Shown: positions 1 through 38,506 of the stretch, one piece after another | Position numbering within the stretch: the stretch's first letter is position 1 | Layout of the letters: each line of letters begins with the position of its first letter | Assembly (NCBI GenBank): GCA_025357055.1 | Contig: JANXPZ010000216.1 | Span: forward strand, 1-38,506 | DNA from: Candidatus Eiseniibacteriota bacterium | GTDB taxonomy: Bacteria > Eisenbacteria > RBG-16-71-46 | DNA: 38,506 nt | Reading direction: 5' to 3' | Program-made: the position numbers and the translations under genes | The notes under the pieces: generated by a model | Databases searched by the model: none | Told to the model about the DNA's origin: nothing | What the model saw: the letters and a program-made list of their open reading frames with translations, nothing else

Positions 1-140
1 CTCGAGCGCGGGCGACTGGTCGAACTACGCGGCGCGTCGTATCGTACCCGGCACCTCAAGCATGCCGAAGTGGACCGGAGTCCCCTCCGCGAAGGGGCCA
101 GAATATCCGGAAATCAGGTGCCAGACTTTCCGGAACCCAC
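1..140 (+). mobile_element. IS21-family remnant: IstB C-terminal tail plus element end
   Basis: Frame 1 from the first base reads about 60 codons to a stop at 190-192 and begins LERGRLVELRGASYRTRH. This resembles the extreme C-terminus of IstB helper ATPases, which usually end with a G-x-SYR segment. It is followed by two near-identical 15-bp blocks, CCAGAATATCCGGAA at 98-112 and CCAGACTTTCCGGAA at 121-135, 23 bp apart. IS21-type elements carry repeated blocks of this kind near their ends. Only the last part of such an element would lie in the window. The call rests on a short motif and the repeat spacing, so it is tentative; the outer boundary is not determined. Confidence 0.42.
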
Positions 141-188
141 AAGGGCAGGCACGTCTGGCGAACGCAGGACGTCGTGGAGGATATCGCG

Positions 189-881
189 GTGAAGAAGAGG
201 TCGGCACTCGTCTGCGAGCACATGGAGAACATCTCTCGCGAGGCGCTGGAGGAGTATCAGGAGATCGTCCGCAACTACGTGCGACGACGTCAGGGCGTCT
301 ACCCGCTCTACCGGCGCGGCAAGCTCTACTACGTGGGCCTTGCGAGCAACCTGAGGGGCCGCCTCGCGAACCACCTCAAGGACCGACACGGGCATTCGTG
401 GGATCGCTTCAGCGTCTACCTGACAATCGGCGACAAGCACCTGAGAGAGCTTGAATCGCTGGTGCTCCACATCGTCAGGCCGGTGGGCAACAAGCAGAAG
501 GGGAAGTTCGCGAAATCGACGAACATCCGAGGGCGCTTCGCGAGGGACGTGCGTGCTCGTCACCGGAGCGAGTTGAATCGAATGCTGGGCAAGGTAACCA
601 CCGTGAAGGCAAGGCCGAAGAGCCCTCCTGCCGAAGAGGGCCGTGTCTCGACGCTCAGGAAGTACGGTCTGGGACCAGCCGAACTCCGCGCTCGCTACAA
701 GGGCAAGCTGCTCAAGGCACGTGTTCGACGGGACGGGATGATCCGCTTCCGGGGACGGCTGTTCTCCTCGCCCTCCCTCGCTGGCTCGGCGGCGGTCAAC
801 CGGACCTGCAATGGCTGGACGTTCTGGACCTACCAGCGGGCCCCGGGCGACTGGGTGCGTCTCGCGGAACTGCGCAAGTAG
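189..881 (+). CDS. GIY-YIG nuclease-like protein with C-terminal RAMA-like domain
   Basis: The start is taken as GTG at 189 because GGAGG lies at 176-180, eight bases upstream, and translation then opens VKKRSALVCEHMENIS. A GTG at 174 is the longer alternative. The protein is 230 residues. Residues about 30-110 contain GVYPLYRRGKLYYVGLAS followed by LRGRLANHLKDRH, a GIY-YIG-like fold in which the second motif is YVG. The C-terminus (about 170-230) reads GMIRFRGRLFSSPSLAG, then NGWTFWTY and a final LAELRK, the pattern of RAMA-type domains found with restriction and modification enzymes. The middle is Lys/Arg-rich. Function is unknown; a DNA-binding or nuclease role in defence or mobile DNA is inferred. 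It is flanked by insertion-sequence debris and ends 12 bp before another GIY-YIG-type gene start. Confidence 0.7.
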   Translation: MKKRSALVCEHMENISREALEEYQEIVRNYVRRRQGVYPLYRRGKLYYVGLASNLRGRLANHLKDRHGHSWDRFSVYLTIGDKHLRELESLVLHIVRPVGNKQKGKFAKSTNIRGRFARDVRARHRSELNRMLGKVTTVKARPKSPPAEEGRVSTLRKYGLGPAELRARYKGKLLKARVRRDGMIRFRGRLFSSPSLAGSAAVNRTCNGWTFWTYQRAPGDWVRLAELRK

Positions 882-893
882 GCAAGGCTGACG

Positions 894-1121
894 ATGTACG
901 AGTTCGACCGCGCCTTGCTCAAGGACTTCTGCGACCCAGTGCGCGTCAGCGCCCTTCGGACCACGTGGTGCTCGACACTGCCAGAGGCGCGAGGGGTCTA
1001 CGTGGTCCTCGCGCCGACCATTGCTTGTCCGGGGTTCTTGAACGCAAACCTCGCTGGGAAGTGGAAAGGTCGCTCACCGACGGAAGACGTCACGGTACTC
1101 GAAGGACGACTGCCCGCGTGA
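894..1121 (+). pseudogene. Truncated GIY-YIG-type protein, N-terminal fragment
   Basis: The 75-residue reading frame starts MYEFDRALLKDFCDP and contains LPEARGVYVVLAP followed by PGFLNANLAGKWKGRSPTE and VLEGRL. In a family of small GIY-YIG proteins this layout (GVYVV, then P-x-FL, then KG-x-xPT) precedes the YIGKA catalytic half. That half is missing: the frame stops at 1119-1121, and sequence resembling a transposase begins about 40 bp later. I read it as a gene cut by insertion or recombination, sitting 12 bp behind the upstream GIY-YIG/RAMA gene. It could instead be a short functional protein, but it lacks the second half of the nuclease fold. Confidence 0.55.
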
Positions 1122-1159
1122 CCGGAAATGGCGCTTACACAGAATTCAGGACAGGCTCG

Positions 1160-1495
1160 GGCTACCTGCTCAAGGAGCAGTTGCGCGCGATCCTGCGCCA
1201 CCCCTGGAGGTACCTCGGCGTGATGCGGGCCCGGCTGCACGACTGGATCATGGCCACGCTCGGCAGCGGGCTGGCCGAACTCGAGCGCGTGGCGCACCGC
1301 ATCGCGAACCACCTCGACGCGGTGATCGCCGGCCACCAGCACGACGTGCCGCTGGGGCTGGCCGAAGCCACGAACAGCCAGATCGCAGCGCTGCGCTTCC
1401 AGGCGCGGGGCCACCGCGACCCGGAGTACTTCAAGTTGAAGATTCTCCAGCGCTGCGGGCTACGCCACAACCCGTGGGCGAGGATCGTGCTGTGA
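1160..1495 (+). pseudogene. ISL3-family transposase, C-terminal remnant
   Basis: From about 1160 the frame reads YLLKEQLRAILRHPW, then LAELERVAHRIANHLDAVIA, NSQIAALRFQARGH and EYFKLKILQRCG, ending at 1495. This is the C-terminal part of IS204/IS1001/IS1096/IS1165 (ISL3) transposases, including the usual N-S-x-I block, the ARG block and a final ILxxCG. The N-terminal zinc-binding region and most of the DDE catalytic core are absent, and no start codon belongs to this homology, so it is a dead fragment of about 110 residues. The left junction falls between 1121 and 1160. The right end of the element is marked by the terminal-repeat-like sequence at 1506-1530. Confidence 0.75.
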
Positions 1496-1505
1496 ACGGG
1501 CCGGG

Positions 1506-1530
1506 CTCACACGGAAATCTGAGAGGAGCC
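1506..1530 (+). repeat. Probable right terminal inverted repeat of the ISL3 remnant
   Basis: Eleven bases after the transposase stop lies a segment whose reverse complement begins GGCTCCTCTCAGATTTCCG. ISL3-type ends typically begin GGCTC(T/C) followed by an A/T-rich tract. No matching left repeat is seen near 1121-1160, in line with loss of the left part of the element. The assignment rests on resemblance only. Confidence 0.45.
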
Positions 1531-1791
1531 TCAATTCTTGCGGCGAATGCCCCCTACAACGCAGGGGCACGAGCGTCCGCGCGTCACAAACCTCCCGGTG
1601 GCCCAACCCCACGACGGCCCAGACTCCATGGTAGAAGGCAACAGCGGGATGTTGTGCGGCTTCCTCCTCTGTGAGGCTGGAGGAGTCTACGTCGCGGTCA
1701 CGTTCACGCCAAACTCGGTGCAGGGCGCACCATCGCGTTCGGGCCGACTTGGACCCACCCCTACCAGCTGCGGCGGTACATACTTCGAACG

Positions 1792-3111
1792 TCAGTGCCC
1801 CCCCTCCCCCGCCGGCAACAGCCCCCGCCGCGCGATCAGCGCAACGGCCCATGCGAACAGCAGCGCCGCGCCGACCAGCACCGCACCGGCGGGGCCGATC
1901 CGCTGGCCGAGGGATCCGGCCAGCAGGCTCGAGATCGGCATCATGCCCATGAACGCCAGCACGAACAGCGCCATGACGCGGCCGCGCAGGTGACCGGGGA
2001 CGGCCATCTGGATCGACGTGTTGGTCAGCGAACTGGAGGCGAGCAGTGCCGCGCCCGCCAGCGTCGAAAGCAACAGCGTCAGCGGCAGCCAGTGCGACAG
2101 CGCGAACGCAGCGAGCAGCGCAGCGAGTGCGGCGAGGGTGTAAGGGATCAGGCGATTGCGCTGGACGCTCGACGGCAGGCCGGCCACGACCAGCGCGCCG
2201 GCCAGCGCGCCGAGGCCGTTCGCCGCCATGACGAATGCCACGGCGCGCGACAGTTCCCGTCCGGCCAGCCCGAGCGACGTGCCCACGATCGCGGGAAGCA
2301 GCGTCATGTAGGGGAACGCGAAGATGGTCATGACGGCGGTGCTGAGGATGAGCAGGCCGACGACACGGTCCTGGCGCGCGTAGCGCAGGCCGGCGGTCAG
2401 CTGGTGCCACGAGTCCAGGCGCCAGTCGGTGGAGCGGGCGCGGCCAGCGGGCTCCTCCGCAGCGTTCGGCCCGCCGTGACCGGAGCCGGTGCGCAACCGG
2501 ATCGCCCAGAGCGCCGCGATGACGAACAGGAAGCTGACCGCGTTCACATAGAAGACCTCGCCCATGCCCGCGCCCGAAAGCACGAGGGCCGCGGCCGCGA
2601 GCGGGCCGAGCAGGCGCGCGGATTGGAACTGCGCCGAGCTGAGGGCGATGCCGTTCATGAGCAGCCGCCGCGGCACCAGGTCGGGCAGCATGGACTGGAA
2701 CGCGGGCGCCATGAACGCCATGAAGGTGCCGCCCACGAATCCGAGCACCGAGATCCGGACCAGGGAGCCGACCGGATCGCTGGAACTCAGCAGGCCGAGG
2801 TTGTAGAGCGCGCCGAGAGCCACGGCCTGCATGAGGAGCACGACCTGGATCAGGATCAGCATGCGGCGGCGATCCACGCGGTCGGCGATCGCGCCGGCGG
2901 GCAGGGCGAGGAAGAGCACGGGAACGCCCGCGAGGAAGTTGACGAGGCCGAGATCGAACGACGACTGGCGGAAGCTGTAGACCACGATGCCGAACGCGTA
3001 CATCTGCATCCACGAGCCGATGTTGCTGACGAGCGCGCCGAGCCAGAACAGCGTGAAGTCCCGGTGCCGGAACGATTCGAAGACACCGTGCTGGCGACCC
3101 GCGGCCTGCAC
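1792..3111 (-). CDS. MFS transporter, MFS_3 (enterobactin-exporter-like) type
   Basis: This is an integral inner-membrane protein of about 439 residues. It opens VFESFRHRDFTLFWLGALVSNIGSWMQ, the typical first helix of MFS_3 exporters. The loop AIADRVDRRRMLI between helices 2 and 3 is the MFS signature (D-R-x-D-R-R-R). A hydrophilic central loop, about residues 195-235, divides two six-helix halves, and the second half carries HLRGRVMALF. Substrate is unknown; relatives export siderophores, drugs or other small molecules. The start is uncertain. GTG at 3111-3109 has GAGGAT a few bases upstream; TTG at 3126-3124 would overlap the YdcF-like stop. It is the last gene of the minus-strand run from the suf operon, 11 bp after the YdcF-like gene. 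Confidence 0.88.
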   Translation of the reverse strand: MQAAGRQHGVFESFRHRDFTLFWLGALVSNIGSWMQMYAFGIVVYSFRQSSFDLGLVNFLAGVPVLFLALPAGAIADRVDRRRMLILIQVVLLMQAVALGALYNLGLLSSSDPVGSLVRISVLGFVGGTFMAFMAPAFQSMLPDLVPRRLLMNGIALSSAQFQSARLLGPLAAAALVLSGAGMGEVFYVNAVSFLFVIAALWAIRLRTGSGHGGPNAAEEPAGRARSTDWRLDSWHQLTAGLRYARQDRVVGLLILSTAVMTIFAFPYMTLLPAIVGTSLGLAGRELSRAVAFVMAANGLGALAGALVVAGLPSSVQRNRLIPYTLAALAALLAAFALSHWLPLTLLLSTLAGAALLASSSLTNTSIQMAVPGHLRGRVMALFVLAFMGMMPISSLLAGSLGQRIGPAGAVLVGAALLFAWAVALIARRGLLPAGEGGH

Positions 3112-3122
3112 CGGATCCTCGT

Positions 3123-3692
3123 TCAAAAATCCCGCCGCAGCGCATACTTGACCAGCGCCGGCACCTCGCGCGCCGTGGCAAAGAGGTCGCGCGGCCGGAT
3201 GTGCCGGGCGTGCATGGTGTAGACCCCCGGCAGGCCGTGACGCGCGAAGGCCAGCCGGCAACGCGGCAGATGATAGTACTCGGACACGACCAGCACCCGC
3301 CGCAGCTCGTGCGCATCCATCCAGGCTCGCGTGTTCCGCGCCGTGAGCCAGGTGTTCTGCCCGCGCGGATCCTCGATGATGCAGGAATCCGGAACCCCGC
3401 GCTCGAGCAGGTAGCGCCGCATCCCCGGCACCTCGTTCAAGCCGCTCCGGTCGAAGCCACCCGAAACGATGAGCCGTGGCACGAACCCGGCCCGCCAGGC
3501 GCCGAGACCGCGATCCAGACGCGCCGCAAGGCCCGGGGAGGGTGTGCCGTCCGCCCGCGCGTGGCTGCCCAGCACCACGCCGATGTCGGCGTGCCCGGGA
3601 CGGTCGCGCAGCCCGTCGGCCACGATCAGGCCGCAGGCGATCGAGAAGAGCGCCCCGAGGACTGCAAGGATGCGCAGCAGGCGGGCGATCAT
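3123..3692 (-). CDS. YdcF/SanA-like DUF218 protein
   Basis: The 189-residue protein has an N-terminal hydrophobic helix (about residues 3-25, IARLLRILAVLGALFSIAC), which suggests membrane anchoring. A DUF218 domain follows: ADIGVVLGSH, then GFVPRLIVSGG, NTWLTARNTRAW and LVVSEYYHLPRCRLAFARHG. These match the conserved glycine loop, the N-T acidic/polar segment and the S-x-x-Y-H-x-x-R segment of YdcF/SanA proteins. Family members are linked to envelope barrier function or bind S-adenosylmethionine; the exact activity is not established. It starts 43 bp after the Rieske-DUF59 gene and is followed by the MFS gene, so it may be in the same transcript. No strong Shine-Dalgarno sequence is visible. 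Confidence 0.82.
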   Translation of the reverse strand: MIARLLRILAVLGALFSIACGLIVADGLRDRPGHADIGVVLGSHARADGTPSPGLAARLDRGLGAWRAGFVPRLIVSGGFDRSGLNEVPGMRRYLLERGVPDSCIIEDPRGQNTWLTARNTRAWMDAHELRRVLVVSEYYHLPRCRLAFARHGLPGVYTMHARHIRPRDLFATAREVPALVKYALRRDF

Positions 3693-3735
3693 CGCGCCGC
3701 TGGATCCGCGCCCGGCCTGCTCATCCGTGCTCCCC

Positions 3736-4533
3736 TCAGGTCGAGAACCCGAGCAGCCCCGGGTCCGGCATCAGCTCGGGGCTCCACGCATCGGGCAGGA
3801 TCTCGACCTCGCAGGGCTGGGCCACCACGCTCATGGCCGCCTGTTTCACGTCCTCGGTGAGTTGCGGCGCGTACGGGCAGAAGGGCGTGGTCAGCAGCAT
3901 CCGCACCAGCGTGCGCCCCGGCTTGATCACGACCTCGCGGATGAGCCCGAGGTCCACGACCGAGAGCTGGATCTCGGGGTCCATCACGGTCTCGAACGCA
4001 GCGCGCACCGCGAACTCCTGCAGGCTGGGCGCGGGCGTGGCCATCGCGGGCGCCGCAGCGGAGGCCGCTGCCGGCTCCGACGCCGCGGGGGACTCGAACG
4101 CGCGCCGCCCGGCGGCCTGTCCGCCTGGCGCGTCGGTGCAGGGCGGCGGAGCCGCGGCCGGCGGCGCCGTGCTGGCAACCGGCTTCGCGGCCGCGTGCGC
4201 GGCCTCCCGCTCGTCGCAGGTCTCGCACGCCACCTGGATCTGGTCGCCGATCACGCGCACGGCGTGCCGCGGCACGGCACCGGTCGCCGGCATCGCGAGC
4301 ACCGCGCCGGTGCGGATGTCGAAACGCGCCCCGTGGCGCGCGCACTCGATGACGTGGCCGTCGAGCTCACCGTCCGACAGTTCGCCACCGTCGTGGGTGC
4401 AGAGGTCCGCGAGCGCGTAGTACTGGCCGCCGACGTGGAACACGGCGACCGGGTCGTCGTCCACGCGCACGACCTTCACGCCACCCTCGGGGATCTCCCC
4501 CACCTTCGCCACCGTCATGAATCGGTCGCTCAC
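3736..4533 (-). CDS. Rieske ferredoxin fused to a DUF59/SufT-like domain
   Basis: The 265-residue protein has two domains. Residues 6-102 are a Rieske 2Fe-2S ferredoxin: CTH at 45-47 and CARH at 64-67 supply the Cys-His/Cys-His ligands. Residues 107-170 are an Ala/Pro-rich linker. Residues 172-265 are a DUF59 (MIP18/PaaD/SufT) domain with MDPEI at 184-188, SVVDLGLIREV at 191-201 and TTPFCPYAP at 215-223, including the conserved Cys219. An extra CETC pair at 103-106 ends the Rieske part. The GTG start (4533-4531) overlaps the sufU stop as GTGA and has GAGGAGGAG five bases upstream; ATG at 4518 is a weaker alternative. DUF59 proteins assist Fe-S maturation, and Rieske ferredoxins carry electrons. 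The fusion in a suf operon suggests electron supply coupled to cluster assembly or transfer, which is inference. Confidence 0.88.
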   Translation of the reverse strand: MSDRFMTVAKVGEIPEGGVKVVRVDDDPVAVFHVGGQYYALADLCTHDGGELSDGELDGHVIECARHGARFDIRTGAVLAMPATGAVPRHAVRVIGDQIQVACETCDEREAAHAAAKPVASTAPPAAAPPPCTDAPGGQAAGRRAFESPAASEPAAASAAAPAMATPAPSLQEFAVRAAFETVMDPEIQLSVVDLGLIREVVIKPGRTLVRMLLTTPFCPYAPQLTEDVKQAAMSVVAQPCEVEILPDAWSPELMPDPGLLGFST

Positions 4534-4937
4534 TTCGTCTCCTCCTCCTCGCCGGGCCACTGGGTAATGCCGTAGACGCCCGCCTTTAGGGTCTTGAGGA
4601 TCAGCAGCGCGCACTTGAGTCGCACCGGCCCGAGCTCGATGCCGAGCAGTTCGAGCACGTCCTCCTTCGTGAGCGCCTTGACCTCTTCGAGCGGGTGGCC
4701 CTCCATGCGCTCGCACAGCATCGAGGCCGCGGCCTGGCTGATGGAGCAGCCGTGCCCCGAATGGCGGATCTTCTCGATCTTCCCGTCCTTCACCTCGATG
4801 TCGATGCGCAGCTGGTCGCCGCACAGCGGGTTCGCGTCCTCGTAGGTGATGTCGGGATGATCCAGCGTCCCGCGGCAGCGCGGGTTCTTGTAGTGGTCGA
4901 TGATGTTCTCGCGGTACAGCTCGTCCCATTCGCCCAT
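4530..4937 (-). CDS. sufU: SufU-type Fe-S assembly protein
   Basis: The 135-residue IscU/SufU-fold protein receives persulfide sulfur from SufS. Expected metal or sulfur ligands are present: Cys39 and Asp41 in NPLCGDQ, Cys64 in GHGCSIS and Cys109 in RLKCALL. Lys108 precedes the last Cys, as in SufU, where IscU has His. The 45-residue spacing between Cys64 and Cys109 is short, closer to IscU, so the extra segment described for Bacillus SufU appears to be missing. Start ATG 4937 shares one base with the sufS stop (TGATG). The stop overlaps the downstream Rieske-DUF59 GTG start. Function follows from the family and from adjacency to sufS. Confidence 0.93.
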   Translation of the reverse strand: MGEWDELYRENIIDHYKNPRCRGTLDHPDITYEDANPLCGDQLRIDIEVKDGKIEKIRHSGHGCSISQAAASMLCERMEGHPLEEVKALTKEDVLELLGIELGPVRLKCALLILKTLKAGVYGITQWPGEEEETK

Positions 4938-6205
4938 CAGCCGAACACCTTTCGCGCGTGGTGGAGCCCCTCGACCAGGGCGTCCACGTCCCCGGGCACG
5001 CTGTAGCAGTGGAACGAGGCGCGCGCCGAAGCGGGCACGCCGAGCCGGTCGTGCAGCGGCATCGCGCAGTGATGCCCCGCGCGCACCGCGATGCCGTGGT
5101 GGTCGAGCACCGTGGCCACGTCGTGCGGGTGGATCTCGCCCAGCTCGAACGCCACCACGCCGCCGCGCTTCTCCGCCGGGGGCCCGAGGATGCGCACGCC
5201 GGGCACCTCGATCATGCGCTCGAGCGCGTACCGGGCCAGCTCGCGGTCGTGCTCGAAGATCCGTTCCATGCCCAGCTCTTCGTTGAACACCACCGCGGCG
5301 CGCAGGCCGACAGCCTCGGCGATCGCCATGGTGCCGGCCTCGAACTTCCACGGCAGCTCGTTCCACTTCGAGCCCTGGAGCTTCACCTCGCGGATCATCT
5401 CGCCGCCGCCCAGGAAGGGCGGCATGGCCTCGAGCAGCTCGCGCCGCGCCCAGAGCGCGCCGATGCCGGTGGGCCCGAGCATCTTGTGCGAGGTGAGCGC
5501 CAGGAAGTCGCAGCCCAGCGCCTTCACGTCCACCGGCATGTGCGGCACGCTCTGCGAGGCGTCCACCAGCGCGAGCGCGCCCGCGGCGTGGGCCTGGCGG
5601 GCGATCTCCCCGACCGGGTTCACCGTGCCGAGCACGTTCGAGATGTGCACCACGCCGACCAGTCGCACGCGCCCGTCCGCGAGCAGGCCGGGCAGCGCCT
5701 CCATCTGCAACTCGCCCGAGTCCGTCACCGGGATGAAGCGCAGCTCGATGCCGCGCTCGGCGGCCAGGATGTGCCACGGCACCAGGTTCGAGTGGTGCTC
5801 CATCACCGTGAGCACGACCGCGTCACCCTGCTTCAGCGCCCAGCGTCCCCAGGCGTAGGCCACCAGGTTGATGGCCTCGGTGCTGTTGCGCGTGAAGATC
5901 ACCTCGCGCGAAGGCGCGCCGATGAAGCGCGCGAGCCGCGCGCGGGCGTCCTCGTAGGCGGCGGTCGCCTCCTCGGCGATGGCGTAGATGCCGCGGTGGA
6001 TGTTGGCGTTGTAGCGCCGGTAGTAGTCGTCCATCGCGGCGAGCACGCTCTCGGGCTTCTGCGAGGTCGCGGCGCTGTCGAGGTAGACGAGCGGCCGCTC
6101 GCGCCTCGCAGTCAGCAGCGGGAAACGGCTGCGCACCTCGTGCGCGTCGAAGCGCCCTCGGCTCGTGGCCGCAACGGCCGTGGTCCCGACCGGTGGTGTG
6201 GACAT
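4937..6205 (-). CDS. sufS: Cysteine desulfurase SufS
   Basis: This is a 422-residue PLP-dependent group II cysteine desulfurase that removes sulfur from L-cysteine as an enzyme persulfide for Fe-S assembly. The PLP lysine is Lys241 in LTSHKMLGPTGIG, and the catalytic cysteine is Cys380 in VRAGHHCAMPLH. YLDSAATSQKP (41-51), NANIHRG (66-72) and MEHHSN (135-140) are typical SufS/CsdA blocks. Length is slightly above the usual 405-410 because of an N-terminal extension of about 17 residues rich in Thr/Ala. The gene lies 6 bp downstream of sufD and overlaps sufU by one base. Confidence in the family is very high. Confidence 0.97.
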   Translation of the reverse strand: MSTPPVGTTAVAATSRGRFDAHEVRSRFPLLTARRERPLVYLDSAATSQKPESVLAAMDDYYRRYNANIHRGIYAIAEEATAAYEDARARLARFIGAPSREVIFTRNSTEAINLVAYAWGRWALKQGDAVVLTVMEHHSNLVPWHILAAERGIELRFIPVTDSGELQMEALPGLLADGRVRLVGVVHISNVLGTVNPVGEIARQAHAAGALALVDASQSVPHMPVDVKALGCDFLALTSHKMLGPTGIGALWARRELLEAMPPFLGGGEMIREVKLQGSKWNELPWKFEAGTMAIAEAVGLRAAVVFNEELGMERIFEHDRELARYALERMIEVPGVRILGPPAEKRGGVVAFELGEIHPHDVATVLDHHGIAVRAGHHCAMPLHDRLGVPASARASFHCYSVPGDVDALVEGLHHARKVFG

Positions 6206-6211
6206 GGTGCC

Positions 6212-7558
6212 CTATCCGATCTTGGCCTGGATCATCCCGCGCAACTGCTCGCGCACGCTCTCGAGCGGGATGCGGTCCAGGACCGGTGCGAAGAACCCTT
6301 CGACGACCAGCCGCTGAGCGTCGCCGCGGGGCAGCCCGCGCGTCATGAGGTAGTACATCTGCTCCTCGTCCACCGTACCGACCGTGGCCCCGTGCGTGCA
6401 GCGCACGTCGTTGGCCAGAATCTCCAGCCCCGGGATGCTGTCCGCGCGCGCCGTGTCCGAGAGCAGCAGGTTGCGGTTGGCCTGGTAGGCGTCGGTGCGC
6501 TGCGCCCCGCGGGCCACCTGGATCATGCCCTGGTAGACGCTGCGGGCCCGGTCCTTGAGCGCGCACTTGATGAACAGGTCGCTGGTGGTCTGCTCGGCCA
6601 GGTGCTTCTGCAGGGTGTGAAGGTCGAAGTGCTGGCGCTGGTCGCCGAACATGAAGCCGTGCACGTAGGCCTTCGCGCCCGCGCCCACCAGCTGGAAGTA
6701 GGAATTGGTCTTGGTCGTCCTGCCGCCCAGGAAGGTCTGGATCCACTGCAGCTCGCCGCCGCGCTCGATACGGGCGCGCTGGTTCGAATAGTGGATGACG
6801 TTCCGGCCCCAATCCTGAAGATGCCCGTAGACCAGCTTCGCGTCCTCGCCGACGAAGACCTCGGTGCCACCGCTGAAGAACGCGGGGCCGTCGGCCGTCT
6901 CCGAGAGGCACTCCTCGAGCACGGTGGCACTCGCGCCGCGGCCCAGCACGATGACCGTCGCCGGCGCGCCCGCGACACCCGCGCCGTCCAGCCACTGGAT
7001 GAGGCGGATCGGCACGCCGGCCTGAACGCCGTCCGGCACCCAGACGAACGCGCCACCCGCGCGCATGGCCTGGTGCAGGGCGGTGTAGCGGTCGAGGTCG
7101 GTCTCGATCAGCGCGCCGAGGCGGCCCTGGAGCTTCTCCGCGTGCTCGCGCAGCGCGCGCTCCATCGAGCAGACGATGACGCCCTGCTGCGCCAGCGCCG
7201 GGTGCGTCTGTTCCAGCACCACGTCACTGTTGCGCTGGACCAGCAGGCCGAGGTTCGCCGCCTCCCCCGCCAGGCGCGCGATCACTATGGCCGGCAGGTC
7301 GTCCAGGTTGCGGGCCTGGGGCCCGGGCACGAACGGGTCCAGCTCACCGAGCGCGAGCGTGCCGAAATCGGTGCGCCGCCACAACTCGAGCCGCCGGTCC
7401 GGGAACGGCAGTCGCGCCGCCACCTCGGCCGCCTCGCGTCGCTGCTCCAGCGCCCAGGCCGGCTCGTTCGCGCCGACGGCGCGCTCCAGCGCCAGGGCGG
7501 GCCAGGCGTCGAGGCCGCCCTGCACCGGCTTCGCCAGGATCCGCGTCTCGGCCGTCAT
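6212..7558 (-). CDS. sufD: Fe-S scaffold complex subunit SufD
   Basis: The 448-residue SufD is the partner of SufB in the SufBC2D scaffold. It has the right-handed beta-helix core typical of SufB/SufD, seen in segments such as RVSETADGPAFF-like strand repeats and the conserved block VRCTHGATVGTVDEEQMYYLMTRG near the C-terminus, where SufB has a related [14 protein letters not shown] block. YQANRNLLLSDTA and the ILANDVRCTHGA region are characteristic SufD features. The start is ATG at 7558, whose first three bases overlap the sufB stop (ATGA); the longer reading frame upstream is the shadow of sufB. sufS follows after 6 bp. Confidence 0.95.
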   Translation of the reverse strand: MTAETRILAKPVQGGLDAWPALALERAVGANEPAWALEQRREAAEVAARLPFPDRRLELWRRTDFGTLALGELDPFVPGPQARNLDDLPAIVIARLAGEAANLGLLVQRNSDVVLEQTHPALAQQGVIVCSMERALREHAEKLQGRLGALIETDLDRYTALHQAMRAGGAFVWVPDGVQAGVPIRLIQWLDGAGVAGAPATVIVLGRGASATVLEECLSETADGPAFFSGGTEVFVGEDAKLVYGHLQDWGRNVIHYSNQRARIERGGELQWIQTFLGGRTTKTNSYFQLVGAGAKAYVHGFMFGDQRQHFDLHTLQKHLAEQTTSDLFIKCALKDRARSVYQGMIQVARGAQRTDAYQANRNLLLSDTARADSIPGLEILANDVRCTHGATVGTVDEEQMYYLMTRGLPRGDAQRLVVEGFFAPVLDRIPLESVREQLRGMIQAKIG

Positions 7559-9984
7559 CCTACCGAGCCCTCCATCTGGAGCTGGATGAGGCGGTTCATC
7601 TCGACCGCGTACTCCATCGGCAGCTCCTTGACGACCGGCTCGATGAAGCCGGCGACGATCATCGCCGCCGCCTCGTCCTTGGGCACGCCGCGGCTGGTCA
7701 GGTAGAAGAGCTGCTCGTCGCCGATCTTCGAGACCGTGGCCTCGTGCCCGATCGAGACCTGGTCCTCCTCGATCTCCATGGTCGGGTAGGTGTCCGAGCG
7801 AGAGAGGTCGTCGAGGATCAGTGCATCGCAATTCACCGTGCTCCGGCAGCCCACCGCGCCCTTGGCGACCTTCACGAGCCCGCGATAGCCGGCCCGCCCG
7901 CCGTCCTTGCTGATGGACTTCGAGACGATCTTGCTGGTGGTGTGCGAGGCGACGTGCACCGCCTTGGCCCCCGCGTCCTGGTGCTGCCCCTTCCCCGCGA
8001 AGGCGATCGACAACACCTCCCCGTGCGCCCCCGGCTCCATCAGGTAGATGGCGGGATACTTCATCGTCAGCTTGCTGTTGTGCACCACGAAGCCGTTGGC
8101 CACGAAGTTGTGCGTCCCCTCGATCTCGATGTCCCAGGTGTCCTGGACGTCAAGCGCCTCGATGGCCGAAACGCGGCTGAAGTACACGGGTCGGTCGAGA
8201 CGCCCCTCGCCGAAGTAGAGGAAGTAGTGCGTGTACTCCTTCTCCACCTTCCCGAGGGGCTTCTTCTCGACGCGGCTCCAGCGGCTGATCTTGCGCGGGT
8301 CGAGGCCGCAGGCGATGGCCAGGGCCTTCACGTCCTCCAGCAGCGCGCGATTGACGCTCGTGATGGAGACGTTCTTGTGGTTCGCGCGGAAGTGCCCGTC
8401 AGCGGCGATGTATCCTTCGATGAACGCGACCCGCTGCTCGCGAGGTAGTTGATAGACCCACACCGGCACGCGCTTCTCGTGCGCCTTGCCAGAGAATCCC
8501 AGGTGCATCAACCAGTCCCTCAACGACACCGAGTTGATCCGAACCACACCCTTGCGCACCTCAAAGTCCACGCCAAACAGTCCGGCCAGAGACTCCAGCA
8601 CTCGGGAGTGCGACTTGTCCGCGGGCGGCACGGCGAAGTACACACGGCTGCGCTCCACGTACCCGTCGCCGACATAGACGCCCAGGAGCCACATCAACTC
8701 CTCGGTGCTCGTCTCGGGCAGCGTGATCGCCTTCCTCCCGTGGTTCGGGATCGGCTCGAACGACCTCGACTTACCGTGGTCCGGCACGGTCCCGGAGATC
8801 GCCACCAGGTCCCTGGTCGTCAACTGGTCAAGCCTCTTCCAGGCCAGCGAGGCGTGCTTGCCCTGCTTGGTGAGCGTCAGGAACGGGTGATTGGCCGTGG
8901 CCCTCACCTCGCGGTGATTCTCGGTGCGCAGGAGGTGGACCTGCTGCCGTCCGCTGTAGCGCTTGGCCAGCACGGGACGGCGCTCCCATTCCATCTCCGC
9001 GTTGAGCGCGTAGACCATCGCGCCAGGCTCGATCTGCTCGATGGGCACGACGTCGTTGTTGACGAGGATCGCAGAGTCGCCGGTGATGCACCCCAGATTC
9101 CCGTCCACCCACTCCATGGTCGCGTCGCGGTAGGCGGCGGCGCGCTTGGTCACCAGGTTGTAGACGTTGTTCGACCAGTTCTGGATGGTGGTGTAGCGGC
9201 AGCGCCCGCCGGCCTTGACGATGATCTCGACCACCGCCGAGTGGAGCGAGTCGCTCGAGTAGGTGGGCGCGGTGCAGCCCTCGACGTAGTGCACGTAGGC
9301 GCCCTCGTCCACGATGATGAGCGTGCGCTCGAACTGGCCCATGTCCTTGGTGTTGATGCGGAAGTAGGCCTGCAGCGGGACGTCCACGCGCACGCCCTTC
9401 GGGACGTAGATGAACGAGCCGCCCGACCAGACCGCGGAGTTGAGCGCCGCGAACTTGTTGTCGGTCGGCGGGATCACCGTGCCGAAGTACTGGCGGAAGA
9501 GCTCCTCGTGGTCGCGCAGCGCGTGGTCGGTCGAAAGGAACAGCACGCCAAGCTTCGAGAGGTTCTCCTTGATCTTGTGGTAGACCACCTCGGAGTCGTA
9601 CTGCGCGCCGACGCCCGAGAGGAACTTCTGCTCCGCCTCGGGGATGCCCAGCCGGTCGAAGGTGCGCTTCATGTCGGCCGGCACGTCGTCCCAGGACTTG
9701 GCCTCCTGCTCGGTCGGCTTGACATAGTAGTAGATGTCGTCGAAGTCGATCTGCCCGACGTCGCCGCCCCAGCGGGGCATGGGCTTCTTCTGGAACGTCT
9801 CCAGCGCCTTGAGCCGGAACTCCAGCATCCAGGCGGGCTCGCCCTTCATCTGCGAGATGCCCCGGACGATCCCGGCGTCGAGACCCTTGCGCGCCTTGAA
9901 GACGAACTGGTCGGCATCGTGGAAGCCGTACTTCTCCGTGTAGCTGTCGCGGATGCCTCCGGTGGGATTCTCCGAAGCGTTCAT
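7555..9984 (-). CDS. sufB: SufB interrupted by an in-frame intein
   Basis: The 809-codon gene encodes an Fe-S scaffold SufB (471 residues after splicing) with a 338-residue intein at residues 299-636. The N-extein (1-298) ends MEWVDGNLG and the C-extein resumes [12 protein letters not shown], so splicing restores the uninterrupted SufB sequence with Ser as the +1 residue. Extein landmarks include [13 protein letters not shown] (186-198), VEGCTAP (234-240), [12 protein letters not shown] (712-723) and [14 protein letters not shown] (745-758). The ATG start overlaps the sufC stop as ATGA, and the stop overlaps sufD the same way. SufB forms the scaffold with SufC and SufD and is essential in organisms relying on SUF, so the intein must splice efficiently. 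Confidence 0.96.
8077..9090 (-). mobile_element. SufB intein with LAGLIDADG homing endonuclease
   Basis: This is an in-frame protein intron of 338 residues. The N-terminal splicing block starts Cys299 ([10 protein letters not shown]). Block B contains TANHPFLT (residues 363-370) with the catalytic T-x-x-H. The C-terminal blocks read [14 protein letters not shown] followed by FVVHN, ending with Asn636 preceded by His635. The central region has two LAGLIDADG-type helices, LLGVYVGDG (433-441) and [10 protein letters not shown] (521-530), each with its acidic residue, so the endonuclease could be active. All splicing residues are intact. The DNA is as GC-rich as the host gene, although codon choice in the central part is slightly less extreme. 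SufB is a known intein host, for example in mycobacteria. Confidence 0.96.
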
Positions 9985-10781
9985 CGCGCCGATTCCTTCC
10001 CTTCGCGGACGAAGTCGTAACCGCGGCTCTCCAGCTCGAGCGCCAGCTCCGGTCCGCCTGACAGCGTGATGCGGCCGTCCAGCATGACGTGGACGAAGTG
10101 CGGCTTGATGTAGTCGAGGATGCGCTGGTAGTGCGTGATCACCAGCACGCCGAGGTCCGGCCCCGAGAGCGCGTTCACGCCCTCGGAGACGATGCGCAGC
10201 GCGTCGATGTCGAGCCCGGAGTCGGTCTCGTCCATGATGGCGATCTCGGGCTTGAGCATCGCCATCTGCAGGATCTCGGTGCGCTTCTTCTCGCCGCCCG
10301 AGAAGCCGTCGTTCAGGTAGCGCAGGGCGAACGACTCGTCCATCTTGAGCAGCGCCATGTGCTCGCGCAGCAGCGCGCGGAACTCCTTGGGCGCGATGCC
10401 GCGCCGGGCGGGCATGGAGCCGTCGGTGGTGGCGACCCGAGGGGCGAGCCGCGCGTTGAGCGCGGTGCGCAGGAAGTTGGAGACCGTCACGCCGGGGATC
10501 GCGACCGGGTACTGGAAGGCCAGGAACAGTCCGGCGCGCGAGCGCGCGTCGGATTCCAGGCCGAGGATGCTCTCGCCCTTGAAGAGGATGTCGCCGCCAG
10601 TCACCTCGTAGCGCGGGTGGCCCATGAGCGTGTTGGCGAGCGTGCTCTTGCCCGAGCCGTTCGGCCCCATCAGGGCATGCACCTCCCCCTTGCGCACCTC
10701 GAGGCTCAAGCCCTTGAGGATCTGCTTGCCCTCCACCGCGACGTGGAGGTCCTGCACGACGAGATCGGCGGTCTGGCTCAT
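9981..10781 (-). CDS. sufC: Fe-S assembly ATPase SufC
   Basis: The 266-residue soluble ABC-type ATPase drives conformational change in the SufB-SufD scaffold. Walker A is GPNGSGKST (39-47). The signature is FSGGEKKR, and Walker B is [12 protein letters not shown], with the SufC-typical E-T-D-S-G-L-D. It carries one insertion relative to many SufC proteins, [10 protein letters not shown] in the middle helical region. A purine-rich Shine-Dalgarno tract (GAAGGAGAAGGG on the minus strand) precedes ATG 10781. The gene is 49 bp behind the MerR gene and overlaps sufB by four bases (ATGA). It is the first structural gene of the operon. Confidence 0.97.
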
Positions 10782-10830
10782 GTCTCCGGCCCTTCTCCTT
10801 CTTCGTTGAGGCCGCTCGCGGCCCGGGTCT

Positions 10831-11397
10831 TCACTGGATCTCTTCGACGCTCACGAACACCGGGTGCGAGCGCCGCGGGCCGCGGCCCGGCGACGCACTC
10901 TTCAGTCCGGCCACCAGCGCCGGCGCCTGCTCCATCCCGTGGTCCTGCTGGCAGCCCACGCAGCCCTTGGCCGTCGAGGCCGGGGCCGCGCAGACGCGGC
11001 AGGCTTCGAGGTACGAGAGCCCGGCAGCCAGCTCGCTCTCGAGATGCTGGGAGCGCCTTACGGCTTCACGCGTGTCCTCCAGCTTGCGCTTGAACAGCGA
11101 GCGCAGATGGCTCATGGCCTCGGGCCCCAGCCCCGCGTCCCACCAGGCGTGGACCAGCTCGCGCATCTCCTGCAGCGAGAAGCCCATGCCGTGGAAGAGC
11201 CCGATCCAGCGCACGCGCTCCACCGCGCCCTGCTCGTAGAGGCGGAAACCGCCGCTGGTGCGCGAGGCCGGCTGGAGCAGCCCCAGTTCCTCGTACAGGT
11301 GGATCGCCCGGACGGTCTTGCCCGTCAATCGGGCCAGGTCACCGATGCGCAGGAGCCTGGGTGTCTGGCTGGGAATCTGGGTCGCGTTGGTCGTCAT
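10831..11397 (-). CDS. MerR-family regulator with four-cysteine C-terminus (probable suf regulator)
   Basis: The 188-residue protein has an N-terminal MerR winged helix-turn-helix at about 15-85: [27 protein letters not shown], then SGGFRLY and [15 protein letters not shown] dimerisation coiled coil spans about 95-130. The C-terminal part has CRVC at 133-136 and CVGC at 146-149, a C-x2-C-x9-C-x2-C arrangement that could bind an Fe-S cluster or zinc; it differs from the SoxR pattern. The last 40 residues are Gly/Ser/Arg-rich. ATG 11397 is preferred because an ACGTTAACGT palindrome just upstream looks like its operator; a longer reading frame would cover that site. It begins the suf run, 49 bp before sufC, which suggests autoregulated control of Fe-S assembly. 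The sensed signal is inference. Confidence 0.85.
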
Positions 11398-11408
11398 CAG
11401 TCGTACCC

Positions 11409-11441
11409 TTACGTTAACGTTAGATTCAACGCGCAACGTAA
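11409..11441 (-). promoter_or_regulatory. Candidate MerR operator/promoter of the suf operon
   Basis: A perfect 10-bp palindrome ACGTTAACGT (11411-11420) lies 14 bp upstream of the MerR start. A third half-site TTACGTT is at 11435-11441. On the minus strand TTGAAT (11429-11424) and TACGAC (11405-11400) could be -35 and -10 elements with an 18-bp spacer centred on the palindrome, the usual MerR geometry. That choice puts the transcription start at or inside the start codon, so the exact promoter elements are unsure. The low-GC character of this stretch in a GC-rich genome supports a regulatory role. Confidence 0.55.
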
Positions 11442-11506
11442 ATGATTCGAACGGATATGGCAACCAATGAACTGCCCAAGATGGCGTCAGCCGGGGTGGT
11501 CGATAC

Positions 11507-11524
11507 GAGACCTAATCAGGTCTC
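11507..11524. repeat. 18-bp inverted repeat between the suf operon and the M64 peptidase gene
   Basis: GAGACCTAATCAGGTCTC has two perfect 7-bp arms around a 4-bp centre. It lies between the M64 peptidase stop (11629) and the MerR start (11397), both on the minus strand. No T-run follows on either strand, so it is a poor terminator and may be a protein-binding site. Nothing else is evident in the spacer 11398-11628 apart from the MerR operator region. Confidence 0.4.
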
Positions 11525-11628
11525 AACTATCTCCCGCAACCACATCAGTCGATTCGTCGGAGGCCCCCGCGCTCAGCACAGCCCACCGGACCGGGCAGTG
11601 GCCTCCGGTCCCTCGACGCCCGCCAGCC

Positions 11629-13098
11629 TCAGCGACCGATCTGCCAGTCGATGACGCGTTCGATGGCCCGTGAGCAGACCGGGCAGAAGCGCTCGGGGTT
11701 GCGGGTGAACATGATGCAGTCGGTCGAGGAGCGGTAGAGCCCCTTCGCGCGGTAGCCGGCCCCTTCGAAGGCGCCGACCTTCCCGCCGTGTTCCTGCCCG
11801 GCCAGGAAGGGCCTGCCCCACGCCAGCTCCTCGCGGAACAGCGAGTCCATCCGGGCCTCGGGTGCGTGGCTGGCGCGCAGTGCGCGGCGGCGAGCCTGGA
11901 TGCCGGCCGAGAACTTCTCGTACTCGTCCTTGCCCCACGGGGTCGGCAGCGGGGTCTTCGCGTCCACCAGGTCCTTCCACTTGAGCGCGGCCGGATCCAG
12001 CAGAGCGGTGATGTTCGGCTCCCAGGGCTCGACGATCGGCGCGGTGGTGCCGTAGGCCACGTCGCTGGTGTAGTACTCGTCGGCCAGTGCGGCGAAGTGG
12101 TGCCCGAACTCGTGCACGAAGACGTAGGGCGTCGAGCCGCTCCTCGTCGAGGAGGTGGCCATCAGGTTGTAGATCCCGCCGCCGCCGTACTTCTCGCCGT
12201 TGACCAGGATCTCGACGACCTCGTAGGGGGCCTGGGCCGCCACCTCGCGCAGGGCCGCGTTGTCGCAGGTCAGCACGTAGCGCTCCGAGCCAAAGATGTC
12301 GTAGGAGGCGCCGAGTGCGCTGCGGCGGTACACGCCGTCGCTCGGCCGGGAAACGCCCGAGTCCTCGGAGGGCGTGTCGATGGCCCGGACGTTGAAGTCC
12401 TTCCGTCGCTCCCGGAAGGGCGGCGTCGAGAACAGCACCTCGACCAGGCGCCGCGCATCCTCGTGGAAGGCCGGCAGCTGCCCGGCGGTGTAGCCGTCGC
12501 CCAGGATCAGCAGGTCGATCTTGGCCTCGGGCGGCCCGTTCTCGAAGACCGTCCAGACCTTGCCGCGAGTGCCGATCGCCTCGCGGCGGATGTCCTGCGC
12601 GGCTGGATCCACCAGAAATGACGATATTTCGTGAAAAGCGTTGTCCGGGGAGCGCTTCAGCAGGCAGACCTGGACCGGGCGGCGCGGGAACGGGAAACGC
12701 ACCGACTCGTGGAACGAGCGGCGCACCGAGCGCGCTTCATCGGTCGTCTCCCACTCGCCGTAGATGCTGGCGAAGCCCTGCGCGTAGAGCACCAGCTGGG
12801 TGGCGCGGTCGCGCACCTCGACCCGGTAGGGCCCGAGGTCGAGCGGATCGACCAGGTTGACCCTGCTGCCCGGCCACGGTCCTTCGCGCCGCAGGCCGTC
12901 GAGGGCGATCGCCTCTTCCTGCGCCGTGCCAACGTGGTCGTAGTCGAGGCGCAGGGTCGCGCCGTCCGACCACGCGTCGAAGGCGGCCACCCCCTGCGGC
13001 GCCGCGGCCGCCGCGACCTGCGGGGCGGCATGAAGCGTCGTCGGAGCCAGCAGGATGCCCGCCAGGGCGAAGCAGGACCACAGGTTCGCACGTGTCAT
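11629..13098 (-). CDS. Secreted M64 (IgA-peptidase-like) metallopeptidase
   Basis: The 489-residue protein has a signal peptide (LWSCFALAGILLAPTTLHAA, cleavage about residue 25). The zinc motif HEFGHHFAALADEY starts at His329, giving HExxH plus a downstream acidic residue as in family M64. LLILGDGYTAGQ (197-208), the ArgAlaIleAspThrProSerGluAspSerG block (238-248) and GGGIYNLMA (306-314) are typical of this family. A C-terminal CPVC pair lies at the end (FCPVCSRAIE). The N-terminal 25-170 is a beta-rich pro or accessory domain. GGAGG lies six bases before ATG 13098; GTG at 13101 is equivalent. Family members are secreted or periplasmic zinc peptidases; a specific substrate, including IgA, is not implied here. 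Confidence 0.88.
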   Translation of the reverse strand: MTRANLWSCFALAGILLAPTTLHAAPQVAAAAAPQGVAAFDAWSDGATLRLDYDHVGTAQEEAIALDGLRREGPWPGSRVNLVDPLDLGPYRVEVRDRATQLVLYAQGFASIYGEWETTDEARSVRRSFHESVRFPFPRRPVQVCLLKRSPDNAFHEISSFLVDPAAQDIRREAIGTRGKVWTVFENGPPEAKIDLLILGDGYTAGQLPAFHEDARRLVEVLFSTPPFRERRKDFNVRAIDTPSEDSGVSRPSDGVYRRSALGASYDIFGSERYVLTCDNAALREVAAQAPYEVVEILVNGEKYGGGGIYNLMATSSTRSGSTPYVFVHEFGHHFAALADEYYTSDVAYGTTAPIVEPWEPNITALLDPAALKWKDLVDAKTPLPTPWGKDEYEKFSAGIQARRRALRASHAPEARMDSLFREELAWGRPFLAGQEHGGKVGAFEGAGYRAKGLYRSSTDCIMFTRNPERFCPVCSRAIERVIDWQIGR

Positions 13099-13134
13099 CA
13101 CAGACCTCCCAGGATCGCGGCGCGAGGCCGCGGG

Positions 13135-14193
13135 TTACGACGTCCGCCGGTCGAGCTTCACCCCGTGCGCATCGAGCCCTTCGATCATCGCCCGGTACAC
13201 CCGCGGGTCGCGGGCCGCCCTCTCCAGCGGCTGCACCCCCGGCGGCGGCACGATCCCGCCCGCCACCATCTGCGCGGTGACCGCGGTCGTGAACGCCGTG
13301 GTGCGGGCCATCGCCGTCAGGCCCGTGGCCGGGTCGTAGCGGTCCACCAGCGTGATGTGCTCCCCGCCGTCGGCCCAGCGCATGCGCACCAGCAGCACCA
13401 CGAGGTCCAGCGGCGGCGTGAGCGTGCAGCGCGCGCGCAACTCCTCGGCCAGGCGCCCGGCGGCGACCAGCGGCTTCACCGCCTCGGCGTGGCCCGGCCA
13501 GCGCAGCGTCTTCTCCCCCATCTCGGGCACACCCGGCAGCGTGTCCATGAGCGAGCGCAGGCCGTCGCTGTAGAAGGCCTCCAGCTCACCCACGCCCTCG
13601 ACCGGCACGCGCTCCATCCCGCTGAAGACCGGCACGGCCACCTGCCGTCCACCCTGCACGATGCGCGCGGGGCGCACGTACTCCTCGGTCAGGTCGTCGA
13701 GCGACCAGGAGACGCAGTAGCCATAGGGCTGCGAGCGGTCCTGCGCCACGCCGCCCACCATGATGACCAGCTCCTGCGGGGCGCCGCGCCGCGCGTACGC
13801 CTCGCCGGCGACCAGGTTCGAGATGCCCGGCGCCAGCCCCGCGTCGGGGATGATGGTCACGCCGGCCGCCCGCGCGGCGGCGTCGAGGTCGAGCACGTCC
13901 TCGCCGCAGAAGGAGACGTCCACCAGGTTGCGCTTCGCCTCGATCGCGGCCTTCATGGCGGCGAAGCCGTAGCGCGAGGGCAGCGCTCCCACTGCGAAGT
14001 CGTGCTCCGCCATCAGGCGCACGACCGTCGTGGAGGCCGAACAGTCCGCCTCGCGCCACGAGAGATTGGGCAGCGGCTGAAGTTGCGGATCGCGCAGGTC
14101 GGCGACCGTGATGCGCGCCTGTGGCAGGCGCGTGGCGAGATCGGTGGCGATGACACGCCCCTGCGCGCCTCCGCCCAGGACGAGGATGTTCAT
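13135..14193 (-). CDS. Saccharopine dehydrogenase-like NAD(P)-dependent oxidoreductase
   Basis: The 352-residue protein has an N-terminal Rossmann nucleotide-binding domain starting MNILVLGGGAQGRVIATDLA, with the G-x-G-x-x-G loop at residues 7-12. It continues through VADLRDPQ and a middle segment VDVSFCGEDVLDLD and GLAPGISNLVAGE, typical of the saccharopine dehydrogenase / lysine 6-dehydrogenase group. The C-terminal domain includes TLRWPGHAEAV, where related enzymes have a T-L-R-Y-P-G-H motif. Likely activity is oxidative cleavage or formation of a secondary amine, or deamination, on a lysine-like substrate. No second lysine-pathway gene is adjacent, so the pathway is open. It lies 36 bp upstream of the M64 gene on the same strand and may be cotranscribed with it. 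Confidence 0.85.
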   Translation of the reverse strand: MNILVLGGGAQGRVIATDLATRLPQARITVADLRDPQLQPLPNLSWREADCSASTTVVRLMAEHDFAVGALPSRYGFAAMKAAIEAKRNLVDVSFCGEDVLDLDAAARAAGVTIIPDAGLAPGISNLVAGEAYARRGAPQELVIMVGGVAQDRSQPYGYCVSWSLDDLTEEYVRPARIVQGGRQVAVPVFSGMERVPVEGVGELEAFYSDGLRSLMDTLPGVPEMGEKTLRWPGHAEAVKPLVAAGRLAEELRARCTLTPPLDLVVLLVRMRWADGGEHITLVDRYDPATGLTAMARTTAFTTAVTAQMVAGGIVPPPGVQPLERAARDPRVYRAMIEGLDAHGVKLDRRTS

Positions 14194-14646
14194 GGGTGCG
14201 GCCCTCCGGTATTCGACGGGCGGCGAGCCGCCTGGTCAGGGTACGGTCGTGAACGTGCCAGCAGGTCCGGTGGCGACGAGGTACAGCGGGCCTTCCATCG
14301 GGACGCAGGCGGATCCGGCCCGAAACATCGCAAGTTAGCAGAGAAGAGCACCCCCCGCCTGCGCGCTTCCCAAAACCCTGACACTCTGACAGAATGGCGG
14401 CCGGCTTGGCGGTTTGGGCAGAAGAACCGTGCTCCGACCGGCCCGGCTGGTGGCGGAGGGTCGGCGGGCACACGCCTTCGCCGTAATACGTTCAGTCACG
14501 GGAATGCGGCTTCGATCCTGGGGATAAGGCCGTCCCAGCCCACGAGCCTGTGGCTTCGGTCAGCACGAGTGCTGCATGATGTCCGCCAATCCCCGGCGCG
14601 CACTGTGGTTGCGCCACTTCAACGACCCAGGAGAAAGGTCACCCAC
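14194..14646. other. Intergenic region between divergent oxidoreductase and pnt genes
   Basis: About 450 bp hold no supported gene. The region must contain the promoters of the minus-strand oxidoreductase and the plus-strand pnt operon. I see an AATAC-type box (TAATAC, 14484-14489) without a convincing -35 partner and a direct repeat of CTGACA at about 14378-14393. Just before pntAA the tract AGGAGAAAGG (14630-14639) is a strong ribosome-binding site ahead of ATG 14647. No hairpin with a T-run is visible. Confidence 0.5.
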
Positions 14647-15798
14647 ATGCTCATCGGAGTCCCGCGAGAAGTAGCTCCCGGCGAGACCCGTGTCGCCGTC
14701 GTCCCCGAGACCGCAGGCAAGCTGGTGAAGGCCGGCCTGCAGGTCCTGGTGGAGACCGGCGCCGGCGCTCGCGCCCATTTCACCGACGAGGCGTATCGCG
14801 CCGCCGGAGCCAGCATCGCCGCGGACGCGCGCGAGGTCTTCACCAAGGCCGACGTGCTGCTCAAGGTGCAGGAGCCCATGCAGAGTCCGGCGCTCGGCGC
14901 GCACGAAGCGGACATGGTCCGCGAGGGGGCGGTCTACGTCTCGTTCCTGGGGCGCGATCCCGAGAGCGAGGCCGCGAAGAAGCTCAAGGCCCGCAAGGTC
15001 ACCGCGCTCTCGATGGAGATGGTGCCGCGCACCTCGCGTGCGCAGAAGATGGATGCGCTGTCGTCCATGGCCTCGGTCGCGGGCTACAAGGCCTCGCTGC
15101 TGGGCGCCCTGCGGCTCGGCAAGTTCTTCCCGCTCATGATGACCGCCGCCGGCACCATCGCGCCCTCGCGGGTGTTCGTGTTCGGCGCGGGCGTGGCGGG
15201 CCTGCAGGCCATCGCCACCTGCCGCCGTCTCGGTGCGGTCGTCGAGGCCACCGACATCCGTCCCGCGGTGAAGGAGGAGGTGCAGAGCCTGGGCGCCACC
15301 TTCGTCGGCGCCGAACTGCTCGACGCCTCGATGGTGGCCGCGGGCGGCTACGCCAAGGAGCTCACGCCCGAACAGCGCGAGAAGCAGCGCCAGATGGTCG
15401 CCGAGCGCGTGAAGCTGGCCGACCTGGTGATCTGCACGGCCGCGGTCCCCGGGCGGAAGGCGCCGGTGCTGGTCACCGCCCAGATGGTCAAGGACATGAG
15501 GCCCGGCTCGGTGATCGTGGACATGGCGGCCGAGAGCGGTGGCAACTGCGAGCTCACCAAGGCCGGCGTCGAGACCATCGAGCACGACGTCATCATCCTG
15601 GGCCCGGTCAACCTGCCGGCCCAGCTGCCGCTGCACGCCAGCCAGATGTACTCGCGCAACCTGCACGCGCTGGTGATGAACTTCGTCAACAAGGAAGGCC
15701 AGCTCAATCTCGACTTCGCGGACGACATCAACCGCGACTCCTGCCTGGTCAAGGGGCCGGCCGTGAAGGAAGCGGCGGCGACGGAGAAGGCGTCATGA
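14647..15798 (+). CDS. pntAA: NAD(P) transhydrogenase subunit alpha part 1
   Basis: The 383-residue NAD(H)-binding subunit (domain I) belongs to the proton-translocating transhydrogenase, which uses the proton gradient to pass hydride from NADH to NADP+. It opens MLIGVPREVAPGETRVAVVPET, as in alanine dehydrogenase/PntA N-domains. The NAD-binding Rossmann loop is VFGAGVAGLQAIATCRRLGA (about 178-197), followed by EATDIRPAVKE. AELLDAS and GRKAPVLVT lead to SVIVDMAAESGGNCE and the LPLHASQMYSRN block. The end (residues about 350-383) is the short tail typical of split PntAA. A strong AGGAGAAAGG site precedes it. The stop overlaps pntAB as ATGA. Confidence 0.96.
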   Translation: MLIGVPREVAPGETRVAVVPETAGKLVKAGLQVLVETGAGARAHFTDEAYRAAGASIAADAREVFTKADVLLKVQEPMQSPALGAHEADMVREGAVYVSFLGRDPESEAAKKLKARKVTALSMEMVPRTSRAQKMDALSSMASVAGYKASLLGALRLGKFFPLMMTAAGTIAPSRVFVFGAGVAGLQAIATCRRLGAVVEATDIRPAVKEEVQSLGATFVGAELLDASMVAAGGYAKELTPEQREKQRQMVAERVKLADLVICTAAVPGRKAPVLVTAQMVKDMRPGSVIVDMAAESGGNCELTKAGVETIEHDVIILGPVNLPAQLPLHASQMYSRNLHALVMNFVNKEGQLNLDFADDINRDSCLVKGPAVKEAAATEKAS

Positions 15799-16109
15799 CC
15801 GAAGCCACGCTGATCCTGTACTCGATCTACATCTTCATGCTCGCGGTGTTCGTGGGCTTCGAGGTCATCTCGAAGGTGCCGGTGCAGCTGCACACGCCGC
15901 TCATGTCGGGCACCAACGCCATCCACGGCATCGTCATGCTGGGCGGCATGCTGGTGCTCGCCAAGGCGCCGCCCGACCAGCAGCTGCTGGTGTGGCTCGG
16001 CTTCGCCGCCGTGGTGCTGGGCGCGATGAACCTGTTCGGCGGGTTCGTGGTGACCGACCGCATGCTCGAGATGTTCAAGACCAAGAAGTCCGCGGGGAGG
16101 AAGTCATGA
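15795..16109 (+). CDS. pntAB: NAD(P) transhydrogenase subunit alpha part 2
   Basis: The 104-residue membrane subunit has three predicted helices: LILYSIYIFMLAVFVGFEVI (about 5-24), HGIVMLGGMLVLA (44-56) and LVWLGFAAVVLGAMNLFGG (64-82). LHTPLMSGTNAIHG (32-45) is the conserved segment of this subunit near the proton channel. The C-terminus has the motif FVVTDRMLEMFK. In many bacteria this part is fused to the NAD-binding domain; here it is a separate polypeptide, as in Rhodospirillum rubrum. Four-base ATGA overlaps on both sides indicate translational coupling with pntAA and pntB. Confidence 0.95.
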   Translation: MTEATLILYSIYIFMLAVFVGFEVISKVPVQLHTPLMSGTNAIHGIVMLGGMLVLAKAPPDQQLLVWLGFAAVVLGAMNLFGGFVVTDRMLEMFKTKKSAGRKS

Positions 16110-17527
16110 ATCCGAAACTCCTCTCCGACGTCGCCTATCTCAGCTCGGCGATCCTCTTCATCATCGGACTGAAGTTCCTCAGCCATCCCAAGCGCGCGCG
16201 GCGCGGCAACCAGATGGCCGCGATCGGCATGCTGTTCGCCATCGTCGCCTCGTTCATCTTCATCTGGGGCGGCGGCCTGCTGCAGCCCGGCTCCAACGCC
16301 GGCGTGCTCATCATCGTCGGCATCCTGGTGGGCGGCCTGGCCGGCACGATCGGCGCACGCTACGTGGCGATGACCGACATGCCCCAGATGGTCGCGCTGC
16401 TCAACGGCTGCGGCGGCGGCGCAGCGGCGCTCATCTCGACCGTCGAGTTCGCCAACTTCGCGGCGGGCCGGGGCGAGAGCGACCCGCTCGCCTTCGGGGC
16501 CACGTTGTTCGGCGCCGTGATCGGCTCGCTCTCGTTCTGGGGCTCGCTGATGGCGTTCGGCAAGCTCAGCGGCTTCATGGAGCGCGCCATCACCTCGGCG
16601 TTCCAGAAGTTCCTCACCGTGGCGGTCTTCCTCGCCCTGATCGCGACCATCGTCTGGATCGGCATGGGCGCGGGCATGACCGCCTTCTACGCCCTGCTCG
16701 GCGTCTCGCTGCTGTTCTCGCTCCTGATGGTCATCCCCATCGGCGGCGCCGACATGCCGGTGGTCATCTCGCTGCTGAACTCGTGCACCGGCCTCGCGGT
16801 GGCGGCGACCGGCTTCGCGCTGCGGGAACCCGCGTTGATCATCAGCGGTACGCTGGTGGGAGCGTCGGGGACGCTGCTCACGCTGCTCATGTGCAAGGCC
16901 ATGAACCGCTCCATCACCAACGTGCTCTTCGCCGGCGTCGGCGCAGGCCCGGTGGCGACCCCGGGCGCGGCGGGTGCGAGCGGTCCGGCCAAGACCGCGC
17001 GCGAGATCTCGGCCGACGACCTGGCCATGCTGCTGGCCAACATCCAGACGCTGATCGTCATCCCGGGCTACGGCATGGCGGTGGCGCAGGCGCAACACGT
17101 CACGCGCGAGCTGGCGGACATCCTGACGGCGAAGGGCGTGGACGTGAAATACGCGGTGCACCCGGTGGCCGGCCGCATGCCCGGGCACATGAACGTGCTG
17201 CTCGCCGAGGCCAACGTGCCCTACGAACAACTCTTCGACCTCGAACAGATCAACCCCGAGTTCGAGCGGTGCGACGTCGCACTGGTGATCGGCGCCAACG
17301 ACGTGGTGAACCCGTGCGCGCGCTACGACAAGTCCAGCCCGATCTACGGCATGCCCATCCTGGATGCCGACAAGGCCAAGAACATCATCGTGGTGAAGCG
17401 CAGCCTCAAGCCCGGGTTCGCCGGCATCGACAACGAGATCTACTTCAATCCGAAGACCTACATGTTCTTCGGCGACGCCAAGAACGCCATCCAGAAACTG
17501 GTGACGGCGGTGAAAGCGGCCGAATAG
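16106..17527 (+). CDS. pntB: NAD(P) transhydrogenase subunit beta
   Basis: The 473-residue subunit has about nine membrane helices in the first 300 residues, including LLNGCGGGAAALISTVEF and PVVISLLNSCTGLAVAATGFAL. A cytoplasmic NADP(H)-binding domain (III) follows: VIPGYGMAVAQAQHVTREL, then YAVHPVAGRMPGHMNVLLAE and VALVIGANDVVNPCARYD, and finally VVKRSLKPGFAGIDNEIYF. These are the diagnostic domain III blocks. It starts at ATG 16106 within the pntAB stop (ATGA). About 30 bp after its stop comes a strong hairpin (17559-17584) that probably ends the operon. It provides NADPH at the membrane at the cost of proton motive force. Confidence 0.96.
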   Translation: MNPKLLSDVAYLSSAILFIIGLKFLSHPKRARRGNQMAAIGMLFAIVASFIFIWGGGLLQPGSNAGVLIIVGILVGGLAGTIGARYVAMTDMPQMVALLNGCGGGAAALISTVEFANFAAGRGESDPLAFGATLFGAVIGSLSFWGSLMAFGKLSGFMERAITSAFQKFLTVAVFLALIATIVWIGMGAGMTAFYALLGVSLLFSLLMVIPIGGADMPVVISLLNSCTGLAVAATGFALREPALIISGTLVGASGTLLTLLMCKAMNRSITNVLFAGVGAGPVATPGAAGASGPAKTAREISADDLAMLLANIQTLIVIPGYGMAVAQAQHVTRELADILTAKGVDVKYAVHPVAGRMPGHMNVLLAEANVPYEQLFDLEQINPEFERCDVALVIGANDVVNPCARYDKSSPIYGMPILDADKAKNIIVVKRSLKPGFAGIDNEIYFNPKTYMFFGDAKNAIQKLVTAVKAAE

Positions 17528-17558
17528 CCGGTTCGCTCGCGGGCTTCAGAAGTCGTTG

Positions 17559-17584
17559 ACGGGCGGGACGCGAGTCCCGCCCGT
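17559..17584 (+). terminator. Hairpin after pntB, probable terminator
   Basis: ACGGGCGGGAC and GTCCCGCCCGT form an 11-bp perfect GC-rich stem around a GCGA loop, 31 bp beyond the pntB stop. The following bases (TCCGCG) lack a T-run, so termination may need help or the element may only stabilise the transcript end. Confidence 0.55.
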
Positions 17585-17639
17585 TCCGCGTTCCGGCCCC
17601 CCCCCGACGGTCCAGGCCTGCTCCACGCAAGCGCAGTGG

Positions 17640-17657
17640 GCTCCACGATCGTGGAGC
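17640..17657. promoter_or_regulatory. 18-bp perfect palindrome, candidate activator (UAS) site
   Basis: GCTCCACGATCGTGGAGC is an 18-bp perfect palindrome. A lone half-site GCTCCACG also occurs at 17620-17627. Its centre lies about 126 bp upstream of the -24 box of the sigma-54 promoter at 17774, the usual distance for an enhancer-binding activator. It could alternatively be a hairpin of the pntB 3' region or part of a repeated element. No T-run follows. Confidence 0.5.
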
Positions 17658-17773
17658 AGATGGCGCCCGACGGCCACGCACCGCGTGGCGGTGACGATCC
17701 CGGCCCGGGCGTCCAGCGTTGCAGCCGTGCGGCTTCCGACCCCGATCCCGTGAGCGTGCGGCGGGCGCCCCGA

Positions 17774-17788
17774 TGGCATGCCGGTTGC
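17774..17788 (+). promoter_or_regulatory. Sigma-54-type -24/-12 promoter upstream of the glycosyltransferase
   Basis: TGGCATGCCGGTTGC matches the sigma-54 consensus (TGGCAC-N5-TTGC): GG at 17775-17776 and GC at 17787-17788, 12 bp apart as required. The predicted transcription start is near 17800, which leaves a leader of about 32 bp before ATG 17832. Only the -24 base T replaces the consensus C. In a genome this GC-rich, chance matches are not negligible, but the position is right and an upstream palindrome is present. Confidence 0.6.
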
Positions 17789-17831
17789 GGTTCCCGTGAG
17801 CGGACTGCACTTCGACACGGAGGCTGGAGCC

Positions 17832-18977
17832 ATGAGAATCGGGGTCGTCTCCCAGGCGTACTACCCGCGCTACGGCGGGATCACCGAGCACGTCCACCAC
17901 ACCGCGGTCGAGCTGCGCCGGCGCGGCCACGAAGTCACGATCATCACCAGCCGCTTCCGCGACAGCCTCGAGACCAACCACTCCCAGGGTGTCGAGCGCG
18001 TGGGCTACAACCTGCTGGTGCCCTTCAACCGCGCGTTCGTGGACCTCACCATCGGCCTGACGCTGCGCCAGCAGTTGCGACGGCTGTTCCGCGCCCACGA
18101 CTTCGAAGTGCTCCACACCCACTGCCCGAACGCCCCGAGCCTGCCCATCCTCGCCGTTCAGGAGGCGACCTGCGCACAGGTGGGGACGTTCCACGCCATG
18201 GCCGGGCGGGGGCTCCTGCAGGACGCCTTCCAGCGTTACCTGGCCGCGACCGTGAGCCGGCTCGACGCGCGGATCGCGGTGTCCGCGACTGCCGAGGCCT
18301 CGACCAGGCTCTATTACCCGGGGCACTACCACGTGATCCCGAACGGCGTGGACGTGGAGCGCTTCCATCCAGACGTCGAGCCGCTCGGCCGGTGGAGCGA
18401 CCCAGGGCGTGTCAACCTCCTGTTCGTAGGCCGGCTCGACCCGCGCAAAGGTCTCCAGGTCCTGCTCGGCGCGATGCCGGAGGTCGTGGAGCGCACCCGC
18501 GGCCGCGCGCGACTGCTGATCGTCGGTGACTCCTACCTCCGCCCGCGGTTCGAGGCGCAGGTCCCTTCCGCGATGCGCGCGTTCGTGCACTTCGCCGGAC
18601 ACGTGCCGAGTGGCGACCTGCCGCGCTGGTACGCGACCGGCGACATCTTCGTGTCTCCGGCCTCCGGCAACGAGAGCTTCGGCATCGTGCTGCTCGAGGC
18701 GATGGCGGCCGGACGCGCGGTGGTGGCCTCGGACATCCCCGGCTACCGCTCGGTGGTGAATCCGGACGAGGACGGCGTGTTGTTCGAGCCCGGCAACGTG
18801 CCGGCGCTGGCCCGCACGCTCGCCGCCCTGGTGGACGACCCGGCGCGCCGCGCCGCGCTGGCCGGGCGCGGTCGCGCGCGAGCACTGCAGTTCGCCTGGC
18901 CGAAGGTCACGGAGCAGATCGAGGCGCTGTACCGGGAGGTGGTCGGCCGGCGCAGCGAGGTCACCGAAACGGTCTGA
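17832..18977 (+). CDS. GT4-family glycosyltransferase
   Basis: The 381-residue GT-B glycosyltransferase belongs to the phosphatidylinositol-mannosyltransferase/MshA-like GT4 group. It opens MRIGVVSQAYYPRYGGITEHVHHTAVELRRRGHEV, with the G-G-x-x-x-H acceptor-side loop. NLLFVGRLDPRKGLQVLLGA begins the donor domain, and NESFGIVLLEAMAAGRAVVASDIPGYRSVV is the E-x7-E nucleotide-sugar motif. The likely reaction is transfer of a hexose from a nucleotide sugar to a lipid or glycan acceptor, acting at the cytoplasmic membrane face. GGAGG lies about nine bases before ATG 17832; an in-frame ATG at 17778 overlaps the candidate promoter and is less likely. A sigma-54-type promoter precedes it, and a GH4-type glycosidase follows 108 bp later. 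The acceptor is unknown. Confidence 0.92.
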   Translation: MRIGVVSQAYYPRYGGITEHVHHTAVELRRRGHEVTIITSRFRDSLETNHSQGVERVGYNLLVPFNRAFVDLTIGLTLRQQLRRLFRAHDFEVLHTHCPNAPSLPILAVQEATCAQVGTFHAMAGRGLLQDAFQRYLAATVSRLDARIAVSATAEASTRLYYPGHYHVIPNGVDVERFHPDVEPLGRWSDPGRVNLLFVGRLDPRKGLQVLLGAMPEVVERTRGRARLLIVGDSYLRPRFEAQVPSAMRAFVHFAGHVPSGDLPRWYATGDIFVSPASGNESFGIVLLEAMAAGRAVVASDIPGYRSVVNPDEDGVLFEPGNVPALARTLAALVDDPARRAALAGRGRARALQFAWPKVTEQIEALYREVVGRRSEVTETV

Positions 18978-19085
18978 GCACGCGCGGTCCCGTCAGGGGA
19001 TCCGGCGTCTCGTCGCTCTCGCCCGGTTCGGCGAGGGCAAGTCCCGACGGCGCGGTATGGGCCGGAGCCGAAGAAGGGTGCTGCG

Positions 19086-20597
19086 ATGAAACCTCTCAAG
19101 ATCGTCATCCTGGGCGCCGGCAGCGCCAGCTTCGCCCTCAACTCGCTCGCCACCCTGTTGCGGGAGCCCGCGCTGCGGGGCAGCACGCTCGCCCTGGTGG
19201 ACGTGGACCCGGACGCTCTTCGGCTGGTGCGGCGCCTCGCCGAACGGCTCGACCTGGAATGGAACGCCCGCTTCCACATCGAGGTCCACGACGACCGCTG
19301 CGCCGTCCTCGAGGACGCCGACTTCGTCGTCTGCGCGATCGAGCGCGTGCCGCGAGAGAAGCTCTGGCGTCACGACTGGGAGGTCCCGCTGCGTCACGGT
19401 CTGCGTCAGCCGCTCGCGGAGAACGGAGGGCCCGGGGGCTTCGCCCATGCCGCGCGCAACATCCCGCCGGTCATCGACATCGCCCGGGACATGGAGCGCC
19501 TCTGCCCGGACGCGGTGCTCATCATGCTCAGCAATCCCCTGCCGCGTCTCTGTCGCGCGGTGACGAAGTACACCTCGATCCGGGTCGTCGGGCTCTGTCA
19601 CCAGCTCAGCTTCGGCTACGCGCTGGCTGGCATATTGCTGTTCGACCGGACCGGCGTGCCCGTCCCTCCCGGGATCCTGCTGCCCAACATCCCGTTGTTC
19701 CCCTACGGGCGCGCATTCTGGGCGACCGTGGGTGAGTACGTGACCCGGGTCAGCGAGGCGATCGACATCCAGGCGGCCGGGCTCAATCATTTCACCTGGA
19801 TGCTGGACGTCCGGGACAGGCGGACGGGCCAGGATCTCTATCCCCTGCTGCGCAGTCGATTCCTGGCCGTCCCCGGCGGGCGCGAGCGCCTCTCGCGCGA
19901 CCTGCTGCGCATCACCGGATACCTGCCCGCCACCGGCGACACGCACCTGAGCGAGTACCTGCCGTACACCCACAATCCCGGGACCAGGCCCTGGGAGCGG
20001 TACCACCTGCGGCCCTACGACTGGGCGCGCGCGGAGCGTGGCCGCGGTGAGCTCCGGCACGAGCTCACGGGCACGATCGAGGGGGGCAGTTCGGCGTTGC
20101 GGCAGCTTCGCGACCTGTCCAGCGAGGGCATCTGTGAGGTCGTGCTGGGACTGAGCGGTCGTGGCGATGTCTGCCGCCCCGCGGCCAACGTGCCGAATCA
20201 CGGCGCGATCCCGAACCTGCCCCCGGACACCATCGTCGAGGTCCCGGTGAGGTTCACGCGCGCGGGCGCACTACCAGCGCGCATCACCGAACTGCCTCCG
20301 ATGATCTCCGAGCTGTGTCGACGCGAGGCCCAGCTCGTCGAGTACGTCGTGGATGCGGCCGTCCAGGGGAGCCGCGAGCTTGCCCTGCAGGCACTCTGCC
20401 TCGACCCGACCATGGACGACCTCGACGTGGCGCGGGCGGTGCTCGACGACTGCCTCGAGATCCACCGGGACCACCTGCCGCAGTTCCACGGCAAGTGGTC
20501 GAACGAGCGTCGCTGTGCCAGGCCCGCGTCGCTGCGTGCGGCGGGCCGCGGGTCGGACCGGGAACTATCGGCCGCGGGAACCCATGGCGCGGCGTAG
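19086..20597 (+). CDS. GH4-family glycosidase (alpha-galactosidase/glucosidase-like)
   Basis: The 503-residue protein fits the NAD- and divalent-metal-dependent GH4 glycosidases. The NAD loop is ILGAGSASFALNSLA (8-22, G-A-G-S). SNPLPRL is at 149-155. CHQ at 171-173 supplies the metal-binding Cys/His, and AAGLNHFTW (231-239) supplies the second His. Between these last two motifs lies an unusually long, Pro-rich segment (about 62 residues). The C-terminal region contains VANVPNHGAIPNLPP-like family sequence (AANVPNHGAIPNLP, 361-374). The tail after about residue 475 is Ala/Arg-rich and runs over the stop of the minus-strand SDR gene by 33 bp. GH4 enzymes usually act on alpha- or beta-linked sugars; the substrate is unassigned. 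It sits 108 bp after a glycosyltransferase, and the two may act on the same glycan. Confidence 0.8.
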   Translation: MKPLKIVILGAGSASFALNSLATLLREPALRGSTLALVDVDPDALRLVRRLAERLDLEWNARFHIEVHDDRCAVLEDADFVVCAIERVPREKLWRHDWEVPLRHGLRQPLAENGGPGGFAHAARNIPPVIDIARDMERLCPDAVLIMLSNPLPRLCRAVTKYTSIRVVGLCHQLSFGYALAGILLFDRTGVPVPPGILLPNIPLFPYGRAFWATVGEYVTRVSEAIDIQAAGLNHFTWMLDVRDRRTGQDLYPLLRSRFLAVPGGRERLSRDLLRITGYLPATGDTHLSEYLPYTHNPGTRPWERYHLRPYDWARAERGRGELRHELTGTIEGGSSALRQLRDLSSEGICEVVLGLSGRGDVCRPAANVPNHGAIPNLPPDTIVEVPVRFTRAGALPARITELPPMISELCRREAQLVEYVVDAAVQGSRELALQALCLDPTMDDLDVARAVLDDCLEIHRDHLPQFHGKWSNERRCARPASLRAAGRGSDRELSAAGTHGAA

Positions 20598-21290
20598 CGC
20601 CCAGTCCGTCACCCGATCCGGGACCAGGCGTCGCGCGAGTGCCGTCAGAAGCGCCGGCAGCGTGACGGTGTAGCGCGTCCGCGGGTGCTTCGACCGCGCC
20701 GCCCGGAGGATGGTCCGCGCGACGCTCTCCGGCGGGAGCTCGAAGAGATACCAGCCCTTCCGCCCGTGCTCGAAGCGTCGCACGAGATCGGCGTACGGCG
20801 ACGCCGGGTCCCGGGGCGTTACGGCGCGCGCCGCGTCCCTGAAGCCGGTGCGGATCGGACCCGGCTCGATCAGGATGACGTGGACTCCGAACGGGGAGAG
20901 CTCGAGGCGCAGGGCGTCGCTGATCGCCTCCAGAGCGAACTTGGAGGCCGCATAGGCCCCGCCGAACGGGGCGGCCACGCGCCCTGCGACCGAGCTGACG
21001 TTGACGATCGCGCCGCCGCGGCGCTCGCGCATCCCGGGCAGGAATGGCTGAGTGAAGGCGAGCACGCCGACCACGTTCACCTCGAACTGTCGCCGGAGTT
21101 GCGCGGGGGCCACCTCCTCCAGCGGACCCATCTGGCCATAGCCGGCGTTGTTGACCAGGAGATCCAGGCCATGGCCCGCCGTGGCCTTCAGGATGGCCGA
21201 CACTGCGTCCCGCCGCGAGGCTTCGTCCGCCACGTCCATGACCAGGGGAACGACGGTCAGCCCGGTCAGCCCCCTCATGATCTCTTCCAT
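20565..21290 (-). CDS. Short-chain dehydrogenase lacking its N-terminal cofactor loop
   Basis: The start is ATG 21290, preceded by AGGAGGGG about six bases upstream on the minus strand; a GTG at 21332 would add 14 residues. The protein is about 241 residues. Conserved SDR parts are present: LLVNNAGYGQ (NNAG), NVSSVAG with the catalytic Ser, and YAASKFALEA (YxxxK). The first strand and the TGxxxGxG cofactor loop are absent; the sequence begins with LTGLTVVPLVMDVAD, which corresponds to strand 3 of the Rossmann fold. No TGxxxGxG appears upstream in the other frames before the divergent gene. It may be a dead or repurposed SDR. It converges on the GH4 gene with a 33-bp overlap. Confidence 0.75.
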   Translation of the reverse strand: MEEIMRGLTGLTVVPLVMDVADEASRRDAVSAILKATAGHGLDLLVNNAGYGQMGPLEEVAPAQLRRQFEVNVVGVLAFTQPFLPGMRERRGGAIVNVSSVAGRVAAPFGGAYAASKFALEAISDALRLELSPFGVHVILIEPGPIRTGFRDAARAVTPRDPASPYADLVRRFEHGRKGWYLFELPPESVARTILRAARSKHPRTRYTVTLPALLTALARRLVPDRVTDWALRRAMGSRGR

Positions 21291-21367
21291 CGGCCCCTCC
21301 TGGGGGATGAATACCACCGGGAAGAGGCTCACCGGAAGGGGGAGCGCCCGCCGGTCCGCTTTCGCTG

Positions 21368-21396
21368 CTGACAGCGGCCGGAGGTGGCCCTAGACT
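21368..21396 (+). promoter_or_regulatory. Sigma-70-type promoter of the cytidylate-kinase-like gene
   Basis: CTGACA (21368-21373), a 17-bp spacer and TAGACT (21391-21396) form a good -35/-10 pair. The start codon ATG 21450 follows 53 bp later with CAGGAGA as ribosome-binding site. Confidence 0.6.
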
Positions 21397-21449
21397 GGTG
21401 CGTGGGAGAGGCGCTCCGCCCCGCCCGCAACCAGACGCAGGAGACCGCC

Positions 21450-22184
21450 ATGCCCTCCATCGACAGGATCCTCGACCGGCAGGTCGGAAAGTGGGAATCG
21501 GAGAAGTCCGCCCACACCCGCGAGCCCGGCTCGCGCGACCGGCCCGGAGTGCCCGTACAGCCCATCCTCACCGTCTCGCGCCAGCGCGGCAGCGATGGCA
21601 CGCTACTCGCGGAGCGACTCGCCGAACGCTTCGGCTACACCTTGCTCCACCGCGACGTGATCGACCGCATCTGCGAATCCTCGGGCTACAAGCGCCGCAT
21701 CATCGAGTCGCTCGACGGGCGCGCTCGCTCGCAGATGCAGCTCCTGGTCGAGTCCGTGCTGCAGGGCGCCTATGTCGATGCCAGCGACTACCTCAGGGCC
21801 CTCCTCGAGGTCATCTACTCGATCTCGCAACTGGGCGGCGTCGTGGTGGTGGGCCGCGGCTCCAACTTCATCCTCGGGCACGAGCGCGGCTTCCACATCC
21901 GGGTGGTGGCCCCGCTCGAAGTGCGGGTGAGGAACCTCGCCGAACGCGAGCGACTCACCGAGCGCGACGCCCTGCGGGAGATCGAGAAGAGCGACCGCGA
22001 ACGGACCGAGTGGATCCGCAAGGCCTGCGGACGTTCGATCGACGACCCGCTTGGCTACGACCTCATCATCAACCACGTCTCGATCTCGATGGAATCGGCG
22101 ACCCACCTGGTGGCCGCGGCCGCGCAGGAGAAGTTCGGGAGGCTGAGGGCGGAGCGGGGTCCCGTGCTGGAGGCCGCGAGCTAG
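21450..22184 (+). CDS. Cytidylate-kinase-like protein (cytidylate_kin2 family)
   Basis: The 244-residue protein is related to the Cytidylate_kin2 group. After a polar N-terminus of about 35 residues, ILTVSRQRGSDGTLLAERLAERFGY (about 38-62) is the nucleotide-binding segment. It is followed by DVIDRIC, GVVVVGRGSNFIL (about 134-146), and HIRVVAPLEVRVRNLAERERLTERDA with IEKSDRERTEWIRK, the basic lid region. YDLIINHVSISMES closes the core. The family is linked to nucleoside or other small-molecule phosphorylation, but most members are untested. The glycine-loop lysine seen in true CMP kinases (GKS/T) is replaced here by SRQRGSDGT, as usual in this subfamily. Its nearest neighbour is the truncated SDR, divergently placed. 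Confidence 0.8.
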   Translation: MPSIDRILDRQVGKWESEKSAHTREPGSRDRPGVPVQPILTVSRQRGSDGTLLAERLAERFGYTLLHRDVIDRICESSGYKRRIIESLDGRARSQMQLLVESVLQGAYVDASDYLRALLEVIYSISQLGGVVVVGRGSNFILGHERGFHIRVVAPLEVRVRNLAERERLTERDALREIEKSDRERTEWIRKACGRSIDDPLGYDLIINHVSISMESATHLVAAAAQEKFGRLRAERGPVLEAAS

Positions 22185-22340
22185 GCGCGGGCGCGGCGCA
22201 GCGGCTCCTTCAGGCCGCCCACCTGTTTCCAGCGGCGGGGCGAATCGACGACAATCGACCCACCTGATGCCACCTCCGACCGCGCGGTGGAACCGCGTCG
22301 CTCCGCGGGACCGCCTCCACGCCCTGACCGGGAGAAGCGC

Positions 22341-23225
22341 ATGACGCAAAGTCGCTGGCCTTCCGTGGTGGTCGCGCTCGCGCTGCTCTGCCCCGCATTC
22401 GTAGAAGCCGCCACTCCCACGACACTCGACTCGCTGGTCACCGCCGAGCGGGCCTTCGCCACCCGGTCGGTCGGGCAGGGCGTGCGTGACGCGTTCCTCG
22501 CGTTCCTCGCCGAAGACGGCGTCATCTTCAGCCCGCTGGCGACCAACGGTCGTCAGGCGTGGGAGTCGCGTGCCCCGGTCACCGCCACGCTGGTGTGGGA
22601 GCCGGTCTTCGCGGAAGTCTCCGCGGCGGGCGACCTCGGCTACACGACCGGGCCCTGGGAGTTGCGGCCGAACGACCCGCAGCGCGCCACCGGTTACGGG
22701 CACTACGTCTCGGTCTGGCAGAAGCAGGCCGACGGCGCGTGGCGCGTGGCGGTGGACATCGGCATCACGCACGCGCAGCCCGCGCGCGGACTGGGGAACG
22801 CGGACTTCACGCCGGGCCCGCTCCATGCGACACCCCGGCGCAAGGCGGGCCCGATCGACCTCGTGGCACTCGACCTAGCGTGGACCCGGGACGCGCGCGC
22901 GAAAGGCTCGGCGGCGGCCTTCGCGCGCCGGGCTGCGCCCGACGTGCGCTTCTGCCGCGACCTCGTGGCACCGGTGGTGGGGCCGCGTGCCGGGTCCGAG
23001 ATGTTGCTGTCCATCCCGGGTGTGACGCTCTGGAATCCGCAGGCACAGAAGGTCGCACGCTCGGGCGACCTGGGCTGCACCTACGGGATCCTCGAGCGCC
23101 GCCGTCTGGGCGGCGTCGCGCCCGACTCGAGCGTCTACCTGCACGTCTGGCGCCGGGGCGACGACGACCGGTGGAAGGTCGCGCTCGCGCTCGAGAGCGC
23201 ACTGCCGGAGAGCAAAGGCCGGTAG
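22341..23225 (+). CDS. Secreted protein with two NTF2/SnoaL-like domains (DUF4440-like)
   Basis: The 294-residue protein has a signal peptide (VVVALALLCPAFVEAA). Two repeated alpha-plus-beta units follow. The first (about 25-150) reads LVTAERAFATRS, FLAEDGVIF and GYTTGPWEL, then GHYVSVWQKQADGAWRVAVDIG. The second (about 165-290) reads LDLAWTRDARA, FARRAAPDVRF, GCTYGILERR and SVYLHVWRRGDDDRWKVALA. The pattern A-E-x-A-F-A and W-x-x-x-x-D-G-x-W-x-V-x-x-D matches the DUF4440/SnoaL-like fold. Function is unknown; the periplasm is the likely location. GGGAGAAG is placed seven bases before ATG 22341. It is monocistronic, judging from its neighbours. Confidence 0.75.
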   Translation: MTQSRWPSVVVALALLCPAFVEAATPTTLDSLVTAERAFATRSVGQGVRDAFLAFLAEDGVIFSPLATNGRQAWESRAPVTATLVWEPVFAEVSAAGDLGYTTGPWELRPNDPQRATGYGHYVSVWQKQADGAWRVAVDIGITHAQPARGLGNADFTPGPLHATPRRKAGPIDLVALDLAWTRDARAKGSAAAFARRAAPDVRFCRDLVAPVVGPRAGSEMLLSIPGVTLWNPQAQKVARSGDLGCTYGILERRRLGGVAPDSSVYLHVWRRGDDDRWKVALALESALPESKGR

Positions 23226-23347
23226 GCGGCCCCGCCGCGCAGCGCGCCATCGACCTTGCGCCCGACCACACCACCCGCTCAGTAGTTCCGCATCGGTCCG
23301 GACCGACCCCGACGGATGAAACCGGGAGGTACCGGTCGCTGAGCTTC

Positions 23348-23683
23348 CTAGTAGTCGCGCTTCACCTCGTAGCGCTGCGGGGCACGCTGGAACTCGGCGA
23401 ACGTGGAATCGCTGTCGAAGAGATAGGGGCCGCCCTTCCACTCGGCACGCGGCGAGTGAGCGTTCGGCCAGAAGCGCATGCCGGTCACGGGGTCACGCAG
23501 CAGTCCGCAGTAGAGCGCCGGGTCCCGGCGGAAACGGCGCAACGTCGCCGGGCTGGCGAAGCGGTAGGGTTCTCCGTTGACGCGCGCGTGGAGCGCATCC
23601 GCGAGCGAGCCCACCCGCGTCGGGTCCACCGGGTCCCAGAGCGAGCGTTGCAGATGGAACAGGGCGAACTCGGGATCCGTCAC
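23348..23683 (-). CDS. YHS-like protein, two half-repeats without cysteines
   Basis: The 111-residue protein starts with GTG (23683-23681). After a leader (MTDPEFALFHLQRSL) come two related units: VNGEPYRFASPATLRRFRRDPALY and WKGGPYLFDSDSTFAEFQRAPQRYEV. They share G-x-P-Y-x-F, a polar patch and F-x-x-x-P-x-x-Y, the scaffold of YHS/TRASH domains. Between them is the DPVTGM that usually starts a YHS domain. The metal-binding cysteines of typical YHS domains are mostly absent (one Cys only, in LYCGLL). It is 27 bp downstream of a small exported-protein gene on the same strand, so they are probably co-transcribed. Function is unknown. Confidence 0.6.
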   Translation of the reverse strand: MTDPEFALFHLQRSLWDPVDPTRVGSLADALHARVNGEPYRFASPATLRRFRRDPALYCGLLRDPVTGMRFWPNAHSPRAEWKGGPYLFDSDSTFAEFQRAPQRYEVKRDY

Positions 23684-23710
23684 CGGTCCCGACGGGACCG
23701 ACCGCGACGC

Positions 23711-23920
23711 TCAGGTGAAGGCGGGCTTAAGACCCGCGAAGGGATTCGGCGCAGGCGTCGTCCCGGCGGGCGTTGCCGCGGCCGGCGCTCCGGTCGAGTC
23801 CTGCGCTGCAGCCACGGCCACCACGCAGGATGTGCCCGCGACGAGTGGCGCGCCCACGGCGAGTGACGCCAGCGCGAGCGCCGGGATGATCCGCAACGGA
23901 AGAGTGCTGGGCTTCGACAC
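23711..23920 (-). CDS. Small exported protein of unknown function
   Basis: The 69-residue reading frame has a GTG start (23920-23918) and GGAGAG six bases upstream. Residues 8-38 are a signal-peptide-like segment (PLRIIPALALASLAVGAPL), followed by an Ala/Thr/Pro-rich tail ending in FAGLKPAFT. It is too short for a domain call. The minus-strand box TACAAT at 23976-23971 is a plausible -10. It leads the pair with the YHS-like gene 27 bp downstream, so both may serve one envelope function. This gene is too small to be sure of from sequence alone. Confidence 0.5.
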   Translation of the reverse strand: MSKPSTLPLRIIPALALASLAVGAPLVAGTSCVVAVAAAQDSTGAPAAATPAGTTPAPNPFAGLKPAFT

Positions 23921-23970
23921 GGGGTCTCTCCAGGTTGACTCCGGTGGCCGAAGGGGCCGCCGGGCGAGCC

Positions 23971-23976
23971 ATTGTA
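23971..23976 (-). promoter_or_regulatory. Candidate -10 box upstream of the small exported protein
   Basis: On the minus strand TACAAT lies 51 bp before the GTG start at 23920. The position 17 bp further upstream (GGCTCG) is a poor -35, so this is a weak call. Confidence 0.35.
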
Positions 23977-24006
23977 GACGATGCGCGGGCGCGCGAGCCG
24001 CGGTCC

Positions 24007-25440
24007 CTACCCGATCCGCCCCATCTCGATCGCCCGCGTGGGCAGCGAGCCTGGTGTGGGACGCGGCGCGCGCGCGAGGAACCGACCGGCACCGCGCTCG
24101 ACGTCGAGCCTGCCGTCGGCCCAGCAGACGCGTCCGTTGACGATGACGTGGGTCGGTCGCCCCTTCACGGCGAAGCCCTCGTACGGGTTGCGATCGCACC
24201 TCGAGTGGTGCGTCTGCGCGCTGCGCACCGAGGTGCCGCCCGGGTCGTAGAGCACGAGGTCGGCGTCGCTGCCGACCGCGATCTCACCCTTGCGCGGGTA
24301 GAGCCCGAAGATGCGGGCCGGGTTGGTGCTACCGAGCGCCACCATGCGTTGCAGGTCGAAGTGGCCTGCGCAGACGCCGTAAGTGTAGAGCAACTGGAGC
24401 CGGTCCTCGATCCCCGGCAGGCCGCCCGGGATCCTGGTGAAGTCGTCCCGGCCCAGGCGCTTCTGTTCCATGGCGAAAGGGCAGTGGTCGGTGCCGACCG
24501 CGTCCAGCACGCCACCGGCCAACCCCTGCCAGAGCGCCTCGTGATGGCCGCAACCCGCCGGGCGGATGGGCGGGCTGCAGACGTAGGCCGCGGCTTCGAA
24601 ATCCGGTTTCGCGAAGACGGTGTCGTCGAGCAACAGATACTGGGGACAGGTCTCGCCGTAGCAGCGCTCTCCCGCGGCCCGCGCGCGCGCCAGCGCCTCG
24701 ACGGCCTCGCGGCAGCTCATGTGCACGATATAGACCTCCGTGCCGTGCAGCTTCGCCAGCACCAGTGCGCGATGCGTGGCCTCGCCCTCGAGGCAGCTCG
24801 GACGCGAGACCGGGTGGAACTCGGGCCCGAGATCGCCCCGGGCGCGCAGCTCCTGCTGGAGCGCGGCCACCGCGTCGCCGTTCTCGGCATGCACCAGCAC
24901 CACCGCGCCCAGTCTCGCGGCCTGTTTCATGACCTGGTAGAGCTCGCCGTCGTCCATCATGAGCGTGCCCTTGTAGGCCATGAGCACCTTGAAGGAGGGG
25001 ATGCCGTGCTCGACGGTCACGGCGCGCATCTCCCCGGCGGTGCGCTCGTTCCAACCCGAGATGCCCATGTGGAACGTGTAGTCGGCGACCGAGCTCTTCG
25101 CGCGCTCGCGCCAGGCGCGCAGCGCTTCGATCAGGGGCTGGCCGCGGTCCGGCACCACGAAGTCCACGATGGTGGTGGTGCCGCCGGCCACGCCGGAGGC
25201 CGTGCCGGTCTCGAAGTCGTCGGCCGAGACGGTGCCCCCGACCGGCAGCGCCAGGTGCACGTGCGGATCCACGAAGCCGGGGAAGACGAAGCGCCCCGCG
25301 GCGTCGAGCATCTGGTCTTTCGCGGAGCGCTGCTCGAGGTCCGGACCGATGGCGAGCACGCGGCCATCGTCCGCGTAGAGGTCGGCGACGTAGCGCTCGG
25401 TCGCGGTCACGATCTCACCCTGCCTGATCAACAGGCCCAT
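24007..25440 (-). CDS. hydA: Dihydropyrimidinase / D-hydantoinase
   Basis: The 477-residue amidohydrolase opens the dihydropyrimidine or hydantoin ring (reductive pyrimidine catabolism). Metal ligands are HVH at 60-62 (PGFVDPHVHL), the carboxylated Lys151 in SFKVLMAYK, His184 in VLVHAEN, a further His in YIVHMSC, and Asp in GTDHCPF. YKG (156-158) holds the Tyr that helps to stabilise the intermediate. The C-terminus (SDADLVLYDPGG, NPYEGFAVKGRPTHVIVNG) is family-typical. The ATG start at 25440 has a GGGAGGG site; the longer upstream frame is not needed. Neighbouring genes give no other pyrimidine enzyme, so the substrate (dihydrouracil or a hydantoin) is inferred from family only. Confidence 0.93.
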   Translation of the reverse strand: MGLLIRQGEIVTATERYVADLYADDGRVLAIGPDLEQRSAKDQMLDAAGRFVFPGFVDPHVHLALPVGGTVSADDFETGTASGVAGGTTTIVDFVVPDRGQPLIEALRAWRERAKSSVADYTFHMGISGWNERTAGEMRAVTVEHGIPSFKVLMAYKGTLMMDDGELYQVMKQAARLGAVVLVHAENGDAVAALQQELRARGDLGPEFHPVSRPSCLEGEATHRALVLAKLHGTEVYIVHMSCREAVEALARARAAGERCYGETCPQYLLLDDTVFAKPDFEAAAYVCSPPIRPAGCGHHEALWQGLAGGVLDAVGTDHCPFAMEQKRLGRDDFTRIPGGLPGIEDRLQLLYTYGVCAGHFDLQRMVALGSTNPARIFGLYPRKGEIAVGSDADLVLYDPGGTSVRSAQTHHSRCDRNPYEGFAVKGRPTHVIVNGRVCWADGRLDVERGAGRFLARAPRPTPGSLPTRAIEMGRIG

Positions 25441-25636
25441 GGCGCCCTCCCTCCCGGCAACCGCACCTGCGACCCGGCCCGCGCCCTTCACGAACGCAGC
25501 GTGCCAGGGCTCCTCCGCTTCGCGCAAGGGTACAGCATCCACCCGGGCCCCACCTCCATCGATGAGGTACCCCATACGCCGGCGGCGAGGCAACGTACCC
25601 CGGCCGCTTCCGGCGGAACTTGCGGGCCCACGGGCA

Positions 25637-25645
25637 TGTTAGACT
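25637..25645 (+). promoter_or_regulatory. Extended -10 box upstream of the GHKL ATPase
   Basis: TGTTAGACT is an extended -10 (TG-n-TAGACT), 74 bp before ATG 25719. The -35 region is weak. The same hexamer TAGACT is the -10 of the promoter at 21391. The rest of the 278-bp divergent spacer 25441-25718 shows no other gene. Confidence 0.45.
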
Positions 25646-25718
25646 CCCGCGCGACGTCACTCTGCCGGGCCGCGCGGCGACCGCCCGGTGATCGCGAATC
25701 CGCCACTCGAGGTGGGAC

Positions 25719-27323
25719 ATGGGCGAGACCCGCGTTGATCTGCTGCATCTGCTCGAAGACCTGCGGGACGCCTATCCCGGCGCGCTCGAGGAGACGATCC
25801 TCACCGAGATCATCGCGAACTCCCTGGATTCCGGCGCCCGCGTCATCCGCCTCATGACCGACCCGGCCGCCCGGACCATCACCGTGCTCGACGACGGCGC
25901 GGGGATGCAACGCCGCGAACTGGCGCGCTACCACGACATCGCGTCCAGCACCAAGACCCGGGGCGAGGGGATCGGCTTCGCCGGGGTCGGGATCAAGCTC
26001 GGCCTGCTGATCTGCGAAGAGGTCCTGACCGAGACCCGCCGGGGCAACACGCACATCGCCACGCGCTGGCATCTGGCTTCGCGCAACAAGGCGCCGTGGA
26101 AATGGACTCCGCCGCCCGGGATGGTGCGTGAACGCGGCACGGCGGTGAGTCTGCGCGTCACCAATCCGCTCTCACCGCTGCTCGACCCGGGTTTCATCGA
26201 GGGCACGCTGAGGCGGCACTACCAGGCACTGCTCGAGCCCCTGTTCGAGCCGCTGCTCCGCGAGCACTACCCGCACGGAGCGCGCTTCGAGGTCAACGAG
26301 CGGCCGCTCGAGCCCGAGGTTCACGCGGCCAGCCTGCCCGGATCCGACGGTCTGGCCCCGCTCGAGGTCCGCCTGGCGCGCAAGCGGAAACCGTCGGCCG
26401 TGGGATATCTCGTGCGCGAGTCACTACCACTGCCTGAGGACCGGCGGGGCCTCGCCGTCAGCACGCTCGGCAAGGTCATCAAGCGCGGCTGGGACTGGAT
26501 CGGTCTCTCGCCCACAACCCCCGAGCAGGTCGGTGGATTCATCGAGGTCCCGGCACTCGCCGGATGCCTCACGCTCAACAAGGCCGACTTCATCCGCACC
26601 GGGCCGCGGGGCGCCACCTACCTCGCCTATCGCAAAGCCATCCAGGAGGTGGTCGCGCAGCAACTGGCCTCGTGGGGAGACGCGCGCGGCGAAGTCGAGG
26701 AGGCCCGGCGCCGCGTCACGCGGCCGGTCGAGCGCGACCTCGAGCGCGTGCTGGTGGACCTGGCGGATGACTTCCCCCTGCTGGCGTCGCTGGTCGAGCG
26801 TCGCGAGGGCGGCCAGCGCCGGCTCCCGATCGGTCGCGGTGATCAGGATGCCCGCGGGCTCGTGGCGACGGCGTTGAGCGGGGTCCGCGAGGCAGCACAA
26901 TCCGGGGAGCCGCAACCACCACCTGCGGCCGGGACGGTGGCCGAGGGATCGCCACGTTCCGAGACACCGCTCGAGACTCCGCCGGGCGGATCGGCCACCC
27001 TGCCGGGGCTGGGTGGCCCGCGGCGGCCCGCGCGCTACGGTCTCGCCATCCAGTTCGAGTCCCGGCCGGACGAACCCGAGCTGGGTCGGCTGGTCGAGTC
27101 CACCGTCTGGGTGAACGAAGCGCATCCCGCCTATCGCCGCGCCGCAGCCTCACGCTCCGAGGGCTATCACCTCGCGCTCGCGGTGGCGATGGCCCTGGCG
27201 CCCCTGGCGGTCGAGCCGGCCCAGGAACGGGCGTTCGTCAACCTCTTCCTCGAGAGCTGGGGCGGAGCGCTGGAAGAAGGCGGCAAGACCGGACGCCCTG
27301 CGCCTGGCCGGCGAAGGACGTAG
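25719..27323 (+). CDS. Orphan GHKL ATPase-domain protein
   Basis: The 534-residue protein has an N-terminal GHKL (Hsp90/MutL/histidine-kinase) ATP-binding fold. The N-box is EIIANSLDSGA (30-40), G1 is DDGAGM (58-63), and G2 is GFAGVGIKLG (86-95), so ATP binding looks intact. Residues about 130-345 form a middle domain resembling an S5-type transducer in outline (LNKADFIRTGPRG). Residues 350-420 are charged and Pro-rich. The C-terminus (about 440-510) is a small alpha-helical domain. No histidine-kinase phosphoacceptor, Hsp90 C-terminal or MutL endonuclease motif is visible. Function is unknown. GAGGTGGGAC precedes the start. Its neighbours (dihydropyrimidinase, Nudix) do not indicate a partner. 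Confidence 0.75.
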   Translation: MGETRVDLLHLLEDLRDAYPGALEETILTEIIANSLDSGARVIRLMTDPAARTITVLDDGAGMQRRELARYHDIASSTKTRGEGIGFAGVGIKLGLLICEEVLTETRRGNTHIATRWHLASRNKAPWKWTPPPGMVRERGTAVSLRVTNPLSPLLDPGFIEGTLRRHYQALLEPLFEPLLREHYPHGARFEVNERPLEPEVHAASLPGSDGLAPLEVRLARKRKPSAVGYLVRESLPLPEDRRGLAVSTLGKVIKRGWDWIGLSPTTPEQVGGFIEVPALAGCLTLNKADFIRTGPRGATYLAYRKAIQEVVAQQLASWGDARGEVEEARRRVTRPVERDLERVLVDLADDFPLLASLVERREGGQRRLPIGRGDQDARGLVATALSGVREAAQSGEPQPPPAAGTVAEGSPRSETPLETPPGGSATLPGLGGPRRPARYGLAIQFESRPDEPELGRLVESTVWVNEAHPAYRRAAASRSEGYHLALAVAMALAPLAVEPAQERAFVNLFLESWGGALEEGGKTGRPAPGRRRT

Positions 27324-27405
27324 AAGTCAGCGGCACGCAGCCGGGACTTCGGGCGACCTCGGGCGCGGTTCGAGTCTCCCCTGCCTGGAGATCACCCGCC
27401 ACCGA

Positions 27406-28002
27406 TCACCTCGGTCGTGTGGCTGCGCCCGGCGGCGGATCGGACTCGCCTGCCCCCGCCTTCCGCTTCAAGTCCCGGAACAGCGCGCTCATGTGCGTCC
27501 AGGCGTAGCGGGCCTCGCGGCTGCCGAGCCGCGCGAGCGGAACCCACTCTGCGCTGGCGGCGTCGTCCGCCGCACGGGGCTCGCCCGAGCGCCAGCGGCC
27601 GAGGAAGTAGGAGTTCATGGTGGGGAACCAGCCGAAGCCCCTGAGGAAATATCGGTCCCAGTAGATGCCGAGCCGTTCGACGCGCCCGAGCGTGAGACCG
27701 GTCTCCTCCCGGAGTTCGCGCCGCGCGGCGCGCTCGATGCTCTCGCCGGCCTCCATGAAGCCGCCCGGCACGTCGAGCCGCCCCCGGCGCGGCAGGTGCG
27801 CGCGGCGCAGGAGCAGCACGGCATCGCCCTTGAGCACGACGACGCCCGCGCACGTCCGCGGATAGTCGTAGATCAGGTAGCCGCAGCGCTCGCAGCCGAT
27901 CTTCCGCGGGCGCTCGCCCACGGTGCGGCGCACGGGACGGCCGCAGCGCGCGCAGGGAAAGGCGGGGCCGGGCCATCCGCGTTTCGCGGGCGCCGCGGTC
28001 AT
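27406..28002 (-). CDS. Nudix hydrolase with N-terminal zinc ribbon
   Basis: The 198-residue protein begins with a zinc-ribbon-like CARC (17-20) and CERC (37-40) pair, then a Nudix domain. The box from Gly81 reads GFMEAGESIERAARRELREETGL and satisfies G-x5-E-x7-R-E-U-x-E-E-x-G-U. This zinc-ribbon-plus-Nudix layout is shared with NudC-like and other NTP/NADH pyrophosphohydrolases. Substrate is unknown. ATG 28002 overlaps the stop of the upstream gene by four bases (ATGA), so it is translationally coupled to it. The C-terminus is charged and Pro-rich. Confidence 0.85.
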   Translation of the reverse strand: MTAAPAKRGWPGPAFPCARCGRPVRRTVGERPRKIGCERCGYLIYDYPRTCAGVVVLKGDAVLLLRRAHLPRRGRLDVPGGFMEAGESIERAARRELREETGLTLGRVERLGIYWDRYFLRGFGWFPTMNSYFLGRWRSGEPRAADDAASAEWVPLARLGSREARYAWTHMSALFRDLKRKAGAGESDPPPGAATRPR

Positions 28003-28835
28003 CGCGCGCTCACCGTGATGACCGCCGGCAACTCCACGGGCGGCGACGGCACGTCCCGCGGGGCGCGGCCGTGCTCCCACTGGCCGAAGCTGGCGTAGCG
28101 GAAGCGGGCGACGCTCACCACCATCTCGGCCTCCAGTCCGCCGTCCATGGACATGGCCTGTGACAGCTCCAGCGGCAGGGCCTTCAGCAATTGGGCGAAT
28201 TCCCAGAGCGTGTAGCCGCCCTCGCTCGTCAGGACGACGATCCTCCCGCCGCGGTCCTCACCCACCGCGGTCCGGGCCGCGACCTGATCGCTGCGCCGCA
28301 CGCGCACCTTGCCGTCGCGGTCGAAGAGCATGAAGGATTGTGCGACCTCGCCCCAGTCGAGCGAGTCCGGGTTGAGCCGCTCGCGCGTCAGGTCCAGCAC
28401 CCGGATGGCCGGGGCACCGGCGCGGGGGCCCGCCACCAGCGCGGCCTTGAAGGTGGGGTGGGGCCGGCGCGAGACGACCTTGCCCCCGCTCACCAGCAGG
28501 CCCATGTACGAATAGTCACCGTAGTACTGGCCGGCGTTGAAGACGGCGAGCGCACCGCTGCGCCGCTGCCATTCCAGGATGTCCAGCGGCCGCCGTTCGG
28601 GCTCACGCGAGAAGTGACGGACGCGGATGCGCACGCGGGGGGGGTCCAGACGCAGCGCGGCGACGGTGGCCGAGCCGTAGCGGCAGTAGGGCTCGCCGCG
28701 CAGCGTCGCGAACTCCACGCCGGGTCGCAGCGTGCGCCAGTGCGGGCCGGTGGCGCGCTGGGTGACGAGAAAGGTCCCGACCACGAGCGCGGCGAGCGCG
28801 CTCACCCGCGCGACGGGAAACCGCGAGCGCATCAT
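27999..28835 (-). CDS. Phosphodiester-glycosidase-like protein (NAGPA/DUF2233 type)
   Basis: The 278-residue protein starts MMRSRFPVARVSALAALVVGTFLV, a signal or anchor helix. The core has the family blocks FNAGQYYGDYSYMGLLVSGG, RTAVGEDRGGRIVVLTSEGG and MSMDGGLEAEMVV; the D-G-G and N-A-G residues are the usual conserved ones. Related proteins include the human uncovering enzyme (phosphodiester glycosidase) and bacterial exopolysaccharide-modification proteins. It is likely periplasmic and may cleave or hydrolyse a sugar-phosphodiester. The start is the first ATG of a double ATG at 28835; no strong Shine-Dalgarno site is seen. It lies between the M50 protease and the Nudix gene on the same strand. 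Confidence 0.75.
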   Translation of the reverse strand: MMRSRFPVARVSALAALVVGTFLVTQRATGPHWRTLRPGVEFATLRGEPYCRYGSATVAALRLDPPRVRIRVRHFSREPERRPLDILEWQRRSGALAVFNAGQYYGDYSYMGLLVSGGKVVSRRPHPTFKAALVAGPRAGAPAIRVLDLTRERLNPDSLDWGEVAQSFMLFDRDGKVRVRRSDQVAARTAVGEDRGGRIVVLTSEGGYTLWEFAQLLKALPLELSQAMSMDGGLEAEMVVSVARFRYASFGQWEHGRAPRDVPSPPVELPAVITVSAR

Positions 28836-28900
28836 GCGGACAGTGTGACGGCCGCTTGCAGGCCAGTCAACGGAGTGCGGCGCCACCCGAGCCCGCATGC

Positions 28901-29989
28901 CTACATCCCGGCCGAATGACGCCGCAGCGCCTCGCGCACCAGCATCAGGTCGCCGACGTTGTCCAGGGTCACGAGCCCGACGAGGCGCCCCTGCTCGAGC
29001 ACGGGCACGACCGGGCAGTCCCGGCCGCGCATTCGTGACACCACGCCCTCGAGGGGTTCGTCGGCATCGGCACTGCACGGGTTGGGGCTCATCACCTCCC
29101 CCACGGGCACGTCCAGGCCGCGACTCCGCAGTGCCGCGACCAGACCGGCGCGGGTCAGCACGCCGCACAGCGTGACGCCTTCCAGCACCGGGAAGTCCTG
29201 CTGGCTGCCGGTCATCAGGTACTCGACCGCGCGGCGCAACGGTTCGTGCACGTCGAGGTGCCGGAAGTCGGTGAGCATCGCGGCCCGCACCGGGAGCCCG
29301 GTGAGCGAGGTGCGGGTCTGCACCAGCGCGCGCTCCTCGCCCGCGGCGAGGAAGACGAACAGCGCCACGAACGCCAGCATCCAGTTGTCGAAGTAGAACA
29401 CCCCGGCGACGCCGAGCAGCAGGGCCGCGCCCTGGCCGACGGCCGAGGCGATCTTGGTCGCCCGCAGGTAGGGCAGGCGCAGCGCGAGCAGGGCCCGCAA
29501 CACGCGCCCGCCGTCCATCGGGAAGGCGGGGAGCAGGTTGAACAGGAGCATCAGCACGTTGACCAGGAGCAGCGACTCGATCAGACCGTCGCCGAAATGC
29601 GCGAGGTCGGTCGGCCGACCCGTGAGCGCCATGATCAGCACCAGCAGCGCCGCGATGGCCACGTTCACCGCCGGGCCCGCGATGGCGACCAGCATCTCCT
29701 GCAGGGGCTTCTCCGGCATCCGCTCGAGGCGCGCCACGCCGCCGATGGGCAGCAGGACGATGTCCCGCGTGGCGATGCCGAAGCGCCGCGCGGTCAGCGC
29801 ATGACCCAGCTCGTGCAGGACGACACAGCCGAAGACCAGCAGCAGCAGCGCCACCGCCATCACCGCGCGCCGGACGTCCCCGGTGAGCAGGCCCTGGTTG
29901 ACGGCGATCCAGCCGATGAAGAGCAGGAAGGTGACGTGCAGCTCGACGCGGATGCCGAACAGCCTGCCGATGTTGACCGACCAGCGCAT
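28901..29989 (-). CDS. M50 site-2-type metalloprotease with paired CBS domains
   Basis: The 362-residue membrane protease has six hydrophobic segments. The zinc motif HELGH is at 59-63 (LHELGHALTARRFG), and the second ligand region is FPMDGGRVLRA (Asp159). AIAGPAVNVAIA (about 103-114) is the conserved third segment. Two CBS domains follow (about 240-360), seen in LTDFRHLDVHEPLRRAVEYL and GEVMSPNPCSADADEPLEG, usually binding adenine nucleotides. It may perform intramembrane cleavage of a regulator or anti-sigma factor. The start is ATG 29989 with GGAGG seven bases before it. An in-frame start 57 bp upstream is less likely. The DUF2233 gene follows 65 bp downstream. Confidence 0.92.
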   Translation of the reverse strand: MRWSVNIGRLFGIRVELHVTFLLFIGWIAVNQGLLTGDVRRAVMAVALLLLVFGCVVLHELGHALTARRFGIATRDIVLLPIGGVARLERMPEKPLQEMLVAIAGPAVNVAIAALLVLIMALTGRPTDLAHFGDGLIESLLLVNVLMLLFNLLPAFPMDGGRVLRALLALRLPYLRATKIASAVGQGAALLLGVAGVFYFDNWMLAFVALFVFLAAGEERALVQTRTSLTGLPVRAAMLTDFRHLDVHEPLRRAVEYLMTGSQQDFPVLEGVTLCGVLTRAGLVAALRSRGLDVPVGEVMSPNPCSADADEPLEGVVSRMRGRDCPVVPVLEQGRLVGLVTLDNVGDLMLVREALRRHSAGM

Positions 29990-30242
29990 GAATCGCCTCC
30001 AGGACGTCGGCAGTCTCGCACAGGGCTCACGACCCCCGCCAGCCACGGGGCGTTCGCCATGAGGCGAAGCGATCGCGGCGGGCCGGGGGATGACGGTCGG
30101 GCGAGCGCGCGGGGAATCGGCCGGCCGCCGCCCACCGCTGGCGCGCTCGCAGCGGCGCGGGGGACGGCGGACGGGTGATCAGCTGTCCACCGGGCAGGGG
30201 AACGGGTGTGGCGGCGGGACGAAGGGAGCGCGCCGCGGCCGG

Positions 30243-30761
30243 TCAGGCCGCGCGGTCATCCTCGGCGGACCCGCTCTCGCCAGGCTCGTCGCCACCGCGG
30301 AAGTCCTCGGTGGGGACGTCCTCGCCGGCATCGAAGAAGGACGTCAGCGCCGCCAGATCGCGGTGCGCATCCGCGTAGCCGGGGTTGATCCAGAGCGCGT
30401 GCCAGAGCAGCCGCAGCGCCATCTCCAGGCTGCCCACCTCGACGCAGGCCGAGCCGGCCTGGTACCACAGCACCGGGTCGTGCGGCGAGCATGACAGCCC
30501 GCGCAGGGCGTACGAGAGCGCCTCACGCTCCTCACCCTCGCGCAGGGCGATCTCCGCCGCTTCGGCGAAGGCGCGCGCGGCCTCGGCGTTGGGCGCGGGG
30601 TCGAGTCCGGGGATGAGCAACTCGAGTTCACCCATCACCAGCTTCAGGGTGTGGGCCACGTAGGGCTCGAGGCCCACGGACTTGTGCGTGAGCACGCGGT
30701 CGGCCAGGTGGGCGAGCGCCCGCGTCACGTCGTTCAGAGTCGGTCGCGGCGAATCCGTCAC
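30243..30761 (-). CDS. TPR-like helical protein
   Basis: The 172-residue soluble protein is built of alpha-helical TPR-like repeats: EALSYALRGLSCSPHDPVLWYQAGSACVEVGSLEMALRLLWHALWINPGYADAH shows the W/A/Y/P pattern over two repeats. The start is GTG at 30761 with GGAG upstream; a long reading frame that continues upstream is the shadow of the Mo-hydroxylase genes. The C-terminus is acidic (EDVPTEDFRGGDEPGES). Function is unknown, probably a protein-protein adaptor. It is the only gene of a short minus-strand interval between the FAD subunit gene and the M50 gene. Confidence 0.65.
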   Translation of the reverse strand: MTDSPRPTLNDVTRALAHLADRVLTHKSVGLEPYVAHTLKLVMGELELLIPGLDPAPNAEAARAFAEAAEIALREGEEREALSYALRGLSCSPHDPVLWYQAGSACVEVGSLEMALRLLWHALWINPGYADAHRDLAALTSFFDAGEDVPTEDFRGGDEPGESGSAEDDRAA

Positions 30762-30934
30762 GGCAGGTCTCCAGGGGACCGGAGCCGCGCCCGCCGCTCG
30801 TTGGTCGACACTGGACCCACCCTTCGATGGGCACCCAGCAGGGCGCAGGCGCGGAAAGCTCACGGTCCTGCACTCGTTATCGGCACAAACGCCACGGACT
30901 TGATGGATGGGGGGAAAAGACCGCGAAAACGCGC

Positions 30935-31870
30935 TCAGCGCCTCGCGAAACGGGGGTCCGCGACCCGCAGGAACTGTTCCAGCAGGTTCCCCGAGACCCG
31001 CCGCCGGTATTCGCGGTCCGAGCGGATGTCGTCGATGGGCGCGATGTCCTCGAGCAGAGCCGCGCGCGCCGCGGCCGCGACCGCGGCGGAGGGCCGGGCG
31101 CCGAGCAGGACGCGCTCGGCACGGCCCGCGCGCAGCGTGACGGGTGCGACGCTGCCGAGTGCGACCCGCGCGAGGTCCACGCGTCCGTCGCGCCCCAGGC
31201 GCAGCAGGCCGGCGAGGGCGACCTTGGAGATGCTCTGCGCGCGGCGCGTCCCCACCTGGCGGAAGAACTGCTGCGCGCGCGGCGGGTGGGCACCGCGGCG
31301 CGCCGCGCCCGCGCGGAGCGGGGGTGGCGCGTCGGGGTCCGGGAGGCTCACGGCGGTGATCAACTCGTCGGGCTCGAGCGCGAGGTCGCGGTAGCCGCGG
31401 AAGAGCGCCGTGAAGGGAACCTCGCGCGTGCCCCGCACCGAGCGCGCGTGCACCACGGCCTCGAGCGCCAGGAGCACGGGCAGCGAGTCGCCGGCCGGTG
31501 AGGCGTTGGCGATGTTGCCGCCCAGGGTCCCGCGGTTCTGGACCTGCCAGGCGCCGATCTCCGCGGCCGCGGCCGCCAGCGCGGGGTAGCGCCGCCGCAC
31601 GAGCGCGTGTTCGCGGATCTCGCTGAAGGTGGTCAACGCGCCAAGGACCAGGCGGCCAGCCTGATCGCGCACGCCCCGCAACTCGCGCAGGCTCCACAGG
31701 TCGAGGAAGCGCCGCCCGGGCACGAGCCCCGAGTTGAGCGTGACGAAGAGGTCGGTGCCGCCGGCGAGCGGCACGAGCCGTCCGGCGTCGAGTGAGGCGT
31801 GCAGCAGCTTCAGCGCGTGGGCGAGGTCGCGCGGGCGCGCGACCTCGAGCGTGGAGAGCGCCGCCCTCAT
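30935..31870 (-). CDS. Molybdenum hydroxylase FAD-binding subunit
   Basis: The 311-residue subunit belongs to the xanthine-dehydrogenase / CO-dehydrogenase-medium family (FAD domain). It has the FAD diphosphate loop LAGGTDLFVTLNSG and the second loop NRGTLGGNIANASPAGDSLPVL. The C-terminal part includes RRAQSISKVALAG and the final VSGNLLEQFLR, both family-typical. It accepts electrons from the 2Fe-2S subunit and reduces NAD or another acceptor. ATG 31870 overlaps the stop of the 2Fe-2S subunit by four bases (ATGA), which fits translational coupling. The order on the minus strand is Mo subunit, 2Fe-2S, FAD. Confidence 0.92.
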   Translation of the reverse strand: MRAALSTLEVARPRDLAHALKLLHASLDAGRLVPLAGGTDLFVTLNSGLVPGRRFLDLWSLRELRGVRDQAGRLVLGALTTFSEIREHALVRRRYPALAAAAAEIGAWQVQNRGTLGGNIANASPAGDSLPVLLALEAVVHARSVRGTREVPFTALFRGYRDLALEPDELITAVSLPDPDAPPPLRAGAARRGAHPPRAQQFFRQVGTRRAQSISKVALAGLLRLGRDGRVDLARVALGSVAPVTLRAGRAERVLLGARPSAAVAAAARAALLEDIAPIDDIRSDREYRRRVSGNLLEQFLRVADPRFARR

Positions 31871-32535
31871 CGCCCGGGCCCCGGCCTGCGGCGGGCCACG
31901 CCGGCCTTCGCCCGCGCCGGCTTCGCCTGCGCTCGCACCGTTGCGGTCGTTCGCGCCTTCGCCTTCGTCTTCACGGGCTTCGACTTCGCGCGCGCACTCT
32001 TCCCCTGCTCGCGGGCCACCGGCCTGGCCGTGCGGGCGGCCCGCCCGGGGCCGGAGGCCAGCGTCTCCCGCGCCGCGGCCCTCACGGCATTCACGATCAT
32101 CTGGTAGCCGGTGCAGCGGCAGAGGTTCCCGGCCAGCGCCACGCGCACCTCGGCGTCACCGGGCACGCGGCCCTTCGCGCGCTGGAGCAGCGCGTGGGCG
32201 GTGACCAGGATGCCGGGCGTGCAGCTGCCGCACTGGGTGCCGCCCCGCTCGACGAACGCGCGCTGGAGCACGGAGAGCGCGGGGCCCTTCGCCAGGCCCT
32301 CGACGGTCACGATCTTCACGCCGGCAGCCTGCACCGCGGGCACCAGGCAGGAGTTCACCGGGACGCCGTCCATGAGCACCGTGCAGGCGCCGCACTCGCC
32401 CTCGCCGCAGCCTTCCTTCGTACCGGTCAGGCCGCAGTCCTCGCGCAGCACGTCGAGCAGGCGCTTCATGGGCGGCACGCGCACGCGCCGCCGCTTCCCG
32501 TTGACCGTGAAGTCCAGCGTCAGGACCGCGCTCAT
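31867..32535 (-). CDS. Molybdenum hydroxylase 2Fe-2S subunit with long basic tail
   Basis: The 222-residue protein has a normal core of about 160 residues. Cys43, Cys48, Cys51 and Cys63 (CGEGECGACTVLMDG and then NSC) bind the plant-type cluster. Cys102, Cys105, Cys139 and Cys141 (CGSC, NLCRCTGYQ) bind the second 2Fe-2S cluster that faces the molybdopterin. Residues about 160-222 form a Lys/Arg/Ala-rich tail with repeated A-K-x-K-P units (KSKPVKTKAKART, AKPARAK), similar to histone-H1-like tails and without a normal counterpart in this family, which is usually about 160 residues. ATGA overlaps occur with both neighbours. Confidence 0.9.
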   Translation of the reverse strand: MSAVLTLDFTVNGKRRRVRVPPMKRLLDVLREDCGLTGTKEGCGEGECGACTVLMDGVPVNSCLVPAVQAAGVKIVTVEGLAKGPALSVLQRAFVERGGTQCGSCTPGILVTAHALLQRAKGRVPGDAEVRVALAGNLCRCTGYQMIVNAVRAAARETLASGPGRAARTARPVAREQGKSARAKSKPVKTKAKARTTATVRAQAKPARAKAGVARRRPGPGR

Positions 32536-34850
32536 CGCCTCTCCTCCCGCCCGTCCAGTGCGCGCAGCAGCCGCTCGGGGGTGATCGGGATCTCGTCCAT
32601 CCGCGCACCCGTGGCGTGCGCCACGGCCGCCACGACCGCCCCGGCCGGCACGTCCATCGGCAACTCGCCCACGCCCTTCGCGCCGAAGGGCCCGCCCGAA
32701 TACGGGTTCTCGACGATCAGCACGTCGAGCGGCGGCGCGTCCACGGCGGTCGGGATGATGTAGTTCGTGAGCTGATGGTTCCAGATGCGCCCGTCCTTCC
32801 AGCGAACCTCCTCGAGCAGCGCCCAGCCCAGCCCCTGCAGGGTGCCGCCTTCGATCTGTCCGATGCACAACAGCGGGTGGATGGCCCTGCCGATGTCCTG
32901 CGCCGTGGTGACGCGGAGCACGCGCACCTCGCCGGTGTCGAGGTCGGCTTCGACCTCGACCGCGACGGCCCCGTACGAGAAGCAGGGATAGGCGTCGCCC
33001 TGGTAGGTCTCCTCGTTCCAGACGATGTGCGCCGGTTTCTGGTAGCGGCGTTCGACGCGCAGCGGCCCGCGTTCGGCGAGGAAGCGCCGCGCGACGCGCC
33101 GGAAGTCCGCATCGCCGTCGAGCGCGCGCTCGGCGAACAGCTCGAGCCGCTCGCGCATCGCCCGCGCGCACTGCTCGAGCAACCCGCCCACCACCATCGT
33201 CGTGCGCGAGGCCACCGTCGGACCGCTGTTCGGCACCCGGTCGGTGTCCGGCGTCTCGACCAGCACCAGGTCCGGCGACACCCCCAGGCGCTCGGCGACC
33301 ATCTGCGTGAACACCGTGATGGCGCCCTGCCCGATCTCGACGTTGGCCGCCAGCACCCGCGGCCGCCCCTCGGGCGAAAGGTCCAAGGCGGCGAGCGAGT
33401 TGAGCCTGACCTCGCCGCCCCCGGTGAAGCCCGCCCCGTGCCAGCCGAGCGCGAGCCCGATGCCGCGGCGCAGCCGGCGCCCGCCGGGCGCGAACCGGCC
33501 CGCGCGCTCGGCGCGCTCCGCCGCGGCGTTCTCGCGCCCGTAGCGGCGGCGCTTCTCCGCCCAGCCCGCGCGCTCCGCGGTGCGGTCGAGCACCTCGACC
33601 GCGCTGACGCTCTCGTGCAGGACCTGCCCGGTCGGCGTCACATCGCCCACCACGACCGCGTTGCGCCGCCGCAGGACGAGCGGGTCGAGCCCCAGCTCCG
33701 CCGCGACACGGTCCATGTGGCTCTCCATCGCGTACACGGTCTGCGGCACGCCGAAGCCGCGGAACGCCCCGTTGGGCGGCGTGTTGGTCGCCATGGCGCG
33801 CGCGCGGATCCTCACGTTGGGACAGCGGTAGGCCCCCCCGGCGTGCAGCGCGCCGCGCGAGAGCACCACCGGCGACATGGTCACGTAGGCGCCGCCATCC
33901 ATCACCGCGTCCACGTCGGTCGCCACCAGCGTGCCGTCGCGCCGGTGCCCGGTGCGGACGCGGACGACCGCGGGGTGGCGCTTGGTGGTGGCGGCGATGT
34001 CCTCGAGACGGTCGTAGACGATCTTGACCGGGCGGCCGCTCTTCCAGGCCAGCAGCGCCGCGTGCCCCGCGAGCAGGGAGGGATAGTCCTCCTTGCCGCC
34101 GAACCCGCCGCCGGTGACCGTCTGGATCACGCGGATCCTCTCCGGCGGCAGCCCGAAGGTGCGCTGCAGCGCGTGGTGCACGAAGTAGGGGCACTGCATC
34201 GAGCCGCGCACCACGATGCCGCCCTCGGCGGTGCGCTCGGCGATCATGCCGTTGTTCTCGAGGTAGAGCTGCTCCTGGTGCCCGCAGCGGTAGACCCCCT
34301 CGACCACGACGTCGGCGTCCGCGAAACCCGCCGCCAGATCGCCCCGCGCGATGTTGTATTCCTTGAGGACGTTGTCCGCGCCGCGGATCTTCACCCGCGC
34401 CGCAAGCGAGTCCTCGATCGAGAGCACCGCGTCGATCGACTCCACCTCGACGCGCACCGCGCCCAGCGCGGCCTGGGCGCGCTCGGGGTCGGCGTGCGCC
34501 ACCAGCAGGATGGCCTGGTCGGCGTGCTCGATCTCGCGCACGGCCAGCAGCGGCTGGTCCTCGGTCAGGTGGGCCACGCAGTTCAAGCCCGGGATGTCCT
34601 TGTGGTCGGCGATCACCACGCCGTTCCAATCGAAGGCCGGGTCGAACTCGACGCGTCGGATGATCCCGCGCGCGACCATGGAGCGCACGGTGCGCCCGTG
34701 GAGCATCCCCGGGAACTTCAGGTCGTCCACGTAGAGGGCGCGGCCGGTGACCTTTTCCTCGCCGTCGCGTTTGGGGACGCTCACGCCCACGGCCGGCTGG
34801 GGCCGGAGCGTGGTCTTCGGGCGGGCACGTCGGGTGGGGGTGCGGGTCAT
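32532..34850 (-). CDS. Molybdenum hydroxylase large (Mo-pterin) subunit
   Basis: The 772-residue subunit is of the xanthine dehydrogenase / aldehyde oxidase type. Pterin-binding and catalytic blocks include GGGFGGKEDYPS, AFRGFGVPQ (substrate-site loop), EIGQGAITVFTQM, and near the C-terminus GAKGVGELPM, whose Glu is the expected catalytic base. The absence of the VAYRCSFR motif argues against an aerobic CO dehydrogenase. Substrate is unresolved: purine, nicotinate, aldehyde or another N-heterocycle. The ATG start at 34850 lacks a clear Shine-Dalgarno site; the residues from KTTLRPQPAVGVSVPKRDG onward are conserved, and the first 15 are basic. The gene is divergent from the peptide ABC transporter, and the three subunits are translationally coupled. 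Confidence 0.92.
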   Translation of the reverse strand: MTRTPTRRARPKTTLRPQPAVGVSVPKRDGEEKVTGRALYVDDLKFPGMLHGRTVRSMVARGIIRRVEFDPAFDWNGVVIADHKDIPGLNCVAHLTEDQPLLAVREIEHADQAILLVAHADPERAQAALGAVRVEVESIDAVLSIEDSLAARVKIRGADNVLKEYNIARGDLAAGFADADVVVEGVYRCGHQEQLYLENNGMIAERTAEGGIVVRGSMQCPYFVHHALQRTFGLPPERIRVIQTVTGGGFGGKEDYPSLLAGHAALLAWKSGRPVKIVYDRLEDIAATTKRHPAVVRVRTGHRRDGTLVATDVDAVMDGGAYVTMSPVVLSRGALHAGGAYRCPNVRIRARAMATNTPPNGAFRGFGVPQTVYAMESHMDRVAAELGLDPLVLRRRNAVVVGDVTPTGQVLHESVSAVEVLDRTAERAGWAEKRRRYGRENAAAERAERAGRFAPGGRRLRRGIGLALGWHGAGFTGGGEVRLNSLAALDLSPEGRPRVLAANVEIGQGAITVFTQMVAERLGVSPDLVLVETPDTDRVPNSGPTVASRTTMVVGGLLEQCARAMRERLELFAERALDGDADFRRVARRFLAERGPLRVERRYQKPAHIVWNEETYQGDAYPCFSYGAVAVEVEADLDTGEVRVLRVTTAQDIGRAIHPLLCIGQIEGGTLQGLGWALLEEVRWKDGRIWNHQLTNYIIPTAVDAPPLDVLIVENPYSGGPFGAKGVGELPMDVPAGAVVAAVAHATGARMDEIPITPERLLRALDGREERR

Positions 34851-34968
34851 CCGGGTCAGGTTACGACGCCGGGCGCCGGTGGTCCAAATGGACCGTGACA
34901 GGTCCGTCCGAGGGGAGGGCGGCAGGAACCACGCTCGCGCCACGAACGACCATCGCCGGCCCCCATGC

Positions 34969-34974
34969 TATCCT
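34969..34974 (+). promoter_or_regulatory. Possible -10 box giving a leaderless ABC-transporter mRNA
   Basis: TGCTATCCT contains an extended -10 (TATCCT at 34969-34974) only six bases before ATG 34980. A start at the usual distance would fall on or next to that ATG, which would make the transcript leaderless and would explain the lack of a ribosome-binding site. No good -35 is seen. It lies in the 130-bp spacer between the divergent Mo-hydroxylase and transporter genes. Confidence 0.35.
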
Positions 34975-34979
34975 GCGGC

Positions 34980-36788
34980 ATGCGCCGTTCGCTGCCGTGG
35001 GCAGAGCTCGCTCTCGCGGCCCTCCTCGCTGGTTGCGCGCCCGGGGGCGGCCGGCCCGTCCAGTCCGCTGCCGGCGCCCCGCGCTATTTCGGCAGCGTGC
35101 GCCCGCCCCGCGGCGACGTGCTGCGCTTCAACAACGGCGCCGAGCCCGAGACCATCGACCCGGCGCTGGTGTCGGGCCAGCCCGACGGGCGGCTCGCCCG
35201 GGCCCTGTTCGAGGGCCTCGCGACCTCCGACCCGCGCACGCTCGAGCCGCACCCCGGACAGGCCGCGCGCTGGGAGACCAGCGCGGATGGACTGACCTGG
35301 ACCTTCCACCTGCGGCCGGGCCTGGTCTGGAGTGACGGCGTGCCGCTCACGGCGCTCGATTTCGTCTGGTCGTGGCTGCGGGTGCTGAGCCCGGCGACCG
35401 CTGCGCGCAATGCCGGCCTGCTCTACGCCATCGCGGGAGCGGAGGGATTCAACCGGGGCGCCGTCACCGATCCCTCGCACGTGGGGCTCGCCGCCCCCGA
35501 CGACACCACGCTGGTCGTGCGCCTGGCGTCGCCCGTCCCCTACCTGCTCCAACTCGCGGCCTACCCGACCTGGCTGCCCGTGCCCCGGCACGCGGTCGAG
35601 CGCTGGGGAGCGCGCTGGACCCGGCCCGGGCACCTCGTCTCGAACGGCGCCTTCGTGCTCGAGCGCTGGCGCCAGAACGACCGCTTCGAGCTGGTCAGGA
35701 ACCCGCGCTACCGCGGCGCGGCGCGCGTGCGGCTCGACCGGATCGTGGCCTATTCCGTGGACGACCTCAGCACCTCGTCCAACCTCTACCAGTCGGGCCG
35801 GATCGACTGGAACACCAGCGGCTACGTGCCTTCGCCCTTCGTTCCCCACCTGCGCGACAAGGCCGACTTCCGCAGTGCGCCCTTCCAGGCCGTCTACTTC
35901 TACTCGATGAACGTGACGCGCCGGCCCTTCGACGACGTCCGGGTGCGCCGCGCGCTGAACCTCGCGGTGGATCGCGAGGCCATCGCCCGCGACCTGCTCA
36001 AGGGCACGCGCGCGCCGTGGGGCCGGCTCACGCCGCAGGGCTACCCCGGCTATCCCGCGCCGCCGCCGCTCGGCCACGATCCCGCGCGGGCGCGCGAGGC
36101 CCTGGCGCAGGCGGGCTTCCCCGGCGGACGGGGCTTCCCCAGGATCTCGATCCTGTTCAGCACCAGCGAGGACCACCGCCGCATCGCCGAGGCCGTGCAG
36201 GCCATGTGGACGAAGGAGCTCGGCATCCCGGTCGAGCTGCGCAACATGGAATGGGGCTCGACCCTGCAGGCCATGACCACGCTGCAGTACGACGTCGCGC
36301 GGCGCTCGTGGATCGGGGACTACCTGGACCCGGGCACGTTCCTCGAGATCATGCGCGGCGGCGACGGCAACAACCGCACGGGCTGGAGCGACGCGCGCTA
36401 CGACCGGCTGCTGCTCGCCGCCCGTGGCGAGGCCGATCCCGCGGCGCGCCTGCGCCTGCTCGGCAGGGCGGAGGCGCTGCTGCTCGCGGACGGGCCGGTC
36501 ATCCCCATCTACCACTATTCGACGGTCGAGCTGGTGAAACCCTACGTGCGCGGCATCTGGTCGAACGCCCTCGACACCCACCCGCTCGAGGAGGTCTGGA
36601 TCGACCACGCCTGGCGGCCGGGTACGGAACGCCGCGCCGCGGAGCTCACGGCGATGCCCGCCGCGGAGCGCAGACACGGCCCGATGTCCGAGCGCATGGT
36701 GCCTCTGCTCGGGCATCGGGCCATGCAAGCTCCGCGGCCCCCCGCACCCGCCGCGGACGCGGCCTCCCGGTGGGCGCACCGGCCATGA
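34980..36788 (+). CDS. Oligopeptide/dipeptide ABC transporter solute-binding lipoprotein
   Basis: The 602-residue protein is of the SBP_bac_5 family (OppA/DppA-like). The N-terminus has a lipoprotein signal with lipobox LLAGC (Cys19). Core blocks are GAEPETIDPALVSG, ALFEGLATSDP, ARWETSADGLTWTFHLRPGLVWSDG, and later RRPFDDVRVRRALNLAVDREAIARDLL and YDVARRSWIGDYLDP. It binds peptides in the periplasm and delivers them to the permeases downstream. ATG 34980 is chosen because it places the lipobox correctly; ATG 34965 is in frame. The ending (about 550-602) is Pro/Ala-rich and variable. The stop overlaps the permease start as ATGA. Confidence 0.9.
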   Translation: MRRSLPWAELALAALLAGCAPGGGRPVQSAAGAPRYFGSVRPPRGDVLRFNNGAEPETIDPALVSGQPDGRLARALFEGLATSDPRTLEPHPGQAARWETSADGLTWTFHLRPGLVWSDGVPLTALDFVWSWLRVLSPATAARNAGLLYAIAGAEGFNRGAVTDPSHVGLAAPDDTTLVVRLASPVPYLLQLAAYPTWLPVPRHAVERWGARWTRPGHLVSNGAFVLERWRQNDRFELVRNPRYRGAARVRLDRIVAYSVDDLSTSSNLYQSGRIDWNTSGYVPSPFVPHLRDKADFRSAPFQAVYFYSMNVTRRPFDDVRVRRALNLAVDREAIARDLLKGTRAPWGRLTPQGYPGYPAPPPLGHDPARAREALAQAGFPGGRGFPRISILFSTSEDHRRIAEAVQAMWTKELGIPVELRNMEWGSTLQAMTTLQYDVARRSWIGDYLDPGTFLEIMRGGDGNNRTGWSDARYDRLLLAARGEADPAARLRLLGRAEALLLADGPVIPIYHYSTVELVKPYVRGIWSNALDTHPLEEVWIDHAWRPGTERRAAELTAMPAAERRHGPMSERMVPLLGHRAMQAPRPPAPAADAASRWAHRP

Positions 36789-37702
36789 CCCGCTACGTCG
36801 TGCGCCGGCTGCTGCTCTTCCTCCCCACGCTGTGGGTGATCGCGACGCTGACCTTCTTCCTGATGCGCCTCGCCCCCGGCGGGCCCTTCAACGCCGAGCG
36901 AGAGATCCCGCAGGCGGCGCGCGCGGCCCTGGCGCAGAGGTACGGGCTCGACCGGCCGCTCGCCGTGCAGTACCTCACGTTCATCGCGGGCGCGGCCCGG
37001 CTCGATTTCGGGCCGTCGTACAAGTTCCCGACGCGCCAGGTGCGCGAGATCATCCTCGAGGGCTTCCCGGTCTCGGCCGAACTGGGCGGCTGGGCGCTGC
37101 TGGTCGCGCTGCTCGCGGGCATCCCGCTCGGCATCATCGCCGCGCAGCGGCGGAACACCGCGGCCGACACCGCCGTCATGGCCGTCGCGCTGGCCGGGGT
37201 CTCGGTCCCCGGCTTCGTGCTCGGGCCACTGCTGGTGCTGGCCTTCTCGCTCGGTCTCCCCTGGCTGCCGCCCGCGCTCTGGGAGGGGCCACAGAGCCGC
37301 GTGTTGCCGGTGCTCACGCTGGCGGCTGCATACGTCGCCTACGTCGCGCGCCTGACGCGCGCCGGGATGCTCGAGGTGCTGCGCCAGGACTTCATCCGCA
37401 CCGCGCGCGCCAAGGGGCTGCCCGAACGCGTGGTCGTGCTCAAGCACGCGCTGCGGCTGGGGCTCCTGCCGGTGCTCTCCTACCTCGGCCCCGCCGCCGC
37501 CGCGATCATCATGGGCTCGCTCGTGGTCGAGCAGGTCTTCGCCGTGCCCGGCCTGGGCCGTTACCTGGTCCAGGGCGCGTTCAACCGCGACTACACGCTG
37601 GTGATGGGCGTGGTGCTCTTCTACGCGGCCTTCCTGATGGCGCTGAACCTGCTCGTGGACCTCGCCTACGCCTGGCTCGATCCGCGCGTGGAGCTGAAGT
37701 GA
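36785..37702 (+). CDS. Peptide ABC transporter permease, OppB/DppB type
   Basis: The 305-residue inner-membrane permease has six hydrophobic segments. The first (MTRYVVRRLLLFLPTLWVIATLTFFLMRLAPGGPF) is typical of OppB/DppB proteins. LARLTRAGMLEVLRQDFIRTARAKGLPE-like sequence (YVARLTRAGMLEVLRQDF, then RTARAKGL) is the EAA loop that contacts the ATPase. VEQVFAVPGLGRYLVQGAF is the conserved C-terminal block. It starts at ATG 36785 within the stop of the lipoprotein gene (ATGA), and the next permease starts 7 bp after its stop. It probably transports oligopeptides or dipeptides; nickel or other substrates are possible in this family. Confidence 0.94.
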   Translation: MTRYVVRRLLLFLPTLWVIATLTFFLMRLAPGGPFNAEREIPQAARAALAQRYGLDRPLAVQYLTFIAGAARLDFGPSYKFPTRQVREIILEGFPVSAELGGWALLVALLAGIPLGIIAAQRRNTAADTAVMAVALAGVSVPGFVLGPLLVLAFSLGLPWLPPALWEGPQSRVLPVLTLAAAYVAYVARLTRAGMLEVLRQDFIRTARAKGLPERVVVLKHALRLGLLPVLSYLGPAAAAIIMGSLVVEQVFAVPGLGRYLVQGAFNRDYTLVMGVVLFYAAFLMALNLLVDLAYAWLDPRVELK

Positions 37703-37709
37703 GCCGGCC

Positions 37710-38492
37710 ATGAGCTCCACGACCGTGCCCCCCGCCCTCGCCGCCGTCGCCACGGGCCCGCCGCGCAGCCTGTGGTCGGACGCGCGGCGGCGGCTCGCGC
37801 GCGATCGCGCCGCGGTGGCCTCGGCCGGGCTGCTCGCCTTCGTCGTCCTGGCCTGCTTCGCCGCGCCCTGGTGGCCGGGCCTGGCCGACCCGGCCGCACA
37901 GGACCTGCGGCTGGGCGCCGCACTCCCCACGATCACGCACCCGTTCGGCACCGACGAGCTGGGGCGCGACCTGCTCGCGCGCCTGCTCCATGGCGGGCGC
38001 ATCTCGCTCCTGGTCGGGCTCGTGGGAACGCTCGTGAGCCTGCTGGTGGGCGTCAGCTGGGGCGCCGTCGCCGGCTACGCCGGCGGCAAGCTGGACGAGT
38101 TCATGATGCGCACCGTGGACGTGCTCTACGCCCTGCCCAACATCTTCCTGGTCATCCTGCTGATGGTCTTCTTCAGCCGCAGCCTGCTCATGCTCTTCGT
38201 CGCACTCGGGCTGGTGCAGTGGCTGACCATGGCGCGGATCGTGCGCGGGCAGGTGCTCACGCTCAAGCGCCAGACCTTCGTCGAGGCCGCGCGGGCGCTG
38301 GGGGCGGACGACCGGAGCATCGTCTTCCGCCACATCGTGCCCAACACGCTTGGCCCTGTGTTCGTCTACGCCACGCTCACCGTGCCGGCCGTGATCCTGC
38401 AGGAGGCCTTCCTCTCCTTCCTCGGCCTCGGCGTGCAGCCGCCGGACGCCTCCAGGGGAAGAGCGCCATCACCCGGGCGCCGTCGGCGATGA
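37710..38492 (+). CDS. Peptide ABC transporter permease, OppC/DppC type (broken at the right edge)
   Basis: The reading frame gives 260 residues, but genuine homology ends at about Ser248 (38453). Motifs are LARDRAAVASAGLLAFVVLACFAAP, FGTDELGRDLLARLLHGGR (a DppC/OppC hallmark), ARIVRGQVLTLKRQTFVEAARALGADD (EAA loop) and LQEAFLSFLGLGVQPPD. After Ser248 the frame reads RGRAPSPGRRRR and stops. The expected continuation SWGTLIADGARVM is found instead on the opposite strand of the next 53 bases. The gene is therefore truncated by a fold-back and window end, not by a real stop. The missing part is roughly the last 40 to 50 residues. A GTGAGCCGGCC spacer precedes ATG 37710. Confidence 0.88.
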   Translation: MSSTTVPPALAAVATGPPRSLWSDARRRLARDRAAVASAGLLAFVVLACFAAPWWPGLADPAAQDLRLGAALPTITHPFGTDELGRDLLARLLHGGRISLLVGLVGTLVSLLVGVSWGAVAGYAGGKLDEFMMRTVDVLYALPNIFLVILLMVFFSRSLLMLFVALGLVQWLTMARIVRGQVLTLKRQTFVEAARALGADDRSIVFRHIVPNTLGPVFVYATLTVPAVILQEAFLSFLGLGVQPPDASRGRAPSPGRRRR

Positions 38493-38506
38493 GGGTGCCC
38501 CAGGAG
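38454..38506. other. Inverted (fold-back) segment at the right edge
   Basis: The reverse complement of 38454-38506 begins CTCCTGGGGCACCCTCATCG and translates as SWGTLIADGARVMALFP. That is the expected continuation of the OppC-type permease after PPDAS, and such a block is well conserved in the family. The strand of this final segment is therefore flipped relative to the gene. The join falls at about 38453/38454. It is either a chimeric assembly or read end, or a small inversion between short inverted repeats (CCTCC/GGAGG). Confidence 0.75.

Follow-up and report, generated by a model that had tools for sequence, protein, structure and literature searches.

In mycobacteria, pimA comes after the gene of an acyltransferase (PatA, Rv2611c), and the geometry of NtrC-type upstream activating sites is typified by glnA. 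PatA is the mycobacterial acyltransferase treated in PMC4792965. Genes of the cell exterior are governed by sigma-54 (Francke et al. 2011, PMC3162934), and the known targets of this kind concern envelope polysaccharide, phospholipid, lipid A and pili (PMC3162934, PMC4641369). In the sigma-54 regulome of Desulfovibrio vulgaris the −24/−12 element reads tGGcacg/tTGCt, and one upstream site of an enhancer-binding protein (EBP) in Desulfovibrio has been described with three half-sites (PMC4641369).

The locus analyzed here lies in a 38.5-kb stretch of DNA (38,506 nucleotides, hereafter the window) from a Candidatus Eiseniibacteriota bacterium. Its features are as follows.

16109–17527, plus strand: pntB, NAD(P) transhydrogenase beta subunit (Pfam PF02233, E 6.6e-172)
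17559–17584, plus strand: terminator-like hairpin ACGGGCGGGAC-GCGA-GTCCCGCCCGT behind pntB, with perfect 11-bp arms
17620–17627, plus strand: half-site GCTCCACG, which precedes the first arm of the palindrome by 20 bp, or two helical turns
17640–17657, no strand: perfect 18-bp palindrome GCTCCACGATCGTGGAGC, candidate activator site, centered at about −151 from the expected start
17673–17689, no strand: second inverted repeat GCCACGC-ACC-GCGTGGC, centered at about −119, which may be due to chance
17774–17789, plus strand: sigma-54-type −24/−12 element TGGCAT-GCCGG-TTGCG, with a predicted transcription start near 17800
17832–18977, plus strand: PimA-like GT4 glycosyltransferase, a stand-alone extra copy (Pfam, PDB PimA, family tree)
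19086–20597, plus strand: GH4 glycosidase (Pfam PF02056/PF11975, PDB)

Like the cell-exterior sigma-54 promoters described previously (PMC3162934, PMC4641369), this locus has a −24/−12 element, in a genome whose EBPs mostly carry the GAFTGA motif, and its palindrome and extra half-site recall the three half-sites of the Desulfovibrio site. It differs from those systems in its Eisenbacteria host and in its stand-alone, extra PimA-like gene. The case agrees with what is known of sigma-54 as a regulator of the cell exterior (PMC3162934); a search of one literature collection found no paper joining Eisenbacteria and sigma-54.

The original prediction placed TGGCATGCCGGTTGC at 17774–17788, with exact GG/GC spacing and 44 bp before a start codon, and rechecking confirms these coordinates exactly. 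The element satisfies the strict TGGCAY-N5-TTGC motif and the fixed spacing of GG at −24 and GC at −12, and the base that follows TTGC is G, versus the usual A or T (TTGCW). No other place on either strand of the window scores equally well or better, and when the intergenic region was dinucleotide-shuffled 2000 times, only one shuffle attained its score. The likely glycosyltransferase start, ATG at 17832, is preceded by GGAGG at 17819–17823, eight bases ahead, and the N-terminal residues of the relatives are similar. A scan for sigma-70 promoters gives a single weak match, which overlaps the start codon. The pntB gene upstream is probably a separate transcription unit. The hairpin at 17559–17584 folds in the centroid structure of the RNA and has no T run; a terminator scan gave no T-run terminator. 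Neither the pntB-glycosyltransferase arrangement nor a similar intergenic region behind pntB is present in any relative, and therefore the promoter of the window cannot be footprinted.

The protein encoded at 17832 is a GT4 enzyme that most resembles mycobacterial PimA, over its full length (E 1.5e-48 and 1.8e-48 over residues 1–374 in the PDB search), and is presumably a lipid glycosyltransferase. The earlier proposal of a sigma-54-controlled surface-glycan gene is supported as to the promoter, which is backed by rpoN, EBPs, position and positive controls; the gene itself is not clearly one for surface glycan, as the enzyme points to lipid glycosylation. In nearly all family members the glycosyltransferase gene lies directly 3′ of a lipid-A-type acyltransferase (PF03279), an operon that also occurs in this genome on contig C214. 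Because C214 carries this regular operon, the copy in the window is regarded as extra and stand-alone, and it probably sits behind a sigma-54 promoter of its own. The acyltransferase-glycosyltransferase operons of the family, that on C214 included, have no sigma-54 site upstream. As with mycobacterial pimA, the acyltransferase directly precedes the gene in the relatives and on C214. Unlike pimA, the window copy is without an acyltransferase and belongs to a distant phylum. In the family tree the C214 copy clusters with G003 and G004 but the window copy with G006 and G002, a pattern that could stem from gene transfer, from an old duplication or from a binning error.

The machinery for sigma-54 transcription is present. 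The genome encodes one RpoN (contig C45, E 7e-63) with an intact RpoN box, ARRTVAKYR, which disposes of the objection that rpoN might be lacking, and 38 of 39 relatives have RpoN as well. Twelve strong full-domain EBP matches are accompanied by two that are cut by contig ends; GAFTGA or a near variant occurs in 11 of these 14 loci, and two of the remaining three are the ones cut short. Elsewhere in the genome, a strict site 14 bp past an upstream stop codon lies ahead of a GAF-GGDEF gene (locus L081, contig C150, position 10889), and the same arrangement recurs before a GAF-GGDEF gene of another genus (L099, genome G008, contig C174, position 1030). This conservation across two genera suggests sigma-54 control of c-di-GMP signaling through the diguanylate cyclase. 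Type IV pilin, pilA, is a classic sigma-54 target, and in family members G010 and G007 the motif lies about 70 bp upstream of it (L098 and L100).

The number of motifs is less telling. Six strict matches occur genome-wide versus five for the reversed motif, which is not above chance; within the family the strict motif is likewise not enriched over its reversed control, unlike in the other families of the class (G021–G026), where it is clearly commoner. A looser motif, TGGCRYNNNNNYTGCW, gave 84 matches versus 103 for its control, mostly TGGCGC, and was set aside as uninformative. By a rough estimate, chance alone would place about 0.4 such sites per genome at most 150 bp from a start codon. This estimate and the strict counts in genome and family speak for the view that the match at 17774 arose by chance in a GC-rich intergenic region, in which case the gene would be read from some other promoter that escaped recognition or by transcription running on from pntAB. 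With the strict count at control level, support for the promoter comes from position rather than number. All six strict sites seem to fall in gaps or shortly ahead of genes, whereas the five reversed controls are all coding, against a non-coding background of 19% in the stretches examined. Gap fractions rest on these stretches and on a GC-frame gene caller of simple design, which begins each ORF at the earliest start codon. It puts three of the six sites in gaps; the other three land inside ORFs because of over-long calls, and upon hand inspection they read as gaps or leaders. Of these three, the window gene likely starts about 44 bp and the lipoprotein on contig C117 about 60 bp past the site, and an upstream ORF extension is also unlikely at the C160 site, though less certainly than for the window and C117. 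One of the six, C117:27358, is directed away from the adjoining genes and has no obvious target. The cross-genus conservation of one other strict site and the rarity of the score among shuffles also speak against a chance match, and the strong hairpin between pntB and the element against read-through, so that we consider this explanation unlikely. Together, RpoN and the EBPs, the positions of the sites, the conserved site at the GGDEF gene and the motif before pilA make a sigma-54 promoter credible, and 17774–17789 is likely to be a genuine one that drives the PimA-like glycosyltransferase.

The role of the palindrome is more evenly balanced. Its coordinates, and those of the extra half-site at 17620, had been given correctly, and it is the only perfect, spacer-free palindrome in the window with arms of at least 9. 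Four such palindromes occur in 246 kb of the genome, about one per 60 kb, and hence some 0.002 would be expected in the 120-bp upstream zone, a figure somewhat weaker than it looks because the palindrome was chosen post hoc. Centered at about −151, the inverted repeat at 17640–17657 falls in the range of 80–200 bp upstream of the start that is expected of an EBP site. A palindrome of roughly 17–18 bp near −150, a half-site two turns away and an inverted repeat near −119, 32.5 bp or three helical turns from center to center, resemble the NtrC type of site, although the sequence departs from the consensus for NtrC, the core spacing is not the same in both repeats and the genome holds a single copy. 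The promoter could equally be real while the palindrome serves a repressor or other regulator, or forms a second hairpin at the 3′ end of the pnt operon. Its RNA indeed folds as a second hairpin behind that of pnt, and the EBP search of the genome found no EBP gene on the contig of the window. Genome-wide there is no other copy with up to two mismatches, though EBPs often have several targets; as a regulon marker the palindrome was rejected, the copies with three mismatches being about as numerous as expected by chance. The expectation that the same pair of motifs would recur is not borne out, since none of the remaining five strict sites has the palindrome ahead of it. Against these points stand the NtrC-type placement and the low chance expectation, and we judge such a non-EBP role to be nearly an even prospect. 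The proposed enhancer geometry survives in its placement but gains nothing from a second genomic copy, a neighboring activator gene or a comparable locus in the relatives; the palindrome is a plausible candidate for the upstream activating site of an EBP, at just under even confidence. Finally, the contig might be misbinned, with glycosyltransferase and promoter stemming from another Eisenbacteria species. The grouping of the two copies with different genomes in the tree and a reported contamination of 1.42% would allow this, but that contamination is low and gene transfer or an old duplication would account for the tree just as well, which leaves misbinning improbable. As RpoN is almost universal among the relatives, the promoter reading would hold even then.

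The motif and its placement, RpoN, the EBPs and the use of the motif elsewhere in the genome and family are the observations from which a model can be drawn. RpoN-RNA polymerase would bind the −24/−12 element as a closed complex and start near 17800 only when an upstream-bound EBP, an AAA+ protein with GAFTGA, remodels that complex. We infer promoter activity of this kind, an activator and a condition to which it responds; the activator would most likely bind the cluster of palindrome and half-site at 17620–17689 (about −180 to −110). Under some condition, this would raise the dosage of a membrane-lipid glycosyltransferase above what the C214 acyltransferase-glycosyltransferase operon supplies. 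GH4 may be included as the second gene of the transcript; the 108-bp gap between the two genes has no evident terminator. Among 38 relatives GH4 finds only two weak partial matches, and the gene was perhaps acquired by transfer. Elsewhere in the window, the minus strand encodes an M64 (IgA-peptidase family) metallopeptidase with its N-terminal domain (11629–13101).

A second link of sigma-54 to this gene type appears to be provided by the sister families f5 and f8. In each of the nine loci whose upstream sequence is long enough (L137–L142, L144, L147 and L153), a near-consensus site lies 1.36–1.52 kb before the homologous glycosyltransferase. First comes a divergently oriented gene of roughly 137 codons (MASQKLVRCEIRRP...), then the site and a short gene of some 65 codons (EVYCRRDNRVYAVCPH...), and after a gap of some 180 nt the acyltransferase and the glycosyltransferase; the divergent and short genes have no Pfam match. 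TGGCA and TGCA are the same in all seven f5 genomes compared, and the flanks diverge, as in a footprint. This conserved site is a more useful lead than the window.

It is conceivable, if doubtful, that Eisenbacteria place membrane-lipid glycosylation by an acyltransferase and a PimA-like transferase under sigma-54, with a conserved promoter ahead of the whole gene neighborhood in the sister families and, in this genome, an additional gene copy that has a promoter of its own and a dedicated activator site. If true, this would mean regulated glycolipid remodeling of the envelope in Eisenbacteria. The probable promoter of the window gene already carries the rule of sigma-54 control over the cell exterior into an uncultured phylum, with a PimA-like lipid glycosyltransferase as a specific, testable target.
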